The notes beneath the pieces were generated by a model, which had not been told where the DNA came from, searched no databases, and worked only from the letters and a program-made list of their open reading frames with translations. From Patescibacteria group bacterium (GTDB lineage: Bacteria; Patescibacteriota; Minisyncoccia; Moranbacterales; GWC2-37-73), in contig JAKLIP010000001.1 of assembly GCA_022709545.1 (NCBI GenBank), forward strand, positions 310,001 through 374,000: a DNA stretch of 64,000 bases, written 5' to 3'. Positions 1-64,000 of the stretch are shown here, one piece after another. The first letter of the stretch is position 1; every line of letters begins with the position of its first letter. The position numbers and the translations under genes are program-made.

Positions 1-509
1 TTCTTTATAAATTCTCTTACTACTTTTCCGCCCAGTGATTCTGGGATTTTTCTGCTGGCAATGTTTTCTTTCACAACAGGATACAACAGATATTCGTAGT
101 CTAAATTTTTATCAGCCCACTCCTTAAGTCCCGTAATCGCCTCTCTTCCATATTTGTTTCCATGAGCTGATTTTTTTATCCAAATCCCCAATCCAGGAGT
201 TTTTGTATTCAAATCATGAATTCCTCCCCCGCCTAAAAATTCATTTGTCTCTTTATTGAAAATGCTTATTAAGAAATTTATACCCTTTTCCATTTCATCT
301 ATTGAATCTTTGATAAATTTTTCAGTATCTTCTATTTGCTTCGGCGTTGAAGGAAACATGAATTTTGTTACTTCATCAGTAAATGCTGAAAAAATCATAT
401 CTTTATATTCCAAAGACACTGGTTTTAATTTAAGCCGTTCGGTTTCAACTTCAACATTAAGTAGGTTTTCTATTGGTCGCTTACTTTCTTTTAATTTTTC
501 AAAATCCAT
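1..509 (-). CDS. GNAT acetyltransferase, RimJ/RimL type (3' end outside window)
   Basis: The 169 visible residues start MDFEKLKESKRP and contain the RimJ/RimL-type entry TERLKLKPVSLEYKDM, a FLGGGGIHDLN beta strand, the helix SAHGNKYGREAITGLKEWA and a NIASRKI segment. This is the Acetyltransf_3 layout: acetyl-CoA-dependent N-acetylation of a protein N-terminus or small amine; the substrate cannot be told. The stop codon lies beyond position 1. The start is the ATG at 507-509, with no Shine-Dalgarno. A promoter (TTGCCA-17-TAAAAT, 532-560) lies just behind the HAD gene's terminator. The last 15 nt through the ATG (AGTAACAAAATTATG) are identical to those of the GNAT gene at 1378-1842. Confidence 0.75.
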   Translation of the reverse strand, partial: MDFEKLKESKRPIENLLNVEVETERLKLKPVSLEYKDMIFSAFTDEVTKFMFPSTPKQIEDTEKFIKDSIDEMEKGINFLISIFNKETNEFLGGGGIHDLNTKTPGLGIWIKKSAHGNKYGREAITGLKEWADKNLDYEYLLYPVVKENIASRKIPESLGGKVVREFIK

Positions 510-531
510 AATTTTGTTACTTAACAATTTA

Positions 532-560
532 ATTTTACTCCCAAAAATTACCTTTGGCAA
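532..560 (-). promoter_or_regulatory. sigma70-like promoter for the GNAT gene
   Basis: On the minus strand, TTGCCA (555-560), a 17-nt spacer and TAAAAT (532-537). It lies directly behind the upstream terminator and 23 nt before the ATG. Confidence 0.5.
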
Positions 561-561
561 A

Positions 562-600
562 AAGAAAAAACCCTTGGAAATCTGCGGAGATCCAAGGGTT
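562..600 (-). terminator. intrinsic terminator of the HAD gene
   Basis: A 10-bp perfect stem (AACCCTTGGA / TCCAAGGGTT, 569-578 with 591-600) is followed on the minus strand by a T-rich run. Confidence 0.85.
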
Positions 601-621
601 TGGAAAACATTTTTTAAAAAC

Positions 622-1245
622 TTAAATTAACAGCAATTCCTTGTGGTGCTCGAATAGAAAATCCGGATCACAAGATTTCATTTTTTCAGGAGGAGTTATG
701 CCCCAGGTTACTCCAGCAGTCCTGATACCGGCATTTTTGCCAGCCAAGATGTCCGCATCTGAATCACCTATAATAATCGTTTTGGAAGGATCAGCCTGAA
801 AAGCTTCTGTGATCAGATGAACTCCTTCGGGGTGCGGTTTGACATTCTTTACGTGTTCATGACCTATGATCATCTTAAAAAAATGGGCATTGCCGTTTAG
901 AGATTTAGACACACTGTTTGCAGAACTGCCGGAAAGAACGGCCAACTGATGTTTGGCAGAAAGAGTTCCCAGCACATTTCCCACCCAGGGAAACAGGTGT
1001 ATTTGAGAATCATAGACTCTGTGAAAAAGTTTGTTTATTTCCGAAGTATCACTTCCCCGACAAATGCCCATGCGCTCCAGGTTTTCCTGCCAGTCAGAAT
1101 TGAGCCATTTCCTGAAATCCTCAAAGTCCTGAAAAAAATCACTCGGATTTTTGTTGATAAATTTACAAATTTCCAGATAAGCCTCATAAAGAGCTCCCCA
1201 TGACACTGACCGCAATACTCCGTCACAATCAAAAATTACAAGCAT
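622..1245 (-). CDS. HAD-family phosphatase, phosphoglycolate-phosphatase-like
   Basis: 207 aa. Motif I is DCDGV (nucleophile D6, acid/base D8), motif II the Ser in VLSGSS, motif III the Lys in VKPHPEG, and motif IV GDSDADI. A helical cap lies between motifs I and II. The Mg-dependent HAD fold and hydrolysis of a small phosphate ester are well supported; the substrate is not determined (Gph/PgmB-like length). The start is fixed by a strong Shine-Dalgarno, GAGGAGGAATTCGT before ATG. The gene has its own promoter, a palindrome at the predicted transcript start, and a terminator, so it is probably monocistronic. Confidence 0.85.
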   Translation of the reverse strand: MLVIFDCDGVLRSVSWGALYEAYLEICKFINKNPSDFFQDFEDFRKWLNSDWQENLERMGICRGSDTSEINKLFHRVYDSQIHLFPWVGNVLGTLSAKHQLAVLSGSSANSVSKSLNGNAHFFKMIIGHEHVKNVKPHPEGVHLITEAFQADPSKTIIIGDSDADILAGKNAGIRTAGVTWGITPPEKMKSCDPDFLFEHHKELLLI

Positions 1246-1287
1246 ACGAATTCCTCCTCATTGCTATTGCTATTTTTTTTAAAAAAC

Positions 1288-1338
1288 ACGTTCGACTGAA
1301 CGTTACTTCTATATAACAAACTATGAACTTTTTGTAAA
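1288..1338 (-). promoter_or_regulatory. promoter with palindrome at the transcript start
   Basis: On the minus strand, TTTACA (1333-1338), 17 nt, TATATA (1310-1315). The perfect palindrome ACGTTC-GACT-GAACGT (1288-1303) begins at the predicted +1, so it may be an operator or a 5' mRNA hairpin. The -35 overlaps the T-run of the neighbouring terminator. Confidence 0.55.
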
Positions 1339-1362
1339 GAAAAACCCCGACAAATGCCGGGG
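1336..1362 (-). terminator. intrinsic terminator of the 1378-1842 gene
   Basis: CCCCG / CGGGG stem (1345-1349 with 1358-1362), then TTTT-TCTTT on the minus strand. Confidence 0.7.
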
Positions 1363-1377
1363 CTAGGTGTTATTTTT

Positions 1378-1842
1378 CTATAAATCCAGTCTCATTCTTT
1401 TCATAAAATCCTTAAAACCAAACTTTTTCCACGCGCTTCCGCCAATTTGATTTCGATAGTCTACCGAAAGCTCGATGTTTTTAATTTTTTTATCCTGACA
1501 CCACTTTAAAAAATCCTCAAACATCAATTTGCCAATCCCCATCCGGCGATATTTCGGAAGAATAAAAGCCGAACTTATCATTCCTATCTTTTTCGGTTTA
1601 GCGTAAGAGCGAGGCTTGTCGATCCGGCCTGCCAGAAAACCGACTGGCTTTTCATTTTCTTCAGCAATAAGTATCCGGTATTTTCTTGTTGAGATGACAT
1701 TTTTTAGATGTTTTTTGTAGTCTTTTTTAGTTTCTTTGCCCAAGCGGTAATATTTATCAAGTTTGGCATGATAATCAAACAAGCGTGCATTCATTTCCAC
1801 CAGCTTTTCGATATCCTTTTTATTAGCTTTTCTTATCTTCAT
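1378..1842 (-). CDS. GNAT family N-acetyltransferase
   Basis: 154 aa covering one whole GNAT domain: N-terminal MKIRKANKKDIEKLVEM, beta strand KPVGFLAGRID, and the acetyl-CoA-binding motif A YRRMGIGKLMFEDFLKWC, followed by IELSVDYRNQIGGSAWKKFGF, the usual C-terminal strand and helix. It transfers acetyl from acetyl-CoA to an amine; the substrate is unknown. There is no Shine-Dalgarno, but the 15 nt through the ATG match those of the other GNAT gene at the window edge. It ends in its own terminator. Confidence 0.85.
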   Translation of the reverse strand: MKIRKANKKDIEKLVEMNARLFDYHAKLDKYYRLGKETKKDYKKHLKNVISTRKYRILIAEENEKPVGFLAGRIDKPRSYAKPKKIGMISSAFILPKYRRMGIGKLMFEDFLKWCQDKKIKNIELSVDYRNQIGGSAWKKFGFKDFMKRMRLDL

Positions 1843-1896
1843 AATTTTGTTACTGAAGATGTTACTTAATACTTTTATTCTACTTTAAACAAGGCA

Positions 1897-2418
1897 CTAA
1901 TTTAAGTCTATTTCTTTTCCGTCTAAAACCAACGATTTTATTACAGCGTTTCCAAATTTATCAATTGCTATTTTAGCGTAAATATTGCCTATATTCTTTT
2001 CTATTTCTCTGCCCTTACCCTCTGGCACGAAATAGCTTTCAATACCATATTCTATGTTCAGTTTGTTTCCAAAAACGTTCTTGACCGTACCTTTCATAAA
2101 ATAGCTGTCTTCTGGGATTTGTTTGCTTATGCTCTTAGCTTTTGCAATCTTATCGCTACCAATATCCAGCAGCACATAGACACTGTCACCAACTTTAAAA
2201 GCTGAAGCATTAGGCAAAAACGTATTTTCATTTATTGTGCTGACTTCATATCGTAAAACGACATAATCACCCCTGAATAAATCTCTTGGGTCAACAGGCA
2301 GCGTTTTCAGCAACACTTCAGTTCCTGTTCTTAAGGTAAACTCCTTAATGCCTATGAATCCGGCAATCAGCACTATCCAGAAAACACCGATTATCAAAAA
2401 AATGTTTTTTTTATTCAT
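1897..2418 (-). CDS. GDYXXLXY-domain membrane-anchored protein
   Basis: 173 aa. One N-terminal membrane segment (about residues 7-25), then the signature PVDPRDLFRGDYVVLRY (GDY at 50-52) that defines the GDYXXLXY family, and a beta-rich extracytoplasmic domain. Its function is unknown. The family is characteristically encoded next to a DUF2157 membrane protein, as here: the start overlaps the upstream stop by 4 nt (ATGA), so the two are translationally coupled and probably act together. Confidence 0.85.
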   Translation of the reverse strand: MNKKNIFLIIGVFWIVLIAGFIGIKEFTLRTGTEVLLKTLPVDPRDLFRGDYVVLRYEVSTINENTFLPNASAFKVGDSVYVLLDIGSDKIAKAKSISKQIPEDSYFMKGTVKNVFGNKLNIEYGIESYFVPEGKGREIEKNIGNIYAKIAIDKFGNAVIKSLVLDGKEIDLN

Positions 2419-3620
2419 AAGCTTTCCTGGTTAATTTGGACAAAACTTTCTTTGAGCTGTTTCCTCTTTTTTTCAAGCGCTATTCCGCCCAACACTAAAA
2501 TTAGTCCTCCGATTATAAAGAATATCGATCTGTCCAATAAATCCCAGAAAAAATCAAAATATTTCGCGAAGATAAAAACAGACATCCAAAAAATTCCGAC
2601 ATTAACAATTTTAATATCTGATTTATTGTAACCGATGAAAATGAAGAACAATGCCAGTAAGCCAAAAATTAAATTATATATCAAGGTATATATGATTGAC
2701 TCGGATGGAAAGAAAAAGAAAAACAATGTAAACCCGACCAGCCCTAGTGACACATAGCTTTCAAGCTCGTTGGTTTCTGATTCAGAAGGATTAAAAAATA
2801 AATTCACCACAAGGCCTATGATTGCCAACACTGAAAATAGGACAACGCCTATAGCCAATTGAGTGGACATATCTCCGGCTCCCGCTGAATATGCATGAAT
2901 ATGTTCTTTATATTCTTTGGAAAAAAATTCAAAAGTTAGAAGAAAAAGCGAAATCATGGCCACCTCGAGACCTGCCAACCTAAAGACTCTTGCCACTTTC
3001 TGCAAGTCTGGCTTGAAATAGTGCAATCCCCCAAGACTGAGGAGCAATGCGCCTGATGTTAAATAAATGACAGGCAGTGAATGAAACATGAATGTGCTTG
3101 GATCGCCATTTCTAAAAATAAAAAATCCGATCCAAGTCAGGAGGAGCATTGCTGATAGTGCGGCAATTGATTCCGAGTTAAAAGCATACACTAGCGGAAG
3201 CACGCCTATTAGCCATATCAAAAGTAAAACATGGTTGTTTGCATTAATATTATACATCTGTGCAATCAAAAATATGCTTGCTCCAAAAAGAAGTGCCCCG
3301 AGAAAAAATAAGGCTGCTCCAACTTTTGGCAAATTTTGTTTATCATATTTAAACAAATATCCCAAGTAATATGTCCCCAAGGTACTGCCCACTAAAATTA
3401 AAATTTTAAAAAAATCATTGATGACACTCCAATTTGAAGCAACAAAAAGAATTGCCCCGATGCCAAGCAACACTGATCCGATTGTGGAAACAGCAACGAT
3501 AAATTTATTGGAGCGCTCCTCTTTATTGTCCTGACTTACATCATAGAACATCTGCTGGGCTTGCTCCTGTGTTATGATTCCAGATTCAAGCCACCTGTTG
3601 ATTTGGTCTTCCATTTTCAT
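2415..3620 (-). CDS. DUF2157 multi-pass membrane protein
   Basis: 401 aa. A short cytoplasmic N-terminal helix region (INRWLESGIITQEQAQQM) typical of DUF2157 is followed by about eleven hydrophobic segments; the sequence ends in a basic tail. The pairing with the GDYXXLXY gene supports the family call. No enzymatic role is known. It is the first gene of a two-gene unit. No clear Shine-Dalgarno; M3 is an alternative start. Confidence 0.8.
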   Translation of the reverse strand: MKMEDQINRWLESGIITQEQAQQMFYDVSQDNKEERSNKFIVAVSTIGSVLLGIGAILFVASNWSVINDFFKILILVGSTLGTYYLGYLFKYDKQNLPKVGAALFFLGALLFGASIFLIAQMYNINANNHVLLLIWLIGVLPLVYAFNSESIAALSAMLLLTWIGFFIFRNGDPSTFMFHSLPVIYLTSGALLLSLGGLHYFKPDLQKVARVFRLAGLEVAMISLFLLTFEFFSKEYKEHIHAYSAGAGDMSTQLAIGVVLFSVLAIIGLVVNLFFNPSESETNELESYVSLGLVGFTLFFFFFPSESIIYTLIYNLIFGLLALFFIFIGYNKSDIKIVNVGIFWMSVFIFAKYFDFFWDLLDRSIFFIIGGLILVLGGIALEKKRKQLKESFVQINQESL

Positions 3621-3671
3621 ATTTTTGATTTTTAGATTTATGTTTTTATTTTACTCCCCTTCCCCCTCTTC

Positions 3672-3715
3672 TTCAAGCCACAAAAAAACAGGGACTCCTT
3701 ATTCAAGAAGTCCCC
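3672..3715 (-). terminator. intrinsic terminator with repeated tail, copy 1
   Basis: Stem 3691-3714 with loop region CTTATTCAAGAAG. On the minus strand it is followed by T7 and the tail GTGGCTTGAA. The tail recurs behind two other genes (4637-4679 and 7013-7054). Confidence 0.8.
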
Positions 3716-3736
3716 ACACGCAGTTGCGTTTTTCAT

Positions 3737-4075
3737 TCACTTTTTCATCGCCTGTTTTACTCTTTCAAACCAGGCATCTATTTCTCTGCCCAAAAAGCGG
3801 AAAGGGCAATCCATGTGTCCGGTATATTCCACCTCAATTTCCCTCGGCCTGGTTTCCCCGATTGTCTGCAACCGCGTCGTATTGAGCGTGGCATATTTTT
3901 TGCCTGGTCTTTGAAACTTTTTCCGGAACTGCTTATCAGCTGATATCGGCACTTCTCCCCCATCAATCATGACATTAACTATCAGCTCTTCTTTTCTTGT
4001 GTTCGGAATTGTTATTAATTCCGTTGACGTCACCTCAAACCTTCTTGTAACTCTTGGCATTCTATATCGCTTCAT
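3737..4075 (-). CDS. conserved-looking small protein of unknown function
   Basis: 112 aa, soluble, basic, no membrane segment and no family I recognise. It is beta-rich (RRFEVTSTELITIPN, EELIVNVMIDGGEVPIS, REIEVEYTGHMDCPF) and ends in a helix, FLGREIDAWFERVKQAMKK. It has one of the best promoters in the window (TTGACA-17-TATATT), a strong AAGGAGG Shine-Dalgarno before ATG and a terminator. It is therefore a genuine monocistronic gene, probably well expressed, of unknown role. Confidence 0.7.
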   Translation of the reverse strand: MKRYRMPRVTRRFEVTSTELITIPNTRKEELIVNVMIDGGEVPISADKQFRKKFQRPGKKYATLNTTRLQTIGETRPREIEVEYTGHMDCPFRFLGREIDAWFERVKQAMKK

Positions 4076-4118
4076 TTTTCTTCCTCCTTATAATCAAATG
4101 CTTTTTGTTTCAAAATAC

Positions 4119-4147
4119 AATATATTGCATCAGAGACAGATTGTCAA
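4119..4147 (-). promoter_or_regulatory. strong sigma70-like promoter
   Basis: On the minus strand, perfect TTGACA (4142-4147), 17-nt spacer, TATATT (4119-4124), upstream of the gene starting at 4075. Confidence 0.75.
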
Positions 4148-4175
4148 TTCTAAAAACCTGACTTCTGTGCGCATT

Positions 4176-4209
4176 AAAAAGACGAGGCTATCACTTTTGT
4201 GATAGCCTC
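4176..4209 (-). terminator. intrinsic terminator of the HNH-like gene
   Basis: An 11-bp perfect stem GAGGCTATCAC / GTGATAGCCTC (4184-4194 with 4199-4209) with a 4-nt loop. A T-rich run follows on the minus strand. Confidence 0.85.
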
Positions 4210-4218
4210 TTTTGGAGA

Positions 4219-4527
4219 TCATCTCCTGAATTTGTCATTCTTCTTTTGGATACTGAGCTGAAGTTCATAAAGATCTTCCATCGTCCATTTTCCATGCTTT
4301 TTACCATTTTTTGAAAAAATGATTCGCATGTAATGAATAGCTTCCTTGGGAGTAAGATTTCCAAAAAACGTATGCCAAGCTATGTGGTATCTTTCGGGAA
4401 GTTTTACTGTATTATTCCTCCTTTCTCCTCCTCCTCTGGAACGTGGGATAATATGATGCTTGGTTGTTCTTCTTCCGTTTGCATTTTCATTATTATCATA
4501 ATCATAATAATCTTTTTTCTTTTTCAT
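4219..4527 (-). CDS. HNH-like domain small protein
   Basis: 102 aa. A Lys/Asp/Asn-rich N-terminus is followed by the HNH-type core: HHIIPRSRGG (H24-H25), an Asn pair (N38-N39), a Leu, then YHIAWHTFF with two further His (H48, H52). This resembles the beta-beta-alpha metal fold of HNH nucleases, without the CxxC pairs of the larger families. The C-terminus (LTPKEAIHYM and a terminal helix) is not diagnostic. DNA cleavage or nucleic-acid binding is an inference. Shine-Dalgarno AGGAGG precedes the start; two ATGs overlap (cATGaATG) and the second opens this frame. Confidence 0.6.
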   Translation of the reverse strand: MKKKKDYYDYDNNENANGRRTTKHHIIPRSRGGGERRNNTVKLPERYHIAWHTFFGNLTPKEAIHYMRIIFSKNGKKHGKWTMEDLYELQLSIQKKNDKFRR

Positions 4528-4636
4528 TCATGCCTCCTGAAAAATAAAGTTCCTCCCTTATGATTTGAAACAACTATTGAAAGAACTTCCCTTGCTCCTC
4601 TTTCTTGCTTTTATTTTATCCCTATCTTTATTTATA

Positions 4637-4679
4637 TTCAAGCCACAAAAAAAGGGAGCCTCTTATTCAAGAAACCCCC
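4637..4679 (-). terminator. intrinsic terminator with repeated tail, copy 2
   Basis: 11-bp stem with wobble pairs (4654-4664 with 4669-4679), loop sequence shared with copy 1, then on the minus strand T7 and GTGGCTTGAA. It terminates the amidase gene. Confidence 0.8.
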
Positions 4680-4706
4680 TAAGCCTTAATTGCAAAGGCG
4701 CTATGA

Positions 4707-5501
4707 CTAACGCCTTATAGGTTGAGCATTGAGCCGGATCAACGCCCGAACCACAATTTGGGCATAGTTCTCACGAACTTTGTAGTCGCGGATCCGCCAA
4801 AGATCCTTTTCATTCTTGAAATTTCCTAATTCAATTAAAACTTTCTGTTTTATGCGATTAGTATCTCCAAGAACATAAATACGCTTTATTCCATGTGCCT
4901 TATCGCCATTTTTCACGACGGGTTTTCCGATATTGCTAACCCGGCGCTCATTTTCCAGTTCATCCTCCAACAAACTACTTAGATCATTGGCACTCTTTCC
5001 AGTTATTATCCGCGCCGATTCCAACGTTTTTTGCCCTAAAACATCAAAATGCACAGAAATAAATACTACCCGGCGCATACCAAATTTTCTGAGCGCATTA
5101 TTGGCAACTGCGACTCTGTGGTAAAGACCATTAGGACCAGCTTTGACTAGTGTATTGTCCCAAGTAAAAACTGCCCTCCCATTTTCGCGTATAACCTCGT
5201 TCGGCTTATTAGCAATCGGACTAGACCAAGAACCATTCCTGGTTGTTTTGATTACTAAGGCCCCTTTCTTCTTCAGGATCTTTTCCAGACGTAAAGCTAC
5301 ATCGTAGCAATAAGCGCTTTCGGTTATTCGATGTTTTTTTCCATCTTTGTTAAAAAAACCAAGCGCACCCGGATCTTGCCCCCCATGTCCCGGATCAATC
5401 ACGACTACCATTCCGGCCAGTTCATTGCTGGCTAAAACTGGATTGGCATACGCAAAAAGAACCATAAGGGAAAGCAACAAACTACACGTAATTTTTCTCA
5501 A
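4707..5501 (-). CDS. secreted N-acetylmuramoyl-L-alanine amidase (Amidase_3)
   Basis: 264 aa from the chosen start. The frame opens further upstream, but a Shine-Dalgarno (AAAGGAGGTGAAAAA) directly precedes a TTG at 5499-5501, giving a clean signal peptide (RKITCSLLLSLMVLFAYANPVLA). The mature domain has the zinc amidase motifs: DPGHGGQDPGA, the Glu in ITESAYCYDVALRLEKIL, the His in FISVHFDV, and the Glu in VLIELGNFKNEKD. Such enzymes cleave the bond between MurNAc and the stem peptide outside the membrane, in cell separation or wall turnover. There is no separate wall-binding domain. The promoter is divergent from the M16 peptidase gene. Confidence 0.85.
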   Translation of the reverse strand: MRKITCSLLLSLMVLFAYANPVLASNELAGMVVVIDPGHGGQDPGALGFFNKDGKKHRITESAYCYDVALRLEKILKKKGALVIKTTRNGSWSSPIANKPNEVIRENGRAVFTWDNTLVKAGPNGLYHRVAVANNALRKFGMRRVVFISVHFDVLGQKTLESARIITGKSANDLSSLLEDELENERRVSNIGKPVVKNGDKAHGIKRIYVLGDTNRIKQKVLIELGNFKNEKDLWRIRDYKVRENYAQIVVRALIRLNAQPIRR

Positions 5502-5539
5502 TTTTTCACCTCCTTTAAATTTATAAAATACAGCCTTAC

Positions 5540-5568
5540 AGGATAGCATGGAATTAATCCCGTGTCAA
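5540..5568 (-). promoter_or_regulatory. extended -10 promoter of the amidase
   Basis: On the minus strand, TTGACA (5563-5568), 17 nt ending in TGC, TATCCT (5540-5545). Confidence 0.7.
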
Positions 5569-5585
5569 TAACCAATTGGGCAGTA

Positions 5586-5614
5586 TTGACTACAACTCAA
5601 TTTTGTGCTATAGT
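5586..5614 (+). promoter_or_regulatory. extended -10 promoter of the M16 peptidase
   Basis: TTGACT (5586-5591), 17 nt ending in TGC, TATAGT (5609-5614). Divergent from the amidase promoter, 17 bp away. Confidence 0.75.
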
Positions 5615-5673
5615 GCTTTGTTAAAACAAAAATAAGAAGTTCTTATAAAATTAAAGGAGGGAGATAAAAAGCA

Positions 5674-6927
5674 ATGTGGGATCCATATAGCAATTTCGAG
5701 AAAATAATTTTGCCGAATGGATTAAGTCTGTTTGCTTCACAGGTAGACAGGGATTTCGAAATTTTTGGCTTCATAATCCATGCCGGCGCCCGTGAGGACA
5801 TTTTCGAAAAAAGCGGTATTGCTCATTTTGTCGAGCACTGCGTCAGTGAAAATGTTTCCGGTTGGAAAAAAGAAGAAATTGAATTACATTTTCAAAAACA
5901 AGGAGGTTTTGCCGATCTAGGCAGTACTGATTATCTGAAAACATATTATACATGCAAATGCCAGGCTGTTCCCAAAAGAATACGCGAGACTTTGCAAATT
6001 TTCGGAGAAATGCTGCTTAACGCGAAGCTTTCGAAAAACATTGAGTTGGAAAGAGATATTATTATTCAAGAATATTATCTCTGCCATCCTTATGAGGCTC
6101 TGCGCGACATTGATCTTTTTGTGCAAAAATGTGTTTTCCCCAATCATCGCCTGGCCAATTTCCTGAGACCGCTCGGAGATCTTGATGGAATCAGGAACAT
6201 AACTAAAAAAAATCTGCAAAGATTTTTCGATCGTTTCTATGTTCCGGCCAATATGAGCCTTGTGGCTATTGGAAAAATGCCTCCGCAAGTTATTGCCGAT
6301 TTTTTAATGAAGAGCCCCTTTGGTCAGTCAAAGCCGGGCCGAAGAAATTTTTCACCGGAACCGTGCGTTCCTGATTACTCAGCCATGACAAGGTTTGATA
6401 TCAAAATGTCGATGTTGTTCGGCAAGGAAAACGCTATGCAGCACGGAACCTACAAATCCTATGTGGCTTTGCCCGGAGGAATAAGCTTGGAAAAGATGCA
6501 CTTTTTCAAAAATCTTCTTGGAAAAATGCTTTTTCAGGAAATTCGTGAGAAAAGAGGGTGGTCGTATGAAATAGGCACTGGTTATGATAGTTTTCAGGAT
6601 TTGTACAAGTTTGAAATAGAGATTCCCTTGAAAACAGACTTTCTGCCCCATATAGAAAAATTGGTTGACTCATGCATCAAAAAGACTCCCGGCAACAAAA
6701 AATTGTTCAAACAGGTGAAGGAATTAGCTATCAATGATCCGCTGCTCATTGATAGTTCATATTCGAAAATTTGCCAAAACTCAATGAGTGACATCGGCCA
6801 TTTTTCACGGATTATTCCGATGAGTGAAACGATCAGGGAAAGGAAAAAAATCAGCACGAATGATGTCGAAGAAGTTCTTTCATTTCTGGCACCAGATAAG
6901 CGATTAACGGTCATTGCTTATCCGTAA
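5674..6927 (+). CDS. M16 family zinc metallopeptidase (pitrilysin/MPP type)
   Basis: 417 aa, the length of a single M16 alpha/beta unit pair. The inverted zinc motif is HFVEH (H51, E54, H55); the third ligand is probably Glu in the helix ELERDIIIQEY (E126 or E133). The C-terminal half carries the usual EKRGWSYEIGTGYDSF segment (R/Y substrate-binding motif). No signal peptide, so it should act in the cytoplasm on peptides. M16 proteins often work as dimers with a second subunit; no partner lies adjacent. Shine-Dalgarno AAAGGAGGG, own promoter and terminator: monocistronic. Confidence 0.85.
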   Translation: MWDPYSNFEKIILPNGLSLFASQVDRDFEIFGFIIHAGAREDIFEKSGIAHFVEHCVSENVSGWKKEEIELHFQKQGGFADLGSTDYLKTYYTCKCQAVPKRIRETLQIFGEMLLNAKLSKNIELERDIIIQEYYLCHPYEALRDIDLFVQKCVFPNHRLANFLRPLGDLDGIRNITKKNLQRFFDRFYVPANMSLVAIGKMPPQVIADFLMKSPFGQSKPGRRNFSPEPCVPDYSAMTRFDIKMSMLFGKENAMQHGTYKSYVALPGGISLEKMHFFKNLLGKMLFQEIREKRGWSYEIGTGYDSFQDLYKFEIEIPLKTDFLPHIEKLVDSCIKKTPGNKKLFKQVKELAINDPLLIDSSYSKICQNSMSDIGHFSRIIPMSETIRERKKISTNDVEEVLSFLAPDKRLTVIAYP

Positions 6928-6932
6928 AGGAC

Positions 6933-6977
6933 AACGCCCGGCCGGTATAACATTATACCGCGTCCGGGTGTTTTTTT
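6933..6977 (+). terminator. intrinsic terminator of the M16 gene
   Basis: Long nested hairpin (CCCGG outer arm; inner CGGTATAA-CA-TTATACCG), followed by T7. Confidence 0.85.
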
Positions 6978-7012
6978 ATTATAAATATTTTATTTTTAAA
7001 AATTTTAAATCA

Positions 7013-7054
7013 TTCAAGCCACAAAAAAAGCCGGCTTATGTTTTACGGGCCGGC
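7013..7054 (-). terminator. intrinsic terminator with repeated tail, copy 3
   Basis: GCCGGC / GCCGGC stem (7030-7035 with 7049-7054). On the minus strand T7 and GTGGCTTGAA follow, the same 17 nt as copies 1 and 2, but the stem and loop are unrelated. Confidence 0.8.
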
Positions 7055-7086
7055 TATGAGTTACGAGGCGGATAAAAAATATTAGG

Positions 7087-7635
7087 TTATTTTCCCACAA
7101 ACCTGGCGATGTTGCTGACGCAACTGCCATTGTTCGCGAACCAGATGATGCTGTTGTTTTTGCTGTGATCTGGTTGGCCCGCAATGACATGCCCACTGGT
7201 TACTATTTTGTACCCCAGCTTGATCGCAGTCCTGGCAGTATCCCTTACGCAAAAATCCGCGTTTATCCCCATTATAAATATTTTTTTAATATTTAAATAT
7301 TTCAGGGATGAATCAAGGTTTGTCAGGTAAAAGCCATCGTCGAAATCCTTTTCGATTACCCATTTGGATGGATTTTTGGAAATTTCATCCATGAGGATTT
7401 TGATGGTCTTCCCGAATTCCTTGACTCTCAATTCCAGGACAACTACCGGGATGCTGAGTTCGCGGCACCGCTTGAGGATTGCCAGCTGGTTGGGAATTAT
7501 ACGGTCAGCTTCTCCTCTTCTCAAATGCTTAACAAAATCCTCCTGCATATCAACCAACATGACAGCGATATTTTCTTCCAAAAGATTAAACGCCTTTTCT
7601 CTGCCCTTCCGTCTGGGACTGCCAACAACTTCCAT
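7087..7635 (-). CDS. isochorismatase-like cysteine hydrolase
   Basis: 182 aa, single domain. The catalytic triad of the family is in place: D29 in MLVDMQEDF, K96 in VIEKDFDDGFYLTNL, C129 in INADFCVRDTA, followed by the usual GYKIVTSGHVIAG strand. Members hydrolyse isochorismate, nicotinamide or other amides; the specificity cannot be read. There is no menaquinone, siderophore or NAD salvage gene nearby. Shine-Dalgarno TAGGAGG precedes ATG. Strong extended -10 promoter and a terminator; monocistronic. Confidence 0.85.
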   Translation of the reverse strand: MEVVGSPRRKGREKAFNLLEENIAVMLVDMQEDFVKHLRRGEADRIIPNQLAILKRCRELSIPVVVLELRVKEFGKTIKILMDEISKNPSKWVIEKDFDDGFYLTNLDSSLKYLNIKKIFIMGINADFCVRDTARTAIKLGYKIVTSGHVIAGQPDHSKNNSIIWFANNGSCVSNIARFVGK

Positions 7636-7714
7636 TTTCTACCTCCTAGAAAACAATGCCTGTTTGTTTTTGTCCAATATTTTCTCCCTGATTTTCATCA
7701 AAGAACAACGGTCA

Positions 7715-7743
7715 ATGATAGCACGTCGCCCCGGATTTGTCAA
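7715..7743 (-). promoter_or_regulatory. extended -10 promoter of the isochorismatase-like gene
   Basis: On the minus strand, TTGACA (7738-7743), 17 nt ending in TGC, TATCAT (7715-7720). The leader is about 70 nt. Confidence 0.75.
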
Positions 7744-7744
7744 T

Positions 7745-7787
7745 AAAAAAACTGCCGTTAAAAATTTTTTCCGACCGGCAGTTTTTA
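7745..7787 (-). terminator. intrinsic terminator of the 7785-8045 gene
   Basis: ACTGCCG / CGGCAGT stem (7751-7757 with 7776-7782), T-run on both sides, so possibly bidirectional. Loop is long (18 nt). Confidence 0.7.
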
Positions 7788-8045
7788 GGTTTGTTTTTCT
7801 TCCAAGGGAAGAAATTTGTATGTTTCGGGACCTATTTTTTTCATCCGCTGGATAATAGTTTCTTTTCCTTTCATTATGAAATAAATCTCGCAATCTATAT
7901 CCAGCCCGTTCACTGCTATAAAGCCGCCGATGTCTCCCAGGCTTCCGGGAAATACGTAGGCGTCATAAACAGTGACTTCCTCCCACTCCCCGTTTTTCTT
8001 CAGGAATTTTCCTTCAGAATTTTTTATTGCAAATCCTTTTGCCAC
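7785..8045 (-). CDS. small protein of unknown function
   Basis: 86 aa from a GTG start at 8043-8045, chosen because AAAGGAGG lies 10 nt upstream (8056-8063); a TTG at 8069 is in frame but the Shine-Dalgarno lies inside that extension. Acidic, soluble, beta-rich (GEWEEVTVYDAYVFPGSLGDIGGFIAVNG, CEIYFIMKGKETIIQRM). No family recognised. It has its own promoter and terminator; the promoter is divergent from that of the 8169 gene. Confidence 0.6.
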   Translation of the reverse strand: MAKGFAIKNSEGKFLKKNGEWEEVTVYDAYVFPGSLGDIGGFIAVNGLDIDCEIYFIMKGKETIIQRMKKIGPETYKFLPLEEKQT

Positions 8046-8092
8046 TGTTCCATCGCCTCCTTTCCCCAAGCGGCATCTTTAAACAACACCTT

Positions 8093-8121
8093 AAGATGGC
8101 ATATTTTTGAGAAAATGTCAA
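8093..8121 (-). promoter_or_regulatory. promoter of the 7785-8045 gene
   Basis: On the minus strand, TTGACA (8116-8121), 17 nt ending in TGC, weak -10 CATCTT (8093-8098). Confidence 0.55.
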
Positions 8122-8134
8122 TGCCAATCCTCTT

Positions 8135-8162
8135 TTGAAAAAGAAGCGAATGCTGGTACAAT
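8135..8162 (+). promoter_or_regulatory. promoter giving a leaderless mRNA
   Basis: TTGAAA (8135-8140), 16 nt ending in TGG, TACAAT (8157-8162). The ATG at 8169 is exactly seven bases past the -10, i.e. at the expected +1. Confidence 0.65.
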
Positions 8163-8168
8163 TAAAGC

Positions 8169-8441
8169 ATGCCATCAAAAAACAGTTTTCAATCTTTTTC
8201 CGAATTAATGAACAAGAGAGCAGCCAAAAAGCCGCCAGCTTTTGAGTGGCAGGACCTGGCTCTAAGAGTTATCAAGGAACTAGGCATCCCCGGCAACAAG
8301 CGGAGTTCTGTTTTTCAGATATGCAAAAAATACAAAAAAACAATTGTAGAAAAAGCCATGAGTGACACCAAAGAACTCTGCAAGACAGGTGAAAAATGGC
8401 GCTATTTCTTCAAGGTTATAAATGAGAAATTAAAAAAATAG
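8169..8441 (+). CDS. small basic protein of unknown function
   Basis: 90 aa, Lys-rich and helical, no membrane segment. The middle (FEWQDLALRVIKELGIPGNKRSSVFQICKKYKKTIVEKAMSDT is the region at residues 25-67) reads as consecutive helices with a Gly/Pro turn, like a small nucleic-acid- or protein-binding helical domain; this is only an impression. No Shine-Dalgarno: the -10 box sits 6 nt from the ATG, so the mRNA is predicted to be leaderless. No family assigned. Confidence 0.55.
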   Translation: MPSKNSFQSFSELMNKRAAKKPPAFEWQDLALRVIKELGIPGNKRSSVFQICKKYKKTIVEKAMSDTKELCKTGEKWRYFFKVINEKLKK

Positions 8442-8453
8442 CTTAGATAAAAA

Positions 8454-8481
8454 TTGACTATTTTATTGTTTTTGTTATGCT
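8454..8481 (+). promoter_or_regulatory. extended -10 promoter
   Basis: TTGACT (8454-8459), 16 nt ending in TGT, TATGCT (8476-8481), driving the gene at 8542. Confidence 0.65.
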
Positions 8482-8541
8482 GATCCAATGCTAATTTGAG
8501 CATTAAATGTTCTTAAATAATACAACAAACGGGAGGTAAAT

Positions 8542-8943
8542 ATGGAAAAGATAAAGTTATATCTTATTCAGGGTTTATTTTTTTCATTTGATTGCAGTTT
8601 TTCATTTAAAAATGATTTTTCAGATCAAATGTGTATCGTTGTCCGGGAAGGCATATTCCCATTTATGTTCGCTGGTATGTTTTTTCCTGGCCCTAAAGGA
8701 AATTTAATCGGAGGAATGTCAGATCATTATGGAGAATCTACTCTTGATAAAGTAGTCCTCTCCAAAGATAAATTATCTTTTACAAAGAAATACGAACACC
8801 GGGATGATCTGATTGATTATTCTTTCAAGCGCAAAGGTAATTTATGGGTCGGAAAGTATTCAGGCATCAAAACTGGCGATGGCAGTTCAAATTGCATGAT
8901 CACCAAAGCGCCGGAGTCACTTTTTCTGCCCAAAAAAAAGTAG
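8542..8943 (+). CDS. protein of unknown function
   Basis: 133 aa. Strong Shine-Dalgarno CGGGAGG before ATG, own promoter and strong terminator, so the gene is real and monocistronic. The N-terminus is hydrophobic but not a classical signal. The body is beta-rich (MCIVVREGIFPFMFAGMFFPG, LDKVVLSKDKLSFTKKY, LWVGKYSG), suggesting a small beta-sandwich or barrel. Four Cys-free stretches and two scattered Cys give no metal motif. No family recognised. Confidence 0.55.
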   Translation: MEKIKLYLIQGLFFSFDCSFSFKNDFSDQMCIVVREGIFPFMFAGMFFPGPKGNLIGGMSDHYGESTLDKVVLSKDKLSFTKKYEHRDDLIDYSFKRKGNLWVGKYSGIKTGDGSSNCMITKAPESLFLPKKK

Positions 8944-8958
8944 TGTTGTTGTTTTTCA

Positions 8959-8996
8959 ATCCTCATGCGGTAAATCATATCGCATGAGGATTTTTT
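8959..8996 (+). terminator. intrinsic terminator
   Basis: CCTCATGCG / CGCATGAGG stem (8961-8969 with 8981-8989), then ATTTTTT. Confidence 0.85.
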
Positions 8997-9057
8997 ATCT
9001 CAAAATAGGCATAACTATGTACAAAAATCGTTTATTTATGATAATATTAAAACAATT

Positions 9058-9540
9058 ATGAATTTAGAAATCAAAAAATATCCGGATCCTATTTTGCTGA
9101 AAAAAGCGGAAAAAATAAAGGACCCTATGGACGAAAAAATCCAAAGGCTCATTTTTGACATGACGGAAACATTGCATTCCAACAATAACGGGATCGGACT
9201 GGCAGCTCCGCAGGTTGGAATAGGTTTGCGTTTGTGCATAATCGAACTGGAAGGCACGCGCTATGTGCTTATCAATCCAAAAATCACAGCTAAATCAAAA
9301 AATAAGGAAACTTGCGAGGAAGGATGCTTGAGCTTTCCGGGAGAGTTTTATCCCGTTGCGCGATTTCATGAAGTTCAGGTCAGATATGATGATGAGAGCG
9401 GAAAGTCTAAAAAAATAAAAGCCCGCGGCTTGCTGGCGAGAGCTTTCCAGCACGAAATAGATCATCTTGACGGAATAGTTTTTATAAACAGGATTAAAAA
9501 ATCTTCAAAAAAATGCCCAATAAAAAAGGAGACAAAGTAA
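9058..9540 (+). CDS. def: peptide deformylase
   Basis: 160 aa. All three deformylase motifs are present: GIGLAAPQVG (45-54), EEGCLS with metal ligand C90, and QHEIDHLDG with ligands H132 and H136 and catalytic E133. It removes the formyl group from the N-terminal Met of new proteins in the cytoplasm. It is followed by fmt, which adds that formyl group to initiator tRNA; the two frames overlap by 28 nt, the usual functional pairing. No Shine-Dalgarno; a TATGAT box (9037-9042) lies 15 nt upstream, so the leader is short. Confidence 0.95.
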   Translation: MNLEIKKYPDPILLKKAEKIKDPMDEKIQRLIFDMTETLHSNNNGIGLAAPQVGIGLRLCIIELEGTRYVLINPKITAKSKNKETCEEGCLSFPGEFYPVARFHEVQVRYDDESGKSKKIKARGLLARAFQHEIDHLDGIVFINRIKKSSKKCPIKKETK

Positions 9541-10502
9541 AACCACATTCAAAAGAAGCAAATCTTTCAGTGGTTTTTATGGGAACTTCTGAATTATCGG
9601 CTGCCATACTTGAATCTCTGATAAAAAAATATCATGTTATTGGCGTCTTCACTAAACCTGACACTAAAGTCGGACGCCAGCATGAAGAAGCTTCTCCTCT
9701 TGTAAAAAAATTGGCAGAAATCCATAAGATTCCTGTTTTTCAGCCAGATAAATTTAATGATGAAGCAATAAGGAAACTTAGAGAATTGAATCCGGAAATG
9801 ACGGTTGTTGCCGCTTATGGAAAAATTATTCCTGAGTCAGCTTTGGACATACCCAAGTTTGGTTTTATAAATGTGCATGCTTCTCTGCTTCCAAAATATC
9901 GTGGACCTTCGCCTGTTCAGAACTCCCTCATTAACGGAGAAACAGAAACGGGCGTTACTATCATGCTGATGGATAAGGGAGTTGATACCGGAGACATCCT
10001 GGCACAGGAAAAAATAGCCATATCTCCTGACGACAACACAAAAACTTTAATGGAAAAATTTTCGCTTTTAGGATCGGATTTGCTTCTGAAAACAATTCCT
10101 CAGTGGACAAAAGGAAAAATCAAACAGCAGCCTCAGGACAACAAAAATGCAACTTCCTGTCAACTCATTGAACGCGAAGATGGACATGTAAATTGGAATG
10201 GGAATGCCAAATCTATTTATAACCGTTATCGCGCGCTTACTCCCTGGCCAGGAATTTTTTCTTATTGGAAAACTGATTCAAAAACTGTCCGCATAAAACT
10301 AATCTCCATTTCTCTTCAGGAAAAGAATGCTTTGGAAAAATACAGGGAGGGAGAAGTTTTCAGAATTGGCAACGATATCGCTGTACAGGCTGCCAGCGGA
10401 ATTATTCTTATCAAAGAAATCCAGCAGGAAGGAAAGAAAAAGATGAAGACCCAGGAATTTGCAAATGGAAAACCCGGTTTTATAGGAAGCATACTTCAAT
10501 AA
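9513..10502 (+). CDS. fmt: methionyl-tRNA formyltransferase
   Basis: 329 aa. N-terminal Rossmann domain (VVFMGTSELSAAILESL), folate-binding and catalytic stretch NVHASLLPKYRGPSPVQ (N120, H122) and MDKGVDTGDI (catalytic Asp D158), then the C-terminal OB-like domain with DGHVNWNGNAKSIYNRYRAL and PWPG. It formylates Met-tRNAfMet with 10-formyl-THF. The ATG lies 28 nt inside def. The stop codon coincides with the left flank of a 126-bp inverted-repeat element (10500-10635). Confidence 0.93.
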   Translation: MPNKKGDKVKPHSKEANLSVVFMGTSELSAAILESLIKKYHVIGVFTKPDTKVGRQHEEASPLVKKLAEIHKIPVFQPDKFNDEAIRKLRELNPEMTVVAAYGKIIPESALDIPKFGFINVHASLLPKYRGPSPVQNSLINGETETGVTIMLMDKGVDTGDILAQEKIAISPDDNTKTLMEKFSLLGSDLLLKTIPQWTKGKIKQQPQDNKNATSCQLIEREDGHVNWNGNAKSIYNRYRALTPWPGIFSYWKTDSKTVRIKLISISLQEKNALEKYREGEVFRIGNDIAVQAASGIILIKEIQQEGKKKMKTQEFANGKPGFIGSILQ

Positions 10503-10635
10503 AACCCCCACACCAATCTGGTACTTTAGCAGATGAATTTTATTAAAATGTATTGCGTTAATTTTTTTAAATAAATAACTGATAGGGATATTTTTTGTGC
10601 TTATGGCACTGTGCCGAATTGGTGTGGGGGTAAAA
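10500..10635. mobile_element. MITE-like inverted-repeat element, or structured RNA
   Basis: Perfect 13-bp inverted repeats CCCCCACACCAAT (10505-10517) and ATTGGTGTGGGGG (10618-10630) bound a 126-bp AT-rich unit. Directly outside each end is TAAAA (10500-10504, 10631-10635), like a 5-bp target-site duplication; the left copy includes the fmt stop codon. An inner hairpin GGCACTGTGCC lies at 10605-10615. No coding capacity. On the minus strand the closing stem is followed by TTTT, so a structured RNA is the main alternative. Confidence 0.5.
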
Positions 10636-10640
10636 TTTAT

Positions 10641-10650
10641 GTGCTATAAT
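10641..10650 (+). promoter_or_regulatory. extended -10 box
   Basis: TGC-TATAAT with no good -35, upstream of the rhodanese gene and just outside the inverted-repeat element. Confidence 0.5.
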
Positions 10651-10677
10651 ATACACAGTGATTTTTAATGTTTTTCT

Positions 10678-11499
10678 ATGATCAACGAAAAAAAAGAAAA
10701 AATTGTCATAACTTTAGGTTTCTTTCTGATTCTTATTGTCATACTTATTACTTTGTTCCGCAGCAATTTATTTGAAAACAAAGACTCTTCAAATGATTTG
10801 AATTTAAGCGGACAAAGCTATTCCAAACCTGACTATCCGACAATTAATGTCAAAGACTTGAACAAAAAAATGCTTCTCTCTAAAGAAGATACTCCCCTTG
10901 TATTGCTCGACGTAAGATCTTTTGATTCTTATGCCAGGGAGCATATCGTAGATTCCATAAACATCACTCCCGATGAGTTTCCTTTGAATTCAAAAATTGA
11001 TTTGCACAAGCAGGTTATTGTCATCGGTGCCGAAGAAAATGACGAAAACATCAAAAAGACGGTTGACGAACTGAAAAAAGAAAATTTCAAAGATTATTTG
11101 GTTTTACTTGGAGGTATGCTTTTATGGAAACAGACCGGAGGAACAACAGTAACCTACGGCGACCCGACCTCATTCGTAGATCAATCTAAGGTTTATTATG
11201 TTGAGCCAGAAAAATTAAATGAGGCTCTCAAGCAGAATGTTCCTATGTTCATTATCGATGTAAGGACGGCTGAGGAATATTCTAAAGGGCATATTCCCGG
11301 AGCAATAAACATCCCCTCTGATGATCTGGAAAAAAGACGCCGGGAAATTAAAGAGAAAAGGGTTGTGGTTGTCGGAATAAGCGAACTTCATGAATTTCAA
11401 TCATCCGTAAAGATGTATGACATGCTTTTGGTTTCTCCTTTTGTCCTGAAAGGTGCAATGCCGAAATGGGAAGAAAAAGGATACCCTATAACTAAATAA
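10678..11499 (+). CDS. membrane-anchored tandem rhodanese-like protein, catalytically inactive
   Basis: 273 aa: an N-terminal anchor (about residues 9-28), a Ser/Asn linker, then two rhodanese-homology domains (about 50-160 and 180-270). Domain landmarks are clear (LLDVRSFDSYAREHIVDSINI and IIDVRTAEEYSKGHIPGAINI; LLGGMLLWKQTGG and LKGAMPKWEEKGYP). In both domains the active-site loop that normally begins with Cys is replaced (VIVIGAEENDENI and VVVVGISELHEF). Sulfur transfer is therefore unlikely; a binding or regulatory role outside the membrane is inferred. No Shine-Dalgarno is visible. A terminator follows. Confidence 0.8.
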   Translation: MINEKKEKIVITLGFFLILIVILITLFRSNLFENKDSSNDLNLSGQSYSKPDYPTINVKDLNKKMLLSKEDTPLVLLDVRSFDSYAREHIVDSINITPDEFPLNSKIDLHKQVIVIGAEENDENIKKTVDELKKENFKDYLVLLGGMLLWKQTGGTTVTYGDPTSFVDQSKVYYVEPEKLNEALKQNVPMFIIDVRTAEEYSKGHIPGAINIPSDDLEKRRREIKEKRVVVVGISELHEFQSSVKMYDMLLVSPFVLKGAMPKWEEKGYPITK

Positions 11500-11522
11500 A
11501 TCTTTTTAAATTTAGAACAAAG

Positions 11523-11553
11523 AAAGTGCTGCCTATGAAGCAGCACTTTTTTA
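11523..11553 (+). terminator. intrinsic terminator, possibly bidirectional
   Basis: AAGTGCTGC / GCAGCACTT stem (11524-11532 with 11540-11548) then T6. It sits between convergent genes. Confidence 0.8.
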
Positions 11554-11584
11554 AAAATCACTGTCTATTTAAATGATGGTTATT

Positions 11585-12883
11585 TTATTTAAGGTTTAAT
11601 TTTTCTTTTAATGTTGTTATCGCTGCCTCTAGTTGAGGGTCTCTGTTATTGTTGTAATCATCATTAGTGAGATTAACTTCTTTATCAGGCATTATCCCAT
11701 GCTCGTTGATCTGCACTCCTTTTGGAGTCAGCCAGCGTCCAACAGTTATTTTTACCGCATTATTTTGAGGCAATTCAATAAATTCTTGCACTGATCCCTT
11801 GCCGAATGATTTTTTGCCCAATATTGTAACATTGTCACGATTGTCTCTTAGTGCCCCAGCTAGAATTTCGGAAGCGCTGGCACTACCTTCATTTATCAGC
11901 ACCACTGTTTCAATTCCGCTGGCCATATCTCCCCCGCTTGTATACATATTTTTCTGATTTTTATCCCTGGTTTCCTCTATAACTACAATCTTGCCTTTTG
12001 GCAAAAGCATACTGGCCAGATCTATGGAAGTATCCAAATATCCGCCAGGATTGTTTCTGAGGTCTATGATAAGCCCGCTAGCTTTCCTGGTCCTGACTTG
12101 CAGAATAGCAGAAGCAAAGCCGCTTAGCGTATCATCTCCGAAACGTGTTATTTCTATGTAAGCAATATTGTTTTCCTTCCAGTCAATCGATACGCTTTTT
12201 ACGTTTATAACATCTCTCTCCACTGTTACATCCCGGGTATCATTTTCTCCTTCACGAAAAATTGTAAGCTTTACTGATGAGCCTTTCGGACCACGTATGC
12301 TATTCACTGCTTCCTCAATCATCATGTCCGCAGAATTTTTGTCGTCAATTTTTATTATTTTGTCTCCGCTGCGAAGCCCAGCCTTTTCTGACGGAGTTCC
12401 CTGGAGTGGTGCAATGATTGTAAGTATGCCATTTTTAATTCCAAGTTCCGCACCTATGCCTTCAAAATTTCCGGTAATATCTTCATTGAACCTTTTGTTT
12501 TCCTCAGCAGTAAAAAATGTCGTATACGGATCATTAGTAGCTTCCATCATTCCCTTAATGGCTCCGTAATATAAATTATTTGCATCCAAGCTTTTCACGT
12601 CAACATATTTATCTTTCAACAAATCCCATACTTTCCAAAAAAGAGAGAAATCAATGGTATTGTTGTTACTTTTTTCCTTATTGGTAAAAACCGTTTTCTG
12701 AAGCTGCAGTGGAATATCTTCGTTTTGGCTTATTTTTCCCCTATTGAATCCTATCCAGAAAAAAACAGTGCAAAACAAAACCAAAATGCCCAGTTGTAAA
12801 TAACTTCGCATCATTTTTTTTCTGTGCTGCTGATATTCTTCCGGAAAATTTTCCTTTATTTTATTGTTATCAATTTCCTGCAT
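11585..12883 (-). CDS. C-terminal processing peptidase (S41, CtpA/Prc-like)
   Basis: 432 aa: cytoplasmic tail, one membrane anchor (about 27-47), an N-terminal S41 helical region, a PDZ domain (GNFEGIGAELGIKNGILTIIAP to about residue 205) and the S41 protease core with the nucleophile in GSASASEILAGALRD and the general-base Lys in KKSFGKGSVQE. It cleaves proteins from the C-terminus outside the membrane. It is the last gene of the minus-strand envelope operon (7-nt gap from the GT2 gene). Confidence 0.92.
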   Translation of the reverse strand: MQEIDNNKIKENFPEEYQQHRKKMMRSYLQLGILVLFCTVFFWIGFNRGKISQNEDIPLQLQKTVFTNKEKSNNNTIDFSLFWKVWDLLKDKYVDVKSLDANNLYYGAIKGMMEATNDPYTTFFTAEENKRFNEDITGNFEGIGAELGIKNGILTIIAPLQGTPSEKAGLRSGDKIIKIDDKNSADMMIEEAVNSIRGPKGSSVKLTIFREGENDTRDVTVERDVINVKSVSIDWKENNIAYIEITRFGDDTLSGFASAILQVRTRKASGLIIDLRNNPGGYLDTSIDLASMLLPKGKIVVIEETRDKNQKNMYTSGGDMASGIETVVLINEGSASASEILAGALRDNRDNVTILGKKSFGKGSVQEFIELPQNNAVKITVGRWLTPKGVQINEHGIMPDKEVNLTNDDYNNNRDPQLEAAITTLKEKLNLK

Positions 12884-12890
12884 AAAAAAT

Positions 12891-13700
12891 TCAATTATGT
12901 TTAGGCAGAGGCTTCCCCCAAAATTTTTTAAAATATTTTATGGCACTGAAAATATGAATCCAGGCATATTTATTGATCAGAAGAGCCTTTATGATTCCGC
13001 CTTTTGCGCTGCTTCTGCCATGATAGTGATGCATTAATGCTAATGGATAATAAATAACTTTATAACCATTCTCCCAAAATCTGCGGCACCAATCAACATC
13101 TTCAAAATACATGAAATAACGCGGATCCATCAGGCCTACTTTTTCAATTGCCTCGCGGGAAATCATAATGGCACTGCCCATTAGCCAATCAACTTCTTTA
13201 GGAGATTTATGGTCATAATCTTTCATTTGAAACCAGTCCAGATGTTTTTTTGCAAAGGAAAAACGCCCCAAAAAACTTCTCCTGTATATTATCGTGATAG
13301 GCTTGTAAAAACGTGAACAAGAAATCTGAAGCGTACCATTGAAGTTCAGCAGTTTTGGTCCGACCATTCCGATTAAGGAATCACTTTTTAAAAAATCTAG
13401 CATTTTTTGGACGGCATCTGATCCGACCACGATGTCACCATTCAGGATCAATATATATTCACCACTGCTGTATTCAATTCCCTTTTTGACGCAAGCCATA
13501 AAACCTATATTTTTTTTGTCGGGAAAAAACTTAACATCTGGAAAGTCCTCACGCATCATCATTTCTGTGTTTTCTTTCGTTTCACTTTCAGCAACAATCA
13601 ATTCATACGTAACGCCAGTTACGCATTTCTTAATTGAATCCAGACATAATCTCAAAAGCTCTGGATTGCCATAGTTAGTAACTATAATAGAAAGCTCCAT
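12891..13700 (-). CDS. glycosyltransferase family 2, rhamnosyltransferase-like
   Basis: 269 aa GT2/GT-A fold: SIIVTNYGNPELLRLCLDSI, nucleotide-sugar binding region with LNGDIVV in the DxD position, and the acceptor-site block WLMGSAIMISREAIEKVGLMDPRYFMYFEDVDWCRRFW, characteristic of WbbL-type enzymes. No membrane domain, so it works at the cytoplasmic face, adding a sugar (often deoxyhexose) to a lipid-linked glycan. The gap to the next gene is 7 nt. Specificity cannot be read. Confidence 0.88.
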   Translation of the reverse strand: MELSIIVTNYGNPELLRLCLDSIKKCVTGVTYELIVAESETKENTEMMMREDFPDVKFFPDKKNIGFMACVKKGIEYSSGEYILILNGDIVVGSDAVQKMLDFLKSDSLIGMVGPKLLNFNGTLQISCSRFYKPITIIYRRSFLGRFSFAKKHLDWFQMKDYDHKSPKEVDWLMGSAIMISREAIEKVGLMDPRYFMYFEDVDWCRRFWENGYKVIYYPLALMHHYHGRSSAKGGIIKALLINKYAWIHIFSAIKYFKKFWGKPLPKHN

Positions 13701-13739
13701 GCAGGAAAGAATTAACAGGAAATTTTAGGTTTTTTAGAC

Positions 13740-14963
13740 TTATTTTGGTTTTATATCCGACTGCTCAGGAAGAGTGAAGATATTTTTAAACATTTCATGA
13801 ATACGATCATAATTATCCCCTATCGGTTGCAAAGTATAACCTCTCTCAGGTGTTTCAGCTGGAACATATAGCAACCCTTCTTGGGAATTCTCAAGAACCC
13901 GCTGAGCTATTTGAGGGCTCTGCATCGTTTTATACAAATCATATAACCTTTTCATTTCCCAGGCCTGCATGTCTGTTTTTACATTATTTCCAAGCGCATC
14001 AAGAATGGCATTTACTTTGCTAAAATCACTTAGCGTGCCAATGCTTGTCACTTTTTTCTGAATTTCTTTAATAATTATCTGCTGCCGTTTGGCTCTTTCG
14101 AAATCACTTGATGTTTCACGTGAACGTACAAAACATAAGGTTTGTTTAGCATTCAAAGTTTGAGTGCCAGCAGGTAATTTAAAATTTCCTCCGCATTCCA
14201 ATGTGCTGGATGGCGCCGTACATAAAGGATAGCTTGCAACTATTCTCTTTTTGTAAGTACGCGATGATTCACTGAAATATGTTACTGTTTTATTTTCATA
14301 TTCTCCCGTTGGAACAGTAAAATAAGAATCACATACATGTGGCTTGTTAAACTGTACGCCTTCCTCAAAAGGCTTATCTAATGTAATTTCTACCCCACCG
14401 ATAGCATCAACCAAATCAACAAAACCTTTGAAATCAATTTTTACAGCATAGTGTATCTGCGAACCCAAAACCTCTTCCAAAACCTTTTCCATTTGAGAAA
14501 GTCCCTGCCCTTTTCCATCTTCTTCCCCATAAGCATGCACAGCATTTATTTTGCTGTAACTCTGTGTTCCGGGATTTTTTACCCACAAATCTCTTGGGAC
14601 CGATACTAGCGCAATTCTATTTGCCTTTGGCTCAATACTGGCAACTATGATCGTATCAGCTAGAGTACCACCAGAAGAATCGTTTTCACCACGCATGCCC
14701 AAGAGAGCAATGTTTATGCGATCTTCTTCTTCGCCCTTCAATGTATCTTTAACCCCAGGAATAGCATGTGCTAGGCTGTCAAAAAATCCTCCACTGCCCT
14801 TAGTCGAAATTTTGCTGAAAGTAAATCCTGTTTTCCAAGCAAAAAAGCCACCTACAAAAACAAACACTGCAATAACAATTAAAAGCGGCGCTAGCCACCT
14901 CTTCTTTTTTTTCTTTAGAGAATTATCCGAATTCTCTTTATAATCTGCATTTTCGTCTATCAT
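13740..14963 (-). CDS. LytR-CpsA-Psr (LCP) family glycopolymer ligase
   Basis: 407 aa: Lys-rich cytoplasmic tail, one membrane anchor (about 24-44), then the LCP domain. Landmarks: INIALLGMRG, DTIIVASIEPKANRIALVSVPRDLWV with the conserved Arg, the KIDFKGFVDLVDAIGGVEITLDKPF stretch, and FVRSRETSSDFERAKRQQIIIKEI with the catalytic Arg cluster. LCP proteins move an undecaprenyl-linked glycopolymer to peptidoglycan or another acceptor outside the membrane. The position beside GTs and a polymerase-like gene suggests it attaches the polymer made by this operon. Confidence 0.92.
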   Translation of the reverse strand: MIDENADYKENSDNSLKKKKKRWLAPLLIVIAVFVFVGGFFAWKTGFTFSKISTKGSGGFFDSLAHAIPGVKDTLKGEEEDRINIALLGMRGENDSSGGTLADTIIVASIEPKANRIALVSVPRDLWVKNPGTQSYSKINAVHAYGEEDGKGQGLSQMEKVLEEVLGSQIHYAVKIDFKGFVDLVDAIGGVEITLDKPFEEGVQFNKPHVCDSYFTVPTGEYENKTVTYFSESSRTYKKRIVASYPLCTAPSSTLECGGNFKLPAGTQTLNAKQTLCFVRSRETSSDFERAKRQQIIIKEIQKKVTSIGTLSDFSKVNAILDALGNNVKTDMQAWEMKRLYDLYKTMQSPQIAQRVLENSQEGLLYVPAETPERGYTLQPIGDNYDRIHEMFKNIFTLPEQSDIKPK

Positions 14964-15004
14964 AATTATGATTTATTTAACTTATTAATTTCTGCTCAAT
15001 TATG

Positions 15005-16144
15005 CTATAAATTCTTATATATTGCAAGTAATTTTTCAGCAGACTTTTTCCAAGAAAAAAAGTTGATCCTTTCAGCGCCCGACTGCATCACCTCTTTTCT
15101 GAGTCTTTCATTAACACAAATACTATACATTACCTGAGAAAAATTATCAAGGGAGCTTGCATTAAAATATTCAGCGCCATCTCCGGCAATTTCCCTTAAG
15201 CTAGGTATATCTGAAGCAGCCACTGGTACTTTTTGGCTCATAGACTCGAGAACTGGGATTCCAAATCCTTCATAAAGTGACGGAAAGACAAAAAGATGAG
15301 CCAATTTATAAACGGATTTTTTGTCTTTTTCCTCAATAAATCCAGGAAAAATAACTTCATTTTTCAGGCCATTTGTTTCTATTGAATTTTCTATTCTCCT
15401 GTCATAATTATGGCCTTGTTTATTGCCGCATATTACTAACTTAAACTCTCCCAGCCTATCCTTAATACGCGCAAAAGCTTCGATTAGTTGCGGAATGTTT
15501 TTTCTAGGTTGTAATGTCCCGATGTATAAAATGAATTTTTCAGGCAAAGCATATTTATTCTTGACCTCTCTTAGTTTTTCTTCAGGAATATCGCCATCTA
15601 AAAATTCATCACTGATGGAATTATAGACATAATCAACTTTACCTGGAGCTATTTTGTAAAATTTTATTATTTCTTCTCTGGTAAATTGCGACACGGCAAT
15701 AATTTTGTCGGCTCTTTTTAGACTTATAGGAATAAGCGTTTTTAAAAAAAACAGATCGGAAAATTTTATGAATTGCGGGAAAAAATTAAAAGAAATATCA
15801 TGGATTGTAGTTATAATTTTTATTTCCCTGGGAACGAACCAAGGAGTAATATATTGCGTATGATAGACGTCCACCGGATTATTTTTTAAATATCTTGGCA
15901 AAACCCAGGCATTCCAAATAAATTTGTTCCCTGCTGATAATGAAACAGTTTTAAAATTATTTTTATTTGCAATTCCTAAATCTTTTTTTATTTCCGATAT
16001 ATTTTTTTCTTCTTTCGTATCTGTAAATAAAAAATATTCATTACTTTCATCAATCAAAGCCAGATTTTTCACCAAATTAAAAATTACCGTTTCATCACCG
16101 GTCCTTTTTTTGCCTATCAGCCTTATATCGATGCCTATTCGCAT
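15005..16144 (-). CDS. glycosyltransferase family 4
   Basis: 379 aa GT-B fold: N-domain from MRIGIDIRLIGKKRTGDETV, linker ADKIIAVSQFTREEII, C-domain ILYIGTLQPRKNIPQLIEAF and the donor-binding EX7E block YEGFGIPVLESMSQKVPVAASDIPSLREIAG. A retaining transferase acting on a lipid-linked acceptor at the cytoplasmic face. Similar in layout to the GT4 at 17726-18895, the two flanking the polymerase-like gene; possibly they build one repeat unit. Confidence 0.92.
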   Translation of the reverse strand: MRIGIDIRLIGKKRTGDETVIFNLVKNLALIDESNEYFLFTDTKEEKNISEIKKDLGIANKNNFKTVSLSAGNKFIWNAWVLPRYLKNNPVDVYHTQYITPWFVPREIKIITTIHDISFNFFPQFIKFSDLFFLKTLIPISLKRADKIIAVSQFTREEIIKFYKIAPGKVDYVYNSISDEFLDGDIPEEKLREVKNKYALPEKFILYIGTLQPRKNIPQLIEAFARIKDRLGEFKLVICGNKQGHNYDRRIENSIETNGLKNEVIFPGFIEEKDKKSVYKLAHLFVFPSLYEGFGIPVLESMSQKVPVAASDIPSLREIAGDGAEYFNASSLDNFSQVMYSICVNERLRKEVMQSGAERINFFSWKKSAEKLLAIYKNL

Positions 16145-16145
16145 A

Positions 16146-17729
16146 TTATTCCTGTTTATTTTCAGTTAAGGAAACAGCTATCGCTAGATATACCCATAAA
16201 AATCCGAGGAATATTCCTGAGTTGAAAATATTCGGAACTACAACTGCCGCCCAACCGAGAAGAAGGAAAACTGCAATAGTTTTGTCTTCGTTTTTTTTAT
16301 CCAAGAATATTATCGCACCTTTGATAAAAATATACCCCAATAAAAACAAAAATGAAACTATTCCGATCAATCCTGCCCCCAGCCAAATTTCCAGGAATAT
16401 ATTGCTGGCGTTGAGGCCTGCACCGCGTTCATCCGTGCCTAAGACTTCACTGATATTCCCCCACCCGATTCCCAAAATCGGATGCTGTTTGATTTGTTCA
16501 ATTGATTTTCTGTAAATTCCGGCACGGATATTTACATTCGGATCCGGCCTGTAAATTTCTCTTATTTCTTTTCCTAAATCCTTTTCTTTTCTAATATCTT
16601 CCAAATTTATGTGCCTGCATCCATATTTTTCTAATTCATTAATATTGGCAATTTTTTCAGGGACACTTGAATTTTGTGCTATGCAAGCAACAGTTATTTT
16701 TTGCAAACCTCCTGTACTCGCCGCACGATTCCAAATTTGGAAACGTGAGAGATTGAAAATATAAATAACACCAATACTTATAATTAATACCGCTATAACA
16801 TTTATTAATGCACGCGTAAATTTTTTCCAATCCCATTCGGACACTTTCAATAACCCTCCTGTAAGCATTATTTTCAGGAAAAATATCGTAACCAGTAAAG
16901 TACCCAGCCAGGAACTGCGGGAAACGGTTAGCATTAAAGCTATGAAAGTAAAAGTGATAATTATCCAGCAAATTACAATTAGCAACTTATTTTTATTTTT
17001 TTCAAAATAATAAATTAAAGAAAAAATGGCTGCTGTCAAAAATACCAAAAATATTCCCAGCCAGTCAGGTTCTGCGAAAGTACCATTCGGCCTGCCAGGC
17101 ATTATTTCATGAGAATCTCCTCCCTGAATGAAAATAATATTCTGCAAAATCGCATAAAGAGCAACAAGCAATCCTCCGCCAATAAAAAAAGGGGCTATGC
17201 GTTTAAGATCATCAAGAGATTGAATGTAAATTCTTGCCAAGAAGTAAAGAACTACAAAAGATAATGCAACAACTGACTGTTTAAACCCCACTAATTTATT
17301 TTGCGCCAAAAGAATACTCAAAAAACCTCCAGAAACAAAAATGATTGGCAACGCATCATGCCATCCAAATTTCGGAAAATAAAAATTTATTTTTTTCATT
17401 ACAAATCTGACACCCAAAGCAACAGCTATCAATCCTCCGAGTATCTGATATGGCCTGACAAATAAACCGAAATTCTGCGAAGCAACATTCACATTTTCCA
17501 TTCCTATTGATCCAATAAGGAAAACAAATGCCCAACCAGGGCGATAGACGGCAAAAAGAAGACCCAAAAAGGCAAAAAACAGGAAGTCAATTGTATTTGA
17601 AAAAGGCAAAAGACCAATATTAGAAAACCAGATTAAAAAAATTATTATTACTAAACAAGCAAAAAAAAGATATTTTTTTGTCATTTTGTCTTGAAATTTA
17701 CTGGCAAAATTTTCTATAAAATTTATCAC
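16146..17729 (-). CDS. O-antigen ligase/polymerase-like membrane protein (Wzy_C)
   Basis: 527 aa with about twelve membrane segments and one large extracytoplasmic loop (about residues 330-410) that includes a GIYRKSIEQIKQHPILGIGWGN segment, the mark of Wzy_C/WaaL-type proteins. These join or polymerise undecaprenyl-linked glycans outside the membrane. The 4-nt overlap with the upstream GT4 and 1-nt gap to the downstream GT4 show one co-translated unit. Whether it is a polymerase or a ligase cannot be decided from sequence alone. Confidence 0.85.
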   Translation of the reverse strand: MINFIENFASKFQDKMTKKYLFFACLVIIIFLIWFSNIGLLPFSNTIDFLFFAFLGLLFAVYRPGWAFVFLIGSIGMENVNVASQNFGLFVRPYQILGGLIAVALGVRFVMKKINFYFPKFGWHDALPIIFVSGGFLSILLAQNKLVGFKQSVVALSFVVLYFLARIYIQSLDDLKRIAPFFIGGGLLVALYAILQNIIFIQGGDSHEIMPGRPNGTFAEPDWLGIFLVFLTAAIFSLIYYFEKNKNKLLIVICWIIITFTFIALMLTVSRSSWLGTLLVTIFFLKIMLTGGLLKVSEWDWKKFTRALINVIAVLIISIGVIYIFNLSRFQIWNRAASTGGLQKITVACIAQNSSVPEKIANINELEKYGCRHINLEDIRKEKDLGKEIREIYRPDPNVNIRAGIYRKSIEQIKQHPILGIGWGNISEVLGTDERGAGLNASNIFLEIWLGAGLIGIVSFLFLLGYIFIKGAIIFLDKKNEDKTIAVFLLLGWAAVVVPNIFNSGIFLGFLWVYLAIAVSLTENKQE

Positions 17730-18895
17730 TTCAAATTTTTTATTATGTTAAAAAATTTCTCTAAAAAATTTTCGAAAGAAAAGTGATTTGCACGTTCCCT
17801 GCCTTTCATTGAAAGTGCCGCTTTTAGATGATTATTATTCAAGACGTTTTTTATTACCATCGCTATATCTTCGGCTTTCTTGGGATCACAATACAAAACA
17901 GAATCGCTTCCAATTTCAGGCAACGAGGAAACTTTTGAAGTAATAACAGGGATTCCCTGATTCATAGCTTCAAGTATAGGAAGTCCGAAACCTTCATAGA
18001 GAGACGGGTAGACAAACAAGACAGCATTATTATAAATAGCAGGCAAATCCTCCTGAGGAACATAATCCAGAAGTATCACGCGATTTTCTAAATTCAATTC
18101 TTTGACAAGTTTCTTTGCGTCTGTCACAAGCGGAGCCAATTCAGGCATTAATTTTCCAGATATAACAAGTTTTGGCAGCCAACCATTTTGTCCGTATTTA
18201 TCCCAAAGTAATTTATAGGCTTTTAAAACATTCTCGGTGTTTTTACGGATTTCCATTCCTCCACCATTATATATATATCCTGCCTCTAGATTGTATTTAT
18301 TGAGAATGTGCTGACTTTCGAATTGCGAAACGTTTCTTTTATAAATCTCATCAACATCAACATGGGAAACAGATATTTTTTTCGGATTGATTTCAAGGTG
18401 TTGGATGAGATCTTTTTCTGTACGATGAGAAACGGAAATTATTTTGTCAGCTTTCTTGATTGCTTGTTTGCTAAGATACCAAAAATATTTTTTACGTAAA
18501 TTATTAATATATTGGGGAAAAAATTCTAACAATATGTCATGCACAACCATAATATGCCTTATGTTTTTAGGCATAATTGTAGCGCATTGATATAAGCTCA
18601 GGAAGACATTGCATCCGTCTTCTGCAGCTTTTTTTGGAAGAATAAATTTTTGCCACCATATTGAGCGTATAATGTCGTCTCTTTTATATGGCGGAAGAAA
18701 AACTCTTTCATGGAAATTTTCCGGTAATTTTATGTTTTTTTGCAATTTTTCTTCAAGATATAAAAAGTATTCAAACTTTTGGTTTCTGTCTTTTAATGTT
18801 TGACATTCTGCCACTTTTTTGACAAAATTAGCAGTTACCTGGCCTATGCCTGTATTTTGTTTGCGTAAAAATGACGCATTAATTCCTATTTTCAT
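17726..18895 (-). CDS. glycosyltransferase family 4
   Basis: 389 aa GT-B fold: N-domain MKIGINASFLRKQNTGIGQVTANFV, KADKIISVSHRTEKDLI linker, C-domain with YIYNGGGMEIRKNTENVLKAY and the EX7E block YEGFGLPILEAMNQGIPVITSKVSSLPEIG, typical of mannosyltransferase-like GT4 enzymes. First gene of the six-gene minus operon. The -10 box (TATAAT, 18904-18909) lies 8 nt from the ATG, so the leader is only about 2 nt and there is no Shine-Dalgarno. Confidence 0.92.
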   Translation of the reverse strand: MKIGINASFLRKQNTGIGQVTANFVKKVAECQTLKDRNQKFEYFLYLEEKLQKNIKLPENFHERVFLPPYKRDDIIRSIWWQKFILPKKAAEDGCNVFLSLYQCATIMPKNIRHIMVVHDILLEFFPQYINNLRKKYFWYLSKQAIKKADKIISVSHRTEKDLIQHLEINPKKISVSHVDVDEIYKRNVSQFESQHILNKYNLEAGYIYNGGGMEIRKNTENVLKAYKLLWDKYGQNGWLPKLVISGKLMPELAPLVTDAKKLVKELNLENRVILLDYVPQEDLPAIYNNAVLFVYPSLYEGFGLPILEAMNQGIPVITSKVSSLPEIGSDSVLYCDPKKAEDIAMVIKNVLNNNHLKAALSMKGRERANHFSFENFLEKFFNIIKNLK

Positions 18896-18903
18896 ATGAT
18901 TTA

Positions 18904-18932
18904 ATTATATAGTAAAAAAAGAAAAATGAAAA
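18904..18932 (-). promoter_or_regulatory. promoter of the minus envelope operon
   Basis: On the minus strand, TTTTCA (18927-18932), 17 nt, TATAAT (18904-18909). The ATG at 18895 is 8 nt past the -10. Confidence 0.65.
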
Positions 18933-18940
18933 ACATCTTG

Positions 18941-18946
18941 TATAAT
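18941..18946 (+). promoter_or_regulatory. -10 box for the plus sugar operon
   Basis: TATAAT with no clear -35; divergent from the minus operon promoter. The leader to the ATG at 18997 is about 44 nt. Confidence 0.45.
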
Positions 18947-18996
18947 TAATGCAGATGTTTTAATATGTAAGATGTAATTTGTTAAGAAAATCATTC

Positions 18997-20277
18997 ATGG
19001 AAAAAAAATCCCAGTCAGTTTGTATTATAGGTTTAGGTTATGTAGGTCTTCCTTTAGCTGTTCAATGTGCCCTGAAAGGATATACAGTATATGGGCTTGA
19101 AAATGACATCGAAAAAAATAATCTTATTAATGCAGGCAAAAGTCCTATAAAAGAGGATTTTCTGGAAAAAAATCTTCCCAATATAAAGGTAGAAGCAACA
19201 AATGATCCGTCTGTAATACAAAAAGCAGATGTTGTTATTATGTGCGTTCCGACTCCGGTTGATGAAAATTATTATCCTGATTTGACTCCAGTTAAAGACG
19301 CTACTCATGCCATTGTAAAAAATCTTAAAAAAGGACAGCTTATCGTCATTGAATCTACGATTAACCCTGGCGTGTGTGAAGAAGTCATTAAGCCTATGTT
19401 TGATGAAGCTGGATATGAAATCGGCAAAGATTATGAACTCGCCCATTGCCCTGAAAGAATTAATCCTGGAGATCCTAAATGGAATGTAACCAACATTCCC
19501 CGCGTCGTCGGTTCTTTCACTAAAAAAGGATTGGGTGCTGCAGTAGATTTTTATAGTGATGTTATTGATGCCGAAATAATGCCAATGAAATCTATCCGCG
19601 AAGCCGAAGCAACAAAGATTGTTGAAAATTCTTTCCGTGACATAAATATTGCTTTCGTAAATGAACTGGCAAAGTCTTTCGATGTACTTGGCATTGATGT
19701 TGTTGATGTCATCAAAGGCGCCTCCACTAAGCCTTTTGCTTTTATGCCTCATTGGCCAAGCCGAGGGATTGGAGGACATTGCATTCCGGTTGATCCATAT
19801 TACTTGATTGAACGCGCTAAAGCATCCGGATTTGATCATGAATTTTTGAAAACAGCCCGCAAAGTCAATAATTCCATGCCGGAATATACTGTAGAACTTC
19901 TGCAGGATGCTCTTAACCAAATTAGAATGCCTCTTAATGGGACAAAGATTGGGCTTATGGGTATTTCATACAAAGCTAATATTGCTGATCTCCGCGAATC
20001 ACCAGCCTTAAAGATTATAAAATTCCTAAAAATACACAAAGCAGATGTTTTAATTTTTGATCCCCATACCGAAAAGCATTCAACGGTAAAATCTCTTGAC
20101 GAACTATTGGAAAAGTCAGACGCACTTATCCTGGCAACAAATCATAAGGAATTTCTTGAAATCAATCCAGAAACTTTCAAAAAGAACGAAATCAAAGTCA
20201 TTATTGACGGAATGAATTGTCTTAATAAAGAAGAGATCGCAAAACATGGTATAATATACAAAGGAATAGGACACTAA
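18997..20277 (+). CDS. nucleotide-sugar dehydrogenase, UDP-N-acetyl-mannosamine/glucosamine type (WecC/WbpA-like)
   Basis: 426 aa from the ATG at 18997 (MEKKSQSVCII); an upstream TTG frame extension lacks a Shine-Dalgarno. NAD-binding motif GLGYVGLPLA, central helix with EATKIVENSFRDINIAFVNELA, and the active-site block GIGGHCIPVDPYYL with catalytic C262. CIPVDPYYL is typical of the WecC/WbpA branch, as against CFPKD in UDP-glucose dehydrogenases. It makes a UDP-HexNAc uronic acid with two NAD. A second dehydrogenase of the UDP-glucose type lies at 45188-46495. Confidence 0.9.
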   Translation: MEKKSQSVCIIGLGYVGLPLAVQCALKGYTVYGLENDIEKNNLINAGKSPIKEDFLEKNLPNIKVEATNDPSVIQKADVVIMCVPTPVDENYYPDLTPVKDATHAIVKNLKKGQLIVIESTINPGVCEEVIKPMFDEAGYEIGKDYELAHCPERINPGDPKWNVTNIPRVVGSFTKKGLGAAVDFYSDVIDAEIMPMKSIREAEATKIVENSFRDINIAFVNELAKSFDVLGIDVVDVIKGASTKPFAFMPHWPSRGIGGHCIPVDPYYLIERAKASGFDHEFLKTARKVNNSMPEYTVELLQDALNQIRMPLNGTKIGLMGISYKANIADLRESPALKIIKFLKIHKADVLIFDPHTEKHSTVKSLDELLEKSDALILATNHKEFLEINPETFKKNEIKVIIDGMNCLNKEEIAKHGIIYKGIGH

Positions 20278-20288
20278 TTTAAATTTTT

Positions 20289-20519
20289 ATGTTTCATTTA
20301 TTAAAATCAATAATTTGGATGGCAGGAATTGTTGTTGTCGGAATCTTTATTCTCAATTATTTCGGATATAAATTTAACACCCATTATTTCAATGAAAGCA
20401 AGGCGGATTGCCAAAAAAGGCTTGAGGAATGTTCGAAAGAATTGGTAGAGCAAGGAACTAAAAATGCTGAATGTAATCTTAATTGCCTTGATCCTAAATT
20501 AATAATTAAGAAAAAATAA
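20289..20519 (+). CDS. small single-pass membrane protein, Cys-containing tail
   Basis: 76 aa: an N-terminal membrane segment (LLKSIIWMAGIVVVGIFILNYFGY), then a hydrophilic extracytoplasmic tail with four Cys (ADCQKRLEECSKELVEQG, AECNLNCLD). The helix between the first two Cys could dimerise. It overlaps the following GT2 start by one base (TAATG), so it is translationally coupled to it. Function unknown; possibly an accessory subunit of the sugar-lipid synthase. No family recognised. Confidence 0.65.
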   Translation: MFHLLKSIIWMAGIVVVGIFILNYFGYKFNTHYFNESKADCQKRLEECSKELVEQGTKNAECNLNCLDPKLIIKKK

Positions 20520-21472
20520 TGAGACTTATAGTAAATATCCCGGCTTATAATGAGGAAGAAAAAATAGCCGAAACTATCCATAAAATTCCGCGTGGATTTC
20601 AGGGAATTGATGAAGTTCTCATCCAGGTAATTGATGATGGATCAATTGATAAAACTGCTGAAAAAGCCCGGGAAGCCGGAGCTGATTTAATAGTTTCTTA
20701 TAAGCCTAACAGACGCCTGGCTTATTCATTCAAAAGGGCTATTGAAAATTCACTGGAAAACGGCGCAGACATTATGGTGAATATAGATGCGGACGGGCAA
20801 TTTGATGCCAATGAAATTCCTAAACTATTAGAGCCTATTCTTGAAGGACGAGCAGACATGGTCATTGGCAACAGGTTTGGAGAGACAAAGGCTGAAAATA
20901 TTCCTTGGATTAGAAAGACTTTGAATAAGTTTGCTGCCGGTATAATCGGTTTTTTCCTGGGGCACAAAACTAATGACCTGACTTGCGGATTCAGGGCTCA
21001 CAATCGTGAAACTATGCTCAGGCTCAATCTGGTCAATACTCATTTCACCTATACACAGGAAACGATCATTGATGCGATCGGAAAAGATCTCAAATTAGTT
21101 TGGGTGCCAATTAGCGTTACTTACTTCGACGACAGGAAAGCAAAAATTACAAAATCTATCTGGAAGTTTGTCGGGAATTCAGCCAAGATAATTTTAAAAG
21201 CTATCCGTGATGTCCGACCGCTCAAATTTTTTGGCTGGCCTGGATTATTTTTTATTTTTCTTGGCCTTATTGGCATAATATTTTTTGCCGTCAATTATTT
21301 CCAGGATTTTAAGATAACACCTTATAGGAATTACATTATCTTTTCATCTATAAGTATTTTCCTGGGAATCCAGCTGACTATTTTTGCCCTCATAGCTGAT
21401 ATGATTAAATCTAATCGCCGGATAGAAGAAGAGATTATGTATCAGCTAAAAAAGGAAAAATATAAGAAATGA
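20519..21472 (+). CDS. GT2 dolichyl-phosphate-mannose-synthase-like transferase
   Basis: 317 aa: GT-A domain (IVNIPAYNEEEKIAETI, IDDGSIDKTAEKARE, DADGQFDANEIPKL with the metal-binding DADGQ, GFRAHNRETMLRL), then two C-terminal membrane segments (about 238-260 and 272-297). This is the DPM1/GtrB-like plan: it moves a hexose from UDP or GDP to polyprenyl phosphate at the cytoplasmic face, the donor used by GT-C enzymes elsewhere in the window. A terminator follows. Confidence 0.9.
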   Translation: MRLIVNIPAYNEEEKIAETIHKIPRGFQGIDEVLIQVIDDGSIDKTAEKAREAGADLIVSYKPNRRLAYSFKRAIENSLENGADIMVNIDADGQFDANEIPKLLEPILEGRADMVIGNRFGETKAENIPWIRKTLNKFAAGIIGFFLGHKTNDLTCGFRAHNRETMLRLNLVNTHFTYTQETIIDAIGKDLKLVWVPISVTYFDDRKAKITKSIWKFVGNSAKIILKAIRDVRPLKFFGWPGLFFIFLGLIGIIFFAVNYFQDFKITPYRNYIIFSSISIFLGIQLTIFALIADMIKSNRRIEEEIMYQLKKEKYKK

Positions 21473-21488
21473 ACTATTCTTAAATTAA

Positions 21489-21515
21489 AACCGCCTTTCA
21501 TTTGGCGGTTTTTTT
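21489..21515 (+). terminator. intrinsic terminator
   Basis: AACCGCC / GGCGGTT stem (21489-21495 with 21504-21510), then T-run. Confidence 0.9.
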
Positions 21516-21516
21516 C

Positions 21517-21545
21517 TTGAAAAAAAAGTTGTTTTAAGGTACAAT
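21517..21545 (+). promoter_or_regulatory. promoter giving a leaderless mRNA
   Basis: TTGAAA (21517-21522), 17 nt, TACAAT (21540-21545). The ATG at 21552 falls on the expected +1. Confidence 0.7.
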
Positions 21546-21551
21546 GTTTTT

Positions 21552-22631
21552 ATGGATAAATTGAAAATTTTGTTTATTTCCCACACTTTTCCGCCTATTG
21601 TCGGCGGAGTTGAAACGCATAATTACGAGCTTTCATCCTGGCTTTCCAAGCAAGCTGAAGTGAAAATTATAGCTAATAAAAAAAGATGGCTTATTCCGTT
21701 TTTTTTAGTGTATGCTACTATCCGCGCTGTTTTATCAGCTCGAAAATATGATGCGATTGTTTTGGGCAGCTGCCTGCTTTCTAATGTCGCTTGGAGACTA
21801 AAACTTTTCGGCAATAAGAAACCTGTGATTGCAGTCGCCCACGGGCTTGATCTAACTTTCAAAAATTTCTTTTATCAAAAATTATGGATTGGGATTTTTC
21901 TGAAAAAAATAGACAAAATTATTGCCGTTGGAAATGAAACCGCGAAAGTTGCCAAAGAAAAAGGAATCCCGGAAGAAAAAATTATTTTCATTCCAAATGG
22001 CGTAGACACTGAAAAAAATTTAGTTTCAGCCACTAAAGGTGCTTTAGAAAAAATTATCGGACAGCCAATTGCTGGTAAAAAAATCCTTTTGACTTCAGGA
22101 AGATTGGCTAAAAGAAAAGGAGTGGCTTGGTTTATTTCCAATGTAATTCCGAAACTCGGAGAAGAATTTTTATATGTTGTTGCCGGCAATGGACCCGACA
22201 AGGAAAATATAGAGGATGCGATAAAGAATACTAATTTAGAAAACCACGTAATAGTATTGGGGTATGTTTCAGACGAAAAAAGGAACATTCTTCTGAATAC
22301 TGCTGACCTTTTTATACAGCCGAATATAAAGGTTCCTGGAGATATGGAAGGTTTTGGAATATCTGTTGTTGAGGCTGGCGCCTGCAGACTTCCTGTTTTA
22401 GCTTCAGAAATTGAAGGTCTTAGAGATGCTATTAAAGACGGAAAAAATGGATTCCTGACAGAATCTGCTAATGCAGACATGTTCGTACAAAAAATAAATG
22501 AACTTTTCAACCAAGGCAGCCCACGGGAAATTTACGGTGAAAAAGTGCGCGAATATGTGGTTCAAAACTACAGCTGGGAATATGTTTCAAATTTATATTT
22601 TAAAGAAATAGAAACAGTGATAAAAAAATAA
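21552..22631 (+). CDS. glycosyltransferase family 4
   Basis: 359 aa GT-B fold: KILFISHTFPPIVGGVETHNYEL, IDKIIAVGNETAKVA, ILLTSGRLAKRKGVAWFISNVIPKL (donor-side strand), and the EX7E block EGFGISVVEAGACRLPVLASEIEGLRD, typical of GT4. Predicted to have no mRNA leader. The next gene starts 3 nt after its stop. Sugar and acceptor are unknown. Confidence 0.92.
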   Translation: MDKLKILFISHTFPPIVGGVETHNYELSSWLSKQAEVKIIANKKRWLIPFFLVYATIRAVLSARKYDAIVLGSCLLSNVAWRLKLFGNKKPVIAVAHGLDLTFKNFFYQKLWIGIFLKKIDKIIAVGNETAKVAKEKGIPEEKIIFIPNGVDTEKNLVSATKGALEKIIGQPIAGKKILLTSGRLAKRKGVAWFISNVIPKLGEEFLYVVAGNGPDKENIEDAIKNTNLENHVIVLGYVSDEKRNILLNTADLFIQPNIKVPGDMEGFGISVVEAGACRLPVLASEIEGLRDAIKDGKNGFLTESANADMFVQKINELFNQGSPREIYGEKVREYVVQNYSWEYVSNLYFKEIETVIKK

Positions 22632-22634
22632 ATT

Positions 22635-24581
22635 ATGTCTTCATTTATATACTCACAAATTTTATTATATGTTTCGATGGGAATAGTATTATTTATTCCT
22701 GGATATTTTTTGGTCCTCGCAACATTTCTTAATAAAAAAATGTCTCCTATTGAAACTTTTGTGGTTTCATTCGGCTCAAGCATTATAATTACAGATTTGA
22801 TTATAATTCTTATTGGAAAATCTCCCCTGCCTATTACCAGTGCTTCTATCCTTGGTATGATCCTTTTTTTCAGCTTAGCGTGCCTTGCGATTTATCTTTT
22901 CAGAAAAAAAAGAAAAAATGAAATTATTGGAAATAAACAAGGCATATCTCATGACAGGTTTCCAATTAAGTCGGCTGCTATGATTTTATTGATTGTTTTT
23001 TTAACAATTTTTATAAGGACAATATACTTCAAGGATACTATATTTCCAACTACTACAGATCTCGGACATCACATGTATTGGAGCAAACAAATTGCAATTA
23101 CTGGTGATCTTCCACAATATGAAAAGGCCGATATTGGGCAAGACTTTACCATCGGAGAGCCTCAACCGATAGCCGATTTTATAATCGGTGAACATCTTAT
23201 TTTTGCCGCAATCTCAATTATTTCTGGAGCAGAATTTATTTCTGCCTTCCCTGGCTTAGTTCTTTTTTTAATCCAAATAATATCACTATTGGCAATATTC
23301 ATTCTGACCCGTGAAATTTTTAAAAAAGCAGAACATAGGTATGGAGACACTATAGCAATAACTACCCTATTCCTTATCGGACCCCTATACGCATTCGCAA
23401 CGCCTCAGGCCAAATTTGTCAGCGGAGGAGTCATAGGAAACATTATTGGCAATCTTTTTATTCCACTAGCTATCTATTTTTATGTGCGGGCTTTTTCAGA
23501 AAAAAAATCATCATTGCTTGCATGGGCTTTATTTTTCAGCTTCGGATTAGCCTATACGCATCATCTCAGCACTTTTGTATTTATTTTTATCGCTTTCTTC
23601 AGTCTTATTTCATTCGCTGCACTCAATTTTAGAACAGTATTCTCGGAAGCACGCAGATTATTAAGATTAATAATTTCTCCGAGCGTATTGACAGTCATAG
23701 CTGCAGGAATAATTTTCACTTTTTTTGTTTACACTCCGAGCTACTTTAACCAGGAAGCTATAGATACCGCTGTTGGAACACCAAGTAAGTCAACACGGAC
23801 GGGGCTAACCTTAGGTCAGCTAAAAACTACTGCTGGAGAGGCTCGATTTGCCTTTGCTGTCGCAGGAATCATAATGCTATTTTTTGTGCGTAAAATAGGA
23901 AAATACAGACAAGCTTTCATGATTGGATGGATTGCAGCCCTTGCGCTTATGTCACTCAGGCCTGATTGGCTTTTTGTGGACATCCCTTCAAATAGAATTG
24001 CAAGTTACGTAGTCTTTCCTATAGCCATAATAGCTGCATGCATGCTTGTACATATTTTCATATTATTTAGGAATAAAAATGAAAATACAAACAAAAACTA
24101 TATTGGTCCCGTTTTTATCTTAATAACTTTTTTTGCTTTTATGATGTTTGTTTCGGCAGATGGCTTTAATGACAATGCAAATTCTTTAAATACGGATAAC
24201 AGTGCTAACAAAGCCTTGCAAACCTATGCTGCTGCTCAATATCTTGCTGAACATTCTGGTTCTGATGATATTATACTTAAAGATCACAATTATCTTTCAG
24301 GTGACACATGGATAAAACTTTTTTTCATGCGTGGATATAATTATCCTCTTTCAAGAGGTTATTTTAAAAGATATGAAGATTCTCCATCCCGGGAACAATG
24401 CACTAATTTAATGATATCTGCACCAAGCAGTCCTGAAGCTAACAAGTGTTTTATTGGAACAAAAACCAATTTCACCATGATTAATCCAAAAATTGACAGC
24501 GGCCAATTTAATAAGCTGGATAATTTCTGGCAAGTTTATTCATCGGATGAGGTGGGAATTTATTATAGAAAAGATAATTAA
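22635..24581 (+). CDS. large multi-pass membrane protein, GT-C-like
   Basis: 648 aa with about thirteen membrane segments and a soluble C-terminal region (about 520-648). After the third to fourth membrane segment the first long extracytoplasmic loop carries TTTDLGHHMYWSKQI (D142, H145, H146), resembling the catalytic acidic loop of GT-C lipid-sugar-dependent transferases. The C-terminal part holds ALQTYAAAQYLAEHSGSDD, like other GT-C enzymes here. Transfer of a polyprenyl-phosphate sugar outside the membrane is an inference; a transporter-like role is not excluded. Coupled to the GT4 before it. Confidence 0.65.
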   Translation: MSSFIYSQILLYVSMGIVLFIPGYFLVLATFLNKKMSPIETFVVSFGSSIIITDLIIILIGKSPLPITSASILGMILFFSLACLAIYLFRKKRKNEIIGNKQGISHDRFPIKSAAMILLIVFLTIFIRTIYFKDTIFPTTTDLGHHMYWSKQIAITGDLPQYEKADIGQDFTIGEPQPIADFIIGEHLIFAAISIISGAEFISAFPGLVLFLIQIISLLAIFILTREIFKKAEHRYGDTIAITTLFLIGPLYAFATPQAKFVSGGVIGNIIGNLFIPLAIYFYVRAFSEKKSSLLAWALFFSFGLAYTHHLSTFVFIFIAFFSLISFAALNFRTVFSEARRLLRLIISPSVLTVIAAGIIFTFFVYTPSYFNQEAIDTAVGTPSKSTRTGLTLGQLKTTAGEARFAFAVAGIIMLFFVRKIGKYRQAFMIGWIAALALMSLRPDWLFVDIPSNRIASYVVFPIAIIAACMLVHIFILFRNKNENTNKNYIGPVFILITFFAFMMFVSADGFNDNANSLNTDNSANKALQTYAAAQYLAEHSGSDDIILKDHNYLSGDTWIKLFFMRGYNYPLSRGYFKRYEDSPSREQCTNLMISAPSSPEANKCFIGTKTNFTMINPKIDSGQFNKLDNFWQVYSSDEVGIYYRKDN

Positions 24582-24587
24582 AAAAAT

Positions 24588-24950
24588 ATGAACAGCAAAC
24601 TTATTCCAATATCAATTATGGGTATGCTACTGGCAAGTTTTATTTTCTTGTCAGCTTTCGAAACAATCCAGGGAGATATGAGCAATAAAAATATCTGGAT
24701 GCTTTATTTTTCAAGTCCTAAAGACAATTCATTGGATTTTATAATAGAGAATAATTCCCAAAACAAAATTTTTCACTGGCAAATATTGCTGGATAAAATA
24801 GTAGTTACTGAAGGAGATTCCTCCGTTTCACTGGGAGATAAAAAAACCATCACAGTGCCGAATGATGATATTGATCTTTCCAATAGAAAAATAACTATCG
24901 TGGTTTCAGATGTTAATAATAATAAAAAAGAAATTTATAAGCATTTTTGA
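24588..24950 (+). CDS. membrane-anchored small protein with beta-sandwich tail
   Basis: 120 aa: an N-terminal anchor (about 4-24) then an extracytoplasmic part with SLDFIIENNSQNKIFHWQILLDKIVV and RKITIVVSDVNNNKKEIY, i.e. alternating strands as in small Ig-like domains that often accompany GT-C enzymes. Six-nt gap after the GT-C-like gene; probably an accessory to it. No firm family. Confidence 0.55.
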   Translation: MNSKLIPISIMGMLLASFIFLSAFETIQGDMSNKNIWMLYFSSPKDNSLDFIIENNSQNKIFHWQILLDKIVVTEGDSSVSLGDKKTITVPNDDIDLSNRKITIVVSDVNNNKKEIYKHF

Positions 24951-24951
24951 C

Positions 24952-25124
24952 AAAGAAAAAAGGCGCCTTATTTGGATTTATTTTTTACAAGAAGATTTCA
25001 AGTAAAAGATTCGAATTATCGAAAAATAAATCCAAATTGTTAAGCGCCTTCAGTTTCAGTCTTGGAACCAGAGATTTTCTCTGAATCCCTCCTTTTGCTG
25101 TTGTTAATGAAAAAAATATTTACT
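24952..25124 (-). ncRNA. candidate small structured RNA
   Basis: The minus strand of this 250-bp gap carries a full transcription unit with no convincing ORF: extended -10 promoter (TTTACA 25154-25159, 17 nt ending in TGC, TATTTT 25131-25136), predicted +1 near 25124, an 11-bp hairpin with one mismatch (25064-25074 with 25078-25088), and a very long terminal hairpin (7 bp at 24960-24966/25044-25050 plus 16 bp at 24970-24985/25022-25037) followed by TTTTTTCTTT. An AAAAGGAGGG stretch at 25087-25096 precedes the first hairpin but no ATG/GTG/TTG follows at a usable distance. Confidence 0.55.
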
Positions 25125-25130
25125 ACTTAC

Positions 25131-25159
25131 AAAATAGCATAAAAAATTATTTTTGTAAA
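25131..25159 (-). promoter_or_regulatory. extended -10 promoter of the candidate small RNA
   Basis: On the minus strand, TTTACA-17-TATTTT with TGC directly before the -10. It reads away from the GT4 gene at 25203, into the intergenic gap. Confidence 0.55.
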
Positions 25160-25202
25160 CAAGTTTCCTAATTAACCTCTAAATAAAGCCTTAAAATCAA
25201 TT

Positions 25203-26318
25203 ATGAAAAAGATACTATTGATCACTCGCCCTATTACTCCCCCTTGGGATGAAGCTTCAAAAAATTTCGCTTTTTTTCTAGCCAAAAACATTTCTAATTT
25301 TACAATCGGACTTTTGACTAAAAGCCATATTTCTGAATTATCAGATAACGTAGAGCAGAAACCTGTTTACACTTCGAGTAATTTCTCTTTTTTGCAGAAA
25401 ATAAGATTACTTTTCGGTTTGAAATTTTTAAAAAGCAAATTCGACATATTACATTTTTTGTTTACACCTACACGACTGAATTCATTTCTGATAAAAAAAA
25501 TTCTAGGATGCGGAAATAAAAAATTCCGCACTATCCAGACCATTGCTACTTTGCGCGAAGATCTATATTCCGATGAAGAAATAAAAAAAATGATTTTTGG
25601 AAATCTTATAATTACTTACTCCGATTATGCTAAAAACAAATTGGCTTCTTTGGGTTTTAAAAATATTGAAAGAATCTATCCTGGAATCGATTTGGATCTC
25701 TACCGCAAAAAAGAAAAAAATCCTGAACATATGAAAAAATACGGTTTATCTGATTTAGATTTCATAATTAATTTTACCGGTGAATATTCAAGATTGGGAG
25801 CTATAGATGACGTAGCTTTAAGTTTTATTGAAATTTCTAAACTAATTCCCAATTCCAAATTATCATTGGCTGTCAGGATAAAAAATTGCGAAGACATTGA
25901 AAAGAAAAAGTGGGTTATTGAAATTTTTAAAAGAAACAATCTGCTTGACAGAGTTATTTTCCACGATGACGGAACATATGAAATGTCTGATATTTATAAT
26001 CTCTGCGACATCAGTATTTTTCCGGTTCAGGACATGAAAGGAAAATTTGATGTGCCTTTGGCTGTTATTGAAGCTATGGCCTGTGAAAAACCGGTTATAA
26101 TTTCCAACATTCCCATCTTGGAAGAATTCGCAAAGGAAGGAAATTCTGTTAAAATTGAAAAAGGGAATTTGTCTGAACTAAAACTAAAAATTCTGGATTT
26201 ATATGACCATCGCGAAAAATGCTATCAGATCGGCAAAAATGCACGCCAATATGTGGAAGAAAACTTTGATATCAAAAAAATAGCACAGCAATATAAAAAT
26301 ATTTACAATAAGTTATAG
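25203..26318 (+). CDS. glycosyltransferase family 4 (divergent)
   Basis: 371 aa GT-B fold: N-domain MKKILLITRPITPPWDEASKN, C-domain with IERIYPGIDLDLYRKK, INFTGEYSRLGAIDDVALSFIEI and the late donor block KFDVPLAVIEAMACEKPVIISNIP, where the first Glu of EX7E is replaced (FDVPLAVIE). Start ATG without a Shine-Dalgarno. Followed after 3 nt by the RtcB-like gene, so translated from the same message. Confidence 0.85.
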   Translation: MKKILLITRPITPPWDEASKNFAFFLAKNISNFTIGLLTKSHISELSDNVEQKPVYTSSNFSFLQKIRLLFGLKFLKSKFDILHFLFTPTRLNSFLIKKILGCGNKKFRTIQTIATLREDLYSDEEIKKMIFGNLIITYSDYAKNKLASLGFKNIERIYPGIDLDLYRKKEKNPEHMKKYGLSDLDFIINFTGEYSRLGAIDDVALSFIEISKLIPNSKLSLAVRIKNCEDIEKKKWVIEIFKRNNLLDRVIFHDDGTYEMSDIYNLCDISIFPVQDMKGKFDVPLAVIEAMACEKPVIISNIPILEEFAKEGNSVKIEKGNLSELKLKILDLYDHREKCYQIGKNARQYVEENFDIKKIAQQYKNIYNKL

Positions 26319-26321
26319 CAT

Positions 26322-27818
26322 ATGGCATACAATTTAAAAAAGATATCTGAAAATAAACAAGAATTGATAACTGAAGAAATGAAACTTCCGGCAATTTTAC
26401 ATGTTTCGGAAGATTTATTGCCAAACGATGAAACTCTTGAGCAAATTGAAAACATAGCTAAAGATGAAAGACTTTTCCACCATATAGCCGAAATGAGCGA
26501 TGTACATTCAAAAAAAGGACGCAAAGTTCCTACTGGCAGCGTAATTGCAACTGAAAATTTTTTTCTTCCTCAAATAAATGATACGGCTCCTAATTGTGGC
26601 ATGCGGCTTGTTAAAACAGACTTGACTGATGAAAACATAACTCCAGAAATAATCGACAAACTTTTCCAGGAATTAGTCAAAAAGATTCCGACTAAGAAAT
26701 ATATAGGCACTCCTATCCCCTATGATCTGGCTTTTAAAATTTGCAAATCAGGTGCAGAAGTTTTGACTGACCATTTTAAAATCCGGACTAAAAACGAAAT
26801 TGAAAATACTTTTTCCAGGGGAAATTTTTTCCGCAATGAAGAAGTCTCTAATCGTGACATATTGGATGCTATTCCCGAACTTTTCATAAAAATCGGGAGT
26901 TATCGTCTGGGAATTCTGGGTGCAGCCGGAAACCATTTTTTGGATCTAATGAAGATATCTGAAATTAAAAATAAGGAAATCGCAAGGAAATTTGGATTAA
27001 ATAAAGGTCAATATGTCTTCTTGATTCATACTGGCAGCGGACTTCTCGGACAATACGCATCATATATGTACACCCCGAAAATAAAAGAACACCTGAGCCA
27101 ACGCATCGTTTTAAAAATGGGCACGACCTTTTTTGGCAGCCAGATGAGAAAATTATATCAAAATCTTTCCAAAAAAATCGAGAGTTATAAAAACAAAAAT
27201 GAATTTTTCGGGTATGAAGACGCGAGCTTAGAAGGAAAAATGTTTTTTAATGCCCATCGGGCAGCAGCTAATTTCGGTTTCGCCAATAGAATGGTCATAA
27301 CCCACCATCTTGATCAAGCTTTGGAAAATATTTTCGGCAAAAAAATTGATCTTGATCTGCTTTATGATACAACTCATATTTCTATTGAAAGAGAAAATCA
27401 TTTCGGGAAAGACGTCTGGGTTCACCGCAATGGCAGTGTCAGAGCTAATGGACCAAAGCGCATGCAGGATCATCCTATTTTTTCTGAGACGGGCGAGCCT
27501 GTTTTTATTCCATCCTCTATGAGCGGATCGGCCTATATTGCCGTAGGAACAAACCGAAATGAATCAACTTTTTTCTCCGCACCGCACGGAACCGGAAGAC
27601 GCAAAGTTTTCAAAGAAGACGCTGCTAAAAATAAGGAGGAGCTTTTCAGAAAAATGCAACAAAACAATGTACGCCTTTACAATGCAAAGTCTGACGGGGT
27701 TGTCCTGCAGGATGGTTCGTATTATAAAGATGTAGAGGAAGTTATCAGAGGAATGGAAGATAATGGAATCGTTGAGGTTGTGGCTAAAATGGAACCCATG
27801 GCGGTGTTAATGTATTAA
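26322..27818 (+). CDS. divergent RtcB-like RNA ligase family protein
   Basis: 498 aa with the RtcB blocks in order: SDVHSKKGRKVPTGSV (D60, H62), NCGMRL (C92), AAGNHFLDL (H205), LIHTGSGLLG (H236), TTHISIERE (H352), VHRNGSVRANGP, IPSSMSGSAYI, and FFSAPHGTGR with the guanylated-His position H422. RtcB joins 2',3'-cyclic phosphate or 3'-phosphate RNA ends to 5'-OH ends using GTP and Mn. Here the metal-binding Asp three residues before Cys (usual D-I-x-C-G) is Ala (A89). The fold is clear; ligase activity is uncertain. It lies 3 nt after a GT4 and 4 nt before a kinase-like gene. Confidence 0.8.
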   Translation: MAYNLKKISENKQELITEEMKLPAILHVSEDLLPNDETLEQIENIAKDERLFHHIAEMSDVHSKKGRKVPTGSVIATENFFLPQINDTAPNCGMRLVKTDLTDENITPEIIDKLFQELVKKIPTKKYIGTPIPYDLAFKICKSGAEVLTDHFKIRTKNEIENTFSRGNFFRNEEVSNRDILDAIPELFIKIGSYRLGILGAAGNHFLDLMKISEIKNKEIARKFGLNKGQYVFLIHTGSGLLGQYASYMYTPKIKEHLSQRIVLKMGTTFFGSQMRKLYQNLSKKIESYKNKNEFFGYEDASLEGKMFFNAHRAAANFGFANRMVITHHLDQALENIFGKKIDLDLLYDTTHISIERENHFGKDVWVHRNGSVRANGPKRMQDHPIFSETGEPVFIPSSMSGSAYIAVGTNRNESTFFSAPHGTGRRKVFKEDAAKNKEELFRKMQQNNVRLYNAKSDGVVLQDGSYYKDVEEVIRGMEDNGIVEVVAKMEPMAVLMY

Positions 27819-27822
27819 AAAT

Positions 27823-28398
27823 ATGAAATTAATCACGATTTCCGGCCTGGATGGCAGCGGAAAATCAACCCAAATAGAACTGCTGAAAAATTACCTTGAA
27901 TCGCAAGGCAAAAAGGTTTTCTATTTCCATGCAATTCAATTCGGATTGGCCAATAAATTAAAAAATAGAGATGAAATCTCAGCTGAACAACAAAGTATAG
28001 TTAGAGCGAATTTTTTTCAGATAATTCTGCGCCGGATATTTTTGATGATTGATATATTTCGTTTCAAAAAATTAATTAAAAAATTAGAAAAAGAAGGTTT
28101 TGATTATATTGTCAGTGATAGATATTTTTATGACAGCGTGATAAACATAAAATATCTTTCTGGAAATGATAAAAAAATACCCTGCGAAAAATTCATAATC
28201 AAACCTGATTTGGGCATCTATCTGCAGTCCGATCCGGAAATAATCATGCAAAGAGAAAGAAAGCCCGACCAAGGCATTGATTATTTAAAAAATAAAAAAG
28301 GATTGTACAATAATGCCGCAACAATCTGGATTTTAAAAATTATTGATGGCAATAGGAATAAAGAAGAAATTTTTGAGGAAATAAAAAGCATACTTTAA
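27823..28398 (+). CDS. thymidylate-kinase-like P-loop kinase
   Basis: 191 aa. Walker A GLDGSGKST (8-16), the DR(Y/F) motif SDRYFYDSV, and a lid-like segment QRERKPDQGIDYL, as in dTMP kinases. The middle of the protein is longer and more basic than in canonical Tmk, and several substrate residues are not obvious. So it may phosphorylate another nucleotide or sugar, or an RNA end in step with the RtcB-like protein before it; that is speculation from the 4-nt spacing. Followed by a hairpin that serves the facing gene. Confidence 0.75.
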   Translation: MKLITISGLDGSGKSTQIELLKNYLESQGKKVFYFHAIQFGLANKLKNRDEISAEQQSIVRANFFQIILRRIFLMIDIFRFKKLIKKLEKEGFDYIVSDRYFYDSVINIKYLSGNDKKIPCEKFIIKPDLGIYLQSDPEIIMQRERKPDQGIDYLKNKKGLYNNAATIWILKIIDGNRNKEEIFEEIKSIL

Positions 28399-28401
28399 AA
28401 A

Positions 28402-28442
28402 CAAAAAAAGCACCTTCAGACGTGATAATCTAAAAATGCTTT
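28402..28442 (-). terminator. intrinsic terminator of the 28467-28739 gene
   Basis: AAAGCA / TGCTTT outer stem with inner AGA/TCT pairing; on the minus strand TTTTTTTGT follows. Confidence 0.6.
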
Positions 28443-28466
28443 AATCTTTATAGAGTTTATTTCTTT

Positions 28467-28739
28467 TTATTTCTTGCAGCCTGCATTTAAATAAACTAAA
28501 TATATAAAAAAAACTACAAAAAAAATAAAAAAAATAAAAACAAACATTGAATAAATCAAGTGGTTTTTCCAATTAAGGAAAAAGATTACCTGTAATATAT
28601 ATAAAATCAATATCACAGCCACATGAGGAACAATTTCAATGAATGCCTCTCTGCCTTGCTTTTTAACTTTTTTGCATGATATTCCCCAAAAAAAACCTGC
28701 TGGAGAAATTGCTCCTAAAAATAAAAGAACTTCATTCAT
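28467..28739 (-). CDS. small three-segment membrane protein of unknown function
   Basis: 90 aa: three hydrophobic segments (about 4-20, 38-56, 63-83) with a basic loop KKVKKQGREAF between the first two, and a NAGCKK tail. Strong Shine-Dalgarno AAAGGAGGGGAGAAG before ATG and a terminator argue that it is real. No family recognised; single gene facing the kinase-like gene. Confidence 0.6.
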   Translation of the reverse strand: MNEVLLFLGAISPAGFFWGISCKKVKKQGREAFIEIVPHVAVILILYILQVIFFLNWKNHLIYSMFVFIFFIFFVVFFIYLVYLNAGCKK

Positions 28740-28783
28740 TCTTCTCCCCTCCTTTTTTATAAAATATATTTTTTATAACACTA

Positions 28784-28789
28784 TATAAT
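28784..28789 (+). promoter_or_regulatory. -10 box for the flippase gene
   Basis: TATAAT, 17 nt from the ATG at 28807; no clear -35 and no Shine-Dalgarno. Confidence 0.45.
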
Positions 28790-28806
28790 ACAAGATAAAT
28801 TAATTT

Positions 28807-30336
28807 ATGTCAAGCAATCTCGCAAAATCAACATTCTGGCTTGTTGTTTCAGAAATAATATTCAATCTTTCCGGATATATAATCCACTCTTTTGTCGGGC
28901 GGATTTTGGGTCCCGCCGATTATGGAAGGTATGGATTAGTTGTAACCCTGACCACCATGGTTATAATCCTGATCGGCAATGGAATTCCAACTGCAATGGC
29001 CAAATATATCAGCGAGATTTTCGAAACCAATCCCCGACTGGTGCTTGTCATTAAAAAGAAAGCGATCATCCTGCAATCGATTCTGATTGGCGGAATTACA
29101 ATAATATTTTTCCTTTCAGCTCCCCTGATTTCTTATGTATTAGGGGATACCACTCTGACCCCCCTCTTCAGAATTTCAACATTGATTATTCCTGCCTTTG
29201 CTATGGCTTCTTTCTATTTTTCCTACTACACAGGCCTGCATAAATTCAATATTCAATCAATTCTCAAAACATTGCGTTCTGTTCTAAAGGTTGTGGCAAT
29301 TATTGGCTTAGCTTATACTTTCCGGGTTCCAGGATCAATTGTCGGATATGCTTTGGCCGCATTTTCGGTCTTTTTAATCGCCTTTACTTTAGATCAGTTC
29401 AAATACACCAAAGAGATAAAAAAGGCTGCTGAAGGCCAAAATTTGAGCTTACAGAGCACTTTTGAGACCAAAAAGCTCGTCAGTTACGCTTGGCAGGTAA
29501 TCCTCTTCTTTTTGGCTTATGAACTGCTTATAAGCATTGATTTGTATCTGGTTAAGGGTATTTTGCATAATGACTATTTGACTGGAATATATAATGCTTC
29601 TTTGACTGTTGGCCGCATTCCCTACTACATTTTTTACGCTTTGACTATAATGCTGCTGCCGGTAATTTCTAAATCAACAGCAGAAGAAAATCATGAACAG
29701 ACAAATTTGGTTATAAGCCAATCATTAAGACTGATGATAATCCTGCTTGTTCCCTCTGTAATTCTTATGTCAGAATTTTCACGGCCAATTATAAAAATAT
29801 TTTACAGCACTAAATATATTGAAGCAGCTTATCCGATGTCTATTCTCGCTTATGGCGTCGGTTTCCTGACAATTTTTTATGTCATGAGTTTCGTGCTCAA
29901 CGGCGCCGGCAAGACAAAAATTCCGATGTGGATTTCCATTTTTGGCGTTATTATCAATACCATTCTCAATTACATTCTTATCAAGCGTTTTGGAATTGTC
30001 GGATCAGCTGTTGCAACTACGATCACATCCTTCGTAGCAATGTTAGCTATTTTATATTATATCCAAAGAGATTTCGGAGTTTTAATTAAGTTTAAAAATC
30101 TCTTAAAAATTTCCCTAGCCGGAATTGCCATGTATGCCGCTTCCCTGCTTTTTGATAAGGGAGAATTCATTTTTCTTCTCTGGTCGGCAATACTATTTGC
30201 ATTGTACCTGGCAATTTTATATTTCTTGGACGGAATAACGAAGAATGATATTGACTATCTGAAACAGATAATTTCCAAAAAGAAAAAGAAGACTGAAATT
30301 CAGGAAGAACTTTCAGGCAATGAGCCCCAGTCATAG
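28807..30336 (+). CDS. Wzx-type polysaccharide flippase (MOP superfamily)
   Basis: 509 aa with about fourteen membrane segments. The N-terminus KSTFWLVVSEIIFNLSGYIIHSFVGRILGPADYGRYGLVVTL (residues 7-48) is the classical start of Wzx/RfbX proteins, and the second half has the matching YVMSFVLNGAGKTKIP block. It flips undecaprenyl-diphosphate-linked oligosaccharides to the outer face, feeding the polymerase- or ligase-type proteins elsewhere in the window. C-terminal tail is basic and cytoplasmic. It stands alone between convergent terminators. Confidence 0.92.
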   Translation: MSSNLAKSTFWLVVSEIIFNLSGYIIHSFVGRILGPADYGRYGLVVTLTTMVIILIGNGIPTAMAKYISEIFETNPRLVLVIKKKAIILQSILIGGITIIFFLSAPLISYVLGDTTLTPLFRISTLIIPAFAMASFYFSYYTGLHKFNIQSILKTLRSVLKVVAIIGLAYTFRVPGSIVGYALAAFSVFLIAFTLDQFKYTKEIKKAAEGQNLSLQSTFETKKLVSYAWQVILFFLAYELLISIDLYLVKGILHNDYLTGIYNASLTVGRIPYYIFYALTIMLLPVISKSTAEENHEQTNLVISQSLRLMIILLVPSVILMSEFSRPIIKIFYSTKYIEAAYPMSILAYGVGFLTIFYVMSFVLNGAGKTKIPMWISIFGVIINTILNYILIKRFGIVGSAVATTITSFVAMLAILYYIQRDFGVLIKFKNLLKISLAGIAMYAASLLFDKGEFIFLLWSAILFALYLAILYFLDGITKNDIDYLKQIISKKKKKTEIQEELSGNEPQS

Positions 30337-30367
30337 AAATTATAAAAAAACAAAATTCAAAATTAAC

Positions 30368-30399
30368 TTAAAACCATTCCGCAATAGAAATGGTTTTAA
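30368..30399 (+). terminator. bidirectional intrinsic terminator
   Basis: An 11-bp perfect stem TTAAAACCATT / AATGGTTTTAA (30368-30378 with 30389-30399) with A- and T-rich flanks on both sides, between convergent genes. Confidence 0.75.
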
Positions 30400-30460
30400 A
30401 TTAATTTATAAAAAAAGAAAAAATTGATTGTTACTTAAAAAAATTTTTAGATTTTCAATT

Positions 30461-32080
30461 TTATTTTTCACTTATTGTTAAAATTATTATTCCGTCTATT
30501 TTTTTTATTTCGGAAATATATCCGAATTGATAAAAGTCACCGATATGATAATCTTCCCCTGAGTCATTCACGATTCCAAATAATGGGATCAACCAATCTA
30601 TTTGCGAACTTCGATTTAATTCCACAATTTCAATTCCTTTTTCATCGGTGAAATAAGATATTCGATTAGAAAACCTGGCCAAATTAGATTTTGAACCATA
30701 GATTTGAATTTTTTTTGCGTTTTTGGATCCAGCTATGATGTAATCGGAAATTTTCTCAACTTGAACAGAAGATCCATCTATCATATCTCCTCCACCCCTC
30801 GACCAATCGGCAAAAGCCGTTTTGATAGCCCAAACATTAGCTACTGACAAAATTAAAGAAATAATCAAAATTACTAATCTTGAGAATTTTCCTGCTTTCA
30901 ATATTAATTCGATCCAAAATCCCAAAAAAATGAAAGGTACAAAAGACAACATAATGAAATAGCGAAGTGACATTTCTTGGGCTGCCAAAAACATAATCGC
31001 CATTATTGAAACAATGTAAATTGAAATCATTAAAATAAAATTTTTCTTTTTTGTTTCCGTTTCTTTTTTGAAGTTCCAAGCTAGAAAAAAATATCCACCC
31101 AGGGAAAAAATAAAAGAAAAAACAAACAAAGCGATTTTCCCAAAAAGTTCAACTCCGCTGCTTTTTTTTAATTTTTTATATTCCCATGAATCCATAAATT
31201 GGCAGTCAGCTTTTTCGCCCATGTTCCCCACCGGTAATATTATTTTCAAATTGGATCCAAATTGGCAGTTGATTGCTGTGGCAATATTTTTGGGAAGCGA
31301 GCTTTGGTTTTTATTTTTCGTTTCTGCTCCGCTTTTGAAAGCTTCGAAATTCGCCCCCTTGGTTCTAACTTCGCTTATTATTTGAGAAACATTCAAAAGC
31401 AAAGCAATCAAAATTATAACCGACCAATATCTAAAATTTAAAAATTTTCTTTTCAGCCAAATTATTGAAGATAAGATAAAAGATAGAACAGCGCTGATCA
31501 ACAGAATTGTATGCAGTTGTACCAAGATTCCCAAAGAAATGCCACAGAGAATTGACCAAAATATTTTTTTATGGTCATTGGTTTTCGCAATTTTTAACAT
31601 CGAAAAAATGAACAGCATTCCAAAAAAAGAAGCTGCATTTGGATTCCAGGCAAACCTGGAATAAAAAATGGCAAAAAAACAAATCGAATATAAACCAGAG
31701 AGCAAAAGAGAAATTTTCTTTCCAAAATATTCGTTGATCAAAAAATAGATTAATAAAATGGAAAGAATTCCCCAAAGTAAATCAGGATAGGCCATTTTGT
31801 CAGGAAAAATTCCGAACAACTCAGTGCTTATGTATTGAAAATAATAAAATGCCGGTCCTAGATGAAAACTGGTCCCTCCGGCAATTGGTCCAAGCAATGG
31901 AAATATTTTTTCTTGCGCCATTAGCCTTACAACTCCAGCATCCCGAGCTTGATCGGAATTAAAGCGTAAATATTCAGAAAAATGAAATGTGCACAAGAAA
32001 ATCCCAAAAGCAATAACAATTACAAAAACCCATATCTTCCATGAAACTTGTTTGATTCTGAAAATAACCTTATTTTTCAT
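30461..32080 (-). CDS. GT-C glycosyltransferase, ArnT/PMT-like (subfamily A)
   Basis: 539 aa from the ATG at 32078-32080, which overlaps the upstream stop by 11 nt; a longer frame reaches back to 32122 but would overlap 53 nt. About eleven membrane segments and a C-terminal soluble domain. The first extracytoplasmic loop starts LRFNSDQARDAGVVR (D43, D47), the acidic catalytic site of this subfamily, followed by PIAGGTSFHLGPAFYYFQYIS. Predicted to transfer a sugar from polyprenyl phosphate to an acceptor outside the membrane. Paralogue of 32070-33707 and 36764-38530. Confidence 0.82.
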   Translation of the reverse strand: MKNKVIFRIKQVSWKIWVFVIVIAFGIFLCTFHFSEYLRFNSDQARDAGVVRLMAQEKIFPLLGPIAGGTSFHLGPAFYYFQYISTELFGIFPDKMAYPDLLWGILSILLIYFLINEYFGKKISLLLSGLYSICFFAIFYSRFAWNPNAASFFGMLFIFSMLKIAKTNDHKKIFWSILCGISLGILVQLHTILLISAVLSFILSSIIWLKRKFLNFRYWSVIILIALLLNVSQIISEVRTKGANFEAFKSGAETKNKNQSSLPKNIATAINCQFGSNLKIILPVGNMGEKADCQFMDSWEYKKLKKSSGVELFGKIALFVFSFIFSLGGYFFLAWNFKKETETKKKNFILMISIYIVSIMAIMFLAAQEMSLRYFIMLSFVPFIFLGFWIELILKAGKFSRLVILIISLILSVANVWAIKTAFADWSRGGGDMIDGSSVQVEKISDYIIAGSKNAKKIQIYGSKSNLARFSNRISYFTDEKGIEIVELNRSSQIDWLIPLFGIVNDSGEDYHIGDFYQFGYISEIKKIDGIIILTISEK

Positions 32081-33707
32081 GTAGTTTTGCAATAGATAAT
32101 CTTCCAAAAATTTGAGGGTCATTTGCTTGATATTTTGCCCTTGTTTTTTTATCTAATCTTCCACTATTTTCCGCATTTTCCAGAAAGAAAATAGTTGCAT
32201 TCTCAGGTAATTTTTCTTTTTTGGAATACTCTTTAATCATGATTCCTTCTTTTTTTGTAAAATAGTCAATTGATCTTGCATATTTAAAAAGATACAGCTT
32301 CTTGCCTTTAAGATAGACTGCCTTTTGATCACTTGTGTGATAGGCTATATAATTAGCAATAAATTCTGTTTCACTTAGCGTGATAAATAGGCTTTCATTA
32401 TTTTCAATTTTTTTATGCAAAAAAAAGTCTCTAAACATTCCACATGTTTTATATATATTGACTACTGCAAGCGCGATAAAAAACAATGTCAGAATTACGA
32501 TTACAATTTTTGTTTTTCTATCTTTCGTCCATTTCAAAATCTCATCCACCCAAAAACCGAGCAGTAAAAAGGGCAAGAATTCCAAAACTAAATAAAATCT
32601 TGTTGAAATTTCATTTGCCAATAAAATTAAAAATACAGAAACTGTCAAAAAATAAATTCCCAGAAGCATAAGAAATTTATTTTTCTTGTCATCATTTTCT
32701 CTTCTGGCATTTTTAACCCATAAGATAATTCCGCCTATTGTAAATATAAGGCCAAAAAGAGTTTCCGCAACTACAAAAACCTGCCTCTCGAGTGGCCTGT
32801 GTTTTTTAAAATTTTTTGCGACATATTTAATTCCGCAATCCCCATTTGGTCCTATGGTAGAGATTATGTAATTATTGCCCTGTATTTGGCAAAGTATGTT
32901 TTCAGTAAATTTTTCAGCAATGCCGATTTCATTATCAGTTTTTTTTGCTGTTCCTTCCAAAAATGCCTGGATGTTCTGACCACCACTTTGAATTTCTCCA
33001 AATATCTGCGGAACATTTAAAAATAATGCGAACAAAAAAATAACAACAAATTCTTTGGCCATTTTTCTGCCACTCACCCTATAAACATATCCTAAAAAAA
33101 ACAGCCAGCTTAACGGCATTGCAACCAAAAGTAATGTGTGGAGTTGCATGCCTATTCCCATGGCGGTTCCGGTCAAAGCTGCCCAGATAAATTTCTTTTT
33201 TGCGCCATCATCCGAAAGCATCAGCAGTGAATATAAAAAAAGAGAAACAAAAAATGGAGCCGAATTGGGATTCCAGGCAAAACGGGAATACTGGACGCAA
33301 AACATTGAAACAGACATGAGGCCAGTTAAAGCAATCGAAAGGGATTCGTTGAAATATTTTTTAAAAAGCAAATAGAGAAGCGGGATTGTTAGGATTGAAA
33401 AAAACAAATCAGGATAGGCCATTTTATCAGGATAAATTCCGAATATTTTAGCTGAAATGATCTGAAAATAATAAAAAATTGGACCAAGGGCAAAACTTGT
33501 GCCACCCGCCAAAGGTCCGGACAATGGCAGAGAAATTTGTCCTTCCAAAAAATCTCTCACAATCCCAGCATCTCTTGATTGATCGGCATTAAAGCGAAGC
33601 AAGTCATGAAAATTATAAACGCGGAAAAAAATACCTGTCACGATTATAGCAAGCAAAAACAGCAATTTTATATATTTTTTTTTAATAATTTCAGCATTAT
33701 CACTCAT
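32070..33707 (-). CDS. GT-C glycosyltransferase, ArnT/PMT-like (subfamily A)
   Basis: 545 aa: short cytoplasmic tail, about eleven membrane segments, C-terminal soluble domain. Loop motif LRFNADQSRDAGIVR (D42, D46) then PLAGGTSFALGPIFYYFQIIS, PDKMAYPDLFFSI and YSRFAWNPNSAPFF, all shared with its neighbour at 30461-32080. A recent tandem duplication is likely. It starts 1 nt after the metallophosphoesterase stop, so those three genes form one unit. Confidence 0.85.
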   Translation of the reverse strand: MSDNAEIIKKKYIKLLFLLAIIVTGIFFRVYNFHDLLRFNADQSRDAGIVRDFLEGQISLPLSGPLAGGTSFALGPIFYYFQIISAKIFGIYPDKMAYPDLFFSILTIPLLYLLFKKYFNESLSIALTGLMSVSMFCVQYSRFAWNPNSAPFFVSLFLYSLLMLSDDGAKKKFIWAALTGTAMGIGMQLHTLLLVAMPLSWLFFLGYVYRVSGRKMAKEFVVIFLFALFLNVPQIFGEIQSGGQNIQAFLEGTAKKTDNEIGIAEKFTENILCQIQGNNYIISTIGPNGDCGIKYVAKNFKKHRPLERQVFVVAETLFGLIFTIGGIILWVKNARRENDDKKNKFLMLLGIYFLTVSVFLILLANEISTRFYLVLEFLPFLLLGFWVDEILKWTKDRKTKIVIVILTLFFIALAVVNIYKTCGMFRDFFLHKKIENNESLFITLSETEFIANYIAYHTSDQKAVYLKGKKLYLFKYARSIDYFTKKEGIMIKEYSKKEKLPENATIFFLENAENSGRLDKKTRAKYQANDPQIFGRLSIAKLHEK

Positions 33708-33708
33708 A

Positions 33709-34665
33709 TCAAAAAAATAAAAAATTTTTTCCTATTTTTTTCTTTATTTCAAATTCCTGAGCATGTTCTCCATGTTTTTGAATGATTATTTTTGCTTCCT
33801 TGGTGTATTTGTTGTATTTAGCATTAAAAGAAATAAAATTACCCAAATATTTACTTGTGGCTAAATTTCCAGAAATTATATAATTCAGCCCTTCTATATT
33901 GGCAAATTTATATCCAGTCTCATGACCAGAGGCAAAAAGAACAAGATTTTTATATTGTTTGAGAAAATTATGAAGTTCAATTCCTCTTGAAATATTTTTT
34001 TTATAGGAAACAAATTGTCCGTTTAATTCTGATGGGACTGAACTATGATGGGAAAACAAGATAGTGGGTTTGTCAGTGTTTAGAGCTTCTCGCAACCATT
34101 CGAATTCTGATTTGCTTACATATCCGTTTACGTATTGGTTGGGACCAAGGTCAGATCCGTCAGTTTTGAAATTTGTATCCATCAGAACAAATCTCCAATC
34201 GCCTAAATCAAAATATTTATGGTTAGCATCTATATCAAGTATTTTTCGCAATTCCTCTTTGTTTAAATCGCGTAAATCATGATTCCCGAAAACATATTCC
34301 CTTCTTGATTGCAGTTTTGAAAAAATATCGTTTATTTCTTTAAATTGTCGGATTGTTGTGTCTTTTTTGGAAGTAGAACTTTCCACCATATCCCCTCCGG
34401 AAATTACAATTTCCGGATGAAAATCATTGTTGAAATATTCAACTACTTTTTCCAAAGCTTCAGGAGCTTTGTTGGTCAGCTTATTGCCGACTTTATTTCT
34501 ATATCCATACTCAAAATCAGCAACAAAGCCAAATTTTAAGCTGGTTTCAGCTGCTAAAATAACTTTGGTCCAAAGCAAATAACCTGATAAAGCCAAAATT
34601 GCAAAAAAAACTATCAATATTGTGGATAAAAAGATTACTTTGTGAAATTTTTTGTTACTTTCCAT
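33709..34665 (-). CDS. membrane-anchored metallophosphoesterase
   Basis: 318 aa: one N-terminal anchor (about 9-32) and an extracytoplasmic calcineurin-like domain with the dimetal motifs KFGFVADFEYG (D in place of DxH), VISGGDMVES, VFGNHDL, ILFSHHSSVP and FASGHETGY. The first motif has Glu/Tyr where most members have His, so its metal site may be unusual. It heads the operon with two GT-C enzymes and may trim the polyprenyl or sugar phosphate they leave; that is inference. Confidence 0.82.
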   Translation of the reverse strand: MESNKKFHKVIFLSTILIVFFAILALSGYLLWTKVILAAETSLKFGFVADFEYGYRNKVGNKLTNKAPEALEKVVEYFNNDFHPEIVISGGDMVESSTSKKDTTIRQFKEINDIFSKLQSRREYVFGNHDLRDLNKEELRKILDIDANHKYFDLGDWRFVLMDTNFKTDGSDLGPNQYVNGYVSKSEFEWLREALNTDKPTILFSHHSSVPSELNGQFVSYKKNISRGIELHNFLKQYKNLVLFASGHETGYKFANIEGLNYIISGNLATSKYLGNFISFNAKYNKYTKEAKIIIQKHGEHAQEFEIKKKIGKNFLFF

Positions 34666-34807
34666 TTCTTTTTATTAAAAACCAAAAATCCGTTCATCAA
34701 AAACGACTCAGATTTTTTTGAATTATTGATTTTTGCGTGAACGAAAAAAATGTCTTAAAAAATTTTTATAGCTAAAATACCTAATAATTTTATACGATTT
34801 AAGGTTT

Positions 34808-34858
34808 AAAGTCAAAATTGTTGCTTAAATAGACCGCTCCTATCATTTAGTATATAAT
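34808..34858 (+). promoter_or_regulatory. promoter with shared upstream box, GT-C gene at 34896
   Basis: TAGACC (34830-34835), 17 nt, TATAAT (34853-34858), preceded by AAAGTCAAAAT (34808-34818). The same box-and-promoter layout precedes the paralogue at 38648. An AAGGA Shine-Dalgarno lies before the ATG. Confidence 0.55.
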
Positions 34859-34895
34859 TCAGTTAGTATATCTAAAATAATTCAAGGATAATTAT

Positions 34896-36725
34896 ATGAA
34901 AATACCTATAAAAATTCTGCTGTTTTTTTTGACAACTTTGATAATTTTTTTCTCTTTTGGTTTTAATCACATCGGAAAGTTTATTACGGCCGATGAGCAT
35001 CTTTGGATATATGATCGTATTCCAAAATATTGGAAAGCTATCCAGGAACAAGCGTGGGAAAAGACATATGTCCATGAAAAGCCCGGGATAACTTTATCCA
35101 TAATTTCAGGGACAGGATTATTGAAATATCCCAACCCGTCAGACTACCTGAAGAAAAATAAAGCCAGTGAGGTCGGAACAACGCAGCCATTGGAAAATAT
35201 GCTCGCTGCTTTCAGAATTCCGATTCTTATTTTTAATGCACTTTTCTCTTTATATTTATTTTGGATTATCAGAAAAATAACCAAGAATTATTGGATAGCC
35301 ATCTGGTCAATCATTTTCACTCTTCTCTCGCCTATCATTCTTGGAACTTCACAGATAGTAAACGCCGACTCTATTCTTTGGTCATTTTCAATCGCCACAT
35401 TGCTTTCTTTCATTGCATATCTGGAAAATAATGAAAAAAAATTTCTCATTTTAACGAGTTTATTTTTGGGACTTTCAATGCTGACAAAATTCACAGCAAC
35501 AATTCTTATTCCTTTTCTTTTTGTTGTTCTGCTTATTTTTTATTTAGAAAAAATACATGAAAACAAAGAAAACGATCTGGCAAAAAAAATATTCCGGTTT
35601 TCTTGGGAATATTTCCTCGTAGTTGCAGGTTCCATGGCAGTATTTACAATTCTTCTTCCAGCAAGTTTTTTCAGATTAAAACGCTACCTGTATGACGGAA
35701 CTATTGGCTATTCAACTATGCCTTTTGTATTGCTACCTATAACAATTCTGGTAATACTTTTAATCATTGAGTATGTTTGGGTAAAAAATAAATTCAGCCT
35801 CATATTTTTGCAAAAAATAGGACCATTCTGGGAAAAATATTCAAAAATAATCTATTTAACCCTCTTGCTTATTTTTTTGATCACGATTTTAAATTATATT
35901 TTTGGAAAAGATTTTTTGAACTTAGAAAAAATACCGTTTGATGCACGCCAGGGCGGAATATTCAAGAAAGAAAACATTTTCAAGAAAATAATTTTAGAAG
36001 CCAGACCTACTGTTTTCTCGTTGACCCCGCCTGTCATCTTATTCTGCCTGCTTTTGTGGGCTAAATCATTATTTTTAAATTTTAAGGAGAAATTTTTAAT
36101 TCTTTCTCTTTCACTTTTTGTTATTGTTTATAACGCGGCATTGCTTCAGCAAAATTTGCTAAATATTATCCGCTACAATGTAATCATATACCCGATATTT
36201 TCAATTCTGGCAGCTATTGGAATTTATTACGCCATACCGGAAAATAACAAAGCTAAATATTTTCGGCCGGCCACAACAATACTTTTGATTATTTTGAGCT
36301 TAATAAGTCTTCGAAGCATCAAACCTTTCTATTTTAATTACACCAATTTTATGCTTCCAAAAAAATATTTAGTCACTGATTCATGGGGATATGGAGGATA
36401 TGAGGCCGCACAATATCTGAATCCATTGCCCGACGTTGAGAATAAGTCTGCCTGGTCCGACTATTACGGCTTCTGTGATTTTTTTCGCGGAAAATGCACT
36501 TCCGATTATTCGGTTCTTCAAAATGAAATTCCCCCTTCTTTTGATTATTTTGTTTTTACTCGCCGAGGAGAAATAATATATAATCAAAAAATGAGCAAAA
36601 AATCATACGTCAAAAAACACAAAAATATGCCCCAAATAAAAACATATTACGAAAAAACATCCCCCAAATGGGAAATGAAAATTGGAGAAAGACCAGAAAA
36701 CTACATTAAAATATTTGCAAAATAA
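34896..36725 (+). CDS. GT-C glycosyltransferase, ArnT-like (subfamily B)
   Basis: 609 aa: about thirteen membrane segments and a C-terminal soluble tail. First loop FITADEHLWIYDRIPKYWKAI carries the Asp-Glu pair (D33-E34) expected as the catalytic site of GT39/ArnT-like enzymes, followed by HEKPGITLSIISGTGLLK. C-terminal block GYGGYEAAQYLNPLP is shared with the other two subfamily B genes (38648 and 40560). Predicted polyprenyl-phosphate-sugar transferase acting outside the membrane. It faces the subfamily A gene at 36764, 38 nt away. Confidence 0.82.
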   Translation: MKIPIKILLFFLTTLIIFFSFGFNHIGKFITADEHLWIYDRIPKYWKAIQEQAWEKTYVHEKPGITLSIISGTGLLKYPNPSDYLKKNKASEVGTTQPLENMLAAFRIPILIFNALFSLYLFWIIRKITKNYWIAIWSIIFTLLSPIILGTSQIVNADSILWSFSIATLLSFIAYLENNEKKFLILTSLFLGLSMLTKFTATILIPFLFVVLLIFYLEKIHENKENDLAKKIFRFSWEYFLVVAGSMAVFTILLPASFFRLKRYLYDGTIGYSTMPFVLLPITILVILLIIEYVWVKNKFSLIFLQKIGPFWEKYSKIIYLTLLLIFLITILNYIFGKDFLNLEKIPFDARQGGIFKKENIFKKIILEARPTVFSLTPPVILFCLLLWAKSLFLNFKEKFLILSLSLFVIVYNAALLQQNLLNIIRYNVIIYPIFSILAAIGIYYAIPENNKAKYFRPATTILLIILSLISLRSIKPFYFNYTNFMLPKKYLVTDSWGYGGYEAAQYLNPLPDVENKSAWSDYYGFCDFFRGKCTSDYSVLQNEIPPSFDYFVFTRRGEIIYNQKMSKKSYVKKHKNMPQIKTYYEKTSPKWEMKIGERPENYIKIFAK

Positions 36726-36763
36726 TTTAAATATACAGGAATTGATTTCAAATAATTCATACG

Positions 36764-38530
36764 CTATTCTTCCCCTGTTATATTATAAAGATTGTCATCT
36801 CGATCTTTTTTATTGAAAACATCTTTCCAGAAAAGACGGTCTGTTTTAGTTTTAGGGCGGTTGAACCTGAAATCTGCCGAAATGTTTCTATCATTTATCA
36901 TAATTTTTGAAACCATAAGCTGTCCGAATTCTTTCTGTTCAATAACAGTTATGTTATCGCCGAATTTTTTTATAACCGGTTCAGTGCCGTTCTTTGTCGG
37001 AGTTATGGCAAAATACTCCGCATTTGGATCATCATTTATTTTCATAGTTTCATAAACTAAGTCTTTATCTCTTTTTTTATACAAAAGATAATCTATTGGG
37101 CGCACATGCTCCGGCTTTACATAATAATATAAGGTTTTGCCTTTTTCATGGTGTGCATACATCCAGTCTGCAACAGATTGCAAATGCCAAAGCAAGACAC
37201 CATCTTTTGCTTTCAGAATAAGCGACCTTCTTATTTCAACAGTTTCTTTCTGTGAATTTGCCTGCTCCCTGAACCAAGCATAAGTCCCATAGGAGTTCCA
37301 GACAATTATCAGGGATGAAACAACTATTCCCGTCCAAACAGCCTTTTTATATCCAATTTTTTCCTCCAAATATTCATAAATCATGCCTAAAAGAATGAAC
37401 GGTACTGCAAAAACAACAATAAAAAATCTCGGGCGAAGTTGAAATGAAACCGGAATCATAAGGATAAAATAAACACTTATCCAGATTAAAAGAAGAGCCA
37501 AAAAATCTTTTCTTGAATCATTTTTTTCTTTTCTTAATGCACGTAATAGAATAATGACACCTGAAATTAAAATTATTGTTGTCAAGAACATAGCAAAATT
37601 TTCCTTGTTATTCTCTTCCCCATAACACTGCGACGTTGTTATTAAACAATAATAATTCAGATTTTCAGAAATATTTTTGGAAATTTTTTCTATAAATGGC
37701 TTGCTCTCGGGTTTCGAACTCAGAGCTGTGATGAAATTTTTGGTATTTTGCCCATTTTCTTTAATGTCACTGATTATTACAGGCATATATAGCAAAATAA
37801 AAACAAAAAATGCAGCTGCGACATATTTGGAAAATTTTACAATATTTTCTTTTTTGAAATATGAAAATATTTTTTCTTTCTTCCAGAATTCCATTTTAAA
37901 AAGTACGAATAATCCAGAGATTCCGACTAATCCGAAAAATCCGAAGAAATGCAACTGCGACCCGATCACAATTCCCAAAATCCAAAGAATGAGCCAGAGA
38001 TATTTTTTCTTTTCATTCTGCTCCCTAAAAAACTTAAGCAGGCCATAGAAACTCAAAAGAAGGAAAAATTGAAGCGAGTTCGGATTCCAGGCAAAACGCG
38101 AATACTGGATTATGATGAAAGAAAAGGCATACATCGCCGTTATCATCAGTGAATATTTCCTGGAAAAATAAAGTCTTGCAAAAAAGAACAGAAGTATTAT
38201 GGCTGCAATTGAAAAAAACAGGTCCGGATAGGCTAAAACTGGGGGCTGAGATGAATTAAAGATGAGAGTTGAAATATATTGAAAATAGTAAAAAATAGGC
38301 CCCAAACGCAAGAAGCCCTGATCTACTTCTGTTGCTCCGGCTCTGGCTCCCAAAAGAGGCATATAGCCTGGCCCATTTTCCACGATATTATCAATGAGGA
38401 AAGCATCTCGTGCTTGATCCATTTTAAAGTATAGCCAATCATCAAATTGATAAGTCCTTAAAAGAAAAGATGCTATTATAATTATAAAAAAAAATAAAGG
38501 CACTAATTTATTTTTCATAATAATTTTCAT
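36764..38530 (-). CDS. GT-C glycosyltransferase, ArnT/PMT-like (subfamily A)
   Basis: 588 aa with about eleven membrane segments. Loop motif FKMDQARDAFLIDN (D38, D42), then RLGPIFYYFQYIS, PDLFFSIAAIILLFF and YSRFAWNPNSLQFF, as in the pair at 30461-33707. The C-terminal domain is longer and more charged (through about residue 588) than in its two paralogues. ATGs at codons 1 and 5 are both possible. Sugar unknown. Confidence 0.82.
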   Translation of the reverse strand: MKIIMKNKLVPLFFFIIIIASFLLRTYQFDDWLYFKMDQARDAFLIDNIVENGPGYMPLLGARAGATEVDQGFLRLGPIFYYFQYISTLIFNSSQPPVLAYPDLFFSIAAIILLFFFARLYFSRKYSLMITAMYAFSFIIIQYSRFAWNPNSLQFFLLLSFYGLLKFFREQNEKKKYLWLILWILGIVIGSQLHFFGFFGLVGISGLFVLFKMEFWKKEKIFSYFKKENIVKFSKYVAAAFFVFILLYMPVIISDIKENGQNTKNFITALSSKPESKPFIEKISKNISENLNYYCLITTSQCYGEENNKENFAMFLTTIILISGVIILLRALRKEKNDSRKDFLALLLIWISVYFILMIPVSFQLRPRFFIVVFAVPFILLGMIYEYLEEKIGYKKAVWTGIVVSSLIIVWNSYGTYAWFREQANSQKETVEIRRSLILKAKDGVLLWHLQSVADWMYAHHEKGKTLYYYVKPEHVRPIDYLLYKKRDKDLVYETMKINDDPNAEYFAITPTKNGTEPVIKKFGDNITVIEQKEFGQLMVSKIMINDRNISADFRFNRPKTKTDRLFWKDVFNKKDRDDNLYNITGEE

Positions 38531-38564
38531 AATATAACTATTTCAGTATACATTTTTTGCTTGC

Positions 38565-38613
38565 AAAGTCAAAATGTCACCAAATAGACTACTCAATTAA
38601 AATATGCTATCTT
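38565..38613 (+). promoter_or_regulatory. promoter with shared upstream box, GT-C gene at 38648
   Basis: AAAGTCAAAAT (38565-38575), TAGACT (38585-38590), 17 nt ending in TGC, TATCTT (38608-38613). It matches the arrangement before the 34896 gene. Confidence 0.5.
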
Positions 38614-38647
38614 TGTGAGGTAATTTGATTATTTTTTTAAAAAATAA

Positions 38648-40474
38648 ATGCTCAAAAAAATCATCACACCACTTGTTATTTCGCTTGTTATAGCCATAAA
38701 TCTTTTTTTAGGATTATCCAGATTAGACAAATATTCTGCTGTTGACGAACCCTATTGGACATACGGACGAACTTCTAAGTTTTGGACTGCCATAGAAAAT
38801 CACAACTGGAAGTCAACGAATGTAAATGACAAACCAGGTATAACTGTAGCGATCCTTTCTGGTTTTGGTCTGCTTAAATATGATCCGATGCAATATGAGT
38901 CCTTGAGAGAAAATGTAAAGACCGAGCAACAGCTCCATGATATAAGAGCGATTAATTTCTATTTCCGCCTGCCGATTTTCCTTTTCTGCACTTTAATTCT
39001 ATTAGCTTTCTATTTCCTTCTTAAAAAACTTTTTGGAGACATCATTGCGCTTTTGAGTTTTATTTTTATAAGTTTTTCTCCGATTATTTTTGGCATTTCA
39101 TTGATTATAAACCCTGATTCACTGCTCTGGATATTTCTACCCCTTTCAATTCTCAGTTATTTTGTCTTTAAAAAAGAGGAAAATAAAAAATATCTTGTCT
39201 TAAGCGGCTTTTTCATGGGACTTTCCCTTCTCACAAAATATGTTGCCAATATTCTGTATATTTTCTTTTTTGCACTTCCTTTTCTAGAATACATCTTCAT
39301 CGAGAAAAAACCAGTTCTTTCTGAGTATCTTAAAAAATCTTTTGTTAATTATTTAACTTTAGTTGCATTTTCGATGCTAACTTTCTTCATTCTTTTTCCC
39401 GCCTCATGGACAAATTTGGAAATACTTCTAGAAGGCACTTTTCTGAGTAAAGCATTTGAAACAACCTGGCCTGTTTTTGCATCAATTTTTACTCTTGTTG
39501 CATTGGACATCATTCTTCTTAAAAGTAAGGTTATGGGATTGATTTTAGGTTTTATTTCAAAACACAAAACAATTATCGTGCAGATATTTTCCTCATTTTT
39601 TATTCTATTCACCCTGCTTGTTCTCATAAATACATATTCAGGAATGAAATTTATTGATTTTGTTTCCTTCCTTTCTTCACCCAAGGGAATAGGTGCAGAT
39701 AACATTCTAGAATCATATGCTGGAGCAATTCTGTCCGACACTTACAGCCTGATTTTTGGAATGTGTCCTTTTGCCTTTCTTGCTTTTATTTTTGCGTTAT
39801 TTTTAAGTGTCAGGGGAAAAACCTCTATCGATCTTGAGTTGCAGATTATTTTTTATTTTTTAATTTTTATTTTTCTCTACTATTTGGCTTCTTCAGTAAA
39901 TGAAGTTACAGCCACCGTACGCTACCAAATTGTCACCTATCCGCTAGCTATGATAATAAGCGCCATAGGTATATCAAAATTCATATCCTGCAAAAAAGTA
40001 GAGAAATACATTCCAAACACATTAGCTATTGTTTTTGTTTTAGCGGTTTCTTTTCTTGCACTTTTTTCTGCCCGTCCTTTCTATTTGGCCTATGCTTCCC
40101 CGCTCCTGCCGGAAAAATACCTTTTGAACTACAAGGATATGGGTGACGGCAGTTATGAAGCAGCAGAATATCTGAATTCACTGCCTGATGCGCAAAATCT
40201 TATAATCTGGTCAGACAAAGGCTCCGTTTGCGCTGAATTTTTGGGAAAATGCGCAATTGGATATAACAAGAAAAAACTAAAGAACTTTAAATTCGATTAT
40301 GTTGTCGTTTCTTCAGGAAGAGAATCAAAAAGTTCCAAAAGTTTTGGGAGTATTGATGATGTTATCGATATTGAAAAAGCTTATAAGACTGAGAACTACT
40401 TACAAAAAATTATACTTGGTCGCAATAATTCAAATTTCGTGAAAATAGTCGAGACAGATTCTTTGAAAAAGTAA
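38648..40474 (+). CDS. GT-C glycosyltransferase, ArnT-like (subfamily B)
   Basis: 608 aa, about thirteen membrane segments. Loop YSAVDEPYWTYGRTSKFWTAI with the Asp-Glu pair at 33-34, then NDKPGITVAILSGFGLLKYD. Signature end MGDGSYEAAEYLNSLPDAQN and WSDKGSVCAEFLGKC, a paired-Cys stretch. Nearly the same plan as the following gene at 40560-42437; tandem paralogues, each with its own promoter. No clear Shine-Dalgarno (GAGG lies too far upstream). Confidence 0.83.
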   Translation: MLKKIITPLVISLVIAINLFLGLSRLDKYSAVDEPYWTYGRTSKFWTAIENHNWKSTNVNDKPGITVAILSGFGLLKYDPMQYESLRENVKTEQQLHDIRAINFYFRLPIFLFCTLILLAFYFLLKKLFGDIIALLSFIFISFSPIIFGISLIINPDSLLWIFLPLSILSYFVFKKEENKKYLVLSGFFMGLSLLTKYVANILYIFFFALPFLEYIFIEKKPVLSEYLKKSFVNYLTLVAFSMLTFFILFPASWTNLEILLEGTFLSKAFETTWPVFASIFTLVALDIILLKSKVMGLILGFISKHKTIIVQIFSSFFILFTLLVLINTYSGMKFIDFVSFLSSPKGIGADNILESYAGAILSDTYSLIFGMCPFAFLAFIFALFLSVRGKTSIDLELQIIFYFLIFIFLYYLASSVNEVTATVRYQIVTYPLAMIISAIGISKFISCKKVEKYIPNTLAIVFVLAVSFLALFSARPFYLAYASPLLPEKYLLNYKDMGDGSYEAAEYLNSLPDAQNLIIWSDKGSVCAEFLGKCAIGYNKKKLKNFKFDYVVVSSGRESKSSKSFGSIDDVIDIEKAYKTENYLQKIILGRNNSNFVKIVETDSLKK

Positions 40475-40497
40475 CTGGGATATTATATTCTAATTCA

Positions 40498-40526
40498 TTT
40501 ACAATAGCCCTTTTTTGGCTTACAAT
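40498..40526 (+). promoter_or_regulatory. promoter of the GT-C gene at 40560
   Basis: TTTACA (40498-40503), 17 nt, TACAAT (40521-40526). Leader about 27 nt. The spacer holds a small AGCC/GGCT hairpin. Confidence 0.65.
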
Positions 40527-40559
40527 TAAAGCATAAGATAATTTTTCAAGCATTGTAAA

Positions 40560-42437
40560 ATGAAGCAAAAAATCATTGTTTTTTTGGTATTTTTTTCCAT
40601 ATTCATATCTTCACTTTATTTCGGTTTTCCGCGATTGGAAAAGTTTTCCGGAGTAGATGAACCCTATTGGTCATATGACAGAGTTCCTAAGTTCTGGAAT
40701 GCAATAAAAAATATGAAATGGGAGAAAACGCATCTTTGTGATAAACCTGGAATAGTTATTGCGGCAATTTCTGGAATAGGTCTTCCTTTTGACAATGAAG
40801 ATTTCAATAGCATAAAAAAACTTCAAAAAATACGCTATGAAAAGAAGACTCTGGGAGATATTCAAAGAATAGAAAATCTCTACTTCCATCTACGTTTGCC
40901 TGTTTTTCTTTTCACTTTGTCCATGCTACCTATATTTTATTTCCTCATCAAAAAATTACTTGGGCAAAAAATTGCCATATTTTCAGTAATTTTCATCGGA
41001 CTTTCACCGATTTTGCTCGGCATCTCACTGATAATAAATTCAGATGCGATGCTCTGGATTTTGGCAGGACTTTCAATTTTAAGTTTTTTCAATTTTCTAA
41101 AAGACGGACAAAAAAAATTCCTCATCCTTTCCGGTTTTCTTCTCGGACTTTCTGTCATAAACAAATTTGTCGCCAATATTCTTTTTGTATACTTTTTCTC
41201 AATATTCCTTATGGAATATTTTCTATACACCTATCAAAAAACAGAGATTGATGAATATCTGAAAAAATCTTCCGTCAATTATCTTATTCTTTTTGGAGTT
41301 GCAATAGTTTCGGCTTTCCTATTTTTTCCAGCCACTTGGGAAAAAATCTATATACTGTTCAAATATACTGTCGGTCATCCTGTATTCTCTTCTACTTGGC
41401 CAATTTATGTCGGAATCATAGCCATTCTAGCTTTAGATCTAATTATATTCAAAGCAAAATTTTCTAAAATAATTTTTGGCTTTCTGGCAAAACATCGCAA
41501 AATTTTGATAAAAACAATTGCTGGAATTTTCCTCATACTGATAGCCATTGTTTTTCTCCATGTCTATGCCAAATTTAATTTTTTCAACATTCAAGAAATC
41601 ATCGCTTCGCCAAAAGGAATAGGCACTGGCAATTTAGCGCAAAAATACATTGGGGCAATATTAGCCGACACATATAGCTTGATTTTCAGCATTTCGCCTC
41701 TTGTTCTTTTCTTTTTAATTTTCTCGGTCTTTTTTTCTCTGCGCAAAAAAAACGAGCTTGATCGAAAATCCATAACTAAATTTTATATACTCATTTTCAT
41801 CCTGATTTTCTATATGGGTGCAGCTGTAAATGAAGTCATTGCTACCGTACGCTACCAGATTATGGTTTATCCGCTGGTTTTCGTTTTGGCTGCCATTGGT
41901 GTTTCGGAATTTTTAGAAATAAAAAAGATTGAAAAATATGTTACTTCTTTTTTTGCAATTATAGCAATCTTTGCTATTCTTGAAGGAAGCTTATTTTTCA
42001 TAAAACCAAACTTTTTAGCCTATGCATCGGAAATTTTGCCAAAAAATTTCATTGTCAACCTAAAAGGCATGGGTGAAGGAAGTTATGAGGCTACTCAATA
42101 TCTCAATCAGCTTCCAAATGCCGGCAATATGGTAATTTGGTCAGACAAGGGAGCTGTTTGCGAAAGATTTGTCGGCAAATGTTTTGTTGATTTTAAAATA
42201 GAAACTTTCTTAGACAATAAACTTGATTATTTTATTATTTCTACAGATAGAAGGTCGCGCACAGTTAAGTTATCAAAAGAACCTAAAGTTATTAACGGCA
42301 TAGAAACTACAGAAAATGTCGCATCTTATGTAAATTTCGAGGAAATGTATCAAAAGAAAAATGTTGAATTTGAAACAATCATTAGCAACAATCCGAATAA
42401 TTTTGTTAAAGTCATAAAAAATAATAATATACTATAA
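40560..42437 (+). CDS. GT-C glycosyltransferase, ArnT-like (subfamily B)
   Basis: 625 aa, about thirteen membrane segments. Loop FSGVDEPYWSYDRVPKFWNAI with the Asp-Glu pair at 33-34, then CDKPGIVIAAISGIG. C-terminal MGEGSYEATQYLNQLPNAGN and WSDKGAVCERFVGKC align with the gene upstream. Predicted to move a polyprenyl-phosphate sugar outside the membrane. The GtrA-like gene follows 7 nt after its stop, a fitting partner since GtrA-type proteins handle polyprenyl-phosphate sugars. Confidence 0.83.
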   Translation: MKQKIIVFLVFFSIFISSLYFGFPRLEKFSGVDEPYWSYDRVPKFWNAIKNMKWEKTHLCDKPGIVIAAISGIGLPFDNEDFNSIKKLQKIRYEKKTLGDIQRIENLYFHLRLPVFLFTLSMLPIFYFLIKKLLGQKIAIFSVIFIGLSPILLGISLIINSDAMLWILAGLSILSFFNFLKDGQKKFLILSGFLLGLSVINKFVANILFVYFFSIFLMEYFLYTYQKTEIDEYLKKSSVNYLILFGVAIVSAFLFFPATWEKIYILFKYTVGHPVFSSTWPIYVGIIAILALDLIIFKAKFSKIIFGFLAKHRKILIKTIAGIFLILIAIVFLHVYAKFNFFNIQEIIASPKGIGTGNLAQKYIGAILADTYSLIFSISPLVLFFLIFSVFFSLRKKNELDRKSITKFYILIFILIFYMGAAVNEVIATVRYQIMVYPLVFVLAAIGVSEFLEIKKIEKYVTSFFAIIAIFAILEGSLFFIKPNFLAYASEILPKNFIVNLKGMGEGSYEATQYLNQLPNAGNMVIWSDKGAVCERFVGKCFVDFKIETFLDNKLDYFIISTDRRSRTVKLSKEPKVINGIETTENVASYVNFEEMYQKKNVEFETIISNNPNNFVKVIKNNNIL

Positions 42438-42444
42438 AAGATTT

Positions 42445-42912
42445 ATGTTAATAGCTGATTTCATTGATAAAATTGTCAACACTATCGCTGAAAAAATACT
42501 CAGGAGAAAAATAAACAAGGGCTTGCTTCAGTTTTTCCGTTATTTAATTTGCGGCGGAACTTCCACTCTTGTTGATCTTGTCATGCTTTATTCTTTGACC
42601 CATTTTATTGATGTGCATTATTTGATCGCAGCACCAATAGCCTATGTCACCGGAACTGCAACAAATTATACTATGAATATTCTTTTAGTTTTTAAAAGTT
42701 CAGGCAACATCAAGAAGGAATTCCCTCTCTTTGCTATTATCGGTATTGGCGGCCTTCTTTGGACTGAAATTATTATCTGGTTCTTTGTCGACCTGCTGGA
42801 TGTTTATGTGATGATAGCCAAAATTATAGCGATTGTTTTGGTTCTGAATTGGAATTTCTTTATGCGCAAGAAATTCGTCTTTTCTTCCGGATCGGCTTCA
42901 AAAGAGCCATAA
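42445..42912 (+). CDS. GtrA-like membrane protein
   Basis: 155 aa with four membrane segments. FFRYLICGGTSTLVDLVMLYSLT and YVTGTATNYTMNILLVFKSSG (four-helix GtrA fold with the Asn-Tyr pair) and the ending NWNFFMRKKFVFSS are typical. GtrA-like proteins are thought to help flip polyprenyl-phosphate-linked sugars. It is likely cotranscribed with the GT-C gene. A TATAAA box overlapping the upstream stop is 6 nt from its ATG, so a private leaderless transcript is possible. Confidence 0.88.
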   Translation: MLIADFIDKIVNTIAEKILRRKINKGLLQFFRYLICGGTSTLVDLVMLYSLTHFIDVHYLIAAPIAYVTGTATNYTMNILLVFKSSGNIKKEFPLFAIIGIGGLLWTEIIIWFFVDLLDVYVMIAKIIAIVLVLNWNFFMRKKFVFSSGSASKEP

Positions 42913-42970
42913 AAAAGCAATCCAAAAAATCACTTACTTTCAAAATGATTTCAGGAGCAGCTAATAAAAT

Positions 42971-43003
42971 AAAAACACTCATATTAATTATGAGTGGTTT
43001 TTA
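42971..43003 (+). terminator. bidirectional intrinsic terminator
   Basis: Stem CACTCAT / ATGAGTG with A-run before and T-run after, between the convergent gtrA-like and YbhN-like genes. Confidence 0.75.
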
Positions 43004-43023
43004 AAAATATTTATAAAGTATGT

Positions 43024-43956
43024 TTATTTTTTAATTTCTTTATTTTTTAAATAAATCGGTAGCGCTATTATATTTATAAGACCTTGAAAAAAACGATTTA
43101 GGAGTGCAACAATGACTGCAGCAGAAATATTTATACCCATCATCCCAAAAAAGAAAATATAGGCCCATTCTTTTAGCCCGACACCTGCAGGAATCGATGA
43201 AAGAATGCTGATTATGAAAACAACAGAAAAATAATCAAGAGGATTCATCTGAACTCCTATGCTCCAAAATAAAATAATATTTGCCAAACCAACGCCGATA
43301 ACATTAAAAATTACAGAGTATATCATTGTTTTTGCAAAAAGTTTTCTGTCTTTACCAAAGCTTCCGATCTCCTTGATATAAACAAGCATTTTTTGTGGAA
43401 TAAATTTTATCTCTTTTCCAGTAAAAAAATATTTTAATAGCTTAGGTAGAAAAGGAATCAGCACCAAGACAAAAATAAAAAAAATGTTTATAAGCACCAA
43501 GGTTGGTATTTCAGAAATAACCCTGAGATTAATAAGCGAAAAAAAGGGAGTCATTAAAAAAAGTGCCAATAGTCCAGTCAATCTATCGTCAACAACAGTT
43601 GCAGTAGCTTCAGGATATCTTTTGTCTTTCTTGCCTATTTGATAGGATCGAAAGATGTCTCCTCCTATAGTTGAGGGCACAAAATTATTTATAAAAGCAC
43701 CAGTTATATAAAGCTTTAAAAAAGTAGATAATTTTTCCTTAAAACCTTTGCTTTCAGCTAGGCACTTCCACTTGATTGAAGAAATTATCAGCCCGAAAAA
43801 AACAACTACCAGATAAAAAATTATATACAAAGCTGATATGTCTTTGAGATAAGAAAGGGACTCTTGCCAGTCTATTTTCAAGATTATCCAGATTATAAAG
43901 ACAAGGCTGATAAGAATTTTCAGAAAATTTATTAGAATTTTTTTATTACTTATCAT
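43024..43956 (-). CDS. YbhN/UPF0104-like integral membrane protein (LPG synthase transmembrane-domain family)
   Basis: 310 aa, about eight membrane segments. LKLYITGAFINNFVPSTIGGDIFRSYQIGKKD and the matching second-half block SILSSIPAGVGLKEWAYIFFFGMMG are the family landmarks. Related domains serve as lipid flippases in lysyl-phosphatidylglycerol synthases; here there is no synthase domain. It is the last gene of the unit from 47447 and may move a lipid-linked product. Substrate unknown. Confidence 0.82.
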   Translation of the reverse strand: MISNKKILINFLKILISLVFIIWIILKIDWQESLSYLKDISALYIIFYLVVVFFGLIISSIKWKCLAESKGFKEKLSTFLKLYITGAFINNFVPSTIGGDIFRSYQIGKKDKRYPEATATVVDDRLTGLLALFLMTPFFSLINLRVISEIPTLVLINIFFIFVLVLIPFLPKLLKYFFTGKEIKFIPQKMLVYIKEIGSFGKDRKLFAKTMIYSVIFNVIGVGLANIILFWSIGVQMNPLDYFSVVFIISILSSIPAGVGLKEWAYIFFFGMMGINISAAVIVALLNRFFQGLINIIALPIYLKNKEIKK

Positions 43957-43981
43957 TTTTAAAAAATATCTTTTTTATTTC

Positions 43982-45163
43982 TTAACTATTATTATTTTTA
44001 CTTTTAATATTTTTCAATTCAATCGCATTACGGTATAAATCAATATATTCTCCAGCAACAACCGACCAATCAAACTTCTCAGATAATTTTCTGCTTTCAT
44101 TGCCCATTTGAATTTCCAAATTTTTATTGATCATAATTTTTTCAATTTTTTCAGCTAAGTCATCTGGATCTTTCATTTTGACGATAAAACCATTTTTTTC
44201 ATTTTGCACTAATTCCTTAGTTCCACCTGTATCGGTTGCAATTATTGGCAAACCGCAAGACAAGGCTTCTAGCATAGTATTGCTCATTCCTTCATTAAGC
44301 GATGGTAATACAAAAATATTCGATTTTTGGTAATATTCTAAAATATTTTCATGCAAAATAGGCCCAGTGAAAGTAACTTCCGATCCAATTCCTATTGTTT
44401 GTACTAAATTTTTGAGAGAATCGCATTCATCCCCATCCCCTACAATAAATAACTTTATGTTCTTGTATTTTTTTAGAAGATTTCCAACCGCCTGAATCAA
44501 AAATTTGATTCCTTTTCTTCTGGTAATACGGGAGATACACACTATAGTGAATTTATTTTCGTCTTTTTTATTTGCATCCGGAAAAAAATCACCTGTGTCT
44601 ATGCCGTTATAAATAATTCCTATTTCTTTTTCTGTTTTTGATTTAAGTGCAAGCTCCCGCAGTCCACAGCTATTTGCAATAACAAAGCAGGCACTTTTCC
44701 ATATTTTTTTTATGATCGGAGTGATGAATTTGTATAAAATAGTGAATCTTTCACTATATCCCGGAACATCAGATCCGCGCAGTGAAATTATATAAGGAAT
44801 TTTGAATTTATTCTTTAAAATAAAAGATGCTATGCCGCATGGAACAGTAAAAAATGAATGAGTAAGATCATACTTATTCTCCCTTACCAGCTTTTTTGCG
44901 AATTTATAGGAAACCCAGGCATACTTTAAAAGCTCCTTTTTTGATTGATAGTGAATATTTTCAGCATTTTTACCTATTGGAAGCTTATGAACAGTAATAT
45001 TTTCACTTAATTTCAAAATCTGGTGTTTTTCGTTGATTGAAGAAGTGATAAAATCAACTTTAATTTCCGAATTTTTAGCGTATTCCTTTAGCAAATAAAA
45101 TGAAGCATTCCCTGCACCCCCACCTAAAGGAGGATATTCATAGTTGAAAAATAGGATTCTCAT
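43982..45163 (-). CDS. glycosyltransferase family 4
   Basis: 393 aa GT-B fold: FFNYEYPPLGGGAGNASFYLL (Gly-rich acceptor loop), Rossmann-type CFVIANSCGLRELAL, donor side FTIVCISRITRRKGIKFLIQAVGNLL and the EX7E block LNEGMSNTMLEALSCGLPIIATDTGG. Gap of 24 nt after the UDP-glucose dehydrogenase gene suggests it may use the UDP-glucuronate that enzyme makes. Ends in an Asn-rich tail (KNIKSKNNNS). Confidence 0.92.
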   Translation of the reverse strand: MRILFFNYEYPPLGGGAGNASFYLLKEYAKNSEIKVDFITSSINEKHQILKLSENITVHKLPIGKNAENIHYQSKKELLKYAWVSYKFAKKLVRENKYDLTHSFFTVPCGIASFILKNKFKIPYIISLRGSDVPGYSERFTILYKFITPIIKKIWKSACFVIANSCGLRELALKSKTEKEIGIIYNGIDTGDFFPDANKKDENKFTIVCISRITRRKGIKFLIQAVGNLLKKYKNIKLFIVGDGDECDSLKNLVQTIGIGSEVTFTGPILHENILEYYQKSNIFVLPSLNEGMSNTMLEALSCGLPIIATDTGGTKELVQNEKNGFIVKMKDPDDLAEKIEKIMINKNLEIQMGNESRKLSEKFDWSVVAGEYIDLYRNAIELKNIKSKNNNS

Positions 45164-45187
45164 TTCTAAATAAGATTAATTTTATTC

Positions 45188-46495
45188 TTAATTGCGTCCG
45201 ACGCCATAATATTCGAACCCCAATTTCTTTATATGCTCAGGCTCATATACGTTTCTAAGGTCTACAAAGATACTTCCTTTCATGAGCTGTTTTATTTTTT
45301 CAAAATCTAATGAACGATATTCATTCCATTCAGTCATAAGAACAAGGCAATCAGCATCTTCAACTGCTTTATATGGATCAGAAACATAGTTTATTTCTGG
45401 CATATTTTTTTTGGCTTCTTCCATTCCATGTGGATCAGTAGCTACAATTTCTGCACCTTTTTCTTTAAGTGCTGGCAATATCATAAGTGCTGGAGCGTCG
45501 CGCATATCATCTGTTTCTGGTTTGAAGGTTAAACCTAAAACAGCAATTTTTTTGCCCGCTTCGCTTCCACCCAAAGCCTTTCTTATTTTCCCAACCATTC
45601 TGGCTTTCTGTGCAGCATTAACTTCAATAACAGTTTCAATGATGCGTATCGGGCTTCCGTGTTCCTGTGCAATTCTGCAAAGTGCTAAAGTATCCTTAGG
45701 AAAACATGAACCGCCATATCCCGGGCCAGCATGCAAGAATTTTTTTCCGATACGGTTGTCCAACCCTATGCCTTTAGCCAGATCAATAACATTGGCCCCA
45801 ATAGTTTCGCATAGGTTGGCAATTTCATTAATAAAACTTATTTTAGTCGCTAAAAATCCATTGGCGGCATACTTGATAAGCTCGGCTGTTTGCAGGTTAG
45901 TGAAAACAATCGGAGTTTCAATCAAGTATAAAGGCTTATAAATTTCTCTCATAATTTCTTGCGCTTTTTCACTTTCAACTCCTACTACTACTCTATCTGG
46001 CTTCATGAAATCACTGATAGCCGCACCTTCACGAAGAAACTCAGGGTTAGAAGCTACATCAAAATCAGCTTTTGGATTATTTTCTCTGATTATTCTTTTT
46101 ACTTCCTTGGCCGTACCAACCGGTACGGTACTCTTATCTACGATTACAGTATAATCTTTAAGTAAAGGCGCTAATTCTTTAGCTACAGCATAAACGTAAG
46201 TAAGATCTGCATAGCCATCTCCCCTCCTGGATGTTGGAGTTCCAACTGCAATAAAAATTGCATCAGCATCACCTGCACATTCTTCGAGCTTTGTACTGAA
46301 TTTTAATCTTCCAGATTCAACATTCTCCAAAACCATGTCATCTAAACCTGGTTCATAAATCGGAATTATGCCTTTTTTTAAGTTTTCAATTTTTTGTTCA
46401 TCTTTATCAACACAAAATACTTCGTGGCCAAAAGATGCAAAGCAAGTTCCAGAAACAAGGCCGACATAACCACTTCCAATAACTGTAATTTTCAT
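45188..46495 (-). CDS. UDP-glucose 6-dehydrogenase
   Basis: 435 aa. NAD-binding MKITVIGSGYVGLVSGTCFA, KSTVPVGTAKEV, the SNPEFLREGAAISDFMKPDRVVVG block, and the active-site GPGYGGSCFPKDTLAL with catalytic C264. CFPKD marks the UDP-glucose branch. Oxidises UDP-glucose to UDP-glucuronate with two NAD. Cotranscribed with the GT2 before it (13-nt gap) and the GT4 after it. Confidence 0.94.
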   Translation of the reverse strand: MKITVIGSGYVGLVSGTCFASFGHEVFCVDKDEQKIENLKKGIIPIYEPGLDDMVLENVESGRLKFSTKLEECAGDADAIFIAVGTPTSRRGDGYADLTYVYAVAKELAPLLKDYTVIVDKSTVPVGTAKEVKRIIRENNPKADFDVASNPEFLREGAAISDFMKPDRVVVGVESEKAQEIMREIYKPLYLIETPIVFTNLQTAELIKYAANGFLATKISFINEIANLCETIGANVIDLAKGIGLDNRIGKKFLHAGPGYGGSCFPKDTLALCRIAQEHGSPIRIIETVIEVNAAQKARMVGKIRKALGGSEAGKKIAVLGLTFKPETDDMRDAPALMILPALKEKGAEIVATDPHGMEEAKKNMPEINYVSDPYKAVEDADCLVLMTEWNEYRSLDFEKIKQLMKGSIFVDLRNVYEPEHIKKLGFEYYGVGRN

Positions 46496-46508
46496 AAAAA
46501 ATTTAATT

Positions 46509-47447
46509 TTAATTATTAATTATCTCTTTTATTGAATAATTCATGGATTTTCTACTTTTGTAATATACTTTAAGTAAAATGTCAGCCAAAAGTCCGAAAA
46601 TAAATAGTTGAATACCAATCATAATCAGGAATACTCCAACAAGAGGCCATATTTTTTCCGATAGAGAAGCGCCGAGAAACATTTTTTCTATTAACATCCA
46701 GGCTAAAATTGCAAAGCCGGCAAATATGCAAAACATTCCTCCGCCTCCGAATAAATGTACCGGGCGATTGGAATATTTTCTCCAAAACCAAATAGAAACC
46801 ATATCTACAATGCCTTTTATCCCCCTTCTCCAGTTATATTTTGTTTTCCCGTGAATTCTGGGAAAATGATTAACCTTTACTTCTCCTACTTTATATCCGT
46901 CAAATTGCAGTATGGCCGGCATAAAACGGTGCATTTCACCGAAAAGATCAACCTCTGAAAAACATTCCCGTTTGTAAGCTTTTAGGCTACAACCGCTATC
47001 ATGAATATTATCTTCAACCAAAACCTTGCGCAAAATATTTGCCATACGGGAAGAAAGCTTTTTCATGAAATCATCTTTTCTTTGCCATCGCCATCCCGAA
47101 ACAACGTCATAACCCTCGCTCATTTTTTCAAGCAATATTTTTATATCTTTAGGATCATTCTGCAGATCGCCATCCATCGTGATTATTATTTCTCCCCTTG
47201 CATTTTTTATCCCAGCATCAAAACCGGCAGTTTGGCCATAATTTTTCCTAAAGCGGATTAATTTTAGCGGTTTTAGCCCCTCACAATCAATGAACGTTTT
47301 GTCTGTTGATCCATCATCAATAAAAATAATTTCATAAGGTTTGCTAAGTGATTCGCAAGCTTCAACAATACGCTTATGAAGCTCACGCACATTTCCTTCT
47401 TCATTGTAAAGAGGAACAACAACTGAAATATAGGGTTTTTCTTCCAT
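46509..47447 (-). CDS. GT2 polyprenyl-phosphate glycosyltransferase (GtrB-like)
   Basis: 312 aa: GT-A domain (ISVVVPLYNEEGNVRELHKRI, FIDDGSTDKTF, MDGDLQNDPKDI, ILRKVLVEDNIHDSGCSLKAYKREC) then two C-terminal membrane segments (about 236-258 and 270-294). Typical GtrB/DPM1-like transferase that puts a hexose on undecaprenyl phosphate. First gene of the four-gene minus unit with a good promoter 40 nt upstream; no Shine-Dalgarno. Confidence 0.92.
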   Translation of the reverse strand: MEEKPYISVVVPLYNEEGNVRELHKRIVEACESLSKPYEIIFIDDGSTDKTFIDCEGLKPLKLIRFRKNYGQTAGFDAGIKNARGEIIITMDGDLQNDPKDIKILLEKMSEGYDVVSGWRWQRKDDFMKKLSSRMANILRKVLVEDNIHDSGCSLKAYKRECFSEVDLFGEMHRFMPAILQFDGYKVGEVKVNHFPRIHGKTKYNWRRGIKGIVDMVSIWFWRKYSNRPVHLFGGGGMFCIFAGFAILAWMLIEKMFLGASLSEKIWPLVGVFLIMIGIQLFIFGLLADILLKVYYKSRKSMNYSIKEIINN

Positions 47448-47493
47448 ATATTTAAAATTTAAGCCTTAATTTAAAAAACTCAATTACTGTCTA

Positions 47494-47522
47494 ATTATAC
47501 AGGAAATAATGCCTGTGGGCAA
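47494..47522 (-). promoter_or_regulatory. promoter of the GT2-Ugd-GT4-YbhN unit
   Basis: On the minus strand, TTGCCC (47517-47522), 17 nt, TATAAT (47494-47499). Confidence 0.75.
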
Positions 47523-47533
47523 CCCCTATTGAG

Positions 47534-47566
47534 AAAAAAATAAAAAGAATCTTATCAATCCTTTTT
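47534..47566 (-). terminator. intrinsic terminator of the 47600-48088 gene
   Basis: A/T-rich stem with one G-T pair (47542-47550 with 47558-47566), followed on the minus strand by a long T-run. Confidence 0.55.
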
Positions 47567-47599
47567 ATCATACCTAATTTCATATTTAAACTAGATAAA

Positions 47600-48088
47600 C
47601 TAATTTCTTTTAAAGGCAATCTTTGCTTCTGCGAGGCTTACCTGTGGAATTTCCTGTTGGCATATTTCAGCATATCCTTTTACTGCGATAACTACGGGAT
47701 TTTTTTCGGAGGAAAGATTCAGATTGTTTTTAACCTGCGGAGTGGGATCTATAAGTCTCACTGCAAAGTTTTCAGATTTTTTAGCATTTCTTATAGGCAA
47801 CTTTTCAATATCCTCATCTTTTACGCGTATAACAATGCTTTCTTCTTCATTTTGGTCAGATGGGTTCTTCCATCCACGAATCATGCCTTCGCCTTCATAA
47901 TAGTGAGACTCACAAAAATTTTCGTTTTCATCACTTTGCGTGGCGGATATTTGTTTTTCTGAAACTACTGGCACTTGATAATTATTCGGAACATTCTTTT
48001 TGCTGTAAATCCAATAAAAACCGCCTATTACCATTAAAGCTAACAAAATAATTATTATAACTAATTCACTTATATTTTTTTTATACAT
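47600..48088 (-). CDS. membrane-anchored protein of unknown function
   Basis: 162 aa: one N-terminal anchor (about 9-29) and a short extracytoplasmic part with a Ser/Asp/Glu-rich linker, then a beta-strand-rich domain (GEGMIRGWKNPSD, EESIVIRVKDEDIEKLP, NPVVIAVKGYAEIC). Two Cys (NFCESHY and AEICQQ) flank that domain and could form a disulfide. No family recognised; lies after a GT2 gene with a 112-nt gap. Confidence 0.6.
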   Translation of the reverse strand: MYKKNISELVIIIILLALMVIGGFYWIYSKKNVPNNYQVPVVSEKQISATQSDENENFCESHYYEGEGMIRGWKNPSDQNEEESIVIRVKDEDIEKLPIRNAKKSENFAVRLIDPTPQVKNNLNLSSEKNPVVIAVKGYAEICQQEIPQVSLAEAKIAFKRN

Positions 48089-48200
48089 TTTTATATTATT
48101 TTTTAATTTTGAATATAAAGGTTGAAAGGCGAACCATATAAAATCTTATTTATATTATACCATTTATTTATAATAAAGTAAAATAATATTTCAAATATTG

Positions 48201-49142
48201 CTAAATTTTTTTGCTTCTAGTTATATACATAGGCCTTTTTATAACCTCACTATGTATATTGGCTATATAAAAAGCCAGGAGACCTATAGATATCAGTATT
48301 ATACCCACCAGAAAGAGAATGAGAATTGCAAGGTTTTCTGAGTCAGAAAATGTTGATGCAAAAGGCGTGTGAAAAAAATATTTTCCAAGCATAATATAAA
48401 GTCCCGCTACTCCCGAAATTAGGGTGATTGCCATACCCAAAAATCCTGCCAATTTTAGCGGCAATAAACTGAGCGATACAAAACTGTTTAATGCTAATTT
48501 AAAAAGTTTCCAGAAACTATAGCTGGCATCTCCGTTTATTCTTTTGTTTGCGTCAAAATAAATATATCCCCTTTTAAAACCAAGCCAGTCAATCAGGGCT
48601 CTGGTCATTCTTTTGCTTTCGGTAAAACGGTTAAACTGTCTTATCACTTCTTTATCGATTAGTCTGAAATCTGTTGCGTTTGGAGTTATCTCAACTTCAG
48701 ATATCTTATTTATAATAATATAAAAAATCTTAGACCCGAATCTTTTTAAGAATCCGGCGTTCTTGTTTGTTTTTCTGACTCCAACAACAACCTCAAACCC
48801 GCTCTCCCATTTATTTATAAATTCAGGTATCATCTCGACTGGATGTTGCAAATCGGCATCAACCATTATGCCAGCATCTCCTTGGCAATTATTAAGAGCG
48901 GCTGTTGTTGCTATTTCCTTGCCAAAATTCCTGGAAAAATCTATATATTTTACCTGAGCGTCAGAATCAGCTAATTTTTCGATTTCTTGCATGGTCTTAT
49001 CGGTACTTCCGTCATTGATAAAAATAATCTCAAAAACATAATTATTTTTCAGATTTATGAATATATCTTTCAATCTTGCATATATAAGCGGGATATTTTT
49101 TTCTTCATTATATGCCGGAACAATTATTGATATCAATTTCAT
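48201..49142 (-). CDS. GT2 polyprenyl-phosphate glycosyltransferase (GtrB-like)
   Basis: 313 aa: GT-A domain (ISIIVPAYNEEKNIPLIYARL, FINDGSTDKTMQEIE, MVDADLQHPVEMIPEF, ATDFRLIDKEVIRQFNRF) and two C-terminal membrane segments (about 229-252 and 266-291). Same plan as 46509-47447 but distinct in sequence, so it likely charges a different polyprenyl phosphate or sugar. Follows the secreted protein gene by 18 nt in the unit starting at 50891. Confidence 0.9.
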   Translation of the reverse strand: MKLISIIVPAYNEEKNIPLIYARLKDIFINLKNNYVFEIIFINDGSTDKTMQEIEKLADSDAQVKYIDFSRNFGKEIATTAALNNCQGDAGIMVDADLQHPVEMIPEFINKWESGFEVVVGVRKTNKNAGFLKRFGSKIFYIIINKISEVEITPNATDFRLIDKEVIRQFNRFTESKRMTRALIDWLGFKRGYIYFDANKRINGDASYSFWKLFKLALNSFVSLSLLPLKLAGFLGMAITLISGVAGLYIMLGKYFFHTPFASTFSDSENLAILILFLVGIILISIGLLAFYIANIHSEVIKRPMYITRSKKI

Positions 49143-49160
49143 AGCTTTTATATTTTATCC

Positions 49161-49895
49161 CTAAAAAATATTTGAAAATATTTTTAAAAAATTTTCAACT
49201 AAGATTTCTGCGTTAGATTTATTTATAGTTTCTTCTATATCTGTATCTTCAACGCTTGAATTTTCTGAATAAACTAAGGTTGAAGCAGCTTGATCGTCAA
49301 TCATCGGATCTAGCTTAAAAACCGAAGCGGCTTGATTATCAATCATTGGGCATAATTTAAAAATTGGAGCAATTTTATTTATATTATTAGAATCTATGCA
49401 AGAATCTGGAACATTTTCGATTTTACTTGCAACAGCCGGCTTTGGAGGTGGAGTTTTTTTTGCGACACGCCTGACATAATTTGTAGTCATTCTGGCAGTT
49501 TCATTCTTATAATTAAATTTAATATTAATTGTTTCTCCTGGATGCGCTGTAACCGTAATTGAAGCAAAAAGCTTTCCTCCCTTGTGAGTTTCATGATCTT
49601 TTATGCCTTTATAAGCTTTTATGGTATAAACTCCATTTTTAGCATCATCAAAAACTCCCTTTTGGCCATATTCGACTTCCACATATTTTCCCTTACTGTC
49701 AAACATAACAGCTTTCCAGTTATCCGCTTCTTTGGAAATATCTTCTATCTGCCACCTTATTATTGTTCCTCCATTTTTTAATATCCAATCAAATGATTTG
49801 GAGCCATGACCCCACCATGCATCGGCCCATGCCAAACTTGATGGCATCAGAATAAGCCCAATAAAAAGTATTATTTTGGAAGTAATATTTAGCAT
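49161..49895 (-). CDS. secreted protein with internal repeat, unknown function
   Basis: 244 aa: signal peptide (MLNITSKIILFIGLILMPSSLAWA), a beta-rich domain (DAWWGHGSKSFDWILKNGGTIIRWQIED, VFDDAKNGVYTIKAYKG, ITVTAHPGETINIKFNYK) that looks like a small carbohydrate- or surface-associated sandwich, then a Pro/Ala linker and two tandem copies of a 15-residue unit (IFKLCPMIDNQAAS and VFKLDPMIDDQAAS). The tail ends in a hydrophobic helix. No family recognised. Second gene of a unit started by the DUF4349 gene. Confidence 0.65.
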   Translation of the reverse strand: MLNITSKIILFIGLILMPSSLAWADAWWGHGSKSFDWILKNGGTIIRWQIEDISKEADNWKAVMFDSKGKYVEVEYGQKGVFDDAKNGVYTIKAYKGIKDHETHKGGKLFASITVTAHPGETINIKFNYKNETARMTTNYVRRVAKKTPPPKPAVASKIENVPDSCIDSNNINKIAPIFKLCPMIDNQAASVFKLDPMIDDQAASTLVYSENSSVEDTDIEETINKSNAEILVENFLKIFSNIF

Positions 49896-49922
49896 TTATT
49901 TTGGATATTGTGCTTTTTTCTT

Positions 49923-50891
49923 TTAATTTCTGTTTTTTATTTTTAAATAAATTTTCTTGCCTACCCTGTAGATCCCCCAGATAATCAGTACCCAGACAAG
50001 CAGGAATGGAACAACAACTATAATCAACCTAATGACAAAATCAACCAGACCCTGCATTACTTTTATCAGGGAATTGAAAGATTCTTTGACAACCTGCCAT
50101 GGCCTCCATGAATCAGCAATTGTTATATTTTCATCCTCGGTAAGATTAGCCGAGATTGTGGACATATCAGTCTGCGAGTCAAGATATTTGATTTTACCCT
50201 GAATCTGCTCTATGGTTCCTCTGACTCTGGATAACTGTTGCGTGACAGCCAAAACATCGTCTATTTTTTGAGCCTGACCAAGAATCTTTATATAAGACTG
50301 TTCTTCAGCCTGGCGGTTCGTAAGCTGTGCCTTAAGATCGACATATTGTTCCGTAACATCTTGGCCTGAAATCGACTCGCGTATAACCAAAGAGGATACT
50401 TTTTTAATCTCAGAAAAAGTTTTTTCAAAATTAGCTACCGGCACCTTGATTGTTATCGTTCCGCTCTTTATGCTCTTCGCACTTTGATAAAAATTAGAAG
50501 AGAATATTTCTCCGCCATTGTCTTTGGCAATTTCTGAAATTTTTTCTGCAGTTTCTTCAGCACTTTTGACTTTTAATTCAAGGTCGCCATTTTTTATAAT
50601 CTTTTTATCTGCCTGCAAAAAATCTCCGGATTCTACAGCATCATAAGAAGATTCGGATGGAATGGAGTAAGAAGATGGCGAACTGCTATTTTTCATACTT
50701 GCTGCTGGCGATTGATTGGAAAAACCTAATTTTGCACTAGGAAGACCTAACGCCGAGCTCCTGCTTGTTTCATTTGAGAAAGAACTGGATCCAGAAAGAA
50801 TGCTTTTTGAAGCCCTTAAAACAATGGCGGCTACAAAAAGAACTATCAATATACCCAGCAAAATTCCTCCGATTTTTAAAAATTTGTTCAT
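49923..50891 (-). CDS. DUF4349 membrane protein
   Basis: 322 aa: an N-terminal anchor (about 5-27), a Ser-rich low-complexity linker (about 35-80), the DUF4349 domain (KKIIKNGDLELKVKSAEETAEKI, GTITIKVPVANFEKTFSEIKKVSSL, EQYVDLKAQLTNRQAEEQSY), a coiled-coil stretch (DVLAVTQQLSRVRGTIEQIQGKI) and a C-terminal membrane segment. Function of the family is unknown; it resembles envelope adaptor proteins. First gene of the unit through the GT2 at 48201; -10 TATAAT (50920-50925) gives a leader of about 22 nt. Confidence 0.88.
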   Translation of the reverse strand: MNKFLKIGGILLGILIVLFVAAIVLRASKSILSGSSSFSNETSRSSALGLPSAKLGFSNQSPAASMKNSSSPSSYSIPSESSYDAVESGDFLQADKKIIKNGDLELKVKSAEETAEKISEIAKDNGGEIFSSNFYQSAKSIKSGTITIKVPVANFEKTFSEIKKVSSLVIRESISGQDVTEQYVDLKAQLTNRQAEEQSYIKILGQAQKIDDVLAVTQQLSRVRGTIEQIQGKIKYLDSQTDMSTISANLTEDENITIADSWRPWQVVKESFNSLIKVMQGLVDFVIRLIIVVVPFLLVWVLIIWGIYRVGKKIYLKIKNRN

Positions 50892-51065
50892 ATTTTATGT
50901 TTTAATATTTACTTATTAGATTATACTATAAAAAAACAGGGCTTTATAATTTTCGTATTTTTTTATTAACAACATTATAATTTTACTATATTTAACTACT
51001 TTAGACAATAAAAAAACCTTTTTTCAAGATTTATATAAACTTACAAATCCTTTATTTTTTTCCTT

Positions 51066-51207
51066 CTAAAAACCACCTCATCTCTGAAACAATTATTTTG
51101 TGTCTGCTTTATCTAGCGACCATCGCTTTCGCTGATAATTTCCCCCTCTTCGAAAAATTACCAGCTTGGGCATTTTAAGCTTTTGCTTGTCTCCCCAGAG
51201 GTGGTTT
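51066..51207 (-). ncRNA. candidate structured RNA with 10-bp closing stem
   Basis: Perfect closing stem AAACCACCTC / GAGGTGGTTT (51070-51079 with 51198-51207) around about 118 nt with inner helices, notably an 11-bp stem with one G-T pair (GCTGGTAATTT / AAATTATCAGC on the minus strand), an AAGC/GCTT hairpin and an AGCGA/TCGCT pair. On the minus strand the closing stem ends in TTTTT, and a TATTAT -10 box (51214-51219) puts the +1 at 51207, the first base of the stem; the -35 is weak. It resembles the overall plan of 6S-like RNAs but I recognise no known family. Confidence 0.5.
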
Positions 51208-51225
51208 CACTATATAATACAATGC

Positions 51226-51254
51226 TTACCTTAAGAATATATCTATGATATAAT
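51226..51254 (+). promoter_or_regulatory. promoter of the 51288 gene
   Basis: TTACCT (51226-51231), 17 nt, TATAAT (51249-51254). Leader about 27 nt. Confidence 0.5.
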
Positions 51255-51287
51255 TGTAATATAAGCATTAATAAATAGAAAATTTAT

Positions 51288-51761
51288 ATGATATTAAAAT
51301 TATTTTATACATTTTTTTTAGGCTTGCTTGTCGCCCTATTCGTAGGCTTAGGCATTGACGCTTTTTATGAAGGACCGCAGGCCCCTGATTATCCATCTGA
51401 GTTAAATCTGCAAAAAACTGATTGCGGAGAATATGCTGATTTAAAAGCAGAACAGGAGAAATTCGATCAGGATATGAAGAGTTTCAACGAAAAATCAAAG
51501 GCTTATAATCGCAATGTTTCTATAGCTTCATTAGTTTTTGCCATTTTGATTATGATTGTCAGCTTGACATTTTTTGCCAAAATCAAAATGATTGCTGACG
51601 GGATTCTTTTGGGAGGAGTTTTCACCACCGCTTACAGCATAATCAGGGGTCTAATGAGTGAAAATTCCAAATTCAGATTTATAATCGTGACCATAGGATT
51701 GATTATCGCCCTTATTCTCGGATATATAAAATTTATCCGTCCAAAAGAAAATAAAGAATAA
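51288..51761 (+). CDS. four-segment membrane protein of unknown function
   Basis: 157 aa: one membrane segment at the N-terminus (about 3-22), an extracytoplasmic region of some 60 residues with a charged helix (DLKAEQEKFDQDMKSFNEKSK) that could form a coiled coil, then three more membrane segments (about 83-152). No family recognised. Own promoter and a terminator behind it; probably monocistronic. Confidence 0.6.
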   Translation: MILKLFYTFFLGLLVALFVGLGIDAFYEGPQAPDYPSELNLQKTDCGEYADLKAEQEKFDQDMKSFNEKSKAYNRNVSIASLVFAILIMIVSLTFFAKIKMIADGILLGGVFTTAYSIIRGLMSENSKFRFIIVTIGLIIALILGYIKFIRPKENKE

Positions 51762-51783
51762 AAAATCTTCATTAAAAAATAAT

Positions 51784-51812
51784 AAAAATAGCCTCTTGAG
51801 GCTATTTTTATT
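51784..51812 (+). terminator. bidirectional intrinsic terminator
   Basis: AAAAATAGCCTC / GAGGCTATTTTT stem with a 2-4 nt loop, between convergent genes 51288-51761 and 51841-52239. Confidence 0.85.
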
Positions 51813-51840
51813 TAAGATTGTCAAAAATATCACAGAAAAA

Positions 51841-52239
51841 CTACTCGCTTGTCTGACCGTCAAATTCAGCCTCATTAGCTTCAGCTTCTTCCTTGGTTGA
51901 CCTGAGGATACCATCTTTGTGATGGGCAGGAGAATAAATTGTGTAAAGCTTCAATTCTTCAACCTCAGAGGTATTTATAATATTGTGCTGTGCACCGGCA
52001 GGCACAACAATCGCGACACCATCTTTCAAGTCATATTCATTGCCATCAATGATGCATTTCCCTTCTCCTTTTTCAAATCGGAAAAATTGGTCATTTTCTT
52101 CATGGACTTCCATGCCGATTTCCTCTTTTGGCTTAAGGTTCATAAGAACCAGCTGGCTGTGTTTGCCAGTATAAAGCACTTTGCGAAAATTTTCGTTTTC
52201 CAAAGTGTCTTTTTCAATGTTGGCGCAAAATCCTTTCAT
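51841..52239 (-). CDS. cupin-fold protein
   Basis: 132 aa single cupin domain: motif 1 PKEEIGMEVHEENDQFFRFEKGEGKCIIDG (His and Glu metal ligands of the HxE type) and motif 2 VPAGAQHNIINTS with the second His. Members bind a metal and act as isomerases, dioxygenases or sugar-binding proteins; specificity unknown. The C-terminus is acidic (TKEEAEANEAEFDGQTSE). Position 24 nt after the DUF475 gene suggests cotranscription. Confidence 0.82.
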   Translation of the reverse strand: MKGFCANIEKDTLENENFRKVLYTGKHSQLVLMNLKPKEEIGMEVHEENDQFFRFEKGEGKCIIDGNEYDLKDGVAIVVPAGAQHNIINTSEVEELKLYTIYSPAHHKDGILRSTKEEAEANEAEFDGQTSE

Positions 52240-52262
52240 ATTTTTTATTAATTATTTAATTA

Positions 52263-53198
52263 TTATTTACTTATATTTTTATCCAATTCCGCTTTTGATT
52301 TTAAGAAAAAATAGCCCACTACAATAAAAGTAAGTGCAGGGGCAAGCCAGCTTGGAATATGGAAACCGAAACTATCTAAAAGCATAATAATCCCTAAGCA
52401 CAAAACGGAATACATAGCTCCATTTTTAAGATAAACATATTTTTTAATTCTATCTATATTTCCAACCGTAATTTGTCTTAGCACTAAAGCACCCAGACCG
52501 TTTCCTAAAACAATAAGCGGAACTGAAAGGGTAAAAGCAAAGGCTCCTAATACTCCATCAATAGAAAAAGTGGTATCAATCACCTCCAAATATAAAATCT
52601 TGCTTATATCCGACAATCCTTGCTTGCCACTATTCCCCAATAACTCTTTCTCCTGTTGTTCGGCATTTTGTTTAAATCCATGCGTGATAAAAAATGCAGT
52701 TGAACCCATAACAACTCCAAAAGCCATCATAGGATTGACCTTTAGGGCTAGCCAGACAAGAATGGCAAGTAAAATTGAAACGACTGCATAAAACCAAACT
52801 CCTTTTGAATGAAAAAATCTTTCTCCTTTAAGTCCATAATTCTTCGGTTCTATAAAAAGCCAGTGAAAAAATAAAAAAACTAAAAATGTTCCGCCACCAG
52901 ATAAAAGTATCGGCGCAGACGTTTCGATAGCCTCAAGAACTCTAGGATCATTGCTAAAGGTAGCAGTCAGAGAACCGAACATGCCTAATGATGGATTAGT
53001 TGCCCAAACTATTGCCCACGGCAGAAGACCGCGCACAACTACAACTGCGAATAGTAGCCCCCACAATAAAAACCACTTTCGCGCCTTTTTGCTCATTGTG
53101 GACAAGACTTCAGCATTAATTACAGCATTATCGATACTGCATATTATTTCAAACAAGCATAGCCCTCCGACTATTAATATTATTGAAAATATGCTCAT
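52263..53198 (-). CDS. DUF475/TerC-like integral membrane protein
   Basis: 311 aa with about nine membrane segments. The repeated acidic motifs of the TerC superfamily are present: FEIICSIDNAVINAEVL in the first half and YLEVIDTTFSIDGVLGAFAF in the second, each placing Asp or Glu within the membrane. DUF475 members are linked to metal homeostasis or tellurite-type resistance; the exact ion is unknown. No clear Shine-Dalgarno; TATAAT at 53227-53232. Confidence 0.85.
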   Translation of the reverse strand: MSIFSIILIVGGLCLFEIICSIDNAVINAEVLSTMSKKARKWFLLWGLLFAVVVVRGLLPWAIVWATNPSLGMFGSLTATFSNDPRVLEAIETSAPILLSGGGTFLVFLFFHWLFIEPKNYGLKGERFFHSKGVWFYAVVSILLAILVWLALKVNPMMAFGVVMGSTAFFITHGFKQNAEQQEKELLGNSGKQGLSDISKILYLEVIDTTFSIDGVLGAFAFTLSVPLIVLGNGLGALVLRQITVGNIDRIKKYVYLKNGAMYSVLCLGIIMLLDSFGFHIPSWLAPALTFIVVGYFFLKSKAELDKNISK

Positions 53199-53243
53199 GT
53201 TTATTTTTGTTATTTGTTAATATTTTATTATAGTTTCATGTTG

Positions 53244-53549
53244 TTAATTACTGGACTTCTTTTTTTCTTCATCAATTTTTTTAAATAAATCTCTAGTCAT
53301 CCATATGCTAGCAAGCATAACTAAGAAAAAAAGAGAATTAAATATCTGACCCACAAAGGAAAATATTTCATTTTTTACAAATAGCTCCATTCCCTGCGAT
53401 ATAAATAAAAACACAAGAGCCACAAAAAATATTTTGTATACCGTGTCCAGTTTCATTTCCGCTCTCCAAATAATTCCTAAAGTAAAAATTATTGAAAAAA
53501 CCAGCATGCCCAAGGATAAAATTTTAAGAACGAATTCTGCGTATTGCAT
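53244..53549 (-). CDS. small three-segment membrane protein of unknown function
   Basis: 101 aa with three hydrophobic segments (about 7-28, 37-55, 63-88) and a basic tail (KKIDEEKKKSSN). No family recognised. It starts 17 nt after the stop of the Ig-like surface protein, so the two are probably co-expressed. Confidence 0.6.
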   Translation of the reverse strand: MQYAEFVLKILSLGMLVFSIIFTLGIIWRAEMKLDTVYKIFFVALVFLFISQGMELFVKNEIFSFVGQIFNSLFFLVMLASIWMTRDLFKKIDEEKKKSSN

Positions 53550-53566
53550 ATTTTTTATTTTAATTT

Positions 53567-54670
53567 TTAACTAATAAATCCTTTTTTGTAGAGAACTTCT
53601 TCTGTGACGTGATTTCTTGATCTCTTATATATAATATATTCTCTCCTGATTAAAAAAATGATAATCGACAAAAATACTAAAAAGTACAGCCCGATCCATC
53701 CTAAATTATTTATTATATCATCGTAAGTAATAATATTCCCCGTTCCTATTTCCATTATAGGCCTATCTTTCAAGAAAAAAGATCTTTCCTGACTGATAAT
53801 ATTGTCTTTGACAGTCAAATTGGCCTGGAGTTTATATTTTCCGAGCTTCAAGTCATTTGGAAGATATATTTTTCTTGTTACCTTTTCGTTGTTTTTGAGA
53901 TAAATTACATAAGGGTATTCTTTTATAACTTTATTATCAGGTGAAATAAGGACGAACGAAATAGTAACTTCGCCAAAATCATCTTTAACATTTAGGAAGG
54001 TAACTTCTATTTCCAGATTGTCGCCTCTAAAGACTTCTTTGCCTTTGTTGATTAGCAAACTAAAATCCACAGGCCTTTCGGCTAGTGCGGCATTTCCTTT
54101 TTGAGGCTCATTTATTGTATAAGAAGAAGGTGGTAAAATTGCTGTTTCATCTTTATCTTCATCGTCATCCTCATCTTCTCCATTACTTTTTTTCTGAATT
54201 TCAAATAAGAATGAAAATGTAGCTACAAAAGCAGGTTCTGCAGGATCGCTAGTCTCTATGTATAAAGTATTGGTTCCTTCTGATAGATCTTCTGATGGAA
54301 GCCATTCCCAATTACCACTGCCATCGGCTATGGTTGTTGCATAGATTGTTTTGTTCTTTTCTTGTATTTCTAATTCTATAATAGCATTTGAAATACTTGA
54401 TGTTCCAGTAAATATTGGTCTCTTTTGTTTTGTCGAAGGGGTGCCACTGAAATCTTCAATATTTTTTCCGTCAAATGTGGTTACTTTTACAAAAGGACTT
54501 ACGAAAACTGAAATCATTGTTCCAGCTATACGTCCTTCATTTTTAATCTCCGAAAAAGACATTTTTTGACTACCTATAAATCCGAAAATCAGGTAAGCAA
54601 AAACAAAAATGCCAGCTACCAACAGGTTATATTTTAATATTTTTTTAGTATTCTTTATTTTTTTCATCAC
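53567..54670 (-). CDS. membrane-anchored surface protein with bacterial Ig-like domain
   Basis: 367 aa: N-terminal anchor (about 14-33), a Big-type domain (about 75-155; KQKRPIFTGTSSISNAIIELEI, ATTIADGSGNWEWLPSEDLSEGTNTLYIET), a highly acidic linker (NGEDEDDDEDKDE), a second beta-rich domain (about 205-320; NLEIEVTFLNVKDDFGEVTISF, KYKLQANLTVKDN), and a second membrane segment (about 330-350) before a short cytoplasmic tail. Likely a structural or adhesion protein; no enzyme motif. Confidence 0.72.
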   Translation of the reverse strand: MMKKIKNTKKILKYNLLVAGIFVFAYLIFGFIGSQKMSFSEIKNEGRIAGTMISVFVSPFVKVTTFDGKNIEDFSGTPSTKQKRPIFTGTSSISNAIIELEIQEKNKTIYATTIADGSGNWEWLPSEDLSEGTNTLYIETSDPAEPAFVATFSFLFEIQKKSNGEDEDDDEDKDETAILPPSSYTINEPQKGNAALAERPVDFSLLINKGKEVFRGDNLEIEVTFLNVKDDFGEVTISFVLISPDNKVIKEYPYVIYLKNNEKVTRKIYLPNDLKLGKYKLQANLTVKDNIISQERSFFLKDRPIMEIGTGNIITYDDIINNLGWIGLYFLVFLSIIIFLIRREYIIYKRSRNHVTEEVLYKKGFIS

Positions 54671-54714
54671 TTGTAAAATTATATCATAAACTGGAAAAAA
54701 ATCATATTGCTAGT

Positions 54715-55284
54715 TTATTTGGGCAAATTTTCAGCTAACTTTTTCAGATCCTTTGATAAGGGATTGTCCTTCCAGCGTTTAAGCAATGCTGCGATAACCT
54801 TCTGATAATTTGCAAGAACATCATTCCTTCCTGCATTAAACCTGTCAAAAACAGCCTCGCCCTCTCTATGATAGTCATCTATCAATTCACGCCCGTTAGC
54901 TAAAATATCAGCTGATTTTATTAAAACCGATGAATGGGAAAATTGCTCTATATGCTTCAAGGCTTTTTCCTTTCTTTTCGCCCAGGACAATCTTTTTTCT
55001 GTTTCTGTTACACTTAAAACATCACGAGCGACTTTTTTCCCAAACCTTTGCTCCAGCATTTTATAGTCAACTTTTTTTTCTTCTATTGAGTCCTCTATTG
55101 TATCGTGCAAAATTCCAGCTGATATTATATCCTCATTTTTTCCGATTATCGCCAAAATTATTCCTACGGTTAGTGGATGAGTGATATAGGAAATATCTTT
55201 GCCTTTCCTTTTTTGTTTTTGGTAAACATCATGCGTTTTAGTAGCAAACTTTATTGCCTTTTGAATTTTTTCTGTGTATTTCAT
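54715..55284 (-). CDS. HD-domain phosphohydrolase
   Basis: 189 aa HD fold: H36 in ISYITHP, the H60-D61 pair in AGILHDTIEDS and D126 in IKSADILANGREL, i.e. all four metal-binding positions. It resembles the hydrolase half of RelA/SpoT-like proteins and guanosine polyphosphate hydrolases, but lacks the synthetase half. Probably degrades (p)ppGpp or another nucleotide. A TATAAT (55293-55298) is 8 nt from the ATG, so almost leaderless. Confidence 0.82.
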   Translation of the reverse strand: MKYTEKIQKAIKFATKTHDVYQKQKRKGKDISYITHPLTVGIILAIIGKNEDIISAGILHDTIEDSIEEKKVDYKMLEQRFGKKVARDVLSVTETEKRLSWAKRKEKALKHIEQFSHSSVLIKSADILANGRELIDDYHREGEAVFDRFNAGRNDVLANYQKVIAALLKRWKDNPLSKDLKKLAENLPK

Positions 55285-55292
55285 ATGTTTAT

Positions 55293-55298
55293 ATTATA
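55293..55298 (-). promoter_or_regulatory. -10 box for a near-leaderless HD gene
   Basis: TATAAT on the minus strand, 8 nt before the ATG at 55284; the -35 region (TGGCAA) is weak. Confidence 0.5.
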
Positions 55299-55495
55299 AT
55301 TTAATAATGAAATTTTTGCCATAAACAATAATAGATTTATCCAGTGCAAAAAATAAAATTTATTCATATTATATTTCATAAATTTATTTTACCGCCTTTT
55401 TAATTTTATATTATTTTTTTGGCAATAAATCTTTACTATTGAAGAAAATCATGTTAAAGTAAAAAAGCTTAATTCAAATAAATCAGGGAAAAACC

Positions 55496-57985
55496 ATGAA
55501 AAATAAAGGAGAAAAAGAATCATACATACCTCAGAATAGAGAGTCTTATTGGCAAAATTTTTGGGAAAATGAGAAAATAAACAGATTTGATCCTGATTCA
55601 ATAAAACCACTTTTTACTATTGACACCCCTCCTCCTACCATATCAGGATCACTTCATTTGGGCCATGTATTCTCATATACTCAGGCAGAGGTTATTGCAC
55701 GATTTCGCCGTTTAGCAGGCTTTAATGTCCGCTATCCAATGGGATATGACAATAATGGTCTTCCTACTGAAAGGCTTGTCGAAAAAGAACACAATATTCA
55801 GGGAAGCACTATGCCTCTTGCAGAATTCGTAAAAATTTGTTTGGAAGTTACTGAAGTATATAAGAAAAAATATACTAATCTTTGGAAATCTCTTGGGCTT
55901 AGCATTGATTGGGATTTGTCATACTCTTCAATATCAACTGAATCTCAAAAGCTGGCACAAACGGTATTCAAGGAATTATACGAAAAGGATGCAATATACC
56001 AAAAGGAGGCTGTTGCACTTTATTGCCATAATTGCCATACATCTGTAGCACAGGCTGAAGTTGAAGATAAAGAAATTGATGCTATGTTTTATGATATTGT
56101 GTTTACTTGTGAAAATGGAGAAGAGCTTATAATTTCAACTACCCGCCCCGAGCTTCTGCCTGCTATCGTAGCTGTTTTTGTCCACCCAGAAGATGAAAGA
56201 TATTTACCCCAGATTGGAAAGTTTGCAATTTCCCCACTTGGAAAAAAAGTAACCATTATTGCTGATGATAAAGTATCAGTAGAAAAAGGAACAGGCGCAG
56301 TTATGTGCTGCACATATGGAGATGAGACTGATGTTTTTTGGAAACGTAAGCATAATCTTCCAGAAAAAATTATTTTTACTCCGGAAGGAAAAATATCATA
56401 TTTGGAAGACTTTCCAGAAATAGCAGGAAAAACAATAGGAGAGACAAGAAAAATTATTATCTCTAAGCTTCGAGAACTTAATGCAATCCGCAAGGAACAG
56501 CCCATAAAACATGATGTGGGAGTTCATGAACGTTGCGGTGTTCCAATCGAACTCATACCGACCAAACAATGGTTTGTAAAAGTTCTTGATAAAAAAGAAG
56601 ATCTGTTGGACGCTGGACGCAAAATAATCTGGCACCCTGAATATATGCGAAAACGCTACGAAGAGTGGGTGTCTGGACTTAAATGGGACTGGTGTATATC
56701 TCGAGAAAGGTTTTTCGGCGTTCCTATTCCTGCTTATGTATGTGACTCCTGTGGCCATGTTTTCATTCCCGAAACAGAATCTTTACCAGTTAATCCAAAA
56801 ATAGATACTGAAATTCATACTTGTGATTATTGCGGCAAAGGAAAAATGATTCCTGAAAAGAACGTCCTTGATACTTGGTTTACTTCAGCACTTACCCCTG
56901 ATATAAACAACTACTTCCCTGGAAACGGAAAATTAACTGGAAAAATGTATCCTATGTCAATGAGGCCTCAGGGTCACGACATAATACGTACTTGGGTAAT
57001 GTATTCTGTTCTTATGGCTTTCTACCGCCATCAAAACATTCCCTGGCGTGAACTTATGATTTCTGGCCACCTATTGCTTAGAAAGGGCGAAAAAATAAGT
57101 AAAAAAACTGGCGGAGGAAAACACAAGCCTGAAGAACTAATCGCTGAACATTCTGCTGACGCAATTCGTTATACTATGTATGGAGCTACCCTTGGACGAG
57201 ATGCTTTTTATGATGAATTAGAGGTAAAAAAGGGAAAAAAACTTATAACCAAGATTTACAACGCAGGAAAATTAATTTTGGATAATCTTCGCGATTATAA
57301 AGGAGAAAAAATTTCAGAATTGGAGGCAATTGACAGATGGATAATAAATCGTGCTCATGCTACTGCAGCAACTATGGCTAAAGAATTTGAACGCTATGAA
57401 TACAGCCACGCTAGACAAACTTTTGAAGAATGGTTCTGGAATGATTTATGCGATAATTATCTTGAAATTGTTAAAGGCAGATTATGGACTACTGAAGATT
57501 CTTCTCAAACAAAAAGACTATCGGCTCAATACGCGCTTTATCATGTATATCTTATTGCATTAAAAATGATTTCTCCGCTTCTTCCCCATATTACGGAAGA
57601 AATGTTTCATGCGGAGTTATCTCCTGAGGGTAAATTTACAAGTGACATAGATTCCGGATTCTTTGCCCATCATGAAGGTATAAATAGCATTCACCTTACT
57701 GATTGGCCAACTGGAGAAACAAATCTTCTCAATAAAGACGAATCTATTGGAATGGAGTTGATGCTTAAAGCCATTAGTGCGGTTCGAAAATATAAAACTT
57801 CCATTAAATTATCCGCTAACGCTCAACTTCCACCCATTATTCTTAAAGGAACCAAAGAAGAAAAGTATCTCTTGTTGCCTTTCTGGAATGATCTTGTTTT
57901 TGTAGCCAGAGCAGAATCTATTACATTTCAGGAAAATGATTCAGAAAATGAAATAACAAATAATCCCGTCATCATGCTTTCATAG
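55496..57985 (+). CDS. valS: valyl-tRNA synthetase
   Basis: 829 aa class Ia synthetase. HIGH site HLGH (54-57) after PPPTISGSL, editing domain with the TTRPELLPAIVAVFVHPED block, KMSKS-type site EKISKKTGG, and two Zn-binding Cys pairs (YCHNCHTS and CDSCGHVF/CDYCGKG). It charges tRNAVal. Shorter than E. coli ValS (951 aa), lacking the long C-terminal coiled coil. Weak Shine-Dalgarno (CAGGGAAA); possible promoter TTTACT-17-TAAAGT upstream. No T-box leader seen. Confidence 0.95.
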   Translation: MKNKGEKESYIPQNRESYWQNFWENEKINRFDPDSIKPLFTIDTPPPTISGSLHLGHVFSYTQAEVIARFRRLAGFNVRYPMGYDNNGLPTERLVEKEHNIQGSTMPLAEFVKICLEVTEVYKKKYTNLWKSLGLSIDWDLSYSSISTESQKLAQTVFKELYEKDAIYQKEAVALYCHNCHTSVAQAEVEDKEIDAMFYDIVFTCENGEELIISTTRPELLPAIVAVFVHPEDERYLPQIGKFAISPLGKKVTIIADDKVSVEKGTGAVMCCTYGDETDVFWKRKHNLPEKIIFTPEGKISYLEDFPEIAGKTIGETRKIIISKLRELNAIRKEQPIKHDVGVHERCGVPIELIPTKQWFVKVLDKKEDLLDAGRKIIWHPEYMRKRYEEWVSGLKWDWCISRERFFGVPIPAYVCDSCGHVFIPETESLPVNPKIDTEIHTCDYCGKGKMIPEKNVLDTWFTSALTPDINNYFPGNGKLTGKMYPMSMRPQGHDIIRTWVMYSVLMAFYRHQNIPWRELMISGHLLLRKGEKISKKTGGGKHKPEELIAEHSADAIRYTMYGATLGRDAFYDELEVKKGKKLITKIYNAGKLILDNLRDYKGEKISELEAIDRWIINRAHATAATMAKEFERYEYSHARQTFEEWFWNDLCDNYLEIVKGRLWTTEDSSQTKRLSAQYALYHVYLIALKMISPLLPHITEEMFHAELSPEGKFTSDIDSGFFAHHEGINSIHLTDWPTGETNLLNKDESIGMELMLKAISAVRKYKTSIKLSANAQLPPIILKGTKEEKYLLLPFWNDLVFVARAESITFQENDSENEITNNPVIMLS

Positions 57986-58058
57986 AAAGGGACTGCGTAT
58001 ATTTAAAATACAGAAAGCTTAGCTGTGAATTATGAATTGCAATCTATTAAAATCGGGC

Positions 58059-59165
58059 TTAGTCAAAATATTTAAGTCCTGATTTTTTCAATTCTTTTTT
58101 TGCATTTTTTAAAAATTTTCCAAAACTTCGATTTTTTTCTTTTTTCTCTATTTCTGACATTTCATAATGCTCAGCCTCTCTTTTGAGACTGATATAATTG
58201 GCATATTTGCTTTCATCCAACTTACCCGCCTGAAGTTCCACTAAAACTGCGCAACCAGGTTCTTGTGTATGCGTGCAATCAACAAATTTGCAATTTTTTG
58301 ACAATGCATTTATTTCATCAAACAAATCATTCACACCGGCGCCCGTGTCCGTCATTCCCACTTCCCGAACTCCGGGATTGTCAATCACAATTCCACCATT
58401 GGTCAAAAAATACATTTCTCGTCCGGTAGTTACGTGTTTGCCTCTGCCCGAACGCACTCCAATGTTTTCGGTTTTTATAATATCCTCTCCGATCAATTTA
58501 TTAATTAGGGAAGATTTTCCGACGCCTGACGAACCGAGAAAACAATAAGTTTTTCCTGGGGCTATATATTTTTTTAATTCTGCCAATCCTTCATTGGTCA
58601 AAGTGCTAGTGGCAATAACATTAGCATCCACCAGCCGATTTTTTATTTCACTGATTTTTATTTCCAATTCTTCCCTCGAAATTAAATCTGTTTTATTCAA
58701 AATAACAACCGACTTTATGCCGCCATCGCTTGCAATAGCAAAATATCTTTCAATGCGATTCAGATTGAAGTCTCGGTCAATTGACTCAATGACAAACGCC
58801 ACGTCAATGTTAGCCGCGATGATTTGAGTTTCATTTTTTTCACCAATTTTATTCTTGTCGCCATATTTTCTTTTCATCACGGTTCTTCTCGGCAATACTT
58901 TTTGGATTGTCGCCTGTTCTTTATCAGCCTCAGTAATGGCCACCCAATCTCCGACGGCCGGAAAATCTTCCCGCGATTTTGCTTTAAACATCTGCTTCCC
59001 TGTTATTTTAGCCAGATATTCTCCACTGGCATTTTTAATTTTGTATGCTCCCCTATGTTCAGCAATCACGCGCGCAACCTGAAAATTATCCAACTCAAAT
59101 TTTTTTCGATTAGATTCAAAAAATTCATCCCAGCCTAAATCTTCAATTTTAATTTCTTTATTCAT
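58059..59165 (-). CDS. rsgA: ribosome small-subunit-dependent GTPase A
   Basis: 368 aa from ATG 59163-59165; an in-frame TTG lies 18 nt upstream. OB-like N-domain, then the circularly permuted GTPase: G4 VILNKTDL, G5-like region, G1 GSSGVGKSSLINKL, switch with GRGKHVTTGREM, G3 DNPGVREVG, and a C-terminal zinc module CKFVDCTHTQEPGCAV. It matures the 30S subunit. A TATTAT -10 (59172-59177) is exactly 6 nt before the ATG, predicting a leaderless mRNA. Confidence 0.93.
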   Translation of the reverse strand: MNKEIKIEDLGWDEFFESNRKKFELDNFQVARVIAEHRGAYKIKNASGEYLAKITGKQMFKAKSREDFPAVGDWVAITEADKEQATIQKVLPRRTVMKRKYGDKNKIGEKNETQIIAANIDVAFVIESIDRDFNLNRIERYFAIASDGGIKSVVILNKTDLISREELEIKISEIKNRLVDANVIATSTLTNEGLAELKKYIAPGKTYCFLGSSGVGKSSLINKLIGEDIIKTENIGVRSGRGKHVTTGREMYFLTNGGIVIDNPGVREVGMTDTGAGVNDLFDEINALSKNCKFVDCTHTQEPGCAVLVELQAGKLDESKYANYISLKREAEHYEMSEIEKKEKNRSFGKFLKNAKKELKKSGLKYFD

Positions 59166-59171
59166 AGATAA

Positions 59172-59177
59172 ATAATA
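59172..59177 (-). promoter_or_regulatory. -10 box giving a leaderless rsgA mRNA
   Basis: TGT-TATTAT (extended -10) on the minus strand; weak -35. The ATG is at the predicted +1. Confidence 0.5.
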
Positions 59178-59232
59178 ACACAAAAACAGGGTTAAGCTCT
59201 ATTTATTTTCTTCCACTAATCGCTGATTTCCT

Positions 59233-60060
59233 TTAGCATATTTTTACCTTTTTTACTTTAATTTTCCTGCTAAAAATTTTACTGCCTAATTTTTCAAATC
59301 TATCTGTTAGATCTGTGGAACAAAAAACATATTTTGAATTTTTTGCCAATTTTCTATTTAATTCAGGATGCCTTTGCAAATATTCTTTTAATTTTTTTGC
59401 AACAATTTTTGGCTCAGAAATTATTTTTATTTTTCCCCCAATTATTTTTTTAATTTTGTTTTTAAAAACTCCGTAATGAGTGCAGCCCAAAATCAATATG
59501 TCTATTTTTTTGATAAGTAATGGCTTTAGATACTTTTGCAAAATAATATCAACTGTTTTTGAATTTTGTTCGCCAGCTTCCACAATCGGTACCAACAGTG
59601 GACAAGGATTCTGAAAAACCTTCACCTTACTATCAACTTTCAAAAATTCCCTCTTAAAAGCATCAGACATTACTGTGCCTTTAGTCGCAATTACTCCAAT
59701 CCTTTTGTTTTTAGTTTTTAAAATAGCATATTCAACCGTTGGAATAATCACGCCTAAAACTTGTTTCCGTGGATATTTTTTTGGCAAATATTCTTGCTGT
59801 ATTTTTCTAAGAGCATCACTGGATACTGTGTTACAAGCAAAAATTATGATTTCGCATCCGCTGTTAAAAAGAAAATCTACTGCTTGTTTAGTAAATTCAT
59901 AGATAATATTTTCCGATCGGTTTCCATAAGGCACCCGCGCTGTATCCCCTAAATATATGTAATTGTATTCCGGCAATTCTTTGATGAGTCCTTTCATGAC
60001 ATTTAGCCCTCCAAGACCGGAATCGAATATGCCAATTGCCCCGTTTTTTTTATTATTCAT
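59233..60060 (-). CDS. murI: glutamate racemase
   Basis: 275 aa from the ATG at 60058-60060, chosen because AGAGGAAAG lies 5-13 nt upstream; the frame stays open for 22 further codons. Contains IFDSGLGGLNV, GDTARVPYG, and the catalytic Cys pair C76 (FACNTVSSD) and C193 (LGCTHYG). Converts L- to D-glutamate for peptidoglycan. It sits next to the rsgA gene (67 nt gap), but each appears to have its own promoter. Confidence 0.95.
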   Translation of the reverse strand: MNNKKNGAIGIFDSGLGGLNVMKGLIKELPEYNYIYLGDTARVPYGNRSENIIYEFTKQAVDFLFNSGCEIIIFACNTVSSDALRKIQQEYLPKKYPRKQVLGVIIPTVEYAILKTKNKRIGVIATKGTVMSDAFKREFLKVDSKVKVFQNPCPLLVPIVEAGEQNSKTVDIILQKYLKPLLIKKIDILILGCTHYGVFKNKIKKIIGGKIKIISEPKIVAKKLKEYLQRHPELNRKLAKNSKYVFCSTDLTDRFEKLGSKIFSRKIKVKKVKIC

Positions 60061-60110
60061 ATTTCTTTCCTCTATTCTACCCCTGTTAGATAAGAAGACA
60101 AGACCAAATA

Positions 60111-60147
60111 AAAAAGGGTACAGCAATTGCCGAACCCTTTATTTTTT
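60111..60147 (-). terminator. bidirectional intrinsic terminator
   Basis: AAAGGGT / ACCCTTT stem (60113-60119 with 60134-60140) with an inner GCAATTGC palindrome and T-runs on both sides. It ends the 60163-60369 gene. Confidence 0.7.
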
Positions 60148-60162
60148 TCTCTTGAGATAAAA

Positions 60163-60369
60163 TTATGACTGAAACATTTTGCAGAACTCTGCCGCTGACT
60201 GACTTGCGCGAAGCGATACTTCTTCAAGATTGGCAGGTCGCCAAAGTTCTCCCCTAGTGCTTCCTTGGACAAAGTTTCTTTTGGGCAATGGGCACCATAA
60301 AGCTTTAATTTTTTGCATCAAACCGATAAGTGCGGCTCTTACAAATTGTCCATAAACAATAATTTTCAT
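60163..60369 (-). CDS. small protein of unknown function
   Basis: 68 aa, basic, with one short hydrophobic stretch at the N-terminus (MKIIVYGQFVRAALIGLM). Strong Shine-Dalgarno AAAGGAGGGTTAA directly before ATG and a terminator after make it likely real. C-terminal half (ELWRPANLEEVSLRASQSAAEF) looks helical. No family recognised. Confidence 0.5.
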   Translation of the reverse strand: MKIIVYGQFVRAALIGLMQKIKALWCPLPKRNFVQGSTRGELWRPANLEEVSLRASQSAAEFCKMFQS

Positions 60370-60435
60370 TTAACCCTCCTTTATAAAAGTACTTTTAATA
60401 AATTTTAACATGAGGAAATAAAATAACAAGGACGC

Positions 60436-60462
60436 AAAAAACACCCTCCAGGGTGTTTTTTA
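60436..60462 (-). terminator. bidirectional intrinsic terminator
   Basis: AAAACACCCT / AGGGTGTTTT stem with T-runs on both sides, between 60369 and 60632. Confidence 0.85.
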
Positions 60463-60463
60463 A

Positions 60464-60631
60464 AGTCACAAGCTATTGTGGCTAGTCCTCAAGTTGTGTT
60501 ATCCGAATTTGAACATTGACCGAAGTCAATGAAAGACCAATAGATTATACCCTGAATAAATTCAGAGCTTCACCTTAACTCCCTAGAAAGGAGGTGATTG
60601 TCGGCAAATTTTGGAAATGCTTAAATTGTTT
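60464..60631 (-). other. structured gap with 16S-3'-end-like sequence
   Basis: No gene. On the minus strand it reads ATCACCTCCTTTCT (60585-60598), the usual 3' end of 16S rRNA, then an CTGAA/TTCAG hairpin, a hairpin closed by a C(UUCG)G tetraloop (60514-60531) and a CACAA/TTGTG hairpin, before the terminator at 60436-60462. No body of a 16S gene is present next to it. On the plus strand the same 14 nt would be a full-length Shine-Dalgarno with no good start codon behind it. Confidence 0.35.
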
Positions 60632-61243
60632 TTATTTGTTTTGTTTTTCCGAAGATATTTTTTTCAATTCTTCAAAGGCTTTTTGGTCGTTGAATTTATG
60701 ATTCCACTCCTCGGGATTTCCGTAATCGGCAAAATCCTTGTACCAATTATGATAAACTTTCGGTTTATGGGCAGCTTTAATCGGACACCAATATCTTTCT
60801 GTCCGGGCCGCAATCTCCAAAGAATAAGCAAAGAAACCGTTTGCATAACTGCAATACAGACAATTCACTTTTTGGATAACATTAAGATAATCAAGAAACT
60901 TTCTGTCGTAAACTATATATTCCCTTCTTTTGACTTTCGGAATACCATACAGAGGAAAAGCGGCCCAATGATAAACAGTGATGAATATGTCCAGGATCAC
61001 TACAGGGAAAATCATCATATAAATAAAGGGCATGGAAAGAAAGTGACGGATACTTTTTGGAATAGCGTATTTCCAAGCAGGTATGCGAAGTTTTTTGTTT
61101 CTTTCCCTGATTTTTTCTAAAAATATAACCTTCCGCTGTTTTATCAGAAATCCGTATTTTTTCCCAAGCTGCGAATATTCTTTTCTTAACGCTTCATTTA
61201 GCAAATCTATTCTTTCAAGAATTTTCTTTATTTTCGATTCCAT
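60632..61243 (-). CDS. conserved hypothetical protein with CxYC and YWCPIK motifs
   Basis: 203 aa. N-terminal charged helices that could form a coiled coil, one or two membrane segments (IRHFLSMPFIYMMIFPVVILDIFI), then NCLYCSYANGFFAYSLEIAARTERYWCPIKAA, a Cys-x-x-Cys pair plus a third Cys in a distinctive conserved block that I remember from uncharacterised proteins of several phyla. The spacing suggests metal binding. Function unknown. Possible -10 at 61280-61285 with no Shine-Dalgarno. Confidence 0.72.
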   Translation of the reverse strand: MESKIKKILERIDLLNEALRKEYSQLGKKYGFLIKQRKVIFLEKIRERNKKLRIPAWKYAIPKSIRHFLSMPFIYMMIFPVVILDIFITVYHWAAFPLYGIPKVKRREYIVYDRKFLDYLNVIQKVNCLYCSYANGFFAYSLEIAARTERYWCPIKAAHKPKVYHNWYKDFADYGNPEEWNHKFNDQKAFEELKKISSEKQNK

Positions 61244-61269
61244 ATCTATATTTTTTTACTTGTCAAAGT

Positions 61270-61377
61270 TTATTGTTCAATTATAACTTCCTCAAAAGCA
61301 TTGACATAATTTCTCGTCATTTTTTCCGAAGAAAAATTTCCTAACATGTTTAAAATAATTTTTTCTGTCAATTCCAT
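61270..61377 (-). CDS. 35-residue ORF overlapping the ATPase stop
   Basis: MELTEKIILNMLGNFSSEK start, then TRNYVNAFEEVIIEQ. The ATG and the ATPase stop share one base (TGATG), the classical coupling arrangement. The sequence resembles the C-terminal helix of GT4 enzymes (FSSEKMTRNY...EEVI), so it may be the tail of a decayed GT4 rather than a real small protein. No other evidence of expression. Confidence 0.35.
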   Translation of the reverse strand: MELTEKIILNMLGNFSSEKMTRNYVNAFEEVIIEQ

Positions 61378-63830
61378 CAACTCTTTTTATTTTTTGGCTT
61401 CATCGTTAACTTTCCTATTTCAATAACCAAAACCAGCAATACTGCTTTTGCCACCAGCAAACTCCATTGGAATAAATTCAAGGGAATCAGATTTAGAAGT
61501 TTTTGGGTCGGAGGAAAATACGTGATAATAGTAGCTAAAAATAAACTAAAAATCACAACCGCAAAAAGCCATTTATTGGACCAAAAATTTTCATATTTCC
61601 AAAACGGTTTGCGAAGCGTCCGGCAGGAAAAAATATAAACAACAGAGCTGAAAGCCAGCGACATAAAAGCCATTGTCTGACCAAGAGCTACATTCCCTTG
61701 ATATAAACCGAAGTACCAGAAAAAGCCGAGAGAGATAAGGCCGGAGAGAAGAGATATTGCTACAGTCAAAAAAATACTGAGCTTTCCAAAAATCGGTTCG
61801 TCCATTCTTTTGGGTCCATCAAGCATTGTTTCTTTTTCTTTTGGTTCGAAACCCAGAATAAAATCCTCCGGCCCGTCGCACAGAAGATGGAGCCACAGGA
61901 TTTGAACGATTGTAAGAGGAAACGGCCAGTCTAAAATCAAAGCACCCATAATAACCACTACTTCCGCAAAAGAATTGGAAAGGATGAACAAGATTATCTT
62001 TTTGATATTTTCAAAGACCAACCTTCCGGCTTCAATTGCGGAAATAATCGTTTTGAAATTATTGTCCAGAAGTATAAGATCGGCGGTTTCCTTAGCTACC
62101 TCCGAAGCATCTCCCACTACTATTCCAATGTTGGATTTTTTGAGCGCTGGCGCATCATTTACGCCATCTCCGGTCATAGCCACAATTTCTCCCAGTTCCT
62201 GAAGAGCGGTAACTATCCTCAGTTTTTGCTCCGGAGTTACCCTGGCAAATAACAAAATGTTGGTAATTTTATTTTTTAATTCTTCATCGCTTAATTCTTC
62301 CAATTCGCTTCCTTTTAAAATCTCGCCGGACGAAACCTTCATTCCCAAGGATTCCATAATTTTTACTGCCGTGCGGTGGTAATCACCAGTCACCACCTTT
62401 ATCTTTAGCCCCGATTCCCTGGCGATCGCCAGCGTTTCTTTCACTTCTTTTCGCGGCGGATCCCAAAGACCAACTATTCCACTCCACTCAAATCCGGATA
62501 TTTTTTTGTTTTTTATTTCCTCTATCTCCTCCTGCGATATTTTTTTGTGAGCCAATGCCAGCACCTTTAGTCCTTTTTCTGCCCATCTGTGAATTTTGGA
62601 TGTTATTATTTTCTTATCTTCCTCGCTCAAATTAGACATTTTCAAAATAACTTCCGGCGCTCCTTTGATGGCTATAAAATGATTGCCGCTGCCATCTGAA
62701 AGATGATTGGCTGTAAGCATAAATTTATGCTCACTGCCGAAAGGAATTTCAAAAACTCTGTTATATTTATCAAAATTTTCTTGCTGGTCAAAATCTTTTA
62801 ACCCATCCAGATAATCCCAAAGCGCAATTTCCACAGTATCACTCCTGTCATTGCAAAGACACATTGCCAAAAAACTATTCTCTTGGTCGGAAAAATCAGT
62901 TTCAACAATCTTCATTTTTCCTTCTGTGAGCGTGCCGGTTTTATCCGTGCAAATTGTCGTAACCGATCCCAAAGTTTCCACCGCTAAAATTTTCCTGATA
63001 AGCGCTTTTCTTTTCAGGCTGTCACGCATTGCCAGCACCAATACCAAAGTAATAACAATAAGCAAGGCTTCGGGAATAATCGCCACCAAAAGAATGGCGG
63101 AAAGTTCGGCCATCTGCCAAAAATCCCGGCCGGTTGCAAAACCAAAAATAAATACCAAGACCGCCAAGAAAATTGAAATGTAAATTAAATTTTGGGTCAA
63201 TTTTTTCAAACGGATTTGGAGAGTGGTTATCGGCTGCTGCGTATCTTTCAGGGTTTCGGCAATTTCTCCGATTTTTGTCGCGATGCCAATATTCGTCACT
63301 TGCATTACCGCCCGGCCGGAAGAAACAATCGTTCCCATATAAGCTTCTTCCCCTTCTTTTTTTTCCACCGCCTCACTTTCACCGGTTAAGATAGCTTCAT
63401 TAATCAGAAAAGAGATTGATTCTAAAATTTTTCCATCAGCCGGAATCTTATCTCCGACAGCGAGAAAAACAACATCCCCCGGAACCAATTCTGACGCTTC
63501 AATATCCTGTCTTTGATTGTCGCGCAAAACTTTAGCGTTCGGTTTTACCAATTTTTTGAGAGCCGCCAAAGTTTTTTGCGTCTTATTCTCTTGAAAAAAT
63601 CCCATAATAGCATTAACAACAACAACAGAGAGAATGAGTGCTATATCAAAATATTTATGAAGAAAGAGAGATATTAGAGCGGCAAAACAAAGAATATAAA
63701 CTAAAGGGTTGGCAAACTGCGCCAGAAAAAGCCTGATTGCCGGAACGGTTTTTTCTTCCGGCAAAACATTTTTTCCAAACTTGATTTGATTTCTTTCAAC
63801 TTCTTCCGATGTAAGATTTTTATATTTCAT
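61377..63830 (-). CDS. P-type cation-transporting ATPase (P2-like)
   Basis: 817 aa, about ten membrane segments. Actuator TGES motif (ILTGESEAVE), PEAL at the fourth membrane helix (AIIPEALLIV), phosphorylation site DKTGTLTEGKM, nucleotide-binding KGAPEV, hinge TGDGVNDAPAL, and a C-terminal membrane bundle with WLHLLCDGPEDFILGFEP. P2-type pumps move Ca, Na/K, H or related ions; the helix residues are not enough to name the ion. A TATTAA box lies 6 nt before the ATG, hinting at a leaderless start. Confidence 0.9.
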   Translation of the reverse strand: MKYKNLTSEEVERNQIKFGKNVLPEEKTVPAIRLFLAQFANPLVYILCFAALISLFLHKYFDIALILSVVVVNAIMGFFQENKTQKTLAALKKLVKPNAKVLRDNQRQDIEASELVPGDVVFLAVGDKIPADGKILESISFLINEAILTGESEAVEKKEGEEAYMGTIVSSGRAVMQVTNIGIATKIGEIAETLKDTQQPITTLQIRLKKLTQNLIYISIFLAVLVFIFGFATGRDFWQMAELSAILLVAIIPEALLIVITLVLVLAMRDSLKRKALIRKILAVETLGSVTTICTDKTGTLTEGKMKIVETDFSDQENSFLAMCLCNDRSDTVEIALWDYLDGLKDFDQQENFDKYNRVFEIPFGSEHKFMLTANHLSDGSGNHFIAIKGAPEVILKMSNLSEEDKKIITSKIHRWAEKGLKVLALAHKKISQEEIEEIKNKKISGFEWSGIVGLWDPPRKEVKETLAIARESGLKIKVVTGDYHRTAVKIMESLGMKVSSGEILKGSELEELSDEELKNKITNILLFARVTPEQKLRIVTALQELGEIVAMTGDGVNDAPALKKSNIGIVVGDASEVAKETADLILLDNNFKTIISAIEAGRLVFENIKKIILFILSNSFAEVVVIMGALILDWPFPLTIVQILWLHLLCDGPEDFILGFEPKEKETMLDGPKRMDEPIFGKLSIFLTVAISLLSGLISLGFFWYFGLYQGNVALGQTMAFMSLAFSSVVYIFSCRTLRKPFWKYENFWSNKWLFAVVIFSLFLATIITYFPPTQKLLNLIPLNLFQWSLLVAKAVLLVLVIEIGKLTMKPKNKKS

Positions 63831-63853
63831 TTTTGTTTAATAGAAAATTAGTT

Positions 63854-64000
63854 TTATGCTTTATTATAATTAATTTTACAATTGCTCAGTGAACAGTAAA
63901 AAATCAAAATGGAAACACTCCCGATTATAGCTCCAAACAAAAACGTCGCTTCCGGACTTATTTTTGTCCAAAGTTCTCCGGCAATATATCCGGCAGGGAG
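63854..64000 (-). CDS. MFS-type transporter, C-terminal end (rest outside window)
   Basis: 48 residues are visible: PAGYIAGELWTKISPEATF then LFGAIIGSVSILIFYCSLS and a short Lys/Asn tail, stopping at 63854-63856. PAGYIAGELW plus a final membrane helix is the normal end of major facilitator superfamily drug/sugar exporters. The bulk of the gene lies beyond 64000. Gap of 23 nt to the ATPase start. Confidence 0.6.
   Translation of the reverse strand, partial: LPAGYIAGELWTKISPEATFLFGAIIGSVSILIFYCSLSNCKINYNKA

Follow-up and report, generated by a model that had tools for sequence, protein, structure and literature searches.

An ORF-less inverted-repeat element behind fmt in a Patescibacteria genome, and its probable kinship with small GIY-YIG-linked transposons

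The 126-bp unit that follows fmt in the window (the whole 64,000-nucleotide stretch of DNA analysed here) probably belongs, as an ORF-less copy, to a family of tiny transposons, the mover of which is most likely a GIY-YIG nuclease of ~84 aa. The unit is almost certainly a mobile element and very likely belongs to a GIY-YIG-linked class, and the GIY-YIG protein is the somewhat favoured candidate for the mover. ORF-less and full-length copies have their ends, target rule and genome in common and the full-length copies contain one candidate enzyme, so that the question of what moves them becomes testable.

Results

The element and its surroundings comprise the following features, in window positions:

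9513..10502, plus strand: fmt, methionyl-tRNA formyltransferase, host gene, intact
10500..10504: left TAAAA flank, target duplication, probably TAAA plus A; includes the fmt stop
10505..10517, plus strand: left terminal inverted repeat CCCCCACACCAAT, paired, perfect
10518..10617: interior, A+T-rich, no ORF, single copy in the genome, no Rfam match
10618..10630, minus strand: right terminal inverted repeat, CCCCCACACCAAT on the minus strand, paired, perfect
10631..10635: right TAAAA flank, target duplication
10678..11499, plus strand: rhodanese-domain protein gene, downstream host neighbour

The perfect 13-bp arms CCCCCACACCAAT/ATTGGTGTGGGGG (10505-10517 and 10618-10630), claimed in the initial annotation, were both read in the sequence; they enclose 100 bp and reach 14 bp if A10504 and T10631 are counted. 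The identical TAAAA flanks of the 126-bp element were likewise confirmed (10500-10504 and 10631-10635), the left one beginning with the fmt stop TAA (10500-10502). The right arm (10618..10630) is the 5' end in family orientation, and is preceded on the minus strand by TTTA.

Scanning ~966 kb of the host genome (~54 kb of contigs C12-C14 left out) for perfect arms of at least 13 bp, with a span of 60-420 bp and at least six G+C in the outer ten, yielded five inverted repeats, four with the ends of the window element and the fifth in a parS-like cluster. The fold energy of the window element lies 5.2 s.d. below that of shuffles (z -5.25). Because four of the five rare perfect repeats are of the same family, and the fold energy is low, the window repeat is not due to chance. 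The parS-like cluster, made of TGTTCCACGTGGAACA palindromes (G000 C10:299527-300255), perhaps marks the replication origin region.

A whole-element DNA search found the full 126-bp unit once in the 1.02-Mb host genome, and the interior of the window copy matches no other family copy. The earlier statement that there is no second copy holds for the full unit but not for its ends, since convergent pairs of the 13-bp arm are present at several other host-genome sites:

C1:53115-53213: family copy, 99 bp, intergenic
C1:61012-61136: family copy, 125 bp, holds an intact tRNA-Arg(GCG) and splits another tRNA-Arg(GCG) in the T-loop
C1:84294-84596: family copy, 303 bp, GIY-YIG ORF inside
C1:134107-134211: family copy, 105 bp, one arm mismatch
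C10:341670-341783: family copy, 114 bp, holds a tRNA-Ala(CGC), located in another tRNA-like gene, in its anticodon loop
near C1:128288 and C10:173711: more decayed family copies

Exact CCCCCACACC-N61..121-GGTGTGGGGG pairs were detected in 18 of the 131 genomes of the order, representing 13 genera, and the reversed pattern gave 0 matches in the same genomes. Copies lie between genes, in frame within protein genes and in tRNA genes; the recurrence at different sites with varied flanks that the annotation had named as a check is thus seen for the family, at many unrelated sites. Interiors of the 47 copies read are mostly unrelated, save within families of recent origin, the 104-bp copies of genus g53 being an example. 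The arms differ among copies past position 10 and agree within one copy, positions 11, 12 and 13 being paired in 100, 100 and 93% of cases versus 61, 91 and 43% when arms of different copies are combined (permuted); positions 1-10 were set by the search pattern and are hence uninformative for covariation. In one orthologous pair, the only clean one, 0 of 30 arm bases changed versus 9 of 74 in the interior and 25 of 120 in the flanks. The arms remain complementary though their inner sequence varies among copies, which suggests that they act as a folded stem, either a cruciform or a single-stranded hairpin.

Fifteen copies lie inside long ORFs, every one with a length of 2 mod 3 (which partly follows from choosing open frames), so that the element plus four bases preserves the frame. 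Orthologues in the host genome lack the inserts of the relatives' proteins, the names of which were read from sequence. These are a 36-residue insert in what we take to be UvrA (L270), a 35-residue insert in a presumed RluD-like pseudouridine synthase (L238), a 39-residue insert in the L237 protein without counterpart in the host-genome orthologue, and an insert of ~24 residues in a protein assumed to be TatD (L076), made by a related copy with arms CCCCCACACTAA. Another palindromic insert, unrelated to the family, in frame and encoding PARNA..HSVAGGE, was noticed in proteins of different genera, L076 (the TatD of G014) and L245 (G020:C35); it resembles another family of the type of the Rickettsia palindromic elements (RPEs).

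The 4-mers adjoining the arms conform to YNNR in 44/47 copies on the left and 46/47 on the right, against a background of 23%. The two flanking 4-mers are identical in 13/47 copies (expected 3.2; at most 8 in 1000 permutations) and frequently unequal, for example TTTA on the left with TGTA or CGAG on the right; one subfamily has true target site duplications (TSDs), namely TTGA, TCAA, CAAA, TATA and CTTG. Exact empty sites in congeners were found for two other copies, both in G103, and the gain is the element plus 4 bp. At L267, the congener reads ...AAAAA|TAAAAAAAA and G103 reads ...AAAAA|TAAA[104 bp]TAAAAAAAA, a true TSD of TAAA; at L240, ...TTTTTTA|TAAAAAC corresponds to ...TTTTTTA|TTCA[104 bp]TAAAAAC, a net gain of 108 bp with a non-identical duplicate. 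The target duplication is therefore 4 bp of the form YNNR, not 5 bp. Since this is the family duplication, the TAAAA of the window is most simply read as TAAA plus one A of an A-run. The proposal of a non-autonomous mobile element with a 5-bp duplication stands as regards a mobile, MITE-like unit, but the duplication is 4 bp and the flanking 4-mers often differ.

Two other views of the element boundaries were rejected. The view that TTTA is constant across all elements is at odds with the true TSDs of one subfamily and with the extra bases TTCA at L240. An insertion of arms only, around an interior of host DNA, is at odds with orthologues that lack interior and arms together.

Seventeen other genomes of the family gave fmt matches, and the CCCCC element is absent from all 16 of the fmt loci read among them. 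An empty site at a related fmt locus had been sought as a check; these 16 loci show absence of the element, and the empty sites aligned at the DNA level are those of the two other copies. An element-free fmt-rhodanese spacer would read ...CAATAAAATTTATG. The fmt 3' ends of G003 (L152) and G004 (L149) have a different inverted-repeat element, TTTACCCTGTTAAATAA..TTATTTAACAGGGT, in the same spacer, an independent insertion; a GIY-YIG element in G015 has the same arms as this element.

The 303-bp host member encodes an 84-aa GIY-YIG protein (gene at C1:84316-84567; Pfam PF01541, E 2e-16). Pairs of more than 200 bp always enclose one small GIY-YIG ORF (host, 303 bp; G020, 297 bp; G103, 293 bp; G011, ~300 bp). 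Five genomes with many ORF-less copies hold 115 CCCCCACACC occurrences, of which 98 lie in convergent pairs; 47 of these pairs span 28-131 bp, and the other two measure 297 and 293 bp and coincide with GIY-YIG matches. An independent scan of 66 related GIY-YIG loci, seeded by protein only and drawn from other, mostly Patescibacterial genomes, revealed flanking inverted repeats (score at least 10) at 36 loci versus 3.8% of mismatched flank pairs; 30 of the 66 ORFs have none. The ends around these loci are of the types CCCCCACACC, GCCCCTCACC, ACCCCGCACC, CCCCGCCCTTT and CCCAGTTAAATA, and many loci have exact direct repeats (TTGA, TCAA, CGCG, CAAG, CACG). The motif tyrosines, arginine and glutamates are retained in 33-34 of the 34 stop-free copies flanked by terminal inverted repeats (TIRs). 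GIY-YIG elements with the same ends thus exist, and are the candidate autonomous partner of the ORF-less copies.

The GIY-YIG ORF could nevertheless be a passenger. An ordinary transposase, for example of the DDE type, would then move MITE-like elements that the ORF repeatedly enters as cargo; DDE enzymes typically give a TSD of fixed length, and known MITEs are mostly IS-derived (review PMC10969869). We consider this unlikely: nothing other than GIY-YIG ORFs exceeds 131 bp between these ends in the five copy-rich genomes, and the GIY-YIG linkage recurs across phyla with several different end sequences.

Two host-genome copies split tRNA genes. Alignment of the split and the carried tRNA-Arg revealed four extra bases beyond the element, and removal of the element plus 4 nt gives back 7-nt T- and anticodon loops. 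At G000 C1:60990-61200 (L007 1480-1700), an intact tRNA-Arg(GCG) is carried inside the T-loop of a tRNA-Arg(GCG); the stretches read contained no further tRNA-Arg(GCG), and the carried gene may therefore stand in for the broken one. The joined tRNA-like gene at G000 C10:341634-341825 (L004 1465-1656) is ambiguous between Ser CGA, Lys TTT and Val TAC. GIY-YIG elements also lie in or at 16S (L193) and 23S (L196) genes and, in several lineages, the gene for RNase P RNA (L112, L114, L161, L189, L223). Others, with GCCCC ends, lie just inside tRNA 5' ends (L163, L164, L168, L176, L180), where GGGGC, their end sequence, reconstitutes the start of the tRNA; the 5-bp repeat there is our own reading.

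The restored loops and the members located in genes for 16S, 23S and RNase P RNA are compatible with an intron-like intervening sequence removed from tRNAs and rRNAs at the RNA level, by splicing or RNase III, as are the GIY-YIG-encoding insertions in rRNA that are reported to fit neither the group I nor the group II intron type (PMC11270868). This reading is highly improbable, as the majority of copies are intergenic or read through in frame in protein genes, and Rfam searches matched no intron family in the window and detected only tRNA, rRNA and RNase P at 11 loci, with no intron core.

Barely credible, despite the strong fold, the covarying arms and a minus strand that runs into TTTT, is the annotation's alternative of a structured RNA, or a terminator or processing hairpin of the fmt transcript, which was rejected on the lack of any Rfam match in the window stretch, the 16 family fmt loci without the element, the copies in frame in unrelated protein genes or splitting tRNAs, and the empty sites in relatives. 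Compensatory arm changes, which the annotation would have counted towards an RNA if joined to presence at the same site in all relatives, do occur, alongside mobility; presence at the same site was not seen at the 16 fmt loci read.

Discussion

We propose that the family consists of very small elements with C4-5-rich inverted-repeat ends, which target YNNR and duplicate 4 bp, the window copy having inserted just 3' of the fmt stop and left fmt undamaged. GIY-YIG enzymes typically make 2-nt staggers (I-TevI, Eco29kI), not 4, and we know of no GIY-YIG enzyme that acts as a TIR transposase. An open literature search, with subscription papers and ISfinder outside its scope, retrieved no description of a GIY-YIG inverted-repeat element. 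The GIY-YIG family includes structure-specific nucleases such as SLX1 (PMC8287910). In our model, transposition would need the arms folded as a hairpin or cruciform, the type of structure recognised by SLX1-like enzymes; the nuclease would cut the YNNR target as well as the folded element, the latter at its base, and ORF-less copies would be moved in trans. The non-identical 4-mers may, as a speculation, be four carried donor bases, like the coupling sequences of conjugative transposons. We give an even chance to the broader proposition that, in Patescibacteria, a small single-domain GIY-YIG nuclease serves as the only transposase for a widespread group of inverted-repeat transposons of ~300 bp and for the ORF-less palindromes derived from them. 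If true, these would possibly be among the smallest autonomous DNA transposons, using hairpin or cruciform ends and YNNR targets.

Several known systems resemble the family in part. IS200/IS605 and REP/RAYT elements depend on a Y1 HUH transposase and produce no TSD; the family has hairpin ends and small size in common with them, but it has a TSD, and its long pairs enclose GIY-YIG ORFs only, with no Y1 HUH seen. Group I and II introns differ in having a core, none being detected by Rfam in the window or at the 11 loci.

The window element has the attributes of a MITE, with terminal inverted repeats, no transposase ORF and a length below ~600 bp; it has TAAAA twice, other family copies have a target site duplication and empty sites, and many copies occupy unrelated sites, with ends alone in common and differing interiors. 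The MITE reading is supported, with the duplication corrected to 4 bp, because family copies lie at many sites, empty sites exist and 16 fmt loci lack the element. Prokaryotic type II MITEs are similar in that the likeness is limited to the terminal inverted repeats, the TSD is short and there is no ORF; the family differs in that no IS/DDE transposase was found with its ends, the candidate partner being the GIY-YIG nuclease.

To our knowledge, no enzyme is known for RPEs, nor has a mover so far been identified for RPE-like gene-invading palindromic repeats. RPEs are short (~150 bp) palindromic repeats found in frame in many protein genes (PMC10969869). By this description the family appears to behave like them, its copies being inserted in frame in unrelated protein genes, but it occurs in Patescibacteria and has sharp C-rich ends, the YNNR rule and full-length GIY-YIG relatives. 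It offers a possible explanation for the in-frame inserts in the conserved proteins UvrA, RluD and TatD.

A further counterpart may be the CPR rRNA insertions, which are non-intron, contain a GIY-YIG ORF, show low target conservation and occur alongside short ORF-less ones (PMC11270868, the main text of which makes no mention of inverted repeats or palindromes). The family too has GIY-YIG-encoding and short ORF-less non-intron insertions, and the two would be the same elements, a reading supported by the 16S (L193) and 23S (L196) loci. Non-intron insertions seen in Patescibacteria, in genes for rRNA, tRNA and RNase P RNA, could thereby be explained, and we infer that the family is a mini-transposon with ORF-less derivatives, mobilised by a putative GIY-YIG enzyme.
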